DNA of 64,000 nt, taken from assembly GCA_019426215.1 (NCBI GenBank), contig CM033392.1, forward strand, positions 35,260,814 through 35,324,813, written 5' to 3'. The DNA is from Buddleja alternifolia (taxonomy: Eukaryota; Streptophyta; Magnoliopsida; Lamiales; Scrophulariaceae). The notes under the pieces were generated by a model. That model made no database searches. It was not told where the DNA came from and was given only the letters and a program-made list of their open reading frames with translations. The translations under genes were made by a program, and so were the position numbers. Positions 1 through 64,000 of this stretch are shown piece by piece. Within the stretch, counting starts at the first letter, position 1; the number at the start of each line of letters is the position of its first letter.

Positions 1-955
1 CGTTTCTTCCTTGTCAAAGAAGGATAGAGAGAGAGAGAGACAGAGGTGGGAGACTTTTTCTTGGAGAAAAAGGCAATTGGGAGGAATCCAAAGGGGTGTG
101 AGTGACACCTAGCCAGTCTCGTGGCTCACACTGTAACCCAATTGAGAACGAATGAATAGGATGATTCCAAACCTTTACGCCATGAATACCGTACGTGTAT
201 AAACCTTTTATTCTTATATCCCAGTCAAGTAAGAGTCATGGTTTAAAGTCAAACTCATATAACTTGACCATATGCCTAAGCTCATAATAAGTCGAGGTAT
301 TTAAATGCTTTGGCCAAAGACTTTCATCCTCACTTATTCATGATCGCATAGGATATTTTACTCATTCACTTATGAGAGAATAAATTCCATATTGCAAATC
401 AGTTAACAATGCTAATTGCCCATCAAGTCGCACTTCGAGGTCGATTCCACCAACAGGTGATTTGAATCTAACTACTCTAATGACAGACTTGATGTCACAA
501 GTACATCTTCAACTCGATTTCTCAGGTCAGAGGTTCACACGTACCTATCACTACCCATGTGATGAACTGATGCGATCCGTGTTCGAACATATCAGTTCAA
601 CTGACACGTCTATGATATAAGTTCCCACTACCATTTCCATAGTGTACGACTGACACTTTCTTTGTCGAAATTTACATCATACAAGTCTTTATTCACTATT
701 GATGCCCAATCAATATTTCTTAGACTTGCGAACCCTTTTAGATGTCAAGGGTCAAACCATTCTAGTGCCCTACCTCCTATCCCATAGGAGGTAGAAGGTT
801 CACCTTGTCATCAAGGACTTTACGTTGTTTATTCACACCTTATAAATGTCTATAAGAAAACAACAATCAACTGCCTTATATTAATAGAAAAACCATAGTT
901 TAGTTACAATGTTTATGCCCTATAAATCTATCCTCTTTATGGCATTCGAAGGCAT
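1..955 (-). mobile_element. Left (3') LTR of copia element A, partial and internally deleted
   Basis: This stretch matches 18290-19675, the right LTR of the same element, almost base for base in the same orientation, so it is the other LTR of minus-strand copia A. Its start lies outside the window. Relative to the right LTR it lacks about 390 bp near position 75 (right-LTR bases about 18360-18755) and about 36 bp near position 570. It breaks at 955, where Athila-like LTR G1 begins after GGCAT. The last bases of this LTR reappear at 10590-10602, ending CTCTAACA next to a polypurine tract. The assignment rests on direct comparison within the window. Confidence 0.88.
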
Positions 956-2171
956 TGATAAGAGGCGTTTTTAGGTGTTTTTAAGCCTATGATCTGATAT
1001 TGTTGGAGTTATTTATTGCCTAAATCATGCCACAGTTGCGTTTAATTGGGGTGTTAAGTGATTTCAGGTGATAAACGAGAGCACACGAAGAAAAAGGCGA
1101 AAAACGGTGCACGACACTTTTTGAAGCCTGTCGACCGCGCCTCGGCGCCGCACTACCCGCACCTAGGCGCCGTTATACCCGCGCCCGAGCGCCGTACTAT
1201 CCACGCCTGGGCGCCGCCGGACTTCTCCCCCAAGAAAAGTATGCCACGTAGGCCGCGCCTAGGCGCCGGCGTAACCGTTTTTCAATTGTTTAAAAGCCAA
1301 ATTTCAGATTGAAAGGGGGGTTCGAAAATCTGGGATTGGAGACACTTTGCTGGGTTTTTGAGCCACAATTTCATCAACAATTGAAGGGGAAGAAGAGGGA
1401 TTGAGCTAGAGATTGAAGCTACAAGCAAGGATTCATCATCATTCAAGACTTAGGGAGTTTCTTTTGCATTTCATTTACATGTTTATGTTAATAACTATGT
1501 ATATGATTGTTTTAGACCTTCTTGAGCTATTGAATATGAGCTAATCTTGTAGAACTAAGGCCATGTGAAGGCCTAATTTACAAATCATTATATGTGAAGT
1601 TAATTTTCGTAATAATTCTCCTATTGCTTTGTGTGTTGATTTTGTGCTTTTTTTCCAATCATGTGTTTGATCACCATATGCTTGCTATTGTGCCTAATCT
1701 AGTCATTCGAGAGAAGATAGGTTAGGGTTCAAAGAAATCAACACATCATCCGAAACTAATGTGGAATTGCTCCTCGAAATAGGTAAAGATTTCCGGGTGC
1801 TGTTAGCCGGGTTTATCCGGGGAAGCTCTAGAACTTTAATGCATGGTTATTGATTAGATTCTCGGATAGACATATTTAGAGAACTGTCAATCAATCATAG
1901 GATTGTTATGTGCCGAGACATCGGGTAATAGTTAATTAAGGAGTTTCCACCAAAGCAATAGGAGTCTAATATTTCGAAGAGTAGCTCACGTATATTGATG
2001 CGTAGATTGGGTTATAGCATGTGCCTTAGTCGTTTATCGCTCTTGAGTTTTAATCTATAGTCTGTTTCTCTTTGTTCTTCGCTTGTTTCTCGTTATAGTG
2101 CAATTTACTTTCGTCCATTTTCATTAATCAAAAGCTAAAAATTCAAGTCCCTGTGGTTCGACAGGCATACA
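956..2171 (+). mobile_element. Athila-like gypsy LTR fragment G1
   Basis: The fragment begins TGATAAGAG, the start also seen in the neighbouring LTR at 2172, and carries landmarks shared with the other gypsy LTRs in the window: a GCGTTTAATT-type box near 1040, an AGTTTCCACC box near 1945 and a CAAGTCCCTGTGG box near 2143. It stops after CATACA, where element G2 starts, so the U5 end is missing. No internal region belonging to G1 is visible. It is best read as a gypsy insertion in the LTR of copia A, later split by G2 and partly deleted. Confidence 0.75.
1136..1268. repeat. GC-rich palindrome cluster in LTR G1
   Basis: Five copies of a variant of GCGCCTAGGCGCCG lie at about 1136, 1159, 1181, 1203 and 1255. 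The core GCGCCTAGGCGC is its own reverse complement. The cluster sits in otherwise AT-rich DNA, upstream of a TATA-like TTTAAAAG near 1289. A different palindrome occupies the equivalent place in LTR G2. Confidence 0.7.
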
Positions 2172-2397
2172 TGATAAGAGTTGTTTTCACGCATTTTAAG
2201 CCCTCTGATTTTACATTTTGAAGTTCATTTATCGCTTGATTCATGCCATTGGTGCGTTTAATTTGTGCGTTAAGTGACTACAGGTCTTTTTGAGACACAA
2301 TCAAAGAAAGGACGAAAACAGTGAAAATTGGATAACATTCAGTGCAAAGGGTGAGAACCGGAGGCAAGACATATAAGCTGGAAAAGAAAAACAAAGC

Positions 2398-2533
2398 AAC
2401 GCCGCGGCGTCCACTTGGGAATGCCGCGGAGTCGGAGACAGTAGGGTGAATGCCGCGGCGTTCACCGTACAACGCCGCGGCGATTCATGGCAGAAGGTTC
2501 AACGCCGCGGCGTTCGACCAGCAACGCCGCGAC
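2398..2533. repeat. Six-copy palindrome cluster in LTR G2
   Basis: Six copies or near copies of AACGCCGCGGCGTT (a perfect 14-bp palindrome) lie at 2398, 2422, 2450, 2471, 2501 and 2523. The same motif recurs after pol at 9580-9669. Its core CCGCGG recurs six times in the gag-pol linker at 5240-5346. The cluster lies directly upstream of the TATA box. Confidence 0.85.
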
Positions 2534-2550
2534 ATTCAAGGCAGCAGACT

Positions 2551-2568
2551 TGGTCTATAAATAGACCA
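2551..2568 (+). promoter_or_regulatory. TATA box inside a palindrome, LTR G2
   Basis: TATAAATA at 2556-2563 lies inside TGGTCTATAAATAGACCA, whose outer eight bases on each side are exact reverse complements. It sits 18 bp downstream of the GC palindrome cluster and about 1.15 kb upstream of gag, the right place for the element's own transcription start. Function is inferred from position and motif. Confidence 0.65.
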
Positions 2569-3560
2569 TCAGGTCATTTGGACGGAGGATACCCTAGAAA
2601 ATGCCCTAAACACACCCTAGACTCCTTACATATCAGCCACCACCCAAGGAAGCTTGAAGAGGATCATCATCCTCATCCTCATCATCCTAATCATCATCAA
2701 TTTCATCATCAAAGCTTGGATTCACACTTTGTAATAGGGAGTAATTCAACTCTTTCTCTTTGATTAGTTATCAACTATGTCTTATAGAATTGTTGAATCA
2801 TTTGTTATTGTAAGTATGAGCTAAGCATCTTTGTGGTTGGGTTATGTGAATACTTTGTGATGTTTTGTGTTTAATGAATCATTAATTTCCGGATTTATTA
2901 CATTCTTGTTACATGTTTGATTTTGTGCTTAATGCTTGCATATGCTTGATCACCATGTGTTTGATAAAATGCTTTGTCTTGAGACCGAGAGGAGATAGAC
3001 AAAGGGAGATCGAAAAATCAATCATCATAACGTAACAATTGACTAGAGATAGAATCGATTGCGTTGTGTGGCTTTTTGTGATAAGATGACCCGATTGAAT
3101 GTAGGATCTTCGTAAACAAGGAATTCCTTTGAACCTAAATGCATGTTGGTTAATTCAATCTTCACTATAGAGATATAGGAAGTTGTTAACTAGTATAGGC
3201 TTGTTATTTCAAGAGATTGAATAATAAATACATTAGGGGGTTTCGCCATAACAAGAACGTTCTAAGAATCCGGATAATTGAGAGTTCATGAACATAGAAT
3301 AGAACATAGTAGGATCATAACCCAATCACCTCTTTCCATTCGATTTATTATCTTGTTTATCACATAGTTGTCTTTGATTATTTTCATAGTATAATCAACC
3401 ATCATCTTATAATTTGATTTAGCTTAGAGTTAGATAATATAGCAATTACGAGCATTGAATCCAATTGTCCCTGTGGAGACGATACACCCCGGGCTAAATA
3501 GTCCACTTTATTACTTTGCACGACCTAGTATACTTGCTAGGATTTCGCGTGTCAAGTTTT

Positions 3561-3578
3561 TGGCGCCGTTGCCGGGGA
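3561..3578 (+). other. Primer binding site (tRNA-Asp type) of G2
   Basis: TGGCGCCGTTGCCGGGGA lies six bases after the LTR end. This is the tRNA-Asp complement used by plant Athila elements, and it would prime minus-strand cDNA synthesis. Confidence 0.9.
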
Positions 3579-3716
3579 CAATTGCGTTATTTAATATTGT
3601 AATTCACTTATCTATTCTAAGACTAAGTTGCTGTTTTTACATTTTGGTTTACTATTTCTACGTTTGAATTTTGGCTCTTTTGATTCTATTGTAAGGTTGA
3701 TCTCTTTGAGTAGTGC

Positions 3717-5174
3717 ATGACCCACACATCTCAAAGAGACCTTGAAGATTTTGATTCCGAGATCGAGCGCACTTTCAATAGAAGAAGACGAGCACAAAGC
3801 CAAAACGAGAGTCAATTTGAGGCAATGGAAGGGAACAATCCCGTCAATTTGGAGGACCCAGGAATTCAAGCCTTGATTCAAGCCGCTGTTGCTGCCACAT
3901 TAGCATAAAGACAAGAGCAAGCTCCCCGTCCTTTACGTGATTATATGCAACCCACTGTTCATGGAGCCGCTGGTGCTATTGTACTACCCACGGTAGAAGC
4001 AAACAATTTTACAATCTCGCCGGCTATTCTTCAACTCATTTCCAATGAACAATATCGGGGTACGGCGGATGAGTCACCACATGCTCACATTACCAAGTTC
4101 CTTAGCTATTTGAGCACATTTCGACAAAATGGAGTGACCGATGATGCTATTAGAATGAGACTCTTCCCGTTCTCATTGAGGGATAAAGCAAGAGCTTGGC
4201 TTGACTCATTGCCAACGACATCCATTCATACTTGGGACCAATTGGTGGAGAAGTTTCTGAGTAAGTATTTTCCACCGGGGAAGACAGCCGCTATTAAAGT
4301 CGAGATACAAGGTTTCCGACAAATTGAGGGAGAGTCACTCTATGAAGCACTTGAGAGATTCAAGGAACTTCTCCGAAAATGCCCTCACCATGGTTTTGCC
4401 GTTTGGACTCAAGTGACCATCTTCTATCAAGGCCTTGGACCCGGCCTTCGCATTCATCTTGACGCAGCTGCGGGTGGTTCACTCATGAATTTACCACCAC
4501 AAGCAGCTTGGGAAATGATCGATAGAATGTCGGAAAACAACTACCAATGGCCTACCGAGAGAGTGATACTTCCAAAGAAGGCGAGCGGAGTTTATGAAGT
4601 GGAATCTTCCACTTCACTAGCTAATCAGGTAGAACTTTTGCACAAGAAATTGGATGCAATGAATTTCTCGGTAAACCAAGTGAAAACGTTGTGTGAAAAT
4701 TGTGGTGGAAATCATCACCTTACGGAGTGTCAACATGGCAGTCAATCTTATCAACCCGAATGTGTTGAAGATGCAAATTATGTGCAAAATTCAAATAGGA
4801 CACAAAACGACCCATTTTCAGAAAAATATAACCCGGGGTGGAGAAATCACCCGAACTTCTCATGGAGTAACAACAACAATGTGGTGAAGCAACCTCCCGG
4901 GTTTCAAACACACGGTGATAGACCGCCATTTCAACGCCAAGGGGGTTTTCAACCCAACACATTTCACAAACAAGGAGGTTACCAACCACAAGAAAAGAAA
5001 CCGAGTTTTGAGGAATTGATGCTCCAATATATAAAGAAAAATGATGAACGGTGTCACAACCTTGAAATTAATGTGAGCAACATACAAACTCAATTGGGAC
5101 AATTGGCTAGTCAACTTTCAGGTAGAACACCGGGATCGCTGCCTAGCGACACCGAGAAAAACCCGAAAGAATAG
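3717..5174 (+). pseudogene. gag: gag of G2 with two in-frame stops
   Basis: This codes the capsid/nucleocapsid part of the Athila polyprotein, which forms cytoplasmic virus-like particles around element RNA. The start is the ATG at 3717, followed by the usual acidic then Arg-rich leader (ERTFNRRRR). The central part, about 4000-4560, is the retrotransposon gag domain, with RLFPFSLRDKARAWL and YFPPGKTAAIK as signatures. CENCGGNHHLTEC near 4693-4731 is a zinc-knuckle-like motif with non-standard spacing. A Gln/Asn/Pro-rich tail and a predicted coiled segment follow. A TAA at 3906-3908 and a TAG at 5172-5174 interrupt the frame. The same frame continues into protease without a shift, so both look like point mutations in one long ORF. 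Confidence 0.9.
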
Positions 5175-6575
5175 GTTCAGGCCATCGCATTGAGAAGTGG
5201 TAAAAACATTGGTGCTGAAAATCTCCAAGAATCCGACTTGAACCGCGGCACTGAACCGCGGTCTGAAATTCCAGTGTCCAATTTTTTAGAAGAGGACCGC
5301 GGCACAGGACCGCGGCACACATTCGAACCGCGGCCCAATGCCGCGACACAGTCACCTGTTTTGGAAAACAGCGGATCTGCATCCCGCACCGCTCCTGAAC
5401 CTGTACAACCACGACCACCTTTTCCTTTGGCACTAAAAAGGGGGAAACTTGATGCTCAATTTCTCAAATTTATAGAAATGTTTAAACAATTGCGCATTAA
5501 CATTCCTTTTGCAGATGCTATTCTCCAAATGCCAAGCTATGCTAAATTTCTCAAGGAAATTCTTTCAAACAAACGCAAGCTTGAAGAACATGCAACCGTT
5601 GCACTCACCGAGGAATGTTCCGCGATACTTCAGAATAAGCTTCCCCCTAAGCTTAAAGACCCAGGGAGTTTCTCAATTCCTTGCACAATTGGTTCCCTTA
5701 CTTTCTCTAAAGTTCTATGTGATTTAGGAGCGAGTATTAATCTCCTTCCTTTTTCTCTTTTCAGGAAGTTAGGGCTTGGAGAACCAAAACCTACTACCGT
5801 CACTCTCCAATTGGCGGACCGATCCATTAAGTACCCAAGGGGGATGGTAGAAGACGTGCTAGTCAAAGTTGATAAGTTCATATTTCCGGTGGATTTTATA
5901 GTATTGGATATGGAAGAGGACGTCGAGATGCCACTGATTTTGGGACGCCCATTTTTGAATACGGGTAAAGCTTTAATTGATGTCGCAAATGGTAAGCTCA
6001 TACTTAGAGTAGGGGATGACCAGGTTAATTTTAATGTATATCAAGCAATGAGGCATTCTTCCCCTACCCCTACTTGTTATTCTATTGATATTGTTGATCA
6101 TGCTTCTGTTGAGTATTTTCAGTTCCATAATGATGATGACCTATTAAAAACTTGCTTAATTGGTCCTATGGACAAAGAGACCGATTTGGAGCACTTACAA
6201 GAGACGTTGGCTAGCCTTGAGGCCAATCCGCCTCATAAGCGAAGTTATCGACCAAGATTTGAATCTCTAGATCGCCCATTGACCACTCCACCAAAACCAT
6301 CAATAGAAGAACCTCCGACACTCAAACTCAAACCTTTACCATCTCATTTGAAATATGCTTTCCTTGATACTTCAGAAACTTTACCTGTGATTATTTCTTC
6401 ATCTTTGACAGGAAGCATGGAAGAAAAACTGTTACGAGTATTGAGGACTCACAAAAGGGCATTCGGTTGGAAAATCGCAGACATCAAAGGAATCAGTCCA
6501 GCTATCTGCATGCATAAAATCTTAATGGAGGATAATTACAAGACCACAATCTAACCTCAAAGGAGATTAAATCCA
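5175..6575 (+). pseudogene. Linker and aspartic protease of G2 Pol
   Basis: Translation continues in the gag frame. An ALRSGK motif is followed by a spacer rich in CCGCGG repeats (5240-5346). The protease domain is about 5640-6030: catalytic motif DLGASINLLP at about 5717 (the Asp-Leu-Gly form usual in Athila, not Asp-Ser/Thr-Gly) and the ILGRPFLNTG flap-side motif at about 5935. The family releases mature proteins from the polyprotein. A region leading into reverse transcriptase follows (6300-6550). The frame is broken by TAA at 6552-6554, after which the same frame resumes with typical Athila residues, so this is a nonsense mutation and not a domain border. Confidence 0.88.
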
Positions 6576-8948
6576 ATGATGCAAGAGGTAGTAAAAAAGG
6601 AAGTGATTAAATTGCTTGACTCAGGTATAATATATCCTATTTCAGACAGTGCATGGGTAAGCCCAACCCAAGTCGTGCCAAAGAAAGGAGGAATAACCGT
6701 TATCTCAAATGAGAAAAACGAGTTAATCCCAACTCGCACCGTGACAGGTTGGCGTGTTTGTATTGACTATAGGAAATTAAATGATGCTACTAGAAAAGAT
6801 CACTTTCCCCTCCCCTTCATTGACCAAATGCAAGAAAGGTTAGCCGGACATGAATTCTATTGTTTTCTAGATGACTATTCGGGTTATAATCAAATTGCTA
6901 TTTCACCGGAGGATCAAGAGAAAACGACTTTCACTTGTCCTTATGGTACATTTGCTTATAGACGAATGCCATTTGGCCTTTGTAATGCGCTTGCCACATT
7001 TCAGCATTGTATGATGGCTATCTTTCATGATATGGTTCCAAATTTCATTGAAATATTCATGGATGACTTCTCTGTTTTTGGCTCTTCATTTGATGCTTGT
7101 TTGCATAATTTATCATTGGTTTTACAGAGATGTGAGGATACTAACCTTGTTTTAAATTGGGAGAAGTGTCACTTTATGGTACAAGAAGGCATAGTCTTGG
7201 GACATCGTATTTCACACAAGGGTATTGAGGTGGATCCCGCTAAAGTGGAAGTTATCGAGAAACTTCCTCCTCCCACATCTGTCAAGGGAGTGAGGAGTTT
7301 CTTGGGTCATGCCGGGTTTTATAGACGGTTTATTAAGAATTTTTCAGATATTTCGAAACCTCTATCTAATCTCCTCATGAAAGATGCACAATTTGATTTT
7401 GACGTTTCTTGTTTACAGGCATTTCACACTCTTCGAGAAAAATTGATTACGGCTCCCGTGATAGTGGCAACCGATTGGAGTCTCCCATTTGAGCTAATGT
7501 GTGATGCAAGCGATTTTGCGGTAGGTGCAGTCCTTGGTCAACGCGAGGATAAGGTATTTCGAACAATTTATTACGCGAGTAAGACACTTAATGATGCACA
7601 ACAGAATTATGCAACTACTGAAAAAGAGTTACTAGCTGTCGTATTTGCTTTTGATAAGTTCCATTCATACCTTGTCATGAGTAAAGTCATTGTATACACC
7701 GACCATTCAGCTCTTAAATACCTCCTCTCTAAAAAAGATGCAAAACCAAGATTGATTAGGTGGATTTTGTTGTTACAAGAATATGACCTAGAAATTAGAG
7801 ACAAAAAGGGGGTAGAAAATGTTGTTGCGGACCACCTTTCTCGAATTGAGGACTCTCGGGTAGATAGTTTAGATACCACACCAATTTTAGAAGAATTCCC
7901 GGATGAACATCTTTATGCCATCGTTAATGGACCCTGCCCCTGGTTTGCTGATATTGCAAATTATCTTGTCACGAGGGAAATCCCCCCAGATCTTACTTAT
8001 CATCAGAGGAAGAAATTCCTATCTGAAGCTAAGCACTATTTGTGGGATGATCCTTTTTTGTTTAAAGTTTGTGCAGATTGTATTATCCGGAGGTGTGTTC
8101 CCTTCGAGGAAACAATGTCTATCTTGCGCCACTGTCACGATGGTGTCATTGGAAGACACTTCGGACCCACTAAGACCGCCCTCAAGGTGCTACAATCAGG
8201 TTTCTTCTGGCCTACTTTATTTAAAGACAACCATGCTTTTGTTGCATCGTGTGATAAATGCCAACGTGTTGGCAATATTTCTCGAAAGCATGAGATGCCT
8301 TTAAATAATATGCTTGAATGCGAACTTTTTGATGTGTGGGGAATTGATTTTATGGGACCTTTCCCTACTTCTCATTCCCTCAAGTACATACTTGTAGCTG
8401 TTGATTATGTGTCTAAGTGGGTTGAGGCGGAAGCATTGCAAACTAATGATGCTCGAGTAGTGCTACGATTTTTAAAGAAGCATATTTTCACTCGTTTTGG
8501 CACTCCTCGAGCAATTATTAGCGATGGTGGCACACATTTTCGGGACAAACAATTTGATGCTCTTTTAACAAAATATGGTGTCACACATAAGGTCTCTACC
8601 CCGTATCACCCTCAAACGAGTGGACAGGTAGAAGTGTCGAATAGGGAAATAAAACGCATCTTAGAAAAAACAGTTAGTTCCTCTAGGAAGGACTGGTCCC
8701 TCAAGCTAGATGATGCACTTTGGGCATATAGAATTGCGTTTAAAACCCCAATAGGCATGTCACCTTATCGCCTTATTTTTGGGAAAGCTTGTCACCTACC
8801 TGTCGAGCTTGAGCATAGAGCATATTGGGCTATTAAAATGCTTAACTTTGATATGCAAGCTACAGGTAAAAACAGGTTACTCCAACTCAATGAACTTGAC
8901 GAATTTCGACATGAGGCATATGAGAATGCCAAGTTGTACAAGGAATGA
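6576..8948 (+). pseudogene. pol: Reverse transcriptase, RNase H and integrase of G2
   Basis: Here 790 codons are open without interruption. Reverse transcriptase (about 6576-7380) carries [41 protein letters not shown] and the catalytic FMDD box near 7060. RNase H (about 7440-7840) carries [23 protein letters not shown] and [11 protein letters not shown]. Integrase (about 8000-8940) has an H-H-C-C zinc region ([20 protein letters not shown] then CDKCQRVGN) and a D,D,E core: [25 protein letters not shown] and [13 protein letters not shown]. All catalytic residues I can place are intact. The ORF ends at TGA 8946-8948, but integrase sequence continues in the same frame beyond it. Confidence 0.93.
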
Positions 8949-9227
8949 ACAAAGAAATGGCATGATCAAAGGATCACACCTCGGGAATTTCAGGTTAGCG
9001 ACGTGGTACTTCTCTTCAACTCTCGCCTGCGACTTTTTCCGGGAAAACTCCGCTCAAAGTGGTCGGGGCCCTTCACTATCACAAAGGTTTATCCATCCGG
9101 GGCTATTGAGATTCACGACGAGGAAAAGGGTACTTTTATTATAAATGGGCACAGGTTGAAGCATTATTTTCATCAAGATTGGAGCAAGGACAAACACACC
9201 GTCCCACTCCAGGATCCATCCCCGTGA
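8949..9227 (+). pseudogene. Integrase C-terminus of G2, separated by one stop
   Basis: Directly after the TGA at 8946-8948, in the same frame, come TKKWHDQRITPREFQ, VVLLFNSRLRLFPGKL and SGPFTITKVYPSGAIEI. This is the usual gypsy integrase tail after KLYKE. It ends INGHRLKHYFHQDW and a natural TGA at 9225-9227. No chromodomain is seen, as expected for Athila. Confidence 0.88.
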
Positions 9228-9245
9228 CCCCCCTCTTTAAACGTC

Positions 9246-9290
9246 AAGCTAATGACTATAAACAAGCGCTTCTTGGGAGGCAACCCAAGT
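9246..9290 (+). other. Conserved 45-nt post-pol box of G2
   Basis: Just after the pol stop lies a stretch containing AAGCTAATGACT, AAGCGCTTCTTGGGAGGC and AACCCAAGT. Very similar boxes occur after the pol ends of K (27381-27425, minus) and C (30590-30630, minus), although their coding regions are much diverged. The role is unknown. Position suggests an RNA signal at the junction with the third ORF. Confidence 0.6.
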
Positions 9291-9579
9291 TTTTCGTTTT
9301 GTTTTGTCTAATTCTCCATTTTCGTTTGTTTAATTTTATTTTTTTTATAAGTAGTGCTTTCATCTTATTCGCAGGTCTTCCTTTCATCCGCACGTTTCGA
9401 CGAAAGCAACCGATACAATTCATACTAAAGGTAAAGCGTGGTGTTGTCCAATGGAACGAACGCTTTGGCTATCGTTCAAGAAAAGCTGTCATTTTCCTCT
9501 ATCGACGCGCTTGAAGCAATATGGGAACATTTCGGCGTCATTTTGAACCAAAGCCACAGCACTCGGACCACAGGAGGTT

Positions 9580-9683
9580 AACGCCGCGGTGTTTTATAAA
9601 CAACGCCGCAGCGTTAGGCCTACTAGACAACCAACACCGCGGCGTTCGAAAAACCAACGCCGCGGCGTTCGATGGGTATAAAA
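9580..9683 (+). promoter_or_regulatory. Palindrome cluster plus TATA box after pol: putative internal promoter of G2
   Basis: Four copies of AACGCCGCGGCGTT or one-base variants lie at 9580, 9602, 9633 and 9656. They are followed within 8 bp by TATAAAA (9677-9683) and then a C-rich, ATG-poor leader. The order (palindromes, TATA, leader) copies the LTR arrangement at 2398-2563. This suggests a second promoter for the downstream ORF3. It is an inference from arrangement only. Confidence 0.5.
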
Positions 9684-9983
9684 CTTAATCTGGTGCGATT
9701 TTTTTTCACAACTCTCACACCCTCTTCTCTTCACCACAAAACCCCCCATTTCCACCCCCACACAAGAATCCAAATTACTCCCACCTCACTCAATATCTTC
9801 CAAATTCTTCTTAAATACACTCTACCCATCTCATTCCCTACCTTTTCCACCGATCAAAATTCAAAATTTTCGGACAAAAAGCCATCTTCCAGGCTACGCC
9901 GCCGCCGTCCGCGACTCACCACCACCGCCGCCGAAGTTGTCTGACCACCACCGGATGTTGACTTACTTTTTGCTCTTATTTGG

Positions 9984-10283
9984 GTAAAGTATCACTTCAT
10001 CCATTAATTTGTGCTATTTGTCTACATTTTTGGATTAGGATTCGTGAATGATTTGTGGTTGATTGTGGGGTGCGAATTCCTGTTCATTTGCGGGATTTTT
10101 GTCCTATTTCTGGGTGTTCGAGCATTGTCATCGGTTGATTTCATTGTGGGGACTCGTTGTTATCAAGGTGCTATTGAATTGTCCGTCTTATCCGAGCTTG
10201 TTTATTTTCCATGGTTGTTGATTGTGAATTGTTGTGGATTGTTGAGCTGTACCTCATTTGGGTGTGGGACTAATTTTTTGTAG
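9984..10283 (+). other. Candidate intron in the ORF3 leader of G2
   Basis: A GGGTAAAGT donor at 9982-9990 and a pyrimidine-rich TTTTTTGTAG acceptor ending at 10283 bound a T-rich, GC-poor stretch. It lies between the C-rich leader and the ORF3 ATG at 10373. No transcript evidence exists here. Several other GT/AG pairs are possible. Confidence 0.3.
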
Positions 10284-10372
10284 CAGTTTGAGGGTGCTCG
10301 GGTGATTTCGGTTGTGTGGGTACATAGGATCTCCCTTTTCGCGGATTGTTGAATATTGTTAAGAGGTTTGAG

Positions 10373-10589
10373 ATGAGAACTCGTCATTCTCGGGCAGCGA
10401 AGGGTAAGGCCCAGGCTAGTACTTCTACTCCAGTTGACCCACCCGGGGTCCGGGGTCAGCGTGTGAGCATATCTTCCACGACAATTAATGAGGTGTGTCA
10501 CGTCACCATTCCCCCTCAGGATCAGTTTGTGCAATGGTTGCAAGACATCGACTATGCCGCCTTACACGTCGCCCTGTGCAAACCAGACA
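10373..10589 (+). pseudogene. Truncated ORF3 (env-like position) of G2
   Basis: After the post-pol leader an ORF opens at 10373 with an Arg/Ser-rich start (MRTRHSRAAKGK), followed by a Thr/Pro-rich stretch and FVQWLQDIDYA. Athila elements carry a third ORF at this place, often called env-like. The basic MRTR-type start fits that ORF, but no transmembrane segment can be checked because the sequence is cut after about 70 codons by the junction with the copia A LTR. The last few codons up to the stop at 10600 come from LTR DNA. Confidence 0.45.
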
Positions 10590-10617
10590 ATACACTCTAA
10601 CAATCTCCCACTTGCAC
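10590..10617 (-). other. End of copia A 3' LTR and its polypurine tract
   Basis: ATACACTCTAACA (10590-10602) is the inner border of A's left LTR. ATCTCCCACTTGCAC (10603-10617) is the complement of a purine tract that primes plus-strand synthesis. The same pair is seen at 33225-33249 (B), and on the plus strand at 23687-23701 (D). Confidence 0.85.
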
Positions 10618-10719
10618 TTAATGCCATTTGCTGTGGTATTTAATACCCATCTTTTCGAGATGTTTTTCCAGCACCGCCTGTGCCAATGGCTTGGTCAATG
10701 GATCAGCGACATTGTTGGC
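10618..10719 (-). pseudogene. C-terminus of copia A Pol, cut off by the CACTA insertion
   Basis: Read leftwards from 10719 the frame gives NVADPLTKPLAQAVLEKHL and KYHSKW with stop TAA at 10618-10620. This is the standard copia RNase H tail just before the polypurine tract. Its upstream part is displaced to 13053 by the CACTA element. Confidence 0.88.
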
Positions 10720-10769
10720 TGACACTACTACAGAAATCACTTATAACAGCGGTTTTTTTGGGCTTATGC

Positions 10770-11022
10770 CAGCGGTTTTTAACCACTGTCATAGGTACCG
10801 CTGTTATATGGTTTTGACCTATGACAGCGGTTCCGGAAGGAACCGCTGTCATAAGGTTCAAAAAAAAAAAAGATTTATTTAGACCCTATGACAGCGGTTC
10901 CGGCTGAACCGCTGTCATAGGGCGACCTATGACAGCAGTTCCGACTGAACCGCTGTCATAGGGGTTAAAAAAAATTAATTTGGATCCTTTGACAGCGGTT
11001 CAGCCGGAACCGCTTTCATAGG
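10770..11022. repeat. Left subterminal inverted motifs of the CACTA element
   Basis: Units of CTATGACAGCGGTT pair with inverted AACCGCTGTCATAG over a few bases of spacer, near 10770-10830, 10826-10860, 10884-10922, 10926-10962 and 10986-11022. CACTA transposases bind subterminal repeats of this length in known elements; that these are such sites is inference. Confidence 0.8.
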
Positions 11023-11088
11023 GTCGTTTATTTTATTTTATTTTTATTTTTTTTTCTCGATTATAATGTTACCATGTCCGAATGACAC

Positions 11089-11339
11089 GAAATTTGCACG
11101 GTCATAGCGAAACGGCATTCTGAACAAAACGCAAGTTTCTATCTTGCGCTCTCGTGATTTTAGCCATTTGAGATCGTTTAAGACCTCAAATATGCATTTT
11201 ATTACAAAAATATCCTATTTTCAAAATAAAACGCAAATTTGAGGCCTTAAACGATCTAAGATGGCTAAAATCAGGAGAACGCATGATAAATTCATGCGTT
11301 TTGTTCAGAATACCGTTTCTCTATGACCGTGTGAATTTC
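11089..11339. repeat. Long hairpin in the CACTA interior
   Basis: Arms of 103 bp (11089-11191 and 11237-11339) are inverted copies with scattered mismatches around a 45-bp loop. Weaker pairing extends about 17 bp further out on both sides. No ORF lies in it. It may be an older foldback element captured in the CACTA element, or a source of a long hairpin RNA. Confidence 0.85.
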
Positions 11340-11383
11340 CTGCCATTCCAACACCGCAAAATTTCAACCGAGAAATATTTTCA

Positions 11384-12460
11384 TAAATACACAAATATAC
11401 GTACACCCACACATACACAAATATACATACACCCATCAACATATACACAAATATACATACACCCATCCACATATATACATACACAAATATACATACAACC
11501 ACATATACACAAATATACACACACCCACACATACACAAATACACCCATTAACATATACACAAATATACATACACCCATCCACATATATACATACACAAAT
11601 ATACATACACCCATCAAAATATACACAAATATACATACACCCATTAACACATACACAAATATACATACACCCATCCACATATATACATACACAAATATAC
11701 ATACAACCACATATACACAAATATACACACACCCACACATACACAAATACACCCATTAACATATACACAAATATACATACACCCATCAACATATACACAA
11801 ATATACATACACCCATCAACATATACACAAATATACATACACCCATCAACATATATACATACACAAATATACATACACCCATCAACATATACACAAATAT
11901 ACATACACCCATCCACATATACACAAATATACGTACACTCATCCACATATATACATACACAAATGTACACACACCCACATATACACAAATGTACACACAC
12001 CCACACATACACAAATACACCCATTAACATATACACAAATACACATACACCCATCCACATATATACATACACAAATATACATACACCCATCCACATAAAT
12101 ACATACACAAATATACATACAACCACATATACACAAATATACACACACCCACACATACACAAATACACCCATTAACATACACACAAATATACATACACCC
12201 ATCCACATATATACATACACAAATATACATACACCCATCAACATATACACAAATATACATACACCCATCAAAATATACACAAATATACATACACCCATCC
12301 ACATATATACATACACAAATATACATACAACCACATATACACACACCAACACATACACAAATACACCCATTAACATATACACAAATATACATACACCCAT
12401 CGACATATACACAAATATACATATAACCACATATACATACACCCACACATATACAATTAT
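11384..12460. repeat. About 30-bp tandem repeat array in the CACTA element
   Basis: About 1.08 kb of variants built on CACAAATATACATACACCCA plus a TCAACATATA-type joint. The basic period is 30 bp, with longer (36 bp) and shorter variants, mostly multiples of six. One strand is almost free of G. Because the periods are multiples of three and the repeats lack stops in several frames, long ORFs rich in Cys, Tyr, Val and Ile or in Thr, His, Ile and Pro appear on both strands; these are repeat artefacts. Confidence 0.9.
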
Positions 12461-12692
12461 ACATATATATATATAGTGAGAGAAAGAGAAGAGGCAGGCT
12501 TACGGTCGTGGTCGTGGCGGCGGTGGCACAGGTATGTGGTGGTGGCGGCGGCGGCGGCGGCGGCGGTGGTGCCGAGCCTTTGGGGGGGATCGAGAGAGAG
12601 AGAGGCCGAGAGTAGTGAGAGAGAGGCAAAACTGAAATTTGAGAGTGAGAGAATAAGGGGGGCGGCTGTCTGACCTAGTAAAAACCCTACAG

Positions 12693-13018
12693 CCTATGAC
12701 AGCGGTTCGGGGCGAACCGCTATCATATCCCAGCACTATGACAGCGGTTCTCCCAGAACCGCTGTTATAGCCCAGCCCTATGACAGCGGTTGTGCAAAAC
12801 CGCTGCCACATGATATATTTTTTTTATTTTCTGAAAAATTTATGACAGCGGTTCGTGGCGACCGCTGTCATATCTCGGCACTATGACAGAGGTTCAGGGA
12901 GAACTGCTGTCATAGGTCCAAACCGAATAGCCCTATGACAGCGGTTTTGCAAAACCACTGTCATAGGTCTGAACCAAATAGCCCCATCACAGCGGTTTTG
13001 CAAAACCACTGTCATAGA
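12693..13018. repeat. Right subterminal inverted motifs of the CACTA element
   Basis: Seven paired units of CTATGACAGCGGTT and its inverse lie near 12693, 12736, 12778, 12839, 12882, 12932 and 12983. They are in opposite orientation to the left cluster as a block, as expected for CACTA ends. Confidence 0.8.
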
Positions 13019-13052
13019 TACGCTGTAATAGAGTATTTTTGTAGTAGTGTGA

Positions 13053-13505
13053 GGCTATTTTCTGAACAGCTATTTCACCTCGTGCAATGATCTCTCTTAT
13101 GATGTGATATCTCCTCTCTATGTGTTTGGATTTATTGTGAGACCTATGTTCCTTTGCTTGCGCTATAGCTTCGGTGTTATCACAATAAAGTGGCAACGAG
13201 AGCTTTATGCTAGGAACCACTTGAAGTTCCTCAATGAACTTCCTAATCCAAACAGCTTCTTTAGCTGCCTCCGAGGCAGCTATGTATTCAGCCTCTGTGG
13301 TGGAGTCTGCGGTTGTGCTTTGCTTGGAACTTTTCCAAGTCACCGCTCCACCATATAGAGTAAATACAAACCCCGAGGTGGATTTTCGGTCATCAACATC
13401 AGATTGGAAAACCGAATCAGTGTACCCGTCCACCCTCAGGTCACCACTTCCATAGGTGAGAATCATATCCTTAGTTCTTTTTAGATACTTTAGGATATTC
13501 TTCAC
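13053..13505 (-). pseudogene. RNase H of copia A
   Basis: Read leftwards the ORF gives [51 protein letters not shown] and LPLYCDNTEAIAQAKE. These are the copia RNase H D, E and D active-site neighbourhoods. The CACTA element interrupts it before its last about 33 codons (10618-10719). A TAG at about 13513 stands where related element B has a Trp codon, so it is also disconnected from reverse transcriptase. Confidence 0.9.
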
Positions 13506-14294
13506 AGCTATCTAATGTTCCTTACCAGGGTTTGCTTGAAATCGACTAACAACGCTCACAGCATAAGCAATGTCGGGTCTAGTACAGAGCATCGCGTACA
13601 TCAAGCTGCCCACAGCAGACGTATAGGGAATAATGTTCATTTCTTTTCTATCTTCCTCACTTTGAGGACACATAGATTTCGAAAGATGTATCCCATGTCT
13701 CATTGATAGGAACCCTTTCTTAGAATCTTCCATCCTATACCTTTTTAGGACCTTTTCTAAGTAAAGGGCTTGAGAAAGTCCTATCATTCTTTTGGTTCAA
13801 TCTCAATAGATCCGAATCCCTAGAATATAGGTTGCTTCTCCTAAGTCTTTCATGGAGAATGTACTCGAAAGCCACTTCTTGGTTGTGGTGAGCATTCCTA
13901 TGTCATTTCCAATGAGTAATATGTCATCTACATATAACACTAGGAATGTCAACTTGCTCCCACTGACCTTCTTGTAAACACAGGGCTAATCTTCATTTTT
14001 GATGAAGTCAAATCCTTTGACAACCTCATCAAAACGTAGATTCCAGCTACAAGACGCTTGTTTGAGTCCATAAATGGATCTCTCAAGTTTACACACCTTA
14101 TGAATATGCTCCTCGGATTCAAAACCTTTAGGCTGTTCCATATGGATATCCTCTTCTAGGAATTCATTTAGGAAAGCAGTTTTGACATCCATTTGCCATA
14201 TTTCATAATCTAGGTGTGCTGATATTGCAAGTAGAATCCTTATTGATTTGATCATAGCCACTGGCGAGAAGGTTTCTTGGTAGTCAATTCCTTC
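13506..14294 (-). pseudogene. Reverse transcriptase of copia A, fragmented
   Basis: Two open pieces (14261-13986 and 13787-13512) carry WQMDVKTAFLNEFLEEDI, LERSIYGLKQAS, MCPQSEEDRKEM and MLCTRPDIAYAVSVVS. Between them the catalytic YVDD motif is still readable at 13923-13934, but stops at about 13987 and 13800 and at both outer ends separate the pieces. Compared with the same region of B (33693-34754) the residues are close, so A and B are the same copia family, probably Tork/Angela-like. Confidence 0.88.
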
Positions 14295-15449
14295 CTATTG
14301 ACTATACCCTTTCGCCACTAGCCTGGCTTTGTACGTGTCTACTTTGCCATCAACACCAATCTTTCTCTTGTAGATCCATTTACACCCGATTGGTTTTACC
14401 CCTTCAGGTTGGTCTACAAGTTTCCAGCCTTGGTGTGCATGCATCGAATCAATCTCAGTTTGCATAGCTTCACGCCATCTAGCAGCATCCACATCCACCA
14501 TCGCTTGATCAAAAATAGAGGGATCATCTCCATGATCCTCCTCTAACACAGAATGGAGATCCAACTCCCTCTGCATTAGATATCCGTACCTCTCAGGCGG
14601 TTGAGATACTCTATTCGATCGTCGTGGTTGTGGTTGTGTTACAGAAGGTTCGGTTCTCACTCCTTGTGTAGATGTATCTAGTGGGGTTTCATTTTGTTCT
14701 TCTAGAACAATCTTTCTACCCGCTCCTCCTTCTTGAATGAACTCATCTTCAAGAAAGTGGGCTTGTAAGGCTACAATGATCCTTTGATCATTGTGCAGGT
14801 AGAAGAGGTATCCCATAGAATCTTCAGGATATCCAATGAAACGTCCCTTTAAGGACCCAGCCTCCAACTTGTCCACTTTAGTCTTCTTGACATAAGCCGG
14901 ACATCCCCAAATCTTTATGTGATTAAGACTTGGCTTCCTATTTCTCCACATTTCATAGGGAGTCATAGGAACAGACTTGGACGGACATCTATTTAATATG
15001 TGTGCAGCTGTAAGCAGCGCGTGACCCCACAGTGAAATGGGTAAATCAGTGTAGCTAAGCATGGAGCGAACCATGTCCAACAAGGTTCGATTCTTTCGCT
15101 CTGCTACTCCATTCAATTGTGGAGTCGCTGGAGGTGTGAGTTGCAATACAATACCATTCTCTCTGAGGTATAAGTTAAACTCGTCGCTCATATATTCTCC
15201 TCCTCGATCAGATCGAAGTGTTTTTATATGTTGACTTGTTTGATTTTCCACTAAAGCCTTGAATTCTTTGAACTTATCAATGGATTCAAACTTATGCTTC
15301 ATCAGGTACACTAGACCATACCGAGAATGGTCATCAGTGAAGGTGATAAAGTAAAGGAAACCTCCTCTGGCCATTTCTCCAAATGGACCACAAACGTCAG
15401 TATGCACTAAGCCTAAGATTTGTGAGACAAGATTCCCTGTGAAGGGCAA
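14295..15449 (-). pseudogene. Integrase core and start of reverse transcriptase of copia A
   Basis: A 384-codon open stretch. It holds the D,D,E core (LVHTDVCGPFGEM; TLRSDRGGEYMSDEF; NGVAERKNRTLLDMVRSML), the KLEAGSLKGRFIGYPEDSMG region, a Pro/Gln-rich linker with a QPRRSNRV motif, and the N-terminal reverse transcriptase sequence WKLVDQPEGVKPIGCKWIYK. Integrase before reverse transcriptase is the copia order. It is cut from GAG-pre-integrase upstream by a TGA at about 15450. Confidence 0.92.
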
Positions 15450-15940
15450 TCAAGCCATCTTGCCTTTGAGACAAGATTCACAAGTAGGATAGGGATCCAA
15501 TCCTAGTGGCCCAATTAGCCCATCTTTTTCCATTTTGCGAATCTTTTGTTCGCCAGCATGGCCTAGTCGAAGGTGCCATATTAATCTTTGGTTTATTTCA
15601 AGCCTACTACATTTCCTTTGTATTGTATTCACATCACACTTATTCTTGACATTAAGGTAACACAATGCATTTATCAAAGAAACAAAGCCTACTAATTTAT
15701 TACCGTAATAAATCTTGCATTGTTCCTTAATAAAACGAAAGTGTAACCTTATTTAACTAAAACGGAAATTGAACCAATGTTTAACAATATCCAGAAATAG
15801 CATATGTCTAGAATAAAAAATAATGAGGCAAATCTTGTTTTAGTAGCCGCGACGCCTTTCCCGCTGCCTACTTTGATCTTCTTCTCATTAGGGCTCAGCT
15901 CCCTTCTTCTTCCCAGATTCTGATTCACACAATTATACAA
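15450..15940 (-). pseudogene. Protease remnant and GAG-pre-integrase of copia A
   Basis: The piece 15677-15450 has LIWHLRLGHAGEQKIRKM and CESCLKGKM, the zinc-binding start of copia integrase. The piece 15940-15749 has NQNLGRRRELSPNEKKIKVG from the protease region. The protease DSGA active site, intact in B near 36270, is lost here behind stops and deletions around 15940-16010. Confidence 0.82.
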
Positions 15941-16011
15941 AAGGTATTAACTTCTGAATCATAATCGATGAAGAGGGAATATTATAAAGCAATTAGTTTC
16001 AAACTATAAAG

Positions 16012-16824
16012 TTATTCACCTTTTGCTTGTATATTAGGACAGTCTCTTCTCCAGTGGCCCAGCGCACTACAGCATAAACATGTGTCCTGTTTTCTAGCCC
16101 TCTTATTTCTCCTTCGTTGTGCCTTGTTGCAAGTCGTACTGGATGCTCCCTCCTCTAAATGGGCATTATTCCTTTTTCCATCAAATGTTTTAGGAAATGT
16201 AATAGCCATCGGATTGTTCCATTTGTCCGTCTTTATTTGTTTCTGAGCAACCTTGAGTTTTTCCAATAGCCCAGCTAAAGATCCCTCAATGTCATTCATA
16301 TCAAAATTTATGACGAAATAATAGAACGAATCTGGGAGTGACTGTAGAATAAGATCGACTTGGAGATGCAGGTCCATGTAGAAGTTTAAAGATTTTAGTT
16401 TTTCTATCATGGTCATCATTTTGAAAACGTGTTCTCCAACATCTTCTCCTTCAGTCATTTTAGTTCGGAATAGATCCCTTGAAATTAAGTATCTGGCGGT
16501 CCTACCGCATTCTCCAAACAATTCATCCAGATGAAGGATAATGTCTCTTGCATTATCCATCTTATCATGAGACCTTTGCAGCTCTATGCACATTGAGCTC
16601 AATATGTACACTCTTGCTCTATGGTTGTCACAACACCAATCCCAATGAGCTAGGCGAACTTCAACACCCTCGTCTGGTCTAGGAATGGGAGGACGACCAA
16701 TTTCCAATACATAGTCAATGGATTCACTGCTAAGGACCATCCTAAGCATAGTGAGCCATTGTATGTAATTTGGACTAGTGAGAATCGTATTTTCCATTAA
16801 CTTCGACAGTGGTTTGGGAGACAT
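16012..16824 (-). pseudogene. gag: gag of copia A, open from start codon to the gag end
   Basis: Starting at the ATG complement ending at 16824 (MSPKPLSKLMENTILTSPNY), the frame is open for about 270 codons. It has a UBN2-type gag domain (WLTMLRMVLSSESIDYVLE; LHLQVDLILQSLPDSFYYF; LAGLLEKLKVAQKQI) and an intact CCHC knuckle, CLCCSALGHWRRDC, near 16070. An upstream in-frame Met at 16851 exists, but B and E align from MSPK/MSLL, so 16824 is preferred. The stop at 16012 falls where element B reads on into protease. Confidence 0.88.
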
Positions 16825-16851
16825 GGTTTTTAATTGAGAGAGATAAAACAA

Positions 16852-18069
16852 AATGACTGCAGAAAATAAGCCAGACTTAATTAGATTATTGAACTAAACT
16901 AATACCAAGTTTAAAATCAAGGACTTCGACTTATAACTTGGCTCCCACTACATTTTTCGAAATTTCACACTCCCACTGTGAAAAGACGGAAGCGATCGTT
17001 GATGAAAACTTCGTGGTGGGGATTGAGTTCTTTAATTAATAGAATGGATGGCAACCCTTTAACGATATTTGGTCCATTACTTAATTAAAGTGATGTCAAA
17101 TATCAATCTATCAAATAGACGGTTCAATCATATTTATCCCATAATCCACAAAAACCGCAACCCTTTAACGATTTATTGGTAATGTGGACTATCTAAGTTC
17201 ATTCCCACAAACTCCTCATAATCTAACATTTGAATTTCACCTTGCAACCTTTTAACGATATTTTGGGTGAAATATGTCTCGATTAAGGCATCAAATGCAC
17301 TTAATAAAATTCTAAAACAAAATCTTGATACATGACCCCCACTTACTAGGAAGATGCTACATATGGATTTAATCTTTGATCTTATCAAGTTTAGTAGAGG
17401 GAAAGGATGCCTAGCACCCCTTACTAACTTAGTATAATTTTTATTTGGGAGAATTCATGTTCTAAATATTTAATTCGTCTCACTTTGCACATTTACCAAA
17501 TTTATATAGCGCATATTGATAACACACATGCTTCATACAACTAATGAACATGCATCGAAAGCAATAATACAACACAAATGTCTCTGGGCTTTTATCTAGA
17601 GGGCCCAAGCCAATGGGCCATCATAAAATTGAAAAAGAAAAGCTTAGCTAATCTTCGTGGGCTCCAAGCTCCTCTTCTTTTGCATGATCTCCATTTTGAA
17701 AGACCTATTCTATTTCTATTTATTACAAGAGGTAATTTAAAACCTATACATAAATCTAGAAATAAAATAAAATGGGCTCAAACCGGCCCTTACAACCCAT
17801 CAAAAGAAATACATAATCAAAAGAAGCAACCTAAGCCCATAGACATATGTCACCATCACATAATACATGCTCGCGATAAATAAAGCACTTATGTTGGTGA
17901 TTAATAAAAATTAATTAGTCCAACTTAATTAATTTCCACAAAATTAATAAAAACTGCAGCAATATTCAGAATATTTTTATATGGAAAACACGTTCAAAGC
18001 AGGCCTCAAAAACGCAAAAAAAAAAAACAGTCAATCACATAAGCAATTAAACACAGAATTCAGAGATTG
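16852..18069 (-). other. 5' leader of copia A
   Basis: About 1.2 kb lies between the primer site and gag, with no coding content. It contains the three hairpins described separately (17030-17273), a block conserved in A, B, D and E around 17385-17470 and a purine-rich end. B has about 0.6 kb more here, including a GC-rich block that A lacks. Confidence 0.75.
17030..17273 (-). other. Triple hairpin with shared loop motif in the copia A leader
   Basis: There are three stems: 17030-17048 with 17073-17090 (10 plus 6 pairs around a bulge), 17141-17149 with 17184-17192 (9 pairs, one G-U in the RNA), and 17234-17241 with 17266-17273 (8 pairs). Each loop contains GCAACCCTTTAACGAT or a one-base variant; in the element RNA this reads CGUUAAAGGGUUGC. 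The set lies between primer site and gag, where retroviral packaging and dimer signals lie. The role is unknown. Confidence 0.75.
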
Positions 18070-18081
18070 GCTCTGATACCA
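18070..18081 (-). other. Primer binding site of copia A
   Basis: GCTCTGATACCA is the complement of TGGTATCAGAGC, the initiator tRNA-Met site. One base separates it from the LTR start at 18083. Confidence 0.92.
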
Positions 18082-18082
18082 C

Positions 18083-19686
18083 TGTTGGGAATTATACGAA
18101 TAAAACGCAGCGGAAAGTAAATTTAATTCCCAAAGCCCGAATCATCTCTAATCCTCGTGTTTAATTGTGTATAGAAAAATTACCGTTCTCGCTTATGTTG
18201 ATTTCTGAACGTGATCCTTTTCTCTAACGCCGAATTTGCCAACGTCTCTAATTCGTCACGCCAGAATCAAAAACGAAAAACTCCTCCTTTCTTCCTTGTC
18301 AAAGACGGCTAGAGAGAGAGAGAGAGAGGTGAGAGACTTTTTCTTGGAGAGAAAGTTATGTAAATTGCCTTGTGTTATTTTTCACCTTGTGATATATTTA
18401 TATCATTATGAAACAATAACACTAGCATGCAAGAGCCCTATTTGGGCGTCTATTTGGCCGCCCCTTAGTGGGCTCGGAAGCCTTTGGGCTTTCGTCTTGC
18501 TTGCTAATTAATTAATCGAATAATTTATTTATCCAATAAATAAATTGATAATCCAATTAATTCAATTCCTAATTAATTTATAATTCAATTTCTCCGAGAA
18601 ATTAATTAACTCATTAATTTAATTAATTAATTAAATTATACAATAATTAATAATTAATTACGGCATCCAATGCCGTGAATTTCTCTCAAATCTTTTTCCC
18701 ATGTTTTTCCTTTTGCACTTCCTTTAAGCGCGACTCTTTAGATTCGTCTCAAAAGACAATTGGGAGGAATCTAAAGGGGTGTGAGTGACACCTAGCCAGT
18801 CTCGTGGCTCACACTGTAACCCAATTGAGAATGAATGAATAGGATCATTCCAAACCTTTACGCTGTGAATACCGTACGTGTATAAACCTTTTATTCTTAT
18901 ATCCCAGTCAAGTAAGAGTCATGGTTTAAAGTCAAACTCATATAACTTGACCATATGCTTAAGCTCATAATAAGTTGAGCTATTTAAATGCTTTGGCCAA
19001 AGACTTTCATACTCACTTATTCATGATCGCATAGGATATTTTACTCATTCACTTATGAGAAAATAAATTCCGTATTGCAAATCTGTTAACAATGTTACTT
19101 GCCCATTAAGTCGCACTTCGAGGTCGATTCCACCAACAGGTGATTTGAATCTAACTACTCTAATGACAGACTTGATGTCACAAGTACATCTTCAACTCGA
19201 TTTCTCAGGTCAGAGGTTCACATGTACCTATCACTACTTATTAGTTTCATCATTGACTGTCAATGAGTGAATACCCATGTGATGAACTGATGCGAGCCGT
19301 GTTCGAACATATCAGTCCAACTGACACGTCTATGATATAAGTTCCCACTACCATTTCCATAGTGTACGACTGGCATTTTCTCTGTCGAAACTTACATCAT
19401 ACAAGTCTTTATTCACTATTGATGCCCAATCAATATTTCTTAGACTTGCGAACCCTTTTAGATGTCAAGGGTCAAACCATTCTAGTGCCATTCCTCCTAT
19501 CCCATAGGAGGTAGAAGGTTCGCCTTGTCATCAAGGACTTTACGTTGTTTATTCACACCTTATAAATGCCTATAAGAAAACAACAATTAACTGCCTTATA
19601 TTAATAGAAAAATCATAGTTTAGTTACAATGTTTATGCCTTATAAATCTTTCCTCTTTATGGCATTCGAGGGCATATACTCTAACA
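18083..19686 (-). repeat. 5' LTR of copia A
   Basis: 1604 bp from TGTTGGGA to CTCTAACA, placed next to the primer site of this minus-strand element. It contains a GA microsatellite (18310-18328) and a TATA box on the minus strand around 18391-18402 (AATGATATAAATATATC). Flanking CACGC at 19687 would be the target duplication; its partner lies left of the window. Confidence 0.9.
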
Positions 19687-20157
19687 CACGCGTACCTATC
19701 ACAACTTATCAGTTTCATCCTAGACTGTAAGTGAGTGAATACCCATATGATGAAACTGATGTGAGCCGTGTTCGAACATATTAGTCCAACTTATATGTCC
19801 ATGACATAAATTCCCACTATCATTCCCATAGTGTTCGACTGGAACTTTCTCTGTCAAAACTTATATCATGCAAGTCCTTGTTCTGTATTGATGTCCAGTT
19901 AAATACTTTCTTAGACTTGCGAACCCTATTTAGAGAATAAGGATCAAACCCTTCTATTACCATTCTCCCTATCCCATATGAAGTAGAAGGTTTGCCTTAT
20001 ACTCAAGGACTTTACGTTGTTTATTAACACCTTACAAATGCCTATAAGAAAACAACAAGATAATGCCTTATATATAATAAAATGATATTATTTAGTTACA
20101 AGTCAATGCCCTATAAATCTATCCTCTTTATGGCATTTGAGTTCATACACTCTAACA
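19687..20157 (-). repeat. Copia LTR fragment H
   Basis: 471 bp matching the last third of the B-type LTR (compare 32763-33234 and 40095-40564), ending CACTCTAACA. Its beginning is cut by copia A. It is followed directly by the leader of D, with no polypurine tract or primer site, so its right border is an insertion border. Confidence 0.82.
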
Positions 20158-23100
20158 TTATATGCATGTTAGCATGATATGAGTTAATATGCTTTGTGAG
20201 ACCTTGTTGAAATATTTAAAATTCTCCCAGTTAAAATAATACCGAGTTAGTAAAGGATGTGGGACATCCTCTCCCTCCACTAAGCTTTCTAAAATTAGAA
20301 TTACTATAAATGTGTAATGCTTCCTAGTTATGGGGGTTATGCATTTAGAAATAATTTGAAATTTTATTAAGTGCATGGAATGCCTTAATCGAAGCATATT
20401 TTACCCCAGAAACCTGTTCGGTTGCAAGGTGAAATTCAAATGTTAGATTATAGGAATTAGTGGGAATGAACTTGGGTAGTTCACGAGCTTAGAAACCTGT
20501 TCGGTTGCGGTTTGGTGAACTATGGGGAAAGGTATTGAATCATTTATTGGATAAATTGGTGTACGACACCACTTTGAATAATCAGTGGGCCAGAAATTGG
20601 TTAGGTTGCAACCCATTGAATTATTTGAAGAACTCAATACTCACTACGAAATCTATCCAACAGGATTTCTGAAAAATTGCAGTGGGAGTGCGATATTTCG
20701 AAAAATGTAGTGGGAGCCAAGTAAAATTAAAGTCCTAGTTTTACTTGTGTACAATATAAACATCCTAATTAAATCTTGTTTATTTTCTGCGTTTATTATA
20801 TCTCTCTCTTGAAAATCAACCCGTTTAAAATTATGCTCGAAAATTTTGTCTGAACTGGCCTAACCAAATCAACAGACTTAGAAACTTGAGGAATGTCCTC
20901 AGTTCATAGTCGTTGACTTGTATGCTTGAAGCAAGCATTACTCAAGTCTAAGAATGGGACGATGAGTAGGGCTTACATATGAGGCGCACTGGACATAGAA
21001 CCATGTGTTTTGGAAATAACTGTTCTATGTCCGGTTTTCTCAACTTTTTGTATTCTACATTCTAGAGCTAGTGCTCATGATTGAAGAATTAGAAAGAAGT
21101 ACAAAAGCTGGGGAAACAGGAGGTGATCAATGTTGGAACCAGACATGGTGTCGGGTGTATCCAAATATAGTCCACCTCTGTTCTTTTGTAATTCTGAACA
21201 CGTTTGGATGATTGATTAGTTTTATCAAATGACATTAAGAAAGTTATCGTTTTCTGACTTGGTCAAGAAATGATACTTCTTTAAGTTTGGTAATAACTTT
21301 CATGGCATTTATTTTGGAAATAAGTGTGGGAATAATACATCCTTACTAAAATTGTTAACACGATTTGAAAGTTTGGAATTAGTATATTGTGAACACATAA
21401 ACTAGAGAACGTAGTATGCTAGAAATAAACTGGAAGAATTGTTTGGCACCTAAGATTAGGTCATGCCTTACGAGCATAAGATTCACTAGTTAGGAGAAAT
21501 GTGGGGGTACAATCCCATTATGATTGGATCCCTATCCAAACTTAAGAATCTTATCTCATAGGCAAGATGATCAAATCTCCCTTCAAAGGGAACATATTAA
21601 AGGGCCGCTCAAGTTCCAAAGTTTGTGCGTACTGACGTCTATGGTTGAATATATGGTATCTTACTAAGACACTACAATTGGATTGTAATGTCAAGTGTAT
21701 GATTTCCTAATTTGACCCCTTCTTAAAAAAATGTAACATAGCTTCACAGTTTACACTTCCAGCGACTCTACAAATGAATAGGGTAGCAGTATGCAAGAAC
21801 TAGAAATCGTTGGACATGACTCATTCTATTCTAAGCTACATAGAATTACCCAATTCATAATGAGTCTTGTGCTACTCATAGGTTCATCTTGAATAGATAT
21901 CCCTCCAAATTCATTCCTACGGCACCATATTAGATGTGGCGCCAGTGGAAGCCTGATCTTAAACACGTGATGGTATGGGAATTCCCAACCTACGTTGAAA
22001 AGATAAAGGTAAAGAATCTGGAGGCTTGGTCCTTAAAAGGACGTTTTGTTAGTTATCCCAATGATTCAGTGGGAGAACTCCTTTTACCTACATAATGACC
22101 AGGGGATCATTATGGCCTTAGAGGTCTGTTGTCTCGAAGATAAGATTGTTCGAGAAATTGGAGAAGGTGGAAAGATTATTCTAAAAGAATAAAACAAAAA
22201 CAACCTAGGACATTACTATTCAAGGAACCAAACTAAGCCCATTAAAACATAATCACCAACGATTGAAATGGAAGAGTCTCTCAGCCGCCTGAGAGAAGTG
22301 GTTGTCTGCTACAAAGAAAGCATAGAATGAATGATGTAGCAGAGGAGAACCAAGGATACAATTCCTCTACCATGACAAATCGATGGTGGATATGGACTCT
22401 ACGAGAAGGTGTCAAGGTAATGAAAGTGAAGATGGATTAGATGACTTTGAATCAATCCTGGACTCTAGTAGATCGCCCTAAGAGTTTTGAACTCGTCAGA
22501 GGCGAGTACATCTACAAGAGAAAGATTGATTCGAATGGCAAGGCCAGGCTGATGGCGAAAAGGTGTAGTCAAAAGAAGGGCATTGACTAGGAGGAAGCCC
22601 CTTTGCCACAGCTAAAATCAAATCCATTAAAATCTTACTTTTGATAACAACACACCAATATTATGAAAATCTAGCACGTGGATGTGAAGACTCGTGCATA
22701 ATTAGATTCCTCTAGAAGGACATCCATTTCGAACAGCCCAAGGGTTTCACATTTGAGGTCGATTATCATAAGGTCTACATGCTGTATGAATCGATTTATG
22801 GATTTAAGCGGACCTCTCGTAGTTAGAATCTTTACTTTGATGACATAATTTGGAATTGTGATATCATCTAAACAAAGAGAGACCATCTGTGTGCAATAAG
22901 GTCAGTGGGAGAAATGATGTGGGCTCATTGACTATGTCAAGACTTAAACATCGAGCATGTTCTCCATGAAAGACTTGGGAGAAGCCATTTTTATCCTTAT
23001 AATTTGCATTTATGAAAATAGAGCGAATACGATAATGGTCCCTTCCCAAACCCTTTACTTAGAATAAATCCTAAAGCAATTTAGGAAGAAGATCTGAGAA

Positions 23101-23700
23101 AGGGTTCTGGCCTAGAGAGGAAGAGCAATGGGTAGACATAATATTTATCATGAAGTACTTGAGAAGAACTTAGGATATATTATTCATCTATGCCCATGCA
23201 GAACTGATAGTGGAAGTTTTATACTTAATCGGACCTTGTGTCTGACAAAGGAGATTAAAATTCCACTTTGGGTTAATATTCACCCTCAATTGTGGAGTAA
23301 TAACTTAGAAAGGTTCCAAGTAAAATACTCTACTACTGAGAATGAATATGAAATGCATTGAAGTCTTGGAGGCTGTCGAAGGAAACTGTTTAGATCTGAA
23401 GTTCATGGTAGAAATTCTATTGGTCCCTAGTGCAGAGCTTGCATTGTCACTTTACTATGATGAAATGAAGTTCACGCGCATGAAAGGAACCTAGGTCTCA
23501 CAAATCCAGACAAATGGTGAGAGATACAACATCTCTTGAGAGATCGTTGGAAAGGGCGATATAGCCTTGTAGAAACTAAGCTCGGCCGATTAAACGGCTG
23601 ACCCACTCATTCGGTATTGTCACAGGCGGTGCAAGAGCGGAATTTTTAGAAGATGGATATTTAATACCATAGCGATTGGCATTGAGTGCAAGTGGGAGGT
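20158..23700 (+). pseudogene. Decayed internal region of copia D
   Basis: A plus-strand copia body, heavily broken. It starts inside the leader (the 20210-20310 block matches the A leader near 17400-17460). Recognisable codons: WHLRLGHA at 21444-21467; the integrase motif VRTDVYG at 21625-21645; NLEAWSLKGRFVSYPNDSVG at 22015-22073; YIYKRKIDSNGKARLMAK in reverse transcriptase near 22510-22565; an altered MDVKTAF (VDVKT) near 22680; and the Pol end around 23600-23650. No gag domain could be read between 20830 and 21050. It ends at a polypurine tract, CAAGTGGGAGG (23689-23699). It is the most decayed copia copy here. Confidence 0.82.
20398..20625 (+). other. Triple hairpin in the copia D leader
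   Basis: The same three-stem arrangement as in A, read on the plus strand: 20398-20405 with 20428-20435, 20477-20484 with 20515-20522 (TAGTTCAC/GTGAACTA, perfect), and 20577-20589 with 20612-20625. The GGTTGC part of the loop motif is kept in all three. Stem sequences differ from A and B, but pairing holds. Confidence 0.72.
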
Positions 23701-24655
23701 TGTTGGAATGTGCCCTCGATGCCAATGAGGAGTTAGAATACGAGGCACAAGGTTATATTGCACAACCTCTAATTAATATAAAGACAACAATATGTTATTC
23801 GTATAATTCTTGATGGCATCTATAAAGTTTTAAATGAACAACTAGTCCATGTGTGTCAAGGCAAACCTTCGCATTCCTTAAGGAGATGGGCGCTGGAAGG
23901 GTTTGGTACTCGATCACTTAAATAGTTCGCAAGTCGGAAAATCTCAATTGGGCATTGAGATTCGTATAGACTTGTATGACACATACTCTGACAAAGGAGT
24001 GTCAGTTGAACACTATGGGATAGTGGGAGTTTGTGTCATAGATACATTGATGGGATTAGTGTATTCGAACACGGCTCGTAGTAATCCGATCACATGGGTT
24101 TTTACCCAGTGACTGTCAATGATTGGATTACTGATTATGAAGGTATGTGTGAGCCTTAGACCTGAGGAGTTACGGTCACAGTGTGTTTGTGACGTTGGAT
24201 TCTGTCACTAGAAGTTAGACCTAAATCACCCGTTGAAAGGTGGGTCAACCTCGAAATACGTTCCAATGGGAAAGTAGCATGTGAGGTGATTACCAAGAAG
24301 GAATTCACTGTCTCGAAAGTAAACGAGAAGTATCCTATGCGGTCATAGGTAAATGAGATTGAAAGTCTCTGGCCAGAGCTGATGAACTAACTCGTGTTTA
24401 GTGGTCTCATATTACTATGATTCTTAAGCATAGTATCGAGTCCTATGAGTTTGACATATTCCATGACTCTCACTCGATCGTGATACGTCAGTGAAGGGCT
24501 TATACTCATACGGTATCATAATCTAGAGGTTCGTAATGATATAATCATTTCGTACTCGGTTGGGCTACGATGTGAGGCCACGGTGCTGGCTAGGTGTCAC
24601 CCACATGCTTTGGTATCTCCCATTGCCAATTGAGACGAACCTAGAGAGTCGCGCT
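23701..24655 (+). repeat. 3' LTR of copia D, first part
   Basis: It begins TGTTGGAATG straight after the polypurine tract. It is the inverse-orientation relative of the A and B LTRs, as seen at 24555-24655 (AATTGAGACGAACCTA next to GAGTCGCGCT). It is split at 24655 by element K. Position and motif both support a 3' LTR on the plus strand. Confidence 0.88.
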
Positions 24656-25809
24656 TGACACGAAGAATCCTTACGTGTTTGCACAACAAGTGGACTGGTC
24701 GTGTGTATTAATAAAGTGGATTTTTAAGTCCGAATTGTCGATCCCACAGAGACTTGTATTTTAGACTTCTTGAATTTAAAGCAAGCAATAATTAAACTAA
24801 AACTAAAGATTTAAAGATTTTAAAAGCAATAAAATAAACTAAAACAAGAATTAACTCAAATATTATGGAAGCAAGATACAAGAAACAAGATGTCGAAATC
24901 AAGATAGCTATGGAAGAGAGCAACTAAGACACATGTGCTGGCATAAATTAATTAATTCTTGTTAAAATCACGTTTTCATATTATTAGACTAATGTTGCTT
25001 TGGTGGAAACTCCTTAATTAACTACTACCCGATCTCTCGGCTGTAATAATCCTATGACTACGTGACGGTTCTCTAAATATGACTATCCAAGAATCAAATC
25101 ATTAGCCATGCATTCACGTTTTAGAATTTCCTCGGATAAATCCGGCTAACTGCACCCGAAAATCTATACATATCTCTAGGAGCAATTCCTCATGTTTTTC
25201 GGATGATGTGATGATTTCTTTGAACCCTAACTTATATTCTCTCGAATCATAAACTAGGCTAATTAGCAAGCATATGGTGATCAAACATATGATTGGAATT
25301 ACAGCACAAAATCAATACACAAAGCAACAATAGAATTAATATGAAAAACACAATTTATAACTCAAATATCATAATTTAGCCTCAACATGACCTTAGTTCG
25401 AAGAATCTAATTCATCATAAAAGATAAAAGATAGAAACTTAAATTAAGATTCATATTCATAGACAAAAATAAATCTAAATCTAAGAAACTCCCTCGTATT
25501 TTTGATGGTTGAACTTCGATCTTCATCTCTTCCATGCTTCTTGATTTCTTCACCTTCAAGGGCTTTTGAAAATCTTCATAAATATGTAAAAACGATGTCT
25601 AAACCCCATTAGGGCTCTATTCTATGTGTATTTCGTCTCTAAATGCTCTAAAATTCTGCATTTCCTTCCAGTTTTCCTCAATTGCAATGATTTTCCACCT
25701 TTACTCAATAAGCACACAAATTACAAGCATATGTGGCATAAATCATGCATAAACCAATGTAAATAACATAAATATGAGGCTCTAAAACATGTAAATCTCA
25801 CACCTATCA
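24656..25809 (-). repeat. Left LTR of K (minus orientation, normal 3' LTR)
   Basis: 1154 bp, in the sense direction starting TGATAGGTGTG and ending CGTGTCA. Just inside it (25810-25823) the complement of AAGTTTGGGGGTGT forms a polypurine tract, which marks it as a 3' LTR. It shares U5 landmarks with LTR G2 but lacks the GC or TTCGAA palindrome clusters. Confidence 0.85.
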
Positions 25810-25823
25810 ACACCCCCAAACTT

Positions 25824-27442
25824 AACATTGATTGTCCCCGAGCAATAAAAAGACTTAGATATAAGATCAAGAAGCAACAACCAAAGAGATAAACACAACA
25901 ACAAAACAAAAACAAAAGGATAACCTCACTTTCGTGGAGTGAACGATTGCACTTAGCATGTGCAACAAGCCTTTAAACCTCAAAGTTACCAGAGAGGACG
26001 AGTATAGTCTAGTGAGGGTTTGCATATGATTTACCCACAAAATCATAAAATTTTCAGCCCCACCCAACCAACACAAATCAACTTAACCAACAAGAAAACA
26101 ATGGCACAAAATCAACCTTTAAGGCTCCACAATTGTATACACATATCACAAACTTGCTCATGTTACACCTTGACTCGAATAAACCTGCGAAGGGTGTAGT
26201 GATTGTAAGTCTACGGCATTATAATCAAGTGGCACCCTTACCAAATTTCAGATTTTCTCCCATATCTACTAACTTTCGATCAATCCTAAAGTACAAGCCT
26301 CATAGACAACTTCATAACCACTTACATTTCACCACTTAACCATTTAAACTTTAACTTCACATGAAACTTCCATTTAAATTCATTAAGGCTAGGTCATGTG
26401 CAATGTTCTATTCCCTTAGGCTTTTTATGACACCCATGTATCGAGATTTGGATCAATGACTCCCAAACTAGATAGTTTTAGGGCATTAAGTGTCCAGACA
26501 CTCCTTACGGATTTAATCGCTCGAGTGCCAAAGGCCACGAAATAAAACTAGACCTTTCATTCACTTTCAACTTTAATTGGCTTGAGCAAAGCTCAAATTA
26601 GCTTAATAGTACAGTTTATAGGCATGTAGCTTTTCACCTCCAGTACATATCAGCCTGACTTTATAGTCATACCAATTATCAACCTTATTCATTAATTATT
26701 CGGCATATGAAGCAACTACTCAACTCATGACCTTAAGAAGAATCTAAGCCAATATTTCCGGGAGAAATTCCTTAAGTGTTTCAGAATGATTATCCACCTA
26801 ACTCTTCTACCCTCAACTTATTGTGCATTTCTGCTTCATCTAAGGAAATTCCACTCTCATCTAGGGTCCCACGAGCAAAGTAAAGATATGTATATTGCAT
26901 TTAATTCCAATATAAAAATTCATGCCATCGAACTCAAGTTAATCAGTTTCATTGCAACAATTGGGGCTAAAAAAAAATAAATTCATGCTCGATTTTCTTG
27001 AATTTCGCCGTATAAGCACAAAACATGAATATAACTAAGCACTACCTAACACCCCCAAAATTAAACCTAACATTGTCCTCAATGTTACATCTAAACTCAT
27101 ACTGTGAAAAGAGGTAAAGTAAGTACTTACAGCCAAGGATGCTGAAAAGCAATCCGTTATCTCATATGCGTTTCAAAACAAACGCATCTCCTCCCATTAT
27201 GATAAGCATCTCCAAACAATGGGAAACCGCTACTATCCATGCTCACTATACTCAAACAACTAAACCATCAAGCAGAAAAAAAAACACATGCCAAAAGTGC
27301 ATGCTAAAAAAAAAAACAGAAAGGAAATCTAAGAAAAACTAAGCAAAACAAAAACTAGAAAACAAAAGAAAAACTTACAAACTTGGGTTGCCTCCTAAGA
27401 AGCGCTCTTTTAAAGTCACTAGCTTGACTTTACAGAGTTGGC
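25824..27442 (-). other. Noncoding 3' part of K
   Basis: About 1.6 kb between ORF and polypurine tract with no supported coding sequence. It includes the conserved post-pol box (27381-27425) shared with G2 and C. The rest is AT-rich and unique within the window. Confidence 0.7.
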
Positions 27443-28489
27443 TCAAGAAGGTTTAAGTATAAGTGCCTTGTTTGTTCTCCAATCCACTCTCGGGTATCGA
27501 TTCAATCTTTGGCCATTGGTATTGAGGATTGGCCCATCGTGTGTGATAAATACCCTAGGTTGAGACCAAGCAATCATCCACTCAGGAATTCTTTTATGGT
27601 CCCTCAACACCTCTATTTCCCTTTCTTCCCCATGCTTCAGATGGTGGTGTGGACTCTCTTCCAAGTTAGAGACAATGTCTCGTTGTTCTTCACCTGTCAC
27701 TTTGACATACTTGAAGTCCACGATGTACGGAGGTAGAAGATCATTAGCTCGTTTCTCCTGAAATTGCTCAACACTAAAAGGATCAAAAGCATCAATGTGT
27801 AAATACAAATCAAAATCAAGTGGATGCTCAAAAACCTCATATCTATCAAAATTAACCATATCATCTCCTACACTCAATGACAACTTACCATCGTCGGCAT
27901 CAAATACCGATTTACATGTGGAGAGGGAAGATGGTGGAGAATCTTCAACCGGTTGAGAAGTTGTAGGAGTGGAAGGCTTGGAAGTGGGAGTTTCTAGTTC
28001 TACACATTCAAACGTGCCATACAGTAATGCTTCTAACTCTGCTACACTTTTGGCCGCTCGTTCGGGTGAAATCTGCTGGGCAGAGATCCGTTCATTTTCC
28101 CATGCATCATCTTCTCTCACTGTCACGTCAGTGCATTGCCCCTCTATATTGCTCTCAGTGTGACTTGGCCATGACTCCGGTGCTTCTTCAGACATTTTGC
28201 TCAATAGTTGCCCGAGTTGATAATTAGTCTCCTTTATTTCCCGAGATACTTCCATCAATGTAAGGCGGAGCTCTCCAATAGTGTTATTGAGTTGTTCCTC
28301 TAGAGTAGGAATTCTCACTTGACAATGTTGTGGAAAGAACCCGTGTGCATAACATACTTGAATGACGTCGAACACCCATTGCCTATTTCTTGGACAATCC
28401 AAATCCTCGAGAGTGAGTTGCATAGCCTGAATGAGTCCTAGAAACCATTCTCGTTGCTTCGGGGTCAGAAACGGAAGATTTTCTGCCAT
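27443..28489 (-). CDS. Intact chimeric gag/pol-remnant ORF of K
   Basis: 348 codons from the ATG at 28489 with no interruption, the only intact element ORF in the window. I see three blocks. Residues about 1-115 (IPTLEEQLNNTIGELRL, NYQLGQLLSKM) resemble the coiled C-terminal tail of Athila Gag (SNIQTQLGQLASQLSG in G2). Residues about 195-255 (ADDGKLSLSVGDDMVNFDRY, FDPFSVEQFQEKRANDLL) resemble the end of G2 protease and the linker after it (VANGKLILRVGDDQVNF, HASVEYFQFHNDDDLL). The last about 35 (GPILNTNGQRLNRYPRVDW) resemble the Pol C-terminus (FIINGHRLKHYFHQDW). Protease catalytic site, reverse transcriptase, RNase H and integrase are absent. It is probably a non-autonomous element protein mobilised by a partner; function unknown. 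Confidence 0.8.
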   Translation of the reverse strand: MAENLPFLTPKQREWFLGLIQAMQLTLEDLDCPRNRQWVFDVIQVCYAHGFFPQHCQVRIPTLEEQLNNTIGELRLTLMEVSREIKETNYQLGQLLSKMSEEAPESWPSHTESNIEGQCTDVTVREDDAWENERISAQQISPERAAKSVAELEALLYGTFECVELETPTSKPSTPTTSQPVEDSPPSSLSTCKSVFDADDGKLSLSVGDDMVNFDRYEVFEHPLDFDLYLHIDAFDPFSVEQFQEKRANDLLPPYIVDFKYVKVTGEEQRDIVSNLEESPHHHLKHGEEREIEVLRDHKRIPEWMIAWSQPRVFITHDGPILNTNGQRLNRYPRVDWRTNKALILKPS

Positions 28490-28711
28490 TTATTGGAATT
28501 ATAACTAAGACAAAAAAAACTAAAGCAAAAATAAATATAAAACAAAAATTAAAAAAACTTGCAATAAAAACAAAAACTAAAAAAAACAAGTCCCCGGACG
28601 TTGGTTCTGACGGGAAAAATAGCAGATTTTTGGAAATTTCCAATTCTAATTCAAGTTGGAGTTTTCCTCTTCCACCCTTATATATATATTAGATCAGTTC
28701 TATAGGGTTAG
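28490..28711 (-). other. Leader of K with degenerate primer site
   Basis: Upstream of the ORF a T-rich leader reaches 28590, where ACAAGTCCCCGG is the complement of the CCGGGGACTTGT end of a tRNA-Asp primer site; the TGGCGCC half is altered. The next about 100 bp (28612-28711) match nothing else here and join directly to the inverted LTR. Confidence 0.55.
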
Positions 28712-29673
28712 GAGACGAAATACACATAGAATAGAGCCCTAATGAGGTTTAGACATCGTTTTTACATATTTATGAAGATTTTCAAAAGCCCTTGAAGGTG
28801 AAGAAATCAAGAAGCATGGAAGAGATGAAGATCGAAGTTCAACCATCAAAAATACGAGGGAGTTTCTTAGATTTAGATTTATTTTTGTCTATGAATATGA
28901 ATTTTAATTTAAGTTTCTATCTTTTATCTTTTATGATGAATTAGATTCTTCGAACTAAGGCCATGTTGAGGCTAAATTATGATATTTGAGTTATAAATTG
29001 TGTTTTTCATATTAATTCTATTGTTGCTTTGTGTATTGATTTTGTGCTGTAATTCCAATCATATGTAGCCTAGTTTATGATTCGAGAGAATATAAGTTAG
29101 GGTTCAAAGAAATCATCACATCATCCGAAAAACATGAGGAATTGCTCCTAGAGATAGGTATAGATTTCCGGGTGCAGTTAGCCGGATTTATCCGAGGAAA
29201 TTCTAAAACGTGAATGCATGGCTAATGATTTGATTCTCGGATAGACATATTTAGAGAACCATCACGCAGTTATAGGATTATTACAACCGAGACATCGGGT
29301 AGTAATTATTTAAGGTTATTTCCACCAAAGCAACATTAGTCTAATAATATGAAAACGTGATTTTAACAAGAATTGATTAATTTATGCCAACACATGTGTC
29401 TTAGTTGCTCTCTTCCATAGCTATCTTGATTTCGACATCTTGTTTCTTGTATCTTGCTTCCATAATATTTGAGTTAATTCTTGTTTTAGTTTATTTTATT
29501 GCTTTTAAAATCTTTAAATCTTTAGTTTTAGTTTAATTATTGCTTGCTTTAAATTCAAGAAGTCTAAAATACAAGTCTCTGTGGGATCGACAATCCGGAC
29601 TTAAAAATCCACTTTATTACTGCACACGACCAGTCCACTTGCTGTTTCAAACACGTAAGGATTTTTCGTGTCA
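28712..29673 (+). repeat. Right LTR of K, inverted and 5'-truncated
   Basis: Reverse complement of 24656-25639, starting GAGACGAAATAC and ending CGTGTCA against the GCGCT duplication. In a normal minus-strand element this copy would point the other way and would begin TGACACG at its left. Confidence 0.88.
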
Positions 29674-29678
29674 GCGCT

Positions 29679-30375
29679 ATAAAGAAATAGACGGGAAAAT
29701 CAAGTCTTGTATTTGGAGGGTGTTCTGGTAATTTGTCCTTGGGAAGGATGAATTAATTAATTGGACAAATTAAATTAATTAGTTTGAATATTTAATTGAC
29801 TAGGTTAATTAATTATTTAGACTAGAATAATAATCAATTATTTGATTAATTAATTAATGTTGATTTAATCAATATATATTTAATTGGATTAAATATTAAT
29901 TGATTAAATTAATTGGACTAAGTTGACTGGGTCAACATAGCCCAATTGATTGTCCAATGGCCCATATGGGCATGTGTGTGTGTGATCTGGTGGGCTGAAG
30001 TTGGAGGATTTATTTAATCCTCCAACACAAGCCAGATTACATAGTTGTAACAATTCACATAACGTGAAATCCTCCACCAGAAATATAAGAGAGAAATTAA
30101 TTTTCTTCTAACTCAATCTCTCCTAGCCGCCACGGAGATTGGAGATGGAGATTTCTCGGAGTCTGTTCCTGCGTGATGATCTAGAGACGGTACAATTGAA
30201 CCATTGGAGAAGATTGAAGATTCGCTAGGATTAAAGTTGAATACGCGAAAAGGTAAGTTTTTTGTATTCATCTTTTTCATGATTAAAATTGACGAAAGCC
30301 ACGAATTGATCTTGGTTTGGGAATCCGTATTTGTTTTCTCGTTTCCGCTGCGCATGCCTGACAGGATTCCCAACA
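29679..30375 (+). repeat. 3' LTR of copia D, second part
   Basis: It continues from 24655 after K. Sequence passes from an AT-rich stretch through a GCCGCCACGG block to ATTCCCAACA at 30366-30375, the standard LTR end. Joined, the D LTR is about 1.65 kb. The next five bases, GTTCG, should be D's target duplication. Confidence 0.85.
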
Positions 30376-30715
30376 GTTCGAATGTGAAGGGTCCTGCGTT
30401 CGGACGTGCTGACTAAGGAACTGTGTAGACTTTACGACTGGGACATCCGAACGTGATGTAGCCCACTTTCGAACATGCTGACTGGGGTAATTTTCCTTCA
30501 TGTAGACACAAAAGCAGCTTAGAAATAGGAAATATGATAGAAAATAAAAACAAACTATTAGGCGAAACAAAAAAAAATAGAAAAAGCTCAGCTGCCTCCC
30601 CCAGAAGCGCTTCTTTAAAGTAATTAGCTTAACTTTGCAGGTTCATATCAGTGGGCCGGATCGTGAAGCTCAACAGATGTCTCATCTGCAGTCCAATCAA
30701 TTCCTGCATAATGTT
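30376..30715 (-). other. 3' untranslated part of gypsy C, with palindromes and post-pol box
   Basis: Minus-strand sequence of C right after its Pol end. It carries the conserved box at 30590-30630 and four copies of a TTCGAA-type palindrome motif at about 30376, 30391, 30444 and 30468 (for example GCGTTCGGACGTGCTG). C is cut here by copia D, so its remaining 3' end and 3' LTR lie elsewhere, probably left of the window. Confidence 0.72.
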
Positions 30716-31603
30716 TCACCGTTGACCATTGACTGCAAAGGTCCTTCCATCTTTCGTAATTAGCTCCACAACACCCGAAGAGTAAACTCGTACCACCCAG
30801 AAATGGCCCGACCAACGAGACTTAGGTTTCCCTAGAAATAGCCATAGGCGAGAGTTGTATAACAAGACTCGCTCTCCTTCTTGAAATTTACGATGAATCA
30901 CGTGCTTGTCATGCCATTGCTTAGTCCTTTTCTTATATAGATTTACGTTCTCATACACACCATGTCTCCACTCTTCTATTCATGCAGCTGGATTATCTTA
31001 TTGTTACCTACAGCTTTAGCATCAAAGTTAAGAAATTTGATAGCCCAATATGCACGATGTTTAAGTTGAACAGGTAAATGACATGTTTTTCCAAAAACTA
31101 AAGTATAAGGGGACATGCCAATTAGGGTCTTATGTTTAACATCATATTTACTCAACAAGTTTTCAAATTGCTTATTTCGAAAATGAGTACCACCATCACT
31201 AATGATAGCTCGAGGCGTGCCAAATCTTGTAAACATTCATTTTTTCAAAAATCGCACCACTGCCTTAGCATCATTGGTTGGTAGTGCTTGAGCCTCTACC
31301 CATTTAGAAACATAATCAACAACAACCAAAATATACTTGTTAGAACAAGAACTTGTAAAGGGTCCGATAAAATCTATTCCCCATACATCAAAACTTTTGC
31401 ATTCAAGCACATTATTCAAAGTCATCTCATGACGTCTAGAAATATTACCAGTATGCTGACAACGATCACAAGACTACACATAGGCATAAGCATCCTTCAA
31501 AAGAGTGGGCCAGAAAAAACCTGATTGAAGAACCTTAGCTGTAGTTTTAGTGGGACCAAAGTGACCTCCCACTAGCATATCATAGCAATGTGCCAAAATA
31601 GAC
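30716..31603 (-). pseudogene. Integrase of gypsy C, fragmented
   Basis: Read leftwards: the H-H-C-C zinc region ([19 protein letters not shown], about 31450-31600) with a stop before its last two Cys; the core [12 protein letters not shown] (31425-31237) and [17 protein letters not shown] (31236-30976); then the C-terminus with WHDKHVIHRKF, LYNSRLWLFLGKPKSRWSGH and YSSGVVELI (30958-30716). The third catalytic residue region is missing: after KYDVKHKT the frame jumps to LIGMSPYTLVFGK, a deletion of about 55 codons. Copia B splits the ORF at 31608, and the upstream part resumes at 40570. Confidence 0.88.
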
Positions 31604-31608
31604 GCCAC

Positions 31609-31852
31609 TGTTGGGAAAAATTGCATAAAATCAAATAACGCAGCGGAAGAATATATTTAAATCCCAGTGGCTCATCTCAATTTATCGTATTTAAATTGGG
31701 TTTCGAATTCAATTACTGTTCTCACGTATGTTGAATTCTGAACCAGCTTTGCAATCCCTTCTTGAACAGCAAATCCGTCGTTGTCTCTAAATTGCCACGC
31801 CGGAGTCAAAAATGAAAATCTTCTTTTCCTTCTTCTCTTAAGGGAGACGACT

Positions 31853-31884
<32 letters not shown>

Positions 31885-33234
31885 GACTATTTTTTACTTC
31901 AAGAGAAAATTTTTTGTTAATTCACTTAGGTTAATTTTCTCTAAGTAGTATATTTATGCTACAATGAAACAACAACGTAGGCTAAATTACCCCCTCATAG
32001 ACGCCCATTTTATGGCTTTTAAAGCCATCGGACGTTAGCCCTATTATGCTTATTTAATTAATTAAATAATTCATATTATTTATCTAATAAATTAATTAAA
32101 TAGTCAATTAAATCCATGTTAATTTTATAATTAAATTCCTCTAAGGAATTAATTAATTCATTAACTTAATTAATTAATAAAATTATCTAATGATTAATTA
32201 ATTAATCTCGATATCCAATATCAAAAATTCTCTCAAGTCTTTTCCATGATTTTCCTTTTGCACTTCCTTTAAGCGCGATTCTTTAGGTTCGTCTCAAAAG
32301 GCAATTGGGAGGAAACCAAAAGGATGTCAGTAACACCTAGCAAGTCACGTGGCTCACACCATATCACAATTGAGAACAAATGAATAGGATCATTCCAAAC
32401 CATATACACTGTGAATACTGTACGAGTATAAACCTTTTATTCTTATATCCCAGTCAAGTGAGCGTCATGGTTTTAGTCAAACTCACATGACTTGACCATA
32501 TGCTTAGCTCATAATGAGTCGAGGTCATTTTATGCTTTGGCCAAAGACTTTTAACCTCACTCATTCATGACTGCATAGGATATTTAGCTCATTCACTTGT
32601 GAGAGAATAAATCTCATTTTCCTAATCAGTTAACAATGCTACTTACCCATCAAGTCGCACTTCGAGGTCGATCCCACCAAAGGGTGATTTAGATCTAACT
32701 ACTCTAATGATAGACTGATGTCACAAGTACTCCTTCAAATCGATTCCTCAGGTCTAAGGTTCACGCGTACCTATCACAACTTATCAGTTTCATCATTAAC
32801 TGTCAGTTAGTGAATACCCATGTGATGAAATTGATGCAAGCTGTGTTCGAACATATTAGTCCAACTTATACGTCCATAACATAAGTTTCCACTATCATTC
32901 CCATAGTGTTCGACTGACACTTTCTCTGTCAAAACTTATATCATGCAAGTCCTTGTTCTGTATTCATGTCCAGTCAAATACTTTCTTAGACTTGCGAACC
33001 CTATTTAGAGAATAAGGATCAAACCCTTTTAGTGCCATTCTTCCTATCCCATAGGAAGTAGGAGGTTTGCCTTTATTCTGACGGACTTTATGTTGTTTAC
33101 TAACACCTTATAAATACCTATAAGAAAATAACAAGACAGTGCCTTATATATAATAAAAAGATATTGTTTAGTTACAAGTCAATGCCCTATAAATCTATCC
33201 TCTTTTTGGCATTTGAGAGCATACACTCTATAAA
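31609..33234 (-). repeat. 3' LTR of copia B
   Basis: Starts TGTTGGGA; ends CACTCTATAA, where A and H have CTCTAACA, so the terminal CA is mutated. It has a long GA microsatellite (31853-31880), much longer than in the partner LTR (39230-39243). The TATA-like box on the minus strand lies near 31958. Confidence 0.9.
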
Positions 33235-34754
33235 TTTCCCACTTGCACTCAGCGCCATTTGCTATGGTATTTAATACCCATCCCTTCGAGATGTTTTTCT
33301 AGCACAGCCTGTGCCAATGGCTTGGTCAATGGATCAGCGACATTGCCAACTAAGCCTATTTTCTGAACAGATATTTTTCTCGTGCAACGATCTCTCTTAT
33401 GATGTGATATCTCCTCTCGATGAGTTTGGACTTGTTGTGAGACCTAGGTTCCTTTGTTTGCGCTATTGCTCCAGTGTTGTCACAATAAAGTAGCAACGAG
33501 AGCTTTATGCTAGGAACCACTTGAGGTTTTTCTGTGAACTTCCTTATCCAAACAACCTCTTGAGGCAGCTATGTATTCAGCTTATGTAGTGGAATCCGCG
33601 ATTGTGCTTTGCTTGGAACTTTTCCAAGTCACCGCCCCACCATTGAGGGTGAATACGAATCCTGAGGTGGATTTCCGATCATTGACATCAGATTAAAAAT
33701 CCGAATCAGTGTACCCGTCCACTCTCGGGCTACCACTCCCATAGATGAGAATCATATCCTTAGTTCTCTTCAGATACTTTAGAATATTTTTCACAGCTAT
33801 CCAATGTTCCTTGCCTGGGTTTGCTTGAAATCGACTAACAATGCTTACCGAATAAGCAATGTCAGGTCTAGTACACAACATTGCGTACATCAGCCTACCC
33901 ACTGCTGATGCATAGGGTACAGTGCTCATTTCCTTTCTATCTTCCTCACTTAGAGGACACATAGATATTGAGAGATGTATCCCATGTATCATTGGCAGGA
34001 ACCCTTTCTTAGAATCCTCCATCCTATATCTCTTTAGGACCTTTTCTAAGTAAAGGGCTTGCGAGAGCTCTATCATTCTATTTGTTCGATCTCTGTAGAT
34101 TCGAATTCCTAGAATATATGTTGCCTCTCCCAAGTCTTTCATGGAGAAAGTACTCGAAAGCCACTTTTTTACAGTGGTGAGTATTCCTATGTCATTCCCT
34201 ATGAGTAATATGTCATCTACATATAACACAAGGAATGTTATCTTGCTCCCATTAACCTTCTTGTAAGCACATGGCTCATCTTCATTCTTGATAAGGGCAA
34301 ATCCTTTGACAGCCTCATCAAAACGTGGATTCTAGCTATGGGATCCTTGCTTGAGTCCATAAATGGATCTCTCAAGCTTACACATCTTATGAGTATACTC
34401 CTCGGATACAAAACCTTTAGGCTGTTCCATATAGATATTCTCTTCTAGGAATCCATTTAGGAAAGCAGTTTTGACATCCATTTGCCATATTTCATAGTCT
34501 AGGTGTGCCGCTATTGCATGTAGAATCCTTATTGATCTGATCATAGCCACTGGCGAAAAGGTTTCTTGGTAGTCAATTCCTTCTTTTTGACTATACCCTT
34601 TCGCCACTAGCCTGGCTTTATAGGTGTCAACCTTGCCATCAACACCAATCTTTCTCTTGTAAATCCATTTGCACCCAATTGGTTTTACCCCTTCAGGTTG
34701 GTCCACAAGTTTCCAGACTTGGTTTGCATGCATCGAATCGATCTTAGTTTGCAT
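33235..34754 (-). pseudogene. Reverse transcriptase and RNase H of copia B
   Basis: The polypurine tract complement (TTTCCCACTTGC, from 33235) is followed by broken RNase H up to about 33690. The 34229-33693 piece has the catalytic LYVDDILLIGND, LSQALYLEKVLKRYRMED and CTRPDIAYSVSIVSRF. The 34754-34332 piece has WKLVDQPEGVKPIGCKWIYK, VAKGYSQKEGIDYQETFSPV and WQMDVKTAFLNGFLEENI. Stops at about 34330 and 33690 and a shift near 34240 break it. The active-site Asp pair is intact. Confidence 0.9.
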
Positions 34755-34763
34755 AGCTTCACG

Positions 34764-35837
34764 CTATCTAGTAGCATCCACATCCACCATTGCTTGATCA
34801 AAAGTGGAGGGCTCATCTCCATGATCCTCCTTTAATATAGAATGAAGATCCAGCTCCCTGTGTACTAGACATCTGTACCTCTCAGGCGGTTGAGGTACTC
34901 GACTTGATCTTCGCGGTTGTGGTTGTGTTACAGAAGGTTCGGTTCTCACTTCCTATGTAGATGTATCCACTAGAGTCTCATTTTTGTTCTTTTAGAACAA
35001 TTTTTCTACCCGCTCCTCCTTCTTGAACGAACTCATCTTCAAGAAAGTGGGCTTGTAAAGCTACAATGATCCTTTGATCATCGTGCAGGTAAAAGAGGTA
35101 TCCCATTGAATCCTCAAAATATCCAACGAAACGTCCCTTCAGGGATCTGGCCTCCAACTTGTCCACTTTGGTCTTTTTGACATAAGCAGGACATCCCTAA
35201 ATCTTGATGTAATTAAGACTTGGTTTCCTATTCCTCCATATCTCATAGGGAGTCATAGGAACAAACTTGGACGGACATCTATTTAAATTATGTACGGCTG
35301 TAAGCAGCGCATGACCCCACAGTGAAATGCGTAAGTCAGTGTAGCTTAGCATGGAGCAAACCATGTCCAACAAGGTTCGATTCCTTCGCTCTGCCACTCC
35401 ATTTAACTGTGATGTCGCTGGAGGTATGAGCTGTAATACTATACCATTCTCTCTGAGGTATACATCAAACTCGTCGCTCATATATCTCCTCCTCAATCCG
35501 ACCGAAGGGTTTTTATATGTTGACCAGTTTGATTTTCCACTAAAGCCTTGAATTCCTTGAACTTTTCAATGGATCCAGACTTATGCCTCATCATGTATAC
35601 TAGACCATATCTTGAATGGTCATCATGGAAGGTGTTGAAGTAAAGGAAACCTCCTCGTGCTAGTTCTCTAAGTGAACAACAAACATCAGCGTGCACTAAG
35701 CCTAAGATTTTTGAGGATCTTTCAAAAGTCATTGTGAAGGGGGATCTAGCCATCTTGACTTTGAGACAATATTCACAAGTAGGATAGGGATCCAATCCCA
35801 ATGGAAAGATGGGTAAATTCAGCAGACAACGTCCCAA
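34764..35837 (-). pseudogene. Integrase of copia B
   Basis: Four pieces. 35837-35493 has CEYCLKVKMARSPFTM and LVHADVCCSLRELARG (first core Asp kept). 35496-35197 has YMSDEFDVYLRENGIV and NGVAERRNRTLLDMVCSML (core Glu kept). 35166-34978 has KLEARSLKGRFVGYFEDSMG. 34949-34764 has QPRRSSRVPQPPERY. A frameshift at about 35495, inside the RSDRGGEY region, and stops between pieces disable it. Confidence 0.88.
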
Positions 35838-36283
35838 TTAGTCTATCTTCCTCCATTTTGCGAATTTTATGTTCGCCGACATGGCCTAGTCTAAGATGCC
35901 AAATCCATCTTTGGTTTATTCACAGAACACTCATTCTGGACATTAAGGTAATACAATCCATTTATTAAAGAAGCAAAGCCTACTAATTTATTACCATAAT
36001 AAATGTTGCATCGTTCATCAATAAAATGGAAAGAATGACCAAGTTTAACTAAAACGGGAATAGAAACGATGTTTTTAAGCCCATTGGGCAAAACTAAAAT
36101 GTTATCCAGAAATAGCATATGTCCAGAACTAAGAAATAATGTGGCAGATCCAATTTCAGTAACTACGACGCTTTGCCCGCTGCCTACTCTTATCTTCACC
36201 TCATTAGGGCTCAGCTTCCTATTTCTTTCCAGATTGTGATTCACACAACATACATATGTATTAGCTCCTGAATCAAGAACCAA
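35838..36283 (-). pseudogene. Protease and pre-integrase region of copia B
   Basis: The 36283-35891 piece begins MVLDSGANTYVCCVNHNLER, with the catalytic DSGA motif intact, and contains KIRVGSGQSVVV, LFLDNILVLPNGLKNIVS and CNIYYGNKLVGFASLINGLY. The WHLRLGH motif is broken near 35880 by small changes. Confidence 0.88.
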
Positions 36284-36298
36284 TGAAGAGGAAAAAAC

Positions 36299-37122
36299 AT
36301 AAAATTCTTTACCTATCGCTCATATGTTAGGACAGTCTCTTCTCCAGTGGCTTAGCTCACCGCAGCATAAGCATCTGTCCTAATTTTCTAGCCCTCTTAT
36401 TTCTCCTTCGGTGTGCTTTGTTGCAAGTAGTGCTGGATGCCCCTTCCTCTAAATGGTCATTATTATTCCTTCTTCCATCTATCGGATTAGGAAAAGTAAT
36501 TGCCATTGGGTTGTTCCATTTGTCCGCCTTTATTTGTTTCTAAGCAACTTTGAGTTTTTCTAATAGCCCAGCTAAAGAACCCTCAATGTCATTCATGTCA
36601 AAGTTTATGATGAAGTAATAGAACGAATCGGGGAGTGACTGTAGGATGAGATCAACTTGGAGATGTAGGTCCATGTAGAAGTTCAAAGATTTTAGTTTTT
36701 CTATCATGGTCATCATTTTGAAAACGTGTTCTCCAACATCCTCTCATTCAGTCATTTTAGTTCGGAAGAGATCCCTTGAAATGAAATATCCAGCGGTCCT
36801 ACCGCGCTCTTGGAACAACTCATCCAGATGCAGGATAATGTCTCTTGCATTATCCATCTTATCATGGGACCTTTTGCAACTCTATGCACATCGAGCTTAA
36901 GATGTACACCCTTGCTCTATGGTTATCACAGCACCAATCCCATCAAGCCAGGCGAACTTCATCACCCTCGTCGTTTCCAGGAATGAGAGGACGACCAATT
37001 TCCAGTACATAGTCTATGGACTCACTGCTAAGGACCATCCTCAGCTTTGTGAGCCATTCTATGTAGTTTGGATTAGTGAGAATCGTGTTTTCCATTAATT
37101 TCGACAGTGGTTTGGGAGACAT
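36299..37122 (-). pseudogene. gag: gag of copia B
   Basis: The complement of the start ATG is at 37120-37122 (MSPKPLSKLMENTILT, as in A). The gag domain aligns with A along the whole length, but the frame is lost by stops and small shifts, so no long ORF remains. The zinc-knuckle region near 36330-36380 is altered too. Confidence 0.82.
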
Positions 37123-37324
37123 AATTAAATTTGAGAGAGAAAAATCAAATAACTGCAGAAAATAAACTAGACTTTATTAGACTTGTGTAACTAAACTAAA
37201 ATCAAGTTTAAAATAAAGGACTTCAACTTATAACTTGGCTCCCACCACATTTTTCGAGATTCACACTCCCACTGTGAAAAACGGAAGTGATCGTTGTAAT
37301 GTACTTCGTGGTGGGGATTGAGTT

Positions 37325-37569
37325 CTTTAATTAATCTAATGGATGGCAACCCTTTAATGATATTTGGTCCATTATTTAATTAAAGCTATGTCCAACATCA
37401 ATCTATCCAATAGATGGTTCAATCTTCTTTTTTCCCATAATCCACCAAAACCGCAACCCTTTAACGATTTATAGGCTTTGTGGATTATCTAAGTTTACTC
37501 CCACTAACTCCTCATAATCTAACATTTGAATTTCACCTTGCAACCCTTTAACGATATTTAGGGTGAAAT
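37325..37569 (-). other. Triple hairpin in the copia B leader
   Basis: Stems: 37325-37343 with 37368-37385, 37437-37445 with 37480-37488 (ATAATCCAC/GTGGATTAT, perfect), and 37530-37537 with 37562-37569 (ATTTCACC/GGTGAAAT, perfect). Loops all hold GCAACCCTTTAA(C/T)GAT. This is the clearest copy of the array. Confidence 0.78.
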
Positions 37570-38972
37570 ATGTCTCGATTAAGGCATCTAATGTACTTAA
37601 TAAAATTCTAGAATTAAATCTTGATACGACCCCCACTTATTGGGAAGATGGCATATACTAGGTTTAGTGCTTAATTTTATTAAGTTTAGTGGAGGGAAAG
37701 GATGCCTAGCACCCCTTACTAACTTAGTATAATTTTTGTTTGGGAGAATTCATGTTCTAAAAATTTATCTAAGTCTTACTTTGCACATTATTCAATTTAT
37801 ATAGCGCATATTGATAATATACATGCTTCATACAACTAATGAACTTGCATCGAAAGCAATAAACCAACACATATGTCCATGGGCTTTATTTAGAGGGTCC
37901 AAGCCAATGGGCCATCATTAAAAGGAAAATAAGCCTAGCTATTCTTCGTGGGCTCCAAGCTCCTCTTCTTTTAGATTGATCTCCTTTTGAAAGGCCTATT
38001 CTATTTCTATCTATTACATGAGATTATTGAACAACCTATACATAATTCTAAAAATATAATAAACGGGCTCAAGTCCGGCCCTTACAACCCATAAAAGAAA
38101 ATACAATCAAAAGAAATAATCTAAGCCCATGGACAATGTCACCATCATATAATATATGCTGACGAAAAATAAAGCAATTATGTTGGTGATTAAGTTAATA
38201 ATTAATTAGTCCAACTAATTAACTTCCTTTATGAAACTCCAAATTTTATTGATAATCATGACAATAAACCATTTAGTGAGAATCTTTAATTTAAATAAAT
38301 AACTTAATTAAAAAATTCTCCAAGAACCATTAATTAATTATTTCACTTAAATTAATAATATTCAATAAAAACAATTTGGGCTTGATTTCATAAAATATAA
38401 ATTACCATCCATTGGCATATTTAATTTTAATTAATTAGACCCAAAACTAGTTTATTGAAGAGTCCATAATTTTAATTAAAATAATTTGGGCTTATTTAAT
38501 TAAATCTGGGTCATCATCCTTTTGACCCACCCGGATAATTAAAATAGCCCAAAATCCATTTATTTAAAAATTTGGACCCGAGAAAAAATAAACTGACCCG
38601 TTAGGACCAGGGTCATGGACCCGGGCCCACAAAACAAGGCACACGGCAAACGGCAGCGCGGCCAGGCCCAGCGCACGGTGTCGTGTGCGCACAGCGTATA
38701 CATGTGTGCTGTCTGCACGCCCAGCGCGCAGACTGCGCATGTCATTTTCATCGCGCTCGTCCCGGGGTTTTTTTGACCCGATTCTTACAAAAATTAGATT
38801 TTTCAATTCACAAGTCATCATACTACAACATACATGAATTAAACGCAGAAAAATCATGGATTACTATCATGAAAAACATATTCAAAACATGCTTCAAAAA
38901 CGCGAAAAAACACAATCACGTAATCAATTAAATACAGAAATCAGAGATTTCTGTATGAAACCAATTAAACAT
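37570..38972 (-). other. Distal leader of copia B with a GC-rich block
   Basis: Noncoding. AT-rich sequence surrounds a GC-rich block at about 38570-38780, including ACCCGGGCCCAC and GCGCGCAG. E has a comparable block split by a solo LTR (55845-55991 and 57562-57710), while A lacks it. ORFs in two overlapping frames of this block look like GC artefacts. Confidence 0.6.
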
Positions 38973-38984
38973 GCTCTGATACCA
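38973..38984 (-). other. Primer binding site of copia B
   Basis: GCTCTGATACCA, complement of the initiator tRNA-Met site, identical to that of A, one base from the LTR. Confidence 0.92.
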
Positions 38985-38985
38985 C

Positions 38986-40564
38986 GTTTGGGAAAAATTG
39001 CATAAAATCAAATAACGCAGCGGAAGAATATATTTAAATCCCAGCGGCTCATCTCTATTTCTCGTATTTAAATTGAGTTTCGAATTCAATTACCGTTCTC
39101 GCGTAAGTTGAATTCTGAACCAACTTTGCAATCCCTTCTTGAACAGCAAATTCATCGCTATCTCTAAATTGCCACGCCAGAGTCAAAAACGAAAATCTTA
39201 TTTTTCTTCTTCTCTTGAGGGAGACGGCTAGAGAGAGAGAGAGGATGGAGTGTTTTTTACTTGGAGAGAAAGTTTTTTGTTAATTCACTTAGGTTAATTT
39301 TCTCTAAGTAGTACATTTATACTACAATGAAACAATAACCTAGGCTAAATTACCATATGGACGCCCACTTTATGGCTTTTAAAGCCATCGAGCTTTAGCC
39401 CTATTATGCTTATTTAATTAATTAATTAAATAATCAATTAAATCCATGTTAATTTTATAATTAAAATCCTCTAAGGAATTAATTAATTCATTAACTTACT
39501 TAATTAATATACTCATCTAATGATTAATTAATTAATCTCGATATCCAATACCGAAAATTCTCTCAAGTCTTTTCTATGATTTTCCTTTTGCACTTCCTTT
39601 AAGTGCGACTCTTTAGGTTCATCTCAAAAGGCAATTGGCAGGAAACCAAAAGGATGTGAGTAACATCTAGCCAGTCACGTGGCTCACATCGTATCCCAAT
39701 TGAGAACGAATGAATAGGATCATTCCAAACCATATATGATGTGAATACCGTACGAGTATAAACCTTTTATTCTTATATCCCAGTTAAGTGAGGGTCATGG
39801 TTTTAGTCAAACTCACACGACTTGACCATATGCTTAGCTCATAATGAGTCGAGGTCATTTTATGCTTTGGCCAAAGACTTTTAACCTCACTCATTCATGA
39901 TTGCATAGGATATTTAGCTCATTCACTTATGAGAGAATAAATCTCAGTTTGCTAATCAGTTAACAATGCTACTTGCCCATCAAGTCACACTTCGCGGTCG
40001 ATCCCACTAAAGAGTGATTTGGATCTAACTACTCTAATGACAGACTTGATGTCACAAGTACATCTTCAACTCAATTCCTCAGGTCTAAGGTTCACGCGTA
40101 CCTATCACAACTTATCAGTTTCATCATTGATTGTTAGTGAGTGAATACCCATGTGATGAAACTGATGCGAGTCGTGTTCGAACATATTAGTCTAACTTAT
40201 ACGTCCATGACATAAGTTCCCACTATCATTCCCATAGTGTTCGACTGGCACTTTCTCCATCGAAACTTATATCATGCAAGTCCTTGTTCTGTATTCATGT
40301 CCAGTCAAATACTTTCTTAGACTTGCGAACCCTATATAGAGAATAAGGATCAAACCCTTCTAAAGCCATTCTTTCTATCCCATAGGAAGTAGAAGGTTTT
40401 CCTTTATTCTCAAGGACTTTACGTTGTTTTCTAACACCTTATAAATGTCTATAAGAAAACTACAATACAATGCCTTGTATATAATAAAAAGATATTGTTT
40501 AGTTACAAGTCAATGCCCTATAAATCTATACTCTTTATGGAATTTGAGGGTATATACTCGAACA
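38986..40564 (-). repeat. 5' LTR of copia B
   Basis: 1579 bp partner of 31609-33234. Its first base is changed (GTTTGGG in place of TGTTGGG) and its end is ACTCGAACA, next to GCCAC. Many single-base differences from the partner LTR show the insertion is not recent. Confidence 0.9.
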
Positions 40565-40569
40565 GCCAC

Positions 40570-41538
40570 TTCTTCCTTGGGAATGCATCGTCTGATCACT
40601 CCTGCAGCAGTATCACTCGTGTCCCACATACGCTCGAATAGTAGATTCCAATCTGGTGTTGACATCACTGGTGCAAAAATCAACCTCTCCTTTAAGGTGA
40701 GAAATGTTTGCATACAATTGTCATTAAAGTCAAAAGATGCATCCTTCATGAGAAAGGAAGATAGAGGTTTAGCAATTTTAGAGAAAATTGCTATAAAGCA
40801 TCAATAAAACCCAGCGTGGTCTAAGAAACTCCTCACAGCCTTGACTGTGCGTGGTGGAGGTAGATTGACTATCACTTCGATCTTTGTTTTATCCACTTCT
40901 ATCTCCTCTTGAGAGATCTTATGGCCTATAACAATACCCTCTCGTACCATAAAATGGAACTTCTCTCAATTAAGCACAAGATCGGTTTCTTCACATCTTT
41001 GCAATACTAATGTTAGATTATGCAAACACAATTCATAAGTGGATCCAAATACAGAAAAATCATCCATAAATATTTCCATGAATTGTTCAACCATATCATA
41101 AAAAATAGCCATCATGCATCTTTTGAAGGTGGCTGGGGCATTGCATAAACCGAAAGGCATTCGTCTATAAGCAAAAGTGCCAAAAGAACAAGTGAAAGTA
41201 GTTTTCTCTTGATCCTTGGGTGCAATGGAAATTTGATTATATCCACAATATCCATCTAAGAAACAGTCATATTCATGCCCAGCTAACCTTTCTAACATTT
41301 GATCAACAAAGAGAAGGGGAAAATGATCTTTACAAGTATATTCAATTAACTTGCAAAAATTTATGCATACTCTATAACCCGTTATAATACGAGACTGAAG
41401 TAAATCATTGTTCTCACTACGTATCACAGTTGTACCTGCTTTTTCTGGAACTACCTGGGTGGGACTAACCCACTGGCTTTCAGATATAGGGTAGATGACC
41501 CCAACATCCAAGAGCTTGATCACTTCCTTTTTCACCAC
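40570..41538 (-). pseudogene. Reverse transcriptase and RNase H of gypsy C
   Basis: The 41538-40966 ORF is a nearly full reverse transcriptase: [58 protein letters not shown] and the catalytic FMDDFSVFG. Below it, 40965-40570 holds the tether region and the start of RNase H (LFERMWDTSD, where other copies have CDASD). The sequence then meets copia B at 40564. C is clearly a different Athila-like lineage from G2. Confidence 0.9.
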
Positions 41539-42245
41539 TTCTTGAATTTTTGGATTTGACCTCCTCTGTGGTTAGATGGTTGGCTTTGCAATTTCTTCCA
41601 TTAGAATTTTGTGCATGCAGATTGCTGGACTGATCCCTTTTATATCCGCCATTTTCCATCTGAAAGCTCGCTTATGGATCCTTAGTACTCCCATTAGCTA
41701 TTCTTCTTGAGTTCCTGTGAGAGAAGAAGAAATAATTAATGGCAGAGTTTTATCCTTGTTTAGAAAAATATATTTAAGATGTGCTGGCAAAGGTTTGAGT
41801 TCAAGAAGAGGTGGATCTTCGACAGATGGTCGGGATACACTTGACAGTGGTCAATTTCTTAAACTTTCGTTGAAAGGAGAATGGAAGTTTTTCGACATTG
41901 CACACAAGTTCTGATTCTTCCTCCTCAGCTAGCTCCATTTCAACAATACCCATGAAATACAACTCAGATGATTCTTTTCGTGGGTATCTCGGAGCTTCAC
42001 CCGTACTCAACAAATCAATTATATCAGCATATTCAGTGTGTTTTTTACTCCATTGGTTGCTTCATTATGTGAAAGACATCGAATGTGATATGGTCATCTC
42101 CTACTTTTAAAATCAGCTTGCCATGGGCTACATCGATGAATGCATTAGCCGTGGCTAAGAAGGGTCTTCCCAAGATTAGAGGTGTATCATATTTTTCTTC
42201 CATTTCAAGAATTACAAAGTCAACTGGAAAGTAGAATTTTCCAAC
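41539..42245 (-). pseudogene. Protease-to-reverse-transcriptase region of gypsy C
   Basis: The equivalent of G2 6030-6575. It includes codons for the ICMHKILME motif near 41610-41640 and the end of protease near 42130-42200 (LGRPFLATANAFIDVAHGKL-like, read through changes). Stops and shifts prevent a continuous ORF. Confidence 0.65.
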
Positions 42246-42440
42246 TTAAACAGTCACATCCTCAATAATTCCCTTAGGATGTTTCGCCGATCGATCAGCG
42301 AGTTGCAAAGACATGGTCGTAGGTTTTGGATTGCGCAGATCCAATTTCTTGAAGAGAGAATACGGGAGGAGATTTGTTCTGGCCCCTGAGTCACATAACA
42401 CCCTATCGAAAGTGAGCTTCCCAATTGTACATGAGATCAT
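42246..42440 (-). pseudogene. Protease core of gypsy C
   Basis: MISCTIGKLTFDRVLCDSGA is followed by NLLPYSLFKKLDL and MSLQLADRSAKHPKGIIEDV. The active site reads Asp-Ser-Gly-Ala, unlike Asp-Leu-Gly-Ala in G2. The ORF ends in a stop where G2 reads on. Confidence 0.82.
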
Positions 42441-42791
42441 AAGACCTCTTGGATCCTAAGCTTTTTCGGCATCTTATTGAGAACTAGCGCTAAACATTCT
42501 CTAGTCAGACAAATTGTTTCATTCTCTCCCCACCTTTTCTAATTTAATAAGATATCCTTGAAGAATTTTATGTATTTAGGTATCTGCAAAATAACATCAA
42601 TGAAAGGTATGTTAATGTTCACTTCTCGGAGAATTTGTAAAATTTTAAGAAATCTTGCATTAAATTTCTTTCTATTTTTATGTTGAGCTAGAGGAAAGGG
42701 TAAACGAATTTATATAGGAAGACAGGGAGATGAATTCTCATTGGCTTGAATTTCTGTTGCTGGCGTTTGAATGCTTGTCCCATCCAAATAT

Positions 42792-42839
42792 GAACGTTGG
42801 TCAGTTAACGTTCGAACGTTGCAGTTTTTACGTTCGGGG
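42792..42839. repeat. Palindrome cluster in the gag-pol linker of gypsy C
   Basis: GAACGTTGG (42792), TAACGTTCGAACGTTG (42806) and ACGTTCGGGG (42830) are variants of the perfect palindrome AACGTTCGAACGTT. The same motif lies in C's LTR (44894-44996), and a relative lies after its pol (30376-30482). This mirrors the CCGCGG motif of G2. Confidence 0.75.
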
Positions 42840-43892
42840 CGTGCTGATTTTGCAAGATATGTCTTCTCCACTAGTAAAACTCACGGCATTGCATTGCTCC
42901 AATGATTCTGACTTCATAACACTTAGTGGTATCCTTGCAGTGTTCTCTTCTTCAGTACTCACACCCCTTGCTTTTAGTGTCTCACAAGGTTCATGGAGAG
43001 ATATTTCATTATCACATTCAGCTTTTCCTTTGATTTTGCATGCAATACAGTGATTTCATCAATATTCTTCTTTTCTCAAATTCAAAGTTTCATTAGGAGG
43101 TAGATCGTCATCATCCTCAGGGTATAATTCATCTTCCTTGGCTAGTTGCTACAATTTTATCCATGCGTCTTGAGCATCTAATCCTAGCAAATCACCACCG
43201 GCTCCAGCATTGAGTCGATGTTTCATTCTTGTTCCCACCCCAACATAGAAGTACTGAACAAGGTTGCTCAGAGAATAATTGTGAGTTGGGCATCTCCTCA
43301 TCATTCCTGTGAATCTGGCCCATACTGAAGCTGACAATTCTCTCGGTCTTTGCTAAAATCCTGATATTTCGCCTCGTAACTTATCAACCTTTGACTTTGG
43401 GAAGAATCTGTCCAAAAATCTCCAAACCAGCTCTTGCCATGTTATGATAGATTGTGTGGGCAGAGACCTATACCAAGTTTTTCCTTCATCCTTGAGGGAG
43501 AAATGGAAGAAGCGAAGATGAATGGCATCGAAATCTATGTGAGAAAAGGATATGGTAGACATGATATAATAGAATTCTTCCAAGTGATCATATGGTGATT
43601 CGCTTGGATCCCCAAAAAATGGTTGGTTTTGAACTGAGGTGATTAGGTGATTCAGAATATGGAGGTTTTGTGTGCGGAAGGGTTAAAAGATAATCGGTCC
43701 TAGACAAGTAGGCACTTGAGGAAGTTGGCTATCTCGAACGAATAGCAGAGGCACTGGTGCTGCAGTTGCAGAGCTTGTAAAAGGTTTTGTAACCATGCTT
43801 GATTTTCTGAAAGACTCATATCCGAAAGGGTGGTGACCATTATTCGACCTGAAAAGTGAAAAGTAGAAAATTAAAATTTGCAATAAAATCAA
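42840..43892 (-). pseudogene. gag: gag of gypsy C
   Basis: Pieces 43892-43683 (N-terminus), 43583-43353 (LRFFHFSLKDEGKTWYRSLP, WRFLDRFFPKSKVDKLRGEI) and 43337-43149 (WARFTGMMRRCPTHNYSLSN, GTRMKHRLNAGAGGDLLGLD) form the gag domain. No zinc-knuckle region is readable, and the stretch 42840-43148 is shortened relative to G2, so part of the gag tail is deleted. Confidence 0.82.
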
Positions 43893-43910
43893 AAACTGAA
43901 AATAAACAAG

Positions 43911-43928
43911 TCACCGGCAACGGCGCCA
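43911..43928 (-). other. Primer binding site of gypsy C
   Basis: TCACCGGCAACGGCGCCA is the complement of TGGCGCCGTTGCCGGTGA, the tRNA-Asp type site with one change from G2, six bases from the LTR. Confidence 0.88.
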
Positions 43929-43934
43929 AAAACT

Positions 43935-45178
43935 TGAAGCACAAAAACCCAATCGTGTACTTAACAGCAAGAGGACGAATCATGTGAAGTAATAAAGTGG
44001 ACAATTAAGTCAGGGATGTCGAACCCACAGAGACTTGTATTTCAATTTTGCAAGAATTTACAGCAAGAACTAAATAAACTTATAAATAACTAACCACAAC
44101 TAAATTAATTAATTATAATTATAAAGTAAGAAGATAAAATTATATGAGGAAGCAACTAAGACACATGTAATGACATAGATTTACTTGTATCTACATAAAT
44201 GTTATTCTTCAAGTTATTAGATTAGTATTGCTATGGTGGAAAATTCCTTAAGAGTATTATCACGCGGATCTCTCGCTCATGATAACCTATACTAGATTGG
44301 GTGTAGCAATCTCTACTGTATGCATTAAGAACTAGAACTTTCTCCAGATAAATTCAGATGTTTCCAAATTAATCTGGTTAACAGCATCCGGAGTGTGTAG
44401 CTATCCCTAGCATTAACTAATTTAGATGATATTATGAATTCTTTTGCACCCTAATTTACTTTCTCCCGAACAGACAAACTAGACAAAATAGCACACATAT
44501 GGTGATCAACCATATGAATGAATTAAAAGCACAGAAATCATAGCACATAGCAACATCAAAATTAACTCAAAGAAGTAACTTTTATATATCAATCATCATG
44601 AATCTAGCCTTGTATGGCCTTAGTCTGATAAAATTAGTTCATAACTACTAAGAAAAGTAAATCAGAATAGTAATAAATATTCATAAACAAATTATGTCTC
44701 TAATCTAATGAACTCCCTATTGTTGAAGATGAATTATCGTGGTTTTTCTTCTTCTTGCTCTCCAAGTCTTGAATTAGGGCTGCCGAAGTCAGCTCTCCTT
44801 CTTTTTGTTTTGTACCATCTTTTTATACCAGTTATCCAACAGACCCTACTTTGAATCAGACTTTTAAAACGTGAAAACTGCTCTGTGGGACTCATGTTCA
44901 AACGTTGAACTACTGGCGTTGGTGCGTAAGACTCAATACGTTCGGGCATTGCAATTCCCCACATTCGTGTGTAATTCTTCCGACGTTCGAACGTTGGACA
45001 CTTACTTCTTGGATTTTTCACTAACCGTGCACTTTAATCCTTATTTCCCTTAATTTGAGTAATTTATACCTGAACTCAAATGTCAAACTGATTATACGCA
45101 TTTGTGGCATAATTCATATAGTTGAACATAAATCATGCAATTGTATCGAACTAAACCACGTAAATCCCAACCCTATCG
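43935..45178 (-). repeat. 5' LTR of gypsy C
   Basis: About 1.24 kb, starting TGAAGCAC on the plus strand and ending CCCTATC near 45177. It has the shared U5 block (AATAAAGTGG near 43990) and the AGTTTCC-like landmarks. The palindrome cluster AACGTTCGAACGTT lies at 44894-44996, and downstream in the sense direction a TATAAAAA box at 44821-44828. Beyond it comes copia E LTR DNA. Confidence 0.85.
44821..44828 (-). promoter_or_regulatory. TATA box of the gypsy C LTR
   Basis: Sense GGTATAAAAAGATG, about 65 bp downstream of the palindrome cluster, the same order as in LTR G2. Confidence 0.55.
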
Positions 45179-45625
45179 CGCACCTATCACAACTTATCAG
45201 TTCTGTCATTAACTATCATAGAGTGAAACCCATGTGACAGAAACGATGCGAGTCAAGTTTGAGCCCATCAGTCCCACTGATGTGTCTATGACATAAGCTC
45301 CCACTAACCCATAGTGTTCGACTAGCACTTTCCATGTCAAAACTTAAGTTATACAAGTCTCTATCAGTATTAATGTCCAGTCAAAACTCTCTACTACTTG
45401 TGAACTAATTTAGACATTAAGTATCGAACTCTTCTAGTGCCAATCTCCCTAACCCATAGGGAGTAGAAGATTCACTTAATGTCAAGGACATAGTGTTATT
45501 TATGAAACTTACAAATGCCTATAAGAAGACAACACAAAATTCCTTTCAATAATTAAGAATGTTTAATTACAAAAGAATGCTCTATAATTCTATCCTTTGT
45601 GGTGTTTGAGTGTATAACACTAACA
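45179..45625 (-). repeat. Copia LTR fragment at the 3' end of element E
   Basis: The last about 447 bp of a copia LTR, from CGCACCTATCACAAC to AACACTAACA. It is divergent from A, B and H. It joins RNase H sequence directly, with the Pol tail and polypurine tract deleted. Its beginning is cut by gypsy C. Confidence 0.78.
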
Positions 45626-47109
45626 ATTGGATGAATTTACTCTTTGAATAGCTATCTCGTCTCTTCCAATAATTTCTCTAATTATATGATATCTCCTCTC
45701 TATGTAATTGGGTTTTTTGTGAGACCTTGGTTCCTTTGCTCGTGCAATAGCCCCGTTATTGTCACGATAAAGTGGCAATGACAACTCTACACTAGGGACC
45801 ACTTGAAGTTCTCCAAGAAACTTCCTGATCCAAATACCCTCCTTAGCAGCCTCGGATGCCGCTATGTATTCTGCCTTAGTGATGAAATCCGTGGTTGTGC
45901 TTTGCTTGGAAATTTTCCAAGTTACTGCTCCAACATTGAGCGTGAATATAAACCCCGAAGTGGATTTTTAATCTCTACATCAAACCAAAAATCGGAGTCA
46001 GTATAACCATCCACTCTCAACTCCCCATGTCCATATGTTTAGACCATATCATTAGCCCTATTCAAGTATTTTAGGATATTTTTGACCGTGGTCCAATGTT
46101 CTCTACCCGGGCTTTCCTGAAACTAACTTACCACGCTAACCGCAAAGGCAATGTTAGGCCATGTACATAACATGGTATACATAAAACTATCCATAGCAGA
46201 CGCATAGGGCACCAAACTTATTTCTTTCCTATCTTCCTCACTTTGAGGAGACATAGACTAGGAAAGGTGCACCCCATGTCTCATGGGCGGGAAACCTTTC
46301 TTAATATTCTTTCATCCTAAATCTCTTTAGGACCTTCTCTATGTAAATGGTTTGGGAAAGTCCTATCATTCTATTCATTATATCTCTATAGATACAAATC
46401 CCTAGAATATAGGTCACCTCTCTCAAGTCTTTCATGGAGAACTTTGAATGAAGTCAACATTCCTATGTCATTTCCTATAAATAGAATGTCATCTACGTTT
46501 AAGACTAGGAAAGTAATCTTGCTCCCATTAAATTTCTTGTAAAAACATAGTTCATCTTTGTTCTTGATGAAGTCAAATCTTTTGACAACCTCATTAAAAC
46601 GAAGATTCCAACTCCTAGAAGCCTGCTTGAGTCTATAAATGGATCTCTTAAGCTTGCACACCTTATGGATATCAGATCCTGATACGAAGCCTTTAGGTTG
46701 TTCCATATAGATATCCTCCTCGAGGAATCCATTCAAAAAAGTCATCTTCACATCCATCTTCCATATCTCATAGTCCATATGTGCAGTTATCGCAAGTAGA
46801 ATTCAAATAGACTTGATCATTGCCACTGGTGAAAAGGTCTTTTGATAGTCAATTTCTTTCTTTTTTACTATGACCTTTTGCTACAAGCCTAGCTTTGTAT
46901 GTGTTAAACTTTCCGTCTGGGCCTATCCTCCTCTTGTAGATCCATTTGTACCCAATAGGTGTTATACCTTCAAGTTGATTCACCAGAGTCCAGACCTGGT
47001 TGGAATGCATCAAGTCTATCTCTAATTGCAGAGCTTCTCGCCACTTTTCAAATTCGATGTCCATCATTGCTTGATCATAAGTAGAAGGGTCGTCTCCTTG
47101 GGTTCCCAC
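45626..47109 (-). pseudogene. RNase H and reverse transcriptase of copia E
   Basis: RNase H residues lie at 45802-45626 (LPLYRDNNGAIARAKE, NYIERRYHIIREIIG) and in broken form up to 46020. Reverse transcriptase lies at 46778-46386 (WKMDVKMTFLNGFLEEDIYM, SIYRLKQASRSWNLRF) and 47109-46849 (WTLVNQLEGITPIGYKWIYK, ARLVAKGHSKKE). The catalytic box reads NVDD in place of YVDD (46485-46500), and a deletion after DIGMLTSFK removes the following strand. It is inactive. Confidence 0.88.
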
Positions 47110-48167
47110 TGCTATAGTGTGGAAATCTAGTTCTTCTTATAGTAGGTACCTATAATACCTTTTAGGTTGATGTTGTACTCTACTAGATCTTCGCATCGTT
47201 GGTTGTGTCTCATTAGGTTCATTATGTGTTTCTTGATCAGATGTCTCCCTAGGTGTTTCAATTTGTTCATTTAAAACAATCTTTCTACCTGCACCACATT
47301 TTTGAATAAATTCATCTTCAAGAAAGTGCACTTTCAGCGCAACAATGAGCCTTTGGTTATTTTGCATGTAGAAGAGGTATCCCATGGAATCCTCAAGATA
47401 ACCTATGAAACGCCCTTGAAGGGACCAAGCTTCCAATTTCTCTGCCTTTGTCTTCTTAATATAGGTAAGGCATCCCCAAACCCTAATGTACTTAATGTTT
47501 AGTTTCCTATTTCTCCATATCTCATATGGAGTTTTAGGAATGGATTTGGAAGGACATCTATTTAAGATGTGAACAGCAGTAAGGAGTGTATGTCTCCACA
47601 AGTAGATAGGTAAATCAATGTAGCTGAGCATAGATCGAACAAAGTCTAACAGTGTTCAATTTATGTGCTCGTCTACCCCATTTAGTTGTGAGTTGCTAGT
47701 GATGTGAGTTGTAATATTATTCAACGTTATCTTAGGAATGTATCAAATTCATCACTCCTATACTTACCTCCACGATCCGATCGCAGTGCTTTTATATGAT
47801 GTCCAGTTTGATTTTCCACCAAAGCTTTGAACTCTTTGAACTTTTCAAATGATTTAGACTTATGTTTTATTAAATACACCAGACCATGCCTTGAATGGTC
47901 ATCTATGAAAGTAATGAAGTATTGGAAATCTCCACGAGCCATTTCTCCAAATGGTCCGCATACGTCGGTGTGCACAAGTTCCAAAATTTGAGTGGCTCTT
48001 TCAAAAGTCTCTGTGAAGGGAGATCTAGCCATCTTACCTTCGAGACAAGATTCACAAGTTGGATAGAGATCCGATCTCAATGGGCCTATTATCCCATCTT
48101 TCTCCATCTTATAGATCTTTTGTTTGCCAGCATGGCCTAGTCTAAGATGTCATTTCAAGCTTTGGTT
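47110..48167 (-). pseudogene. Integrase of copia E
   Basis: 48107-47727 has CESCLEGKMARSPFTETFER, LVHTDVCGPFGEMARGDF and ALRSDRGGKYRSDEFDTFL. 47631-47137 has LLTAVHILNRCPSKSIPKTP, KLEAWSLQGRFIGYLEDSMG and RRSSRVQHQPKRYYRYLL. The segment with the catalytic Glu (about 47632-47726) is scrambled. It ends at 48167, where element F is inserted; coding similarity resumes at 53224. Confidence 0.88.
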
Positions 48168-48172
48168 AGAAT

Positions 48173-50322
48173 TTTTGGGATCTCGGTACAACCCCGGGGA
48201 TGCCTGTGCAGCGGAAGGTACAAAAATAAAAAATAAAGCGACATCCCCGAATTTAGGGCTAGGTAGACATGGTACCATCGGATCTAAAAACTATCCTAAA
48301 GATGAGTTTTCTTGTATTTACCTCTTGAAGAACTAAAAGCGGCAACGTCTTTTTAAGCAACTCCCTCCTACACCTCTTCGGATGGATCTGCTTTAGAACC
48401 CTAAGTGTTGAGCTTCTAAGTTTATCCACACCTTAGCTCGTACCCTCAATTATCTCCACCATTGCTAGCCAAGAGAATATCGAATTTTGGCTTATAAGAA
48501 AAAAGGGTAGGAATATATTGTGGTGTTCTTCGTACTCATCATATGAGTTGGAAGAAATAGATGTGAAAGAGACGAAGGAGAAAAGATGGAGAGAATTTTC
48601 ATAATCAAAACTATGTAGAATGAATTGCATTAACGTGTGAATAAAATATCAATACATATATATATAGGGTGAGAGTCCACAAATATGAAAACTCACACAC
48701 ACACATATACACACCTAAATAGGCATGTATATATTATATATATATATATATATTATAAATTTCCTTCCATCTTATTTCTCTTCCTTAGTTAATTAGATCC
48801 ACTAATTAACAAACAAGATATTTCCATATATTTGAGATCCTTCCCAAATATATAAGATCTATTCAAATAAGATCTTTCTATATAATTAGTCACTAACCAA
48901 TTTAAATAGATCTTACCATATCCACAATAGCTATCCTAATATATTTATAAGATCTTTCCATATATTTAGTCAACTAATTAATTAGAATAGATCCTACCAA
49001 ATATATTATAAGATATATATATACACACACACATAGACTTGGTGAAAAAGATAAGATCCTCCACCAAATCTATACACACATACACGGCTATGCATGTATT
49101 AATATATATATATATACTTATTTTTCTCTTTCACATATTAATTAATTAGACTACTACTTACTTGACTAGTCTTTCCAATATTAAATTATAAGACTATTAT
49201 TAATTAAGACCACTTAATTAATTATTCCTTTTTCCCGATTAATTAATTTCAATTAATTAATCTCTCCATTAATTCAGAAAGAATTAACTAGCCAATAAGT
49301 ACTACACTAAGTTTGTGTGTGACCCCTTAGGCTCATTAACAAGCTAGCAATAAGTCCTTCCATAGGCTAGATTAATTATTCATAATAATTAACTAGGTCT
49401 TGGATTAATTTCCCCAATTAACCCAAGGCACCTATCGGTCGTGATTCGATGTCTAGCAAAATCGCCACGACTTCCTAGATGTTAACAATGAAAAGCAAAC
49501 CTATCCAGATTTCAATCTTTGTGTGGGTCAAATCCCTCCATCTTTTTCCCGTCTAAAGCTTAAGGCTTAGTGTCGGTCGAAACCCTAGTAGCCTCGGAAA
49601 CTATGACTATGTTAGTTCCACTAATGATCCGGTCTTCTAAGTAGAAAATACCAATCCCTCTTATAAGACTATGCTTTGGCTAGAGACTTTTCGATCATTC
49701 AACTTCACTCAACAGCATAGGAAATGCCAGGCTGATAGCCCTGGATGGATCCCTTGACGACTGCCACTTGTTCCGCTGTACTACCAATCTATACCCAACA
49801 TACACGCTATATGACTCTATTGGAGTGCACGTGCATATCAAAGTATAGTGGGTAGTACTTTTTCCAATGAAATCTCAGGTCTAAGGATTATCTCACACTA
49901 CGAAACCGAAGGGCTCCAAGTTCGATAGCACTAATGAGGAATCCTTGTGGGGCCATTCAATTCCATACTAACACAAAGCATGAATCTTCATGCATGTATT
50001 GGCTATACTATCCATTGACAATGGAATGTGTCAACCTCTTGGAAGAGTTACACACACGAACAAATCTTGGTGAGGACAGTGATATCTCACATCCTCTATG
50101 ACTTGGAACGTATTTTTAGGATTACGGTCTTTGAGAGAATTCCATAGGTATCCCGACCGCTCCCCTAACCATATGTAATCTATAGGATATTTATCTATAC
50201 TAAATAAGTAATCGACAATAAAGAAGGATTTCGTAATAGGTTTGGTAAAAGTTAAATGATAATACTGACATAATGTTAATGTTCAAACCAACAGATGGCT
50301 CGATGGGCATATAACACTTTCA
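48173..50322 (-). repeat. 3' LTR of copia F
   Basis: About 2.15 kb, from TTTTGGGATCTCGG to ATAACACTTTCA, followed by a polypurine tract complement (ATCTCCCACCTGCCC, 50323-50337). It is AT-rich with TA microsatellites near 48656, 48738 and 49106. Flanks AGAAT (48168-48172) and AGAAC (53224-53228) differ by one base and probably are the target duplication. It is a different copia family from A, B and E. Confidence 0.8.
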
Positions 50323-50337
50323 ATCTCCCACCTGCCC

Positions 50338-52020
50338 AATAGCCTACTGTTCCCACATAGGTCCATCATCCAGATGACCTATTGAACACAACTACTACTT
50401 AATGATTTTGGTGAAAGGGGGTTTGCCACGTTTTCGTCAAGTTGGTATGTCTAGATAGTAGGTGAGACCTCTGCTCCCTTTTAACAACTCACATCCTTAT
50501 CGATAATCATAATACATATGTACTTGATATTTGATTGGTAGAACCTCGTAGTTCCACTCATCTAGATACCTTTTATCACCACATTCTAATGCGTGTTTTA
50601 AATGGTAGAGTTAGCCTTTGTCTTTTCTTAAGAGACGTCCTCAGCTTTTACTCTCCCACTTAGCACAAACAAATCCTTGATCATCACTTAAGTTTACGTC
50701 TTAAGACTAGAGATTCTAGTTCTAATTTTCCCATGTTGTTATCCAATAAACAACACCAATCCAATCCATTGGATCAGAGTTCGACTCAATACATAAGATG
50801 TATTAGTCAACACCAATTTTAACTCATGAAAATGCATGTACCTTTCGGTTATGCTTTCACAGGAAGAATCTTCTTTGATTCTTCCTTCTTGAACTTTAGT
50901 CAACATATTATCTATATGTTGGGACAAAAAGATTACAACAACTCGAAGGCCCACACATATTAATATTTAGTGCAATTGGGGTGCTATTCCCTTTTAGTCC
51001 TTTTTGGAAAGTTGAAATGATGATCACATGTACGTTAGTCATGCAACGTTATCAACATATGATACTAATAAGCCAGTTGTATACCTTATTAACCTTAGAA
51101 CTTAAGTTCAGAAAAGATTCAATCAGTACATCAATCTTTGAAGCAATTACGCTTTAAGCCGACTTCCACTACTTGTCAAGACTCCTTGACTTTCGTCATA
51201 TCCCTCGTCAGTATATTTCATCTCGAAGGGTATGAAATTTGTGTTCTTAGGTTTATAGGTTTATCAGTTTATTCATTTTAACTGCCAATCGTGTTTATTT
51301 TTATCGAGTCTCTAGTTTTCATCACTATCCCCATTCTTTTGAAAAAGAACTGCTTCACCTTGAAGATAAGATATTATGAAACGATCCATTTTGTTTCAAG
51401 GTGTAATGAACACGACATTCCCAAGTTTTCTTAGGATACTCGTAAACATAGGACAAGAGGATCTCCAATCCTCAATTCCTCCCACTGTTTGCTTGACATA
51501 AGCAATACCTGTCACATCTTTGATGTGTGTGGTTTACATCTTATGTGATCAATTTAGGGTCACACTCATTATTCTATGTCTAATAGATTAATATACTCGT
51601 CTATGTTATTACCTTGGTAATAAGATCAATGTACACATTTGTTGTGTCATATGAGTCAAGTGTTGTGAAGATAGCATGTCATGAGAATTAATTGTTGAAC
51701 CATAAAATATAAAACACATTTTAATAAAACATCGAATCTCCACCCATAAACCAAGGTGGATAATATAAACCAGGTTAACAAATTAATTCAAAAACATCAC
51801 AAGACATTCTTCCAAAAAACATTGTCTCATAAAAACGAAAAAGTAAATGATTTCGTTGTCCTTCAGCCTTGGCTGCGACAGATGCTTCCTTGGCATCTTC
51901 AGGATTACGTCCTCATTTCTTTATTCCATGCTTCTTCTCACCATCTGCAATCCATTGCATAATTGAGTACCCTAACAGTGTCATGACACTTAAGAAGCAC
52001 AGTTAACTAACAAGTTAACT
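50338..52020 (-). pseudogene. Decayed pol remnant of copia F
   Basis: Position between polypurine tract and gag implies pol, but I could read no convincing motif. The stretch is short (1.7 kb), AT-rich and full of stops, so most of pol is deleted or decayed beyond recognition. Confidence 0.5.
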
Positions 52021-52879
52021 TTACAACAAATGTACCTTTAGTGCGCTCACAAGGAGGCTCAAGGCATTGATCTTTCCAGTGTCTCTTCTTCTTGCAGTTA
52101 AAGCACTTCCCTTTCTTGATATCCCCTTTTGCTTACAGTTTGTTGCCCTTCTTCTTCTTCTTTCTCCCTTTGCTTTTCTTCTTATCAAAAGCGGGAGATG
52201 AAGAAGTGTCAGCAAGTAGCACAGGCTTAGCCTTCTTGACCGTTGCCTCAGCAGTGTGCAACATGTCCAACAACTCAGGAAGAGTGGTAACCAATTGGTT
52301 CATGTTGAAATTCACTACGAACTGATCGTCAGTAGGAGAGAGTGACTGAAGGACTAATAATACCAAGTCAGGATTTATCGGCACCTCCATGTCATTGAGT
52401 TTGTTCACTAAGGCAATCATTCTCAATACATGGTTGATGATCGATGTTCCTTTAGTCATGCGATCTCTAAATAACTAGCTAGAGATGGCGCACCTCTCAC
52501 AGCGTGTCTTAAAGCCGTATAACTCTGCCAGCGCAACAATAATTTCTGATGTGTGTTTCACAGTCTCAGACTACCTCTGTAACTCAATAGTCATGGAGTC
52601 CAGAATGAGACAATGCACATAGATATTGTCTTTGTGCCATTTCTCATGCGCATCACGAGCATCCCTTGGAGCTCTTACCTTAGGTACAAGCTCAATACAC
52701 TGAGTTAAGACATAGTTAAGACTTTCAGATTGCAAAACAATCTTAAGGTTGCGGTACTAGTAAGGGAAGTTTGGGCCATTTAGCTTACTAGTTTTAAGGA
52801 TTACCAAGAGTGGAGTTTAGCCATTTGACTGTTACTTGCGAAACGGAAAAACATTAGCATTCAACCATTGATTATATCC
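52021..52879 (-). pseudogene. gag: gag of copia F
   Basis: 52459-52133 has MTKGTSIINHVLRMIALVNK, VLLVLQSLSPTDDQFVVNFN and LPELLDMLHTAEATVKKAKP with a Lys-rich tail, a UBN2-type gag domain. A shift near 52135 leads into a zinc-knuckle remnant (52120-52030), where codons for Cys-x-x-Cys and a WKDQC-like end can be read in another frame. Upstream gag residues to about 52790 are broken. Confidence 0.75.
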
Positions 52880-53111
52880 ACATGATATTATGGAAATTTT
52901 AACATCACGTACGCTCCCACTGCTTTTTGAATTCCATCACCCCACTGATAGAAGAGGGGAAATTCGACCATTTCCAGTGGGCTCGAACGTCGAATGTTCC
53001 AACCTCATTCCACAACTCGTGAAACGATGGGCGGATACATTTGATCAGGCACGATGGCCCCATCCACATCCAGTTGGTTCTCGAGGTGTTGGCCTCACAT
53101 TTCATGTACAT
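52880..53111. other. Unassigned block within copia F
   Basis: This stretch, GC-richer than its surroundings, matches neither the F LTR, other elements here nor any family I know. ORFs on both strands of about 68-88 codons exist but show no motif. Confidence 0.3.
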
Positions 53112-53223
53112 CCCGAGAATAAAGAAGCATTACGTAATAGATTTGATATAATCTAAATGATAAGACTGACATAGTGTTAATGTTCAAGCCAACAGATGGC
53201 TCGTTGGGCATATAACACTTTCA
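53112..53223 (-). repeat. Terminal fragment of the copia F 5' LTR
   Basis: About 110 bp matching 50220-50322, including CAACAGATGGCTCG and the end ATAACACTTTCA. The rest of this LTR and the primer site are deleted. Confidence 0.8.
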
Positions 53224-54479
53224 AGAACCTTGCCTACCACGCTTCTTGAAGATAACTTTCACAACTAACTTATTTTCCATATTTAAATAATAGAGACCAT
53301 TGACGAAAGTGGCAGCGCCAACAATGTTATTATTATATAAAATATTGCAAGAACTGTCCATGAAATTAAAAACATAGTTATTCCTAACCAACATACGAAC
53401 AAAAATAATATTTTTAAGCCTATTTGGCAAAACTGAAACATCCTCTAAAATTAAAAAATGTCCAGATAATAAACATAAAGAATTTGATCCAATTTAGGTT
53501 TCCGCGACACTCTGCCTGCTGCTAACATGATTAGCACCTCTCCATGTTCTACCTTTCTACTTCGCTCCAGATCCTGATTCATTACACAAACGTGAACACT
53601 AGCTCCAGAATCAAGTATCCATGAAGTGAAAAATACAGTCATAGAGCAATTGATTTCTAAAACAAATAGTTCCATACCTACAACACCTTTGCCAAAGTTA
53701 GGACACTCCCTCCTCCAGTAGTCTAGCTCACTACAGTGAAAGCACCTATCCGTCTCTTTCGGCTCTTTTCTCTTCTTTACTTTTGGAGCTTTACCCTTTC
53801 CCTTATCTATCTTAGCTTGTGCACTATGAATGTCAGTGGGCTTCTTAGTCTTCTTCTTCTTCTTCTTGGGTTTGGGACCAAAAGAGATGACTAACGCAGC
53901 CTCTTTTCCCTCAAGCTTTAATTGAGATTGTGCAGTCACAAGTTTGTTCATCAAACCAACCAGATTGCACTCTATCCCATTACAGTTGAAGTTTATTATG
54001 AACTAGGAAAAGGAGTCTAGAAGTGACTGCAAGATGAGTTCAGTGTGCAGTCACGGGTTCATGTTGAAATCGAGAGCCTTCAATCTCTCAATTCTCGAGA
54101 GCGTCTTAAGCATATGATTCCCAACTTTCTTAGCTTTTTTCATCTTGGCTCCAAAAAGCTCCTTCGATATCTCATATTGAGCAGTACGACTATGATCACC
54201 ATAGAGATCCACCAGGAGTGCCAAAATTACCCACGAACCCGGACGTCATCTTTGACCCACTTTTCATGAACCACAACTTTCTCCTCACTAGCACGCATCC
54301 TTGTTGGTGCAGCTGGGATGTCTGCATCCAATACATATCCTAGTGACTCTATATTGAGGACTATCCTCAAATTTCAGAGCCAGTCCACATAGATTAGACC
54401 AGTCCACATAGATTAGACCAGTCAAGGTGTTTTTTTCAATTAGTACTGATAATGGGTTGATAGTCAGTAGGAGAGACAT
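53224..54479 (-). pseudogene. gag: Protease and gag of copia E
   Basis: This continues E after F. 53430-53221 has YNNNIVGAATFVNGLYYLNM (pre-integrase side). 53954-53451 has a Lys-rich stretch, the knuckle CFHCSELDYWRREC, whose usual His is Tyr, and the protease start SWILDSGASVHVCVMNQDLE with active site intact. The gag start is at 54479 (MSLLLTINPLSVLIEKNTLT). A 19-bp tandem duplication (54381-54399 and 54400-54418) shifts the frame just after it. Inactive. Confidence 0.85.
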
Positions 54480-54662
54480 AGGAAAAGAAATAACTGCAGA
54501 AAAGTACATAAACTTATTATAGTTGATCATAATTATTGTTCAAAGTTTAAATCAAGGACTTTCACAATAAAATTGGCTTCCAATATATTTTTTTGAAAAT
54601 CCACACTCCCACTGTAGAATTCGAAAATCATTGTTGGTAGACTTCGTAGTGGTCATTGAATT

Positions 54663-54904
54663 CTTTAATTAGTTTAATAGGTTGCAACCTTTTAACGGTA
54701 TGTGGCCTAATTAATCTATTAAAGTGGTGTCCAACACCAACCCATCAAATGGATGACTCAATCACTTTTCTCATTATTCATCAAATCGCAACTTTTTAAC
54801 GGTCATATTGATTTATGAATAATTTACTTTTAACCCACTGACTATCTATTAGTCTAACAATTGAATTTCACCTTGCAACCTTTTAACGGCTTATAGGGTG
54901 AAAT
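54663..54904 (-). other. Triple hairpin in the copia E leader
   Basis: Stems: 54663-54681 with 54706-54724, 54773-54781 with 54815-54823 (ATTATTCAT/ATGAATAAT, perfect), and 54865-54872 with 54897-54904 (ATTTCACC/GGTGAAAT, perfect). Loops hold GCAAC(C/T)TTTTAACGG. The second stem differs from that of B at paired positions but still pairs fully. Confidence 0.75.
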
Positions 54905-55991
54905 TTGTTTCGACCAATGGCATTTTATGAACTTAGAAAAATCAAAAAATATATTTCAATACATAACCCCCATTCCTTAGGGACGATATTATATATTAAA
55001 CATAATTTCAATTTTTCCTAAGTTTAGTGGAGAGAAGGATACCTAGTACCGTTTAACTTAATATTTTAAATGTGGGAGAATTTAATTATTTAAAAGTCTC
55101 ACTTTGCACATTAATTCATTTTACTCATAGCACATAAATATGGGTTATAATAAACTGAAAGCAATCCTAGGAAGCTAACAACACACGATTCATGGACTAT
55201 GATCCTAGATTGAGTCAAGCTAATGCCTCAATCACAAAAAGAAGCTATACTAAAGCTTCCAGATCTCTATCTTGTATCTTCTTGGCTCGTCATGAATTTC
55301 TCCTTGGGCATATTCTATTTCTAACTATTACATTTCAATATAAGCAACCTGTACAAAATTCTATAGAAAGAAAATAAAATTAAGCTCAAAATAGCCTTTA
55401 CAACCCTTGAAATGAAACATAATAAAACACGAGCCTAAGTCCATGAATCGTTTCTCCCATCACATAACATGTCAAATATGGTATATCATATAGCACACGA
55501 AATACAAATATGTTAATATCTAATTAAATTCCAAATCTAATTATATAATTCATATTCTTGAGGAAAAATAAAAATTATTTAATTCTATTAGAAAATCCAA
55601 TTTATAAGACTCTTATTAATTTTATATTAAAATTCAATTTTAATAAAAATTAATCTCTAAGTCCATTAAAACTAATTTTAAAATCGAAAATATCTTATTT
55701 CATTTAAAAGTCCAACTTTAATAAAATTTGATAACTTGAAATTTTAAAATCCTATTTTAATAAACAATATTATTTATTTTTACATTAAAATCCAATTTTA
55801 ATCAAAAACTAAATATATAAATATTTATTAAAATATTACCCGGGTTACCCATGGGTCAACCCGGGTCGGGTTTGATTGGCCCGCGTGATGAAAAACACAC
55901 GGGCAGGCCCACTGTAGAGCCCAACAGCGCGGCAACTGTTGGGATAGCTATCAGCATGGGTTGTCGCTGTGCAGCCCATTCGCACATGACA
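54905..55991 (-). other. Leader of copia E, proximal part
   Basis: Noncoding and AT-rich, with the conserved block near 55020-55085 (as at 17395-17450 in A) and a GC-rich block from about 55845. It is interrupted at 55991 by the solo LTR. Confidence 0.65.
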
Positions 55992-57556
55992 TGTTGGTCC
56001 CAAGTGGCATACGAAAGGGTCTAAAAAGGAGGGGGGGTTGAATAGACCCTGAAATCTTTTTCGATTTCAAAAGATTCGTATTAAAAAGGATTTTGGACAC
56101 TTGAAAAGTAGACGCTTGAAGTGTCTAACACTTGACTTAAGTGTTCACTTAAAAATATAGGCGCTTTGGTGAAGCGTCTAACGAAGACTGTTTTTAGAAA
56201 GTTCACTTAGATTTAAAGACTTGAATACTACAACCAAATAGGTTTGATCGTTCACTTCTTTGATCAGTGTTAGCACAGCAGAATGTTTTTTGGAGTGTTC
56301 TCTTTTAAAGCTTTAGCGTCACAGAAAGTGTATTTAGTTGCTTAGCGTTTGATTAAGTTTTACATTATCAGATTATGATATGACAATATGAATGCTGAAA
56401 GTAAAGTAAAGAGCAATATTTGTAAGGTTCGTTGGGTGGTGTAATCCCAACTACGTCCTTCTTCTCCTCGAACACTTGGAGGCAATCCACTAAAATGATT
56501 TTCAAAGAATCACACAGAATTTTCTACAAATTAGGGAGAGATGGATGTCGATGACTTGAGCTCCTTGATCACACAGATTTCTGCTCCAAATCACTTCAAT
56601 CCCCTTGCTTCTTTCACCCAGAAATATGGAAAGTATCCAACTTCGACTTCACACAGATCGCGAGGCTTGGATAGGGGTTTTTCTAAACGGTTTGTTTGAT
56701 TTTGATAAAGTTCAAACAACTAGGAATATCTCAGTAGTAATGTGGGTTTCTCTGAAAAGAGTGTTTGAGATATTGGTTGACTGTCTCAAGATTTGAAGAA
56801 AAGCAAAGAGAATATTTTCTTGAAAGTTTTGGCTTTTCTGAGATTGTAAGGAATGAGACTTCAATGCAACAGCAATTCGACTTGATAATTGTTCTCTGTA
56901 TTTGGCTTGTTGTTAAAGTCCTATTTATAGGCATTCTTGGAAAAAGTGTCTGTTTGACACATGCACGAGCGCGTGTCTCTCACTTTCGCGAGTGAACAGC
57001 TTTTTGTCCTTTTTCCTGAAAATCTGCTGCACAAAAGTTGGTGCTGCAGTCTTTGAATAGTTGACAGTCCAATAGGGTGGCTTCTCCATACGTCTGAAAG
57101 TGCTTATCACATTTAATGCTCTTATCAGCATTTAATGCATTGGAATTAAATGTCTGTTGGCTTTTAATGCTTTGAGAATATTTGCATTAAAACTCCTTCT
57201 GGACTTAGAAATAAATTCAGGTGAAATCAGTCATTGATAGACGCTAATTCAACCTTGAATCACTTCTATCCTGTAAGGTGACACTTGGAGTAGCAAGTCA
57301 TTCTAGACGCTTGGAATCTTCATCTTTATTCAGACTTCAGGCGCTTGAGTCTTCAAACTTTACTTCTGATAAGCTCACTCAGAACAAATCAGACGCTCAG
57401 TCTAAGACAACTTAACCTAACAATCTAGAATAAAAATAAAACAAAGCCTATTACAAATCTAACGCTTCAAAGCTGAAAAACAAACTTACATATTTTGGGG
57501 TCTAACAAAAGGTCCTAATTGTCATCATCAAAATATCTAACATGAAATTCCTAACA
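55992..57556 (-). mobile_element. Solo LTR of a SIRE/Maximus-like copia element
   Basis: 1565 bp with ends TGTTGG...CTAACA and perfect TGACA duplications (55987-55991 and 57557-57561). Without it the E leader joins cleanly. The sense strand is minus: it starts TGTTAGGAATTTC, has a TTTTGATGATGACAATTAGG block (as in SIRE-type LTRs) and a TATA box, CCTATAAATAGG, near 56921-56932. No internal region is left, as after LTR-LTR recombination. The family name is tentative. Confidence 0.82.
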
Positions 57557-57561
57557 TGACA

Positions 57562-57918
57562 GCCCAAGTGCCATGTGTTAATGGGCTTTCTCAGTGAGCC
57601 AATGGTTGGGCCTGCACATGGAAGACCCAGTATGTCCATGTGCTAAAGCTGCCAGCCCTTCCCGCCACCACCGCGGAGGCGGGTTTTGCTGCCGGTGATG
57701 GGGATTTCCCCCATCTTCTTTTGATTATTTTATCATATTGAAATTACATAAAATCAAATTTTAATAATTTCTAACAAATAAAATAAACAATAAATTTCTC
57801 AAGAACATAAAATCATGAAATCTACATATCTAATCATGCATCGCGAAAACATTGTAAGTCAGTCAGCATCTAATCACATATTTACACGTAAGTTACATAT
57901 GTCGAACCCCACGGTTTG
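57562..57918 (-). other. Leader of copia E, distal part
   Basis: Continues the GC-rich block (to about 57710) and then AT-rich sequence up to the primer site. No coding sequence is seen. Confidence 0.6.
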
Positions 57919-57930
57919 GCTCATATACCA
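57919..57930 (-). other. Degenerate primer binding site of copia E
   Basis: GCTCATATACCA differs at two positions from the GCTCTGATACCA of A and B, and stands just before an LTR start. Confidence 0.7.
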
Positions 57931-57931
57931 C

Positions 57932-59635
57932 TAATGCAAAAAATAGATAAAACCCAGCGAAAACGGTATAACAATTTTTTTTTTTAAATATCTCCCAGTA
58001 CAGAATCAACTTGAGGTTTTATTACACGTATGAAAAGGAAGGGTTTCGACACTTTACCCATTGAAGCAAAGTGGTTGAAGAAATTTAACTTTTCTTCAAA
58101 CTTTCGAAATCTTCATTTCTTTTGCGGATTGATCCAACTGATTGATTCTTGATCTAAGCAGTACAATTGTGCTGCCTATAAATCATCTCGCTGGAAAACT
58201 TAAACGAAAATCTCCTCCTTCTTTGGCTTTGAGGCCGACAGCTATGAAGAGAGAGAGGGGAGAGTTTTTCTTTTTCTTGTAGATGAAGTGTATAATGACT
58301 TGTGGGTTTTAATTAAGTGACATATTTATATCAATTAAGTCAAAACCCTTGGACTAAATAAGCCCATATTAGGCTTCCATAATGGCTGCTCGAACACTGT
58401 GGATGTGCCTCATGGTGCTTCAATTTTGATCCAATCCAATCTTTTATTTAATTATTTAATTCAATCCAATAATTAAACTAATTAAATAATTGATAGGATA
58501 TTTAATTAATTTTATTTCTCTAAGAAACAATATATTAATTAGTACTATAAATGAATTAACTTATTCCTCCAAATAGTTAATTTCATTTATTCATGATTAA
58601 TTTTAAGTATCCAATACTTAAAATATCGCTACAAGAAATTTTCCAAAATATCCATTCAATTTTTCTTTTTAAGCGTGACACTTTAGGTCCATCTTTATTT
58701 GGCAATGGGAGGATTCGATTAAATGTGGGAAATACCTAACCAATCATGTGACCCACATCGAACTCCAAATAAGATGAAATGATTTAAATCATTGTCAACC
58801 TTTTCTATCGTAATTTCCATGTGGATATAAACTCTTTGTTTCCATATCACAGTCATGTAAGAGTCATGGTTTAGGTCAAACTCATAAACTTGACTCTATA
58901 CTTTATTTATAATAAGTCTAGAATAGTGAGCTTTTCCTATTTGAGTCTTTCTCAAATAGCTCGTATGCTTTGGCCAAAGACTATAGATCTAACTTACTTA
59001 TAAATGCATAGGATAATTTCTCGTTCACTTACGAGGGAATGAATTCCATCTTGGATATCAGTTCAGATTACCACTTGCCCATTAGGTTGTAGTTCGAGGT
59101 CGACCCCACCAACGGGTAAATTGGGTCTAACTACTCTAATGACAAATCTAACATCATAAGTATATCTTCAACTCCACTCCTCAGGTCAAAAGTTCAGACA
59201 CACTTATTATAATTTAATCAATTTTGTCATTGACTGTCAAAAAGCGAAATCCATGCGACAAAATTGATGCGAGTCATGTCTGAGTGATGTGACCTCCATC
59301 AGTGCACCTATAATATGAGTTCTTCACTTCTACCTAGTGATTAACGAGCACATCTCTCGTCAAAACTCATATTATACAAATCGCGTTGATTTCCAATGTC
59401 CAATTGGGAATCCTTGACTTGCAGACCAATTTAGCATATAAGTATTAAACTCATCTAGTGCCTCAGAGAGTTAAATCTTGTGTGCATGGACTTATAATTG
59501 ATTATAATATATAAATGTCAATAATAAAGTAAACAACTAAAGAGTCTTTTATTAAAATAAAGAATAACAATTACATGATCATAATGTCCTTATTCTCTCC
59601 TATCCTCTAATGCCATTCGAGGACATAAACCTTCA
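57932..59635 (-). repeat. 5' LTR of copia E
   Basis: About 1.7 kb related to the A and B LTRs throughout (GAGAGAGAGG near 58250, CGAGGTCGACCCCACCAACG near 59095, CTCTAATGCCATTCGAGGAC near 59605). It is much diverged from them and from the 45179-45625 fragment. The end CTTCA at 59635 is estimated. It marks the right border of the transposon stack. Confidence 0.78.
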
Positions 59636-61134
59636 TACTCGCTCAATGTCTAAAGGTATGTCAAATAAGTTGAGATTGGCTCTCTTACACGAGCAATCGC
59701 CTCTGACATGGAATAATATACGTAGATGAGACATTTTTGATCTTGTGGCATGAAATCATACGTTGAGATGATGTCGTCTTGATTAATAATTAAGATGATA
59801 TTTCTGTTTTGAATTTAAGTAATCGAAATGGATTTCCACCATCCATTGACTTATCTAGTACCTAGAAAAAAACTTAAGTTTTTCTTGAGATTGGTGATGG
59901 AGAACAAACAAGAAGAAAACTTAAGTAAAGTGTTGAAATACACTTGAACTAAGACCTATACAGTGTATTTGATTTGAAACATGACATATACTTTCAACTA
60001 GGAAGAAAAACATTGTAACACATGTTTTATACCACGTGTGCTTTATATGACCATAGGAGTAATGAGAAAAATCTATGCTTTCTCATTGTGTGAGACTCGA
60101 AGGTTTATGAAACCTAATTTATTCCCTTATGACTTTCAACTCTTTCTTAAAACACTATGTTGATGTTGCTGCTTTAGCGTATTACCAATAGCCATGAACA
60201 ATTTGGCAATGCGGTATATGTTTAGGAAAGAAGCTATAATATAGTTGAGAGATTCTAGCGGGAAAGGAAGACTATCTTTGTCTGGCACATATCTTGTATT
60301 CACAGGCCAACCAATTATGTCAAACTTAGTGTTTTAAGACAAAATGATGAAACATAGAATTGTTTAGATGTCAAGTATGCTCTTAAATATTGCTTTGAGG
60401 GATAAGAGATATGCTGACTTGTGTAGTAAAAAGAAGTCTGGTGTATAGCGAGATGTTTTCCTCATACTATTCAATATTGAGTTGTTATATATCCTTAACC
60501 GGTGTATAGCTCAAAGCTCATCTTAATTATGCTCGTTGGTCATATGATCCATTTACTTGTATGAAATTGTGAATACGTTGTTAGAGCTACACCGATGTAT
60601 GTCTAGTCCTCATGTGCGACTGGGAGATGCAGAAAATTAAATACGGGTCATGGGTCATCCATGAGGGCTGACCCTACCCTTATTGATTTGAAAAGGAAAA
60701 ATAGATGGAGTGGTTTTTTGTAGGAACAAACCACTCAACTCCCTCTCATTTATCTTCGTATATTGCAAATGTTTTTAGAGTGAGAAAATGAACACAAAAG
60801 AGTGAAAATTTGCTGAAATATTGGGGTAAATTAGAGACTAAAAAAGTCATATTTTGGTGTAATTTGACATTGAAATTCACCAATTTGAAGCACCTGGATT
60901 GTGGAAAGCATTTCTCTCTTTGTGATTATGATTGTGGACGTTATGGGTATCAAAACCATGTGGAAGAGCCAGTGAAACAACCTAGTTAAGATACGTATTT
61001 TGTAAGTGATCATATGTTGATTTTATATGTAATACATGATTAATTTCCCGTCACAAATATTCACAATCTACTTAAGAAAATGCCTCGGAAAGGAACTTCT
61101 CTTTTTTAGGCAACCCAGCCGAGGAATTAAATTT
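59636..61134. other. Intergenic DNA without recognised features
   Basis: About 1.5 kb, AT-rich, with no motif of any retroelement in the window, no convincing ORF above 60 codons and no RNA gene that I can see. It may be old promoter-distal DNA of the gene at 62115 or an unrecognised relic. The last nine bases (61126-61134, ATTAAATTT) are the left target duplication of the next element. Confidence 0.5.
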
Positions 61135-61827
61135 GGCAAACTTACTTTTTTGTCCTGTAACTATAGAGTGTTGGCACTTTTCGTCCTGTATATTCCATCA
61201 TTACACTTTCTAAAATTGACACCCCCAAGTCATTTTTAGTCCTTTTTCTTTTACCTTTTTGATCCCGAGTCACACATTTAGTCCTATTTAGTAATTTTTT
61301 TCACACATTTAGTCCTACTATTGTCAAATTGAACAATTGAAAAAGTCTCAGCTAAATTAATAATTGGAACTTCGAACACGCGGTGCACGCGTGATTTAGC
61401 TATTTTTGGTTGAGCTAAATTTCAACTTCTTTGCTGAAATTGTAGAGGTAAAATTCTACTTTGTAAGTCGAGTTTGCATTTGATATTGAAGGGCATTGAA
61501 AAGTAATTGGTTTACTTTTAGAGGAATCAATTGGGGGGGGGGGTGCGGTTCAGAACACGTGTGCGCCTCATATGTGAAGTTTCGACCATTAATTTGGCCT
61601 AATTTTTTTGAACATTTCAGTTTGACAGTAGCAACATTAAATGTGCAGAAAAAATTAACAAAATACGACTAAATGTGTAACTTAGGACCAAAAAAATGAG
61701 AAAAAACAAGAAAAAGATTAGAATTGAAAATGAGTGTCAATTTTAGGATTAAAATTGTAATTATGGAACATATAGGACGAAAAGTGACAATGACTTATAG
61801 TTACATGATCAAAAAGGTAAGTTTCCC
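61135..61827. mobile_element. Mutator-like MITE with 9-bp target duplication
   Basis: 693 bp flanked by ATTAAATTT on both sides (61126-61134 and 61828-61836). The ends are GGCAAACTTACTTTTTTG and the inverse of GGGAAACTTACCTTTTTG. Similarity of the arms extends inwards about 240 bp, to about 61375 and 61600. A 9-bp duplication with long inverted arms is the mark of Mutator-like elements. There is no transposase ORF. An 11-base G run lies at 61533-61543. It stands about 290 bp upstream of the start codon of the host gene. Confidence 0.85.
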
Positions 61828-61836
61828 ATTAAATTT

Positions 61837-62114
61837 CACTGGATTAAAATCCTTGTAACATAAAAAGTATAAATTCAAATCAAAGAATGGGAGAGAGAAA
61901 ATAAAAATGAATGTTGAAAAAGGGTAGAAACGTAAAACAAAATTAGTAGAAGAGCACAAAAAATCCTCGTTCTTGTTCTATTTCCTAAAGCGGGAAAGCA
62001 CTTGGGGGCGTGGAAATTATGCTCGTAGAGAAGAGAAAAGCGAAAGGGAAAAGGGAGTGTTCACAAATAAAACCTCTCTTTAATTTTGAGTAAATTGTTG
62101 AGAGTTGTGAGACT
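61837..62114 (+). promoter_or_regulatory. Probable promoter and 5' UTR of the gene at 62115
   Basis: A TATA-like TATAAATT lies at 61868-61875, about 240 bp before the ATG, then a purine-rich stretch. An in-frame TAA at 62091-62093 shows that translation cannot start upstream. No experimental start site is known. Confidence 0.4.
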
Positions 62115-64000
62115 ATGTCCAGTCCCTTACACTCCCCCCCACAGTCTCCGCAGGCGTACGAATCCGAAGACGTCGTAAATCAAGTTCCCCCCCACGAAAC
62201 CCTAAATCAACCCCACCCACCACCACCACCACCACCAAAATCCGACACTCCGGAAGACGACAACATCCCTGAAGAAGAAGAAGAAGAAGAAGCAGAGGAC
62301 GACGACGACGACGACGACGAAGAAGCAGAAGAAGAAGATAATAATACCTCAGACACCCAACCAATTTCATCATCAGGTATGCATCTCTCCGTTGTCCCTC
62401 CTCCAATCATTGACCCCCACGTGTCCGTTCATAATGTCCCTCTCAAGTCTCCGTCGAACATTCCAAACCCCCGCCTTGGGAAGCGGAAGAAGGGTAAGGG
62501 TAAGCCCAACATTAAGAAACAACAAGCCATTGAGGTGAAGTTGCAAACTTTGATGTCAAAATTGAACCCCATCCCCTTTATACCCCTCAAGCTTCTTGAT
62601 TTTGCCAACCACGAGACGCTTTTGAAGAAGCTTGGCTTGTGGGACTTTGTTCACATTGATTTCGATAGGGACATTAGGGTTGACTTGGTTGCCCAGTTGA
62701 TTGCTACTTATGAGCCGAAATCGCGTGCTAGCTATGTCAATGGTTTTCGTATCGCGGTCAATAGGGCTGACTTAGCTCGTGCTTTTAAGTTTCCTGTCAA
62801 GAAGGAGAAGGGCAATCTGGGTGGGAACGGGATGGAACTCGACTTGGATTGGGAGGTTTTAACAGAGGATTCGATAGGATTTATAGTGGAGTTTGTGTCA
62901 GATTGGGTGCTTTTGCATGAGGATACGTGGCTGATGCCGAACGAGGTGACGAATTGGATAAAGGTGATAAGGGATGGACACCCTGAGAGGGTAGATTGGG
63001 CAGGGTTGGTTTGGTTCATGGTGGAGAAGGAGTTGACTCAAGGGGCTCAGTTGACGGATTGTTACTACGCATCACATTTGCAGTACTTGATGAAGTCTCA
63101 GCGTGGGGAATCGTTCTTGAGGGAGGTGCCCACAGCTGAAACAGTGGAACTCGATGTAGAGGCTAAGGAAGAAGAAAAAGTTAGTGAGGAGGGAGATGTG
63201 AAGGTCGGTGATGCAATTGACGAAATGGGAGATGAGAGTTGTTTGATGGGGGGACCAAGCACTGAGCTGACACTTGGTCAAGATGGTGAGAAGGAAGAAG
63301 AGATGAAGGAAGAAGAGATAAAGGAAGAAGAGATAAAGAAGGAGGAGGAGATGATGGATGTTGAGAAGTGTAATGAAAGTGATGAGGTTGGGGGAAGAGA
63401 GGAGCAAGGGCAATGGCTTTTGCACGGGAAGAATGATCTGGGTGAGCACTTCATGCAGCGTTGTAGTGCAGAAAATGATGGGGGATTTGGAAGCTTCGAG
63501 GACAGGAAAGAGCAAGATGAAGAGGAAGAGATGGAAGAGGAAGACGAGGAGGAGGAAGGAATTCATGTTTTTCCAAATGATGATGCTCTTGATAGGGAAG
63601 GTATCACTGGGAATCTTCTCGAGGCATTGGAGGCTAACCAGATTGCTTTCACTTCACAGGAGCAGGATATTATTGGAGCTGATATGCCTCCTACATCGTC
63701 TTTCTTCAACCAAATGGGTAAAAGGGTAATTGACCATGACAATGATATCTCACATCATGCACTTAATGATAGCAACAAGAGGTTGAGGATTAACAATTCG
63801 TGGGACCATAAGCCAGTAGATTTTGGAATGTGCATGGAGCAAATTCAGCAAATGACGGAAAAAGCTAGGATGTGTTATGAGGAAAAGGAACAGGCTTATG
63901 AACAAGCAAATATGAACCAACAGATCTTGCTCAATGAGTTGCAGAAACGGGACTCAGTGATAGAGCATTTGCATAAGACCAGATTGGAAGAGATACAAAA
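62115..64000 (+). CDS. Plant gene of unknown function, 5' part (runs off the window)
   Basis: Open for 628 codons to the window edge without a stop. The start is the first Met after the in-frame TAA at 62091. N-terminus: SP-rich (MSSPLHSPPQSP), then a seven-Pro run (residues 35-41) and a pure Glu/Asp tract (53-75) coded by GAA and GAC repeats. Basic patch PRLGKRKKGKGKPNIKK (119-135) could be a nuclear localisation signal. Residues about 138-340 look globular and well mixed (LNPIPFIPLKLLDFANHETL, LVAQLIATYEPKSRASYVNG, WLMPNEVTNWIKVIRDGHPE). A Glu-rich segment follows (about 350-480), then a likely coiled coil from about residue 575 (EQIQQMTEKARMC...). A CAG/GTATGC match at 62373 could be a splice donor, but the frame stays open. 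I do not recognise the family; nuclear location is a guess. Confidence 0.82.
   Translation, partial: MSSPLHSPPQSPQAYESEDVVNQVPPHETLNQPHPPPPPPPKSDTPEDDNIPEEEEEEEAEDDDDDDDEEAEEEDNNTSDTQPISSSGMHLSVVPPPIIDPHVSVHNVPLKSPSNIPNPRLGKRKKGKGKPNIKKQQAIEVKLQTLMSKLNPIPFIPLKLLDFANHETLLKKLGLWDFVHIDFDRDIRVDLVAQLIATYEPKSRASYVNGFRIAVNRADLARAFKFPVKKEKGNLGGNGMELDLDWEVLTEDSIGFIVEFVSDWVLLHEDTWLMPNEVTNWIKVIRDGHPERVDWAGLVWFMVEKELTQGAQLTDCYYASHLQYLMKSQRGESFLREVPTAETVELDVEAKEEEKVSEEGDVKVGDAIDEMGDESCLMGGPSTELTLGQDGEKEEEMKEEEIKEEEIKKEEEMMDVEKCNESDEVGGREEQGQWLLHGKNDLGEHFMQRCSAENDGGFGSFEDRKEQDEEEEMEEEDEEEEGIHVFPNDDALDREGITGNLLEALEANQIAFTSQEQDIIGADMPPTSSFFNQMGKRVIDHDNDISHHALNDSNKRLRINNSWDHKPVDFGMCMEQIQQMTEKARMCYEEKEQAYEQANMNQQILLNELQKRDSVIEHLHKTRLEEIQ

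Follow-up and report, generated by a model that had tools for sequence, protein, structure and literature searches.

Several related retrotransposons at this locus carry, in the RNA leader ahead of gag, three successive hairpins that present the same module, which raises the question of what such an array is kept for. How an RNA is chosen for packaging in plant LTR retrotransposons is, as far as the literature examined shows, little known. The family described here offers a repeated RNA module, thousands of motif copies, a predicted splice layout that assigns roles to its RNAs and variants without gag, and with it the packaging question becomes testable using short reporter RNAs. The window, by which is meant the whole 64,000-nt stretch of Buddleja alternifolia DNA that was analysed, contains several related Ty1/copia elements: A, B and E on the minus strand and D on the plus strand. 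Element A has copia-type gag and pol domains (PF14223, PF00665, PF25597, and PF07727), and its integrase precedes its reverse transcriptase, which is the Ty1/copia order. A CCHC-like motif was read by eye close to the end of its gag, and the resemblance of this gag is, we presume, to the Angela/BARE lineage. An exact TGGTATCAGAGC stands directly after the 5' LTR in A (after ..CAACAG) and in B (after ..AAACG), where a tRNA primer site belongs; no primer site was found in element D, the 5' end of which is cut off. The main parts are as follows.

16012..16824, minus strand: gag reading frame of element A (PF14223)
18070..18081, minus strand: primer binding site of element A, TGGTATCAGAGC
18082..19686, minus strand: 5' LTR of element A, beginning TGTTAG and ending ..CAACAG just before the primer site
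38973-38984, minus strand: primer site of element B
57919-57930, minus strand: degenerate primer site of element E

A second, partial copy of the A-type LTR end (~470 bp, 19687-20157) adjoins the 5' LTR of A.

The initial annotation reported three stem-loops between primer site and gag in each of the four elements, and this observation is confirmed. The location also stands, with the qualification that the primer site is distant. Between primer site and gag ATG, a long leader extends over 1260 nt in A and 1865 nt in B, and the hairpins occupy its last part; the primer site precedes the aligned hairpin region by 764 nt in A, by 1369 nt in B and by ~1.2-2.4 kb in other copies. The hairpins are listed with the loop in brackets.

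17226..17277, minus strand: element A hairpin 1, AUC[GUUAAAA]GGUUGC, from fold, alignment and pair counts
17141..17192, minus strand: element A hairpin 2, AUC[GUUAAAG]GGUUGC, from fold, alignment and pair counts
17091..17105, minus strand: element A small triloop hairpin, between hairpins 2 and 3
17030..17090, minus strand: element A hairpin 3 with its outer extension, AUC[GUUAAAG]GGUUGC, from fold, alignment, event test and pair counts
37522..37573, minus strand: element B hairpin 1, from motif and fold, coordinates by offset from A
37437..37488, minus strand: element B hairpin 2, from motif and fold, coordinates by offset from A
37325..37385, minus strand: element B hairpin 3, from motif and fold, coordinates by offset from A
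54857..54908, minus strand: element E hairpin 1, GCC[GUUAAAA]GGUUGC, ends by offset from A
54772..54822, minus strand: element E hairpin 2, ACC[GUUAAAA]AGUUGC, ends by offset from A
54663..54723, minus strand: element E hairpin 3, ACC[GUUAAAA]GGUUGC, ends by offset from A
20393..20444, plus strand: element D (no gag found) hairpin 1, ACC[UGUUC]GGUUGC, from fold
20476..20523, plus strand: element D hairpin 2, ACC[UGUUC]GGUUGC, from fold
20572..20630, plus strand: element D hairpin 3, AUU[GGUUA]GGUUGC, from fold

The loop motif said to be common to A, B and E is indeed found nine times on the minus strand as CGTTAAARGGTTGC, seven times exactly and twice with one mismatch, and D does carry a variant array (AAACCTGTTCGGTTGC twice and AAATTGGTTAGGTTGC once). 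A pattern of paired motifs matched the window twice and none of 100 shuffled windows. All 12 window hairpins fold with an outer stem around the motif (z-scores -1.1 to -3.5), hairpin 2 of E without its inner stem; by itself, such folding of single sequences is only moderately convincing. A search of Rfam gave no family for the hairpins above the gathering score. The sole match above that score in the window is plant snoRNA R71, elsewhere (4290-4396, minus strand), and it overlaps a long open frame on the other strand.

The motif is common in the host genome. Exact copies of the motif number 3,225 in the 853.6 Mb assembly against 5 for the reversed control, the D-type motif 709 against 0 and the E-type motif 72 against 0, these being counts of single motifs and not of complete arrays. 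In the multi-motif places listed first for each search or fetched, motifs are spaced mostly 83-87 nt and 102-109 nt apart, or ~190 nt where the middle motif is altered, with few deviations (e.g., 94 nt). All 50 loci taken from the motif list (L001-L050, some of them the same element) and all 30 D-type loci match the leader profile. After removal of same-element duplicates and partial matches, these 80 loci and the window yielded 61 distinct leaders, four of them from the window; counts on 60 leaders leave out L079. All fetched loci lie on one contig, and the frequencies of types among them are not representative of the genome.

Comparison of these leaders changes the description of the module. 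Its short inner stem, A-Y-C paired with G-G-U, closes a loop of 7 or 5 nt, and UGC separates that stem from the outer one. The loop letters, which had been taken as the conserved part, vary (GUUAAAR, GACAGAG, AGCAAAA, UGUUC, GGUUA, and GAAUG); what is constant is the core A-Y-C / loop / GGUUGC. The hexamer GGUUGC is exact in hairpins 1, 2 and 3 of 50, 54 and 46 of the 60 elements, respectively, figures in which one hairpin per element is biased to GGUUGC by the use of exact loop motifs to find the loci. Loop length is equal across the three hairpins in 60 of 60 elements (7/7/7 in 37 and 5/5/5 in 23), as expected if one partner reads all three sites. The equality is suggestive; a single historical switch could have produced it, and for this reason no statistic is attached. 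In 30 of the 36 pairs compared, similarity is higher in the leader than in gag (0.78 vs. 0.62 for A and D, for example). Element A and L022 are discordant in the same sense, with leaders 0.88 and gag 0.61 alike, while L022 and L073 have similar Gag (0.81) and leaders that are 0.74 alike and of different loop classes. These discordances may be read as a sign of reassortment between leader and gag. Since loop class does not follow Gag type in the latter pair, the reader of the array could also be a host protein that binds by way of the shared core.

Paired changes between copies had been taken to indicate selection on RNA structure, and this is supported by a tree-based event test with slid and shuffled controls, in which compensation goes beyond what phylogeny would give. 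The stem changes quoted from the four window elements are correct, and they extend to further copies: in 28 leaders, 93.4% of cells are paired, compared with 28.6-44.1% when partners are slid, and double-change cells number 133 against 8-21. Pairs are mostly kept as letters change in the 60 leaders (hairpin 1, TA in 50 and CG in 10; hairpin 2, TA in 41 and CG in 18), and among outer stems that of hairpin 2 ranks highest, with 97.1% of cells paired. In the event test, parsimony changes in the 60 leaders were placed on a tree built from unpaired columns only and redistributed 1000 times. Double compensatory changes numbered 24, against a null mean of 3.58 and a maximum of 12 in the 1000 redistributions, and pair-breaking changes fell below expectation (107 vs. 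147.0, lowest null 116). Partners slid by 1 or 2 columns gave 2-3 double compensations, not above their own null.

The compensations are unevenly distributed. The stem of hairpin 2 has five, the stem of hairpin 3 six and its extension three; hairpin 1 is weak, with one event in the stem and one in the extension, and the inner stems have none, their main change being U-G to C-G. The most among the helices tested (8 vs. 0.57 expected) were found in the small triloop hairpin, which was added after the alignment had been seen; an earlier run without it gave 14 against 2.85 expected. A pairwise G-test modelled on R-scape, run on 28 sequences, found no single pair at E<=0.2, and two of five measures did not stand out from shuffles of the 28 leaders (pairs with a double change, 18 vs. 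15.8; pair types, 48 vs. 51.4). The branch-event test was adopted after the G-test result, and the small hairpin and the slid controls were added later still, each with the earlier results known.

The leader also has the predicted anatomy of an intron, with GT..AG ends, a branch-like site and a pyrimidine-rich 3' end. This intron and the gag-less copies described below are additions to the initial annotation.

16857..18183, minus strand: predicted leader intron of element A (GTAATT...TTTTCTGCAG), 1327 nt, containing the primer site and the array
37153..39093, minus strand: predicted leader intron of element B, 1941 nt
54494..58057, minus strand: possible leader intron of element E, a weaker case with the donor ATGG/GTAAAG picked by eye

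For the donor, 20 upstream stretches were fetched, 15 of which contained a primer site (<=1 mismatch); A and B bring the number of LTR ends to 17. In 14 of these, the best-scoring GT, by 5' splice-site weights that are our own approximations, precedes the primer site by 98-142 nt, and several subfamilies have AAAAG/GTAAGT or ACGG/GTAAGT there. The three exceptions are L018 (GT changed to AT), L032 (last exon base changed) and L012 (donor region replaced). At the other end, a CTAAT-like site followed by a CTGCAG-like end just before gag is present in 40 of 46 gag-bearing elements and 0 of 15 gag-less ones, by a pattern that was composed after the sequences had been seen and that six of the 46 gag-bearing elements fail.

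The distribution of ATGs differs on the two sides of the donor. Within 190 nt upstream of it, 12 gag-bearing LTRs have 3 ATGs, against 20.3 in shuffles (0 of 2000 as low), and the same stretch of two gag-less LTRs has 4 and 2. From the donor to the LTR end, the 12 gag-bearing LTRs have 31 ATGs with 25.2 expected, and so no depletion, and the predicted introns of A and B contain 31 and 51 (30.1 and 44.8 expected). These counts indicate that the predicted first exon avoids ATG whereas the predicted intron does not. In element A, no ATG occurs from the nearest TATA-like box to the donor, and none in the short leader part of the second exon. A junction probe for one subfamily found 0 processed copies in genomic DNA, which is expected if the spliced RNA is without a primer site and gives no support either; a looser first probe had matched ordinary 3' splice sites, and it was the tighter one that gave 0. 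Taken together, a leader intron that holds both the array and the tRNA primer site is predicted.

In 15 of the 61 elements, no gag was detected within 1200 nt downstream (tblastn with eight gag proteins), and all 15 keep the three hairpins. GGUUGC is exact in 38 of their 45 loops, compared with 112 of 135 in the other 45 elements, and it is altered in one hairpin of 7 of the 15. The gag-less elements share a related body and are not 15 independent cases, for which reason a Fisher value for acceptor loss is not a fair probability. The protease active site reads CAT TCT AGA in 11 of the 15, compared with GAT TCT GGA in E (frame by homology); the marker is absent from L047 and L063, which may be differently truncated. 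The bodies of ten gag-less copies are 0.81-0.94 alike, except for pairs with L063 (0.64-0.68) and the pair L036-L038 (0.71). Several gag-less elements have other pyrimidine-rich ..TTAG sites that are possible substitute acceptors, and L062 and L045 keep a perfect donor despite the missing gag.

The leaders of these copies are of three kinds when matched with the nearest gag-bearing leader, E-like (0.84-0.85), D-like (0.83-0.86) and A-like (0.77-0.82), and in 15 of 15 the two matched leaders share a loop length class. In the E-like pair, L012 and L031, the bodies are 0.91 alike and the leaders 0.79, and for this pair only does the comparison point clearly to leader exchange. A-like and D-like gag-less leaders are 0.79-0.87 alike to each other, about as close as to gag-bearing ones, and exchange is accordingly not shown between those two kinds.

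These observations are consistent with an array that serves in the recognition of genomic RNA for packaging and is kept only on the unspliced RNA, a reading to which we would assign a probability of about one half. A splice that joins U5 of the LTR to the bases immediately ahead of the gag ATG would yield a gag-pol mRNA without array or primer site. The unspliced RNA would retain both, and would be expected to be poorly translated because of the many ATGs (31 and 51) in the predicted introns of A and B. The array could then offer three equal sites to a trans-acting protein, the CCHC part of Gag being the likeliest candidate, and mark the unspliced genomic RNA for the virus-like particle; this is suggested by its retention in gag-less elements, the three equal sites and the CCHC-like Gag. 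Splicing in the plant, protein binding and packaging are all inferred. A bolder reading, with a probability slightly below one half, is that the leader intron divides the RNA into two pools, the spliced for translation only and the unspliced for packaging and copying only, and that parasitic copies without gag lose the 3' splice site but not the array, with one or more groups of these parasites seeming to have acquired their leader from another, gag-bearing lineage.

The main rival to packaging is that the array acts as a nuclear export or intron-retention element for intron-containing RNA. Genomic RNA would have to leave the nucleus with its intron in place, and the three module copies would recruit a host export factor, by analogy with the transport elements of Mason-Pfizer virus, IAP and MusD. 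The position inside the predicted intron suits this proposal, as does a core motif common to elements with diverged Gag, which would be expected of a host partner, and the sections consulted of two papers mention elements for the export of unspliced retroelement RNA (PMC12786077, PMC10309623). Where both gag and the 3' splice-site pattern are missing, an element should depend less on aid in retaining its intron, and yet such elements keep three hairpins. Some of them may use other splice sites and the objection is not decisive, but overall export as the function is regarded as unlikely. The retention of the array in gag-less elements, with neither acceptor pattern nor detected gag to translate, also argues against hairpins that merely control the leader, by slowing intron removal or repressing initiation, and have no packaging role. 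Such control would be in keeping with the place of the A array, which precedes the predicted 3' splice site by ~173-420 nt, but it leaves the three equal loops unexplained and is improbable.

Dimerisation through loop-loop pairing of GGUUGC with GCAACC is more doubtful still. Hairpin 3 carries the palindrome GUUGCAAC (8-10 nt), which could serve such pairing, in E, D and numerous further copies, but not in A, B and copies closely related to them; in the aligned copies shown, hairpins 1 and 2 are also without it, and the pairing was set aside because A and B do not have it. Of the packaging and dimer signals to which the initial annotation likened the array, a packaging-like role fits the predicted restriction to unspliced RNA, the gag-less retention and the equal loop lengths, and the dimer palindrome is absent in A and B. 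That the similarity reflects shared ancestry only and the hairpins are functionless is very hard to credit. Many copies are close relatives, and the G-test and the two shuffle measures agree with such a view, but it is contradicted by the event test on the unpaired-column tree with its slid controls, by the shuffle controls, and by the leader being more conserved than gag in most compared pairs.

Among known systems, the packaging reading has an analogy in the psi leaders of HIV-1 and MLV, where a structured element is present on unspliced RNA only, as predicted here; psi lies downstream of the major splice donor and has several protein-binding sites. Retroviral primer sites, however, precede the donor, and retroviral Gag is translated from unspliced RNA; in the present family the predicted intron encloses the primer site, and spliced RNA would be the source of Gag. 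The constitutive transport element of Mason-Pfizer virus has repeated loops. Those of MPMV, IAP and MusD are RNA structures on unspliced retroelement RNA, as the array would be, but they are export elements, and the comparison drawn here is one of description (excerpts of PMC12786077, PMC10309623).

In barley, the Ty1/copia elements BARE1 and BARE2 of the Angela lineage likewise comprise gag-bearing and gag-less partners, with separate RNA pools for translation and replication, and BARE2 is described as missing splicing signals while its packaging and dimer signals are said to be conserved (PMC3735527, in the parts consulted). The systems also differ: the BARE1 intron, of 104 nt and near the gag end, makes a Gag-only mRNA and, unlike the one predicted here, does not remove leader or primer site. 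BARE2 lost its gag start codon by deletion of 8 bp, while in the gag-less copies of the present family gag is for the most part undetectable. The parts consulted contain no repeated-loop array (PMC3735527). Plant LTR elements are generally without introns, with few exceptions, according to the sections consulted of a 2025 review, which name no leader packaging element (PMC12786077). Ogre and EVADE share with the present family a facultative intron in a plant LTR element, but, in the portions seen, theirs lie between or within the gag-protease and pol coding parts and not in the leader (PMC12786077, PMC6317226). Among the matches listed in searches of open-licence PMC articles (titles and abstract starts; e.g., the best 20 of 164), none concerned repeated-loop hairpins in a plant copia leader or a leader intron that removes the primer site, and the motif strings matched only articles on other subjects, judged by title.

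Two further features of the window lie outside the leaders. An inverted repeat pair of ~1 kb (24651-25639 / 28712-29677, 95% alike) starts where the similarity to the 3' LTR of D ends and is perhaps a fold-back or terminal-inverted-repeat element. A short-period tandem array, with spacings of 8, 14, and 22, covers at least 11315-12027.
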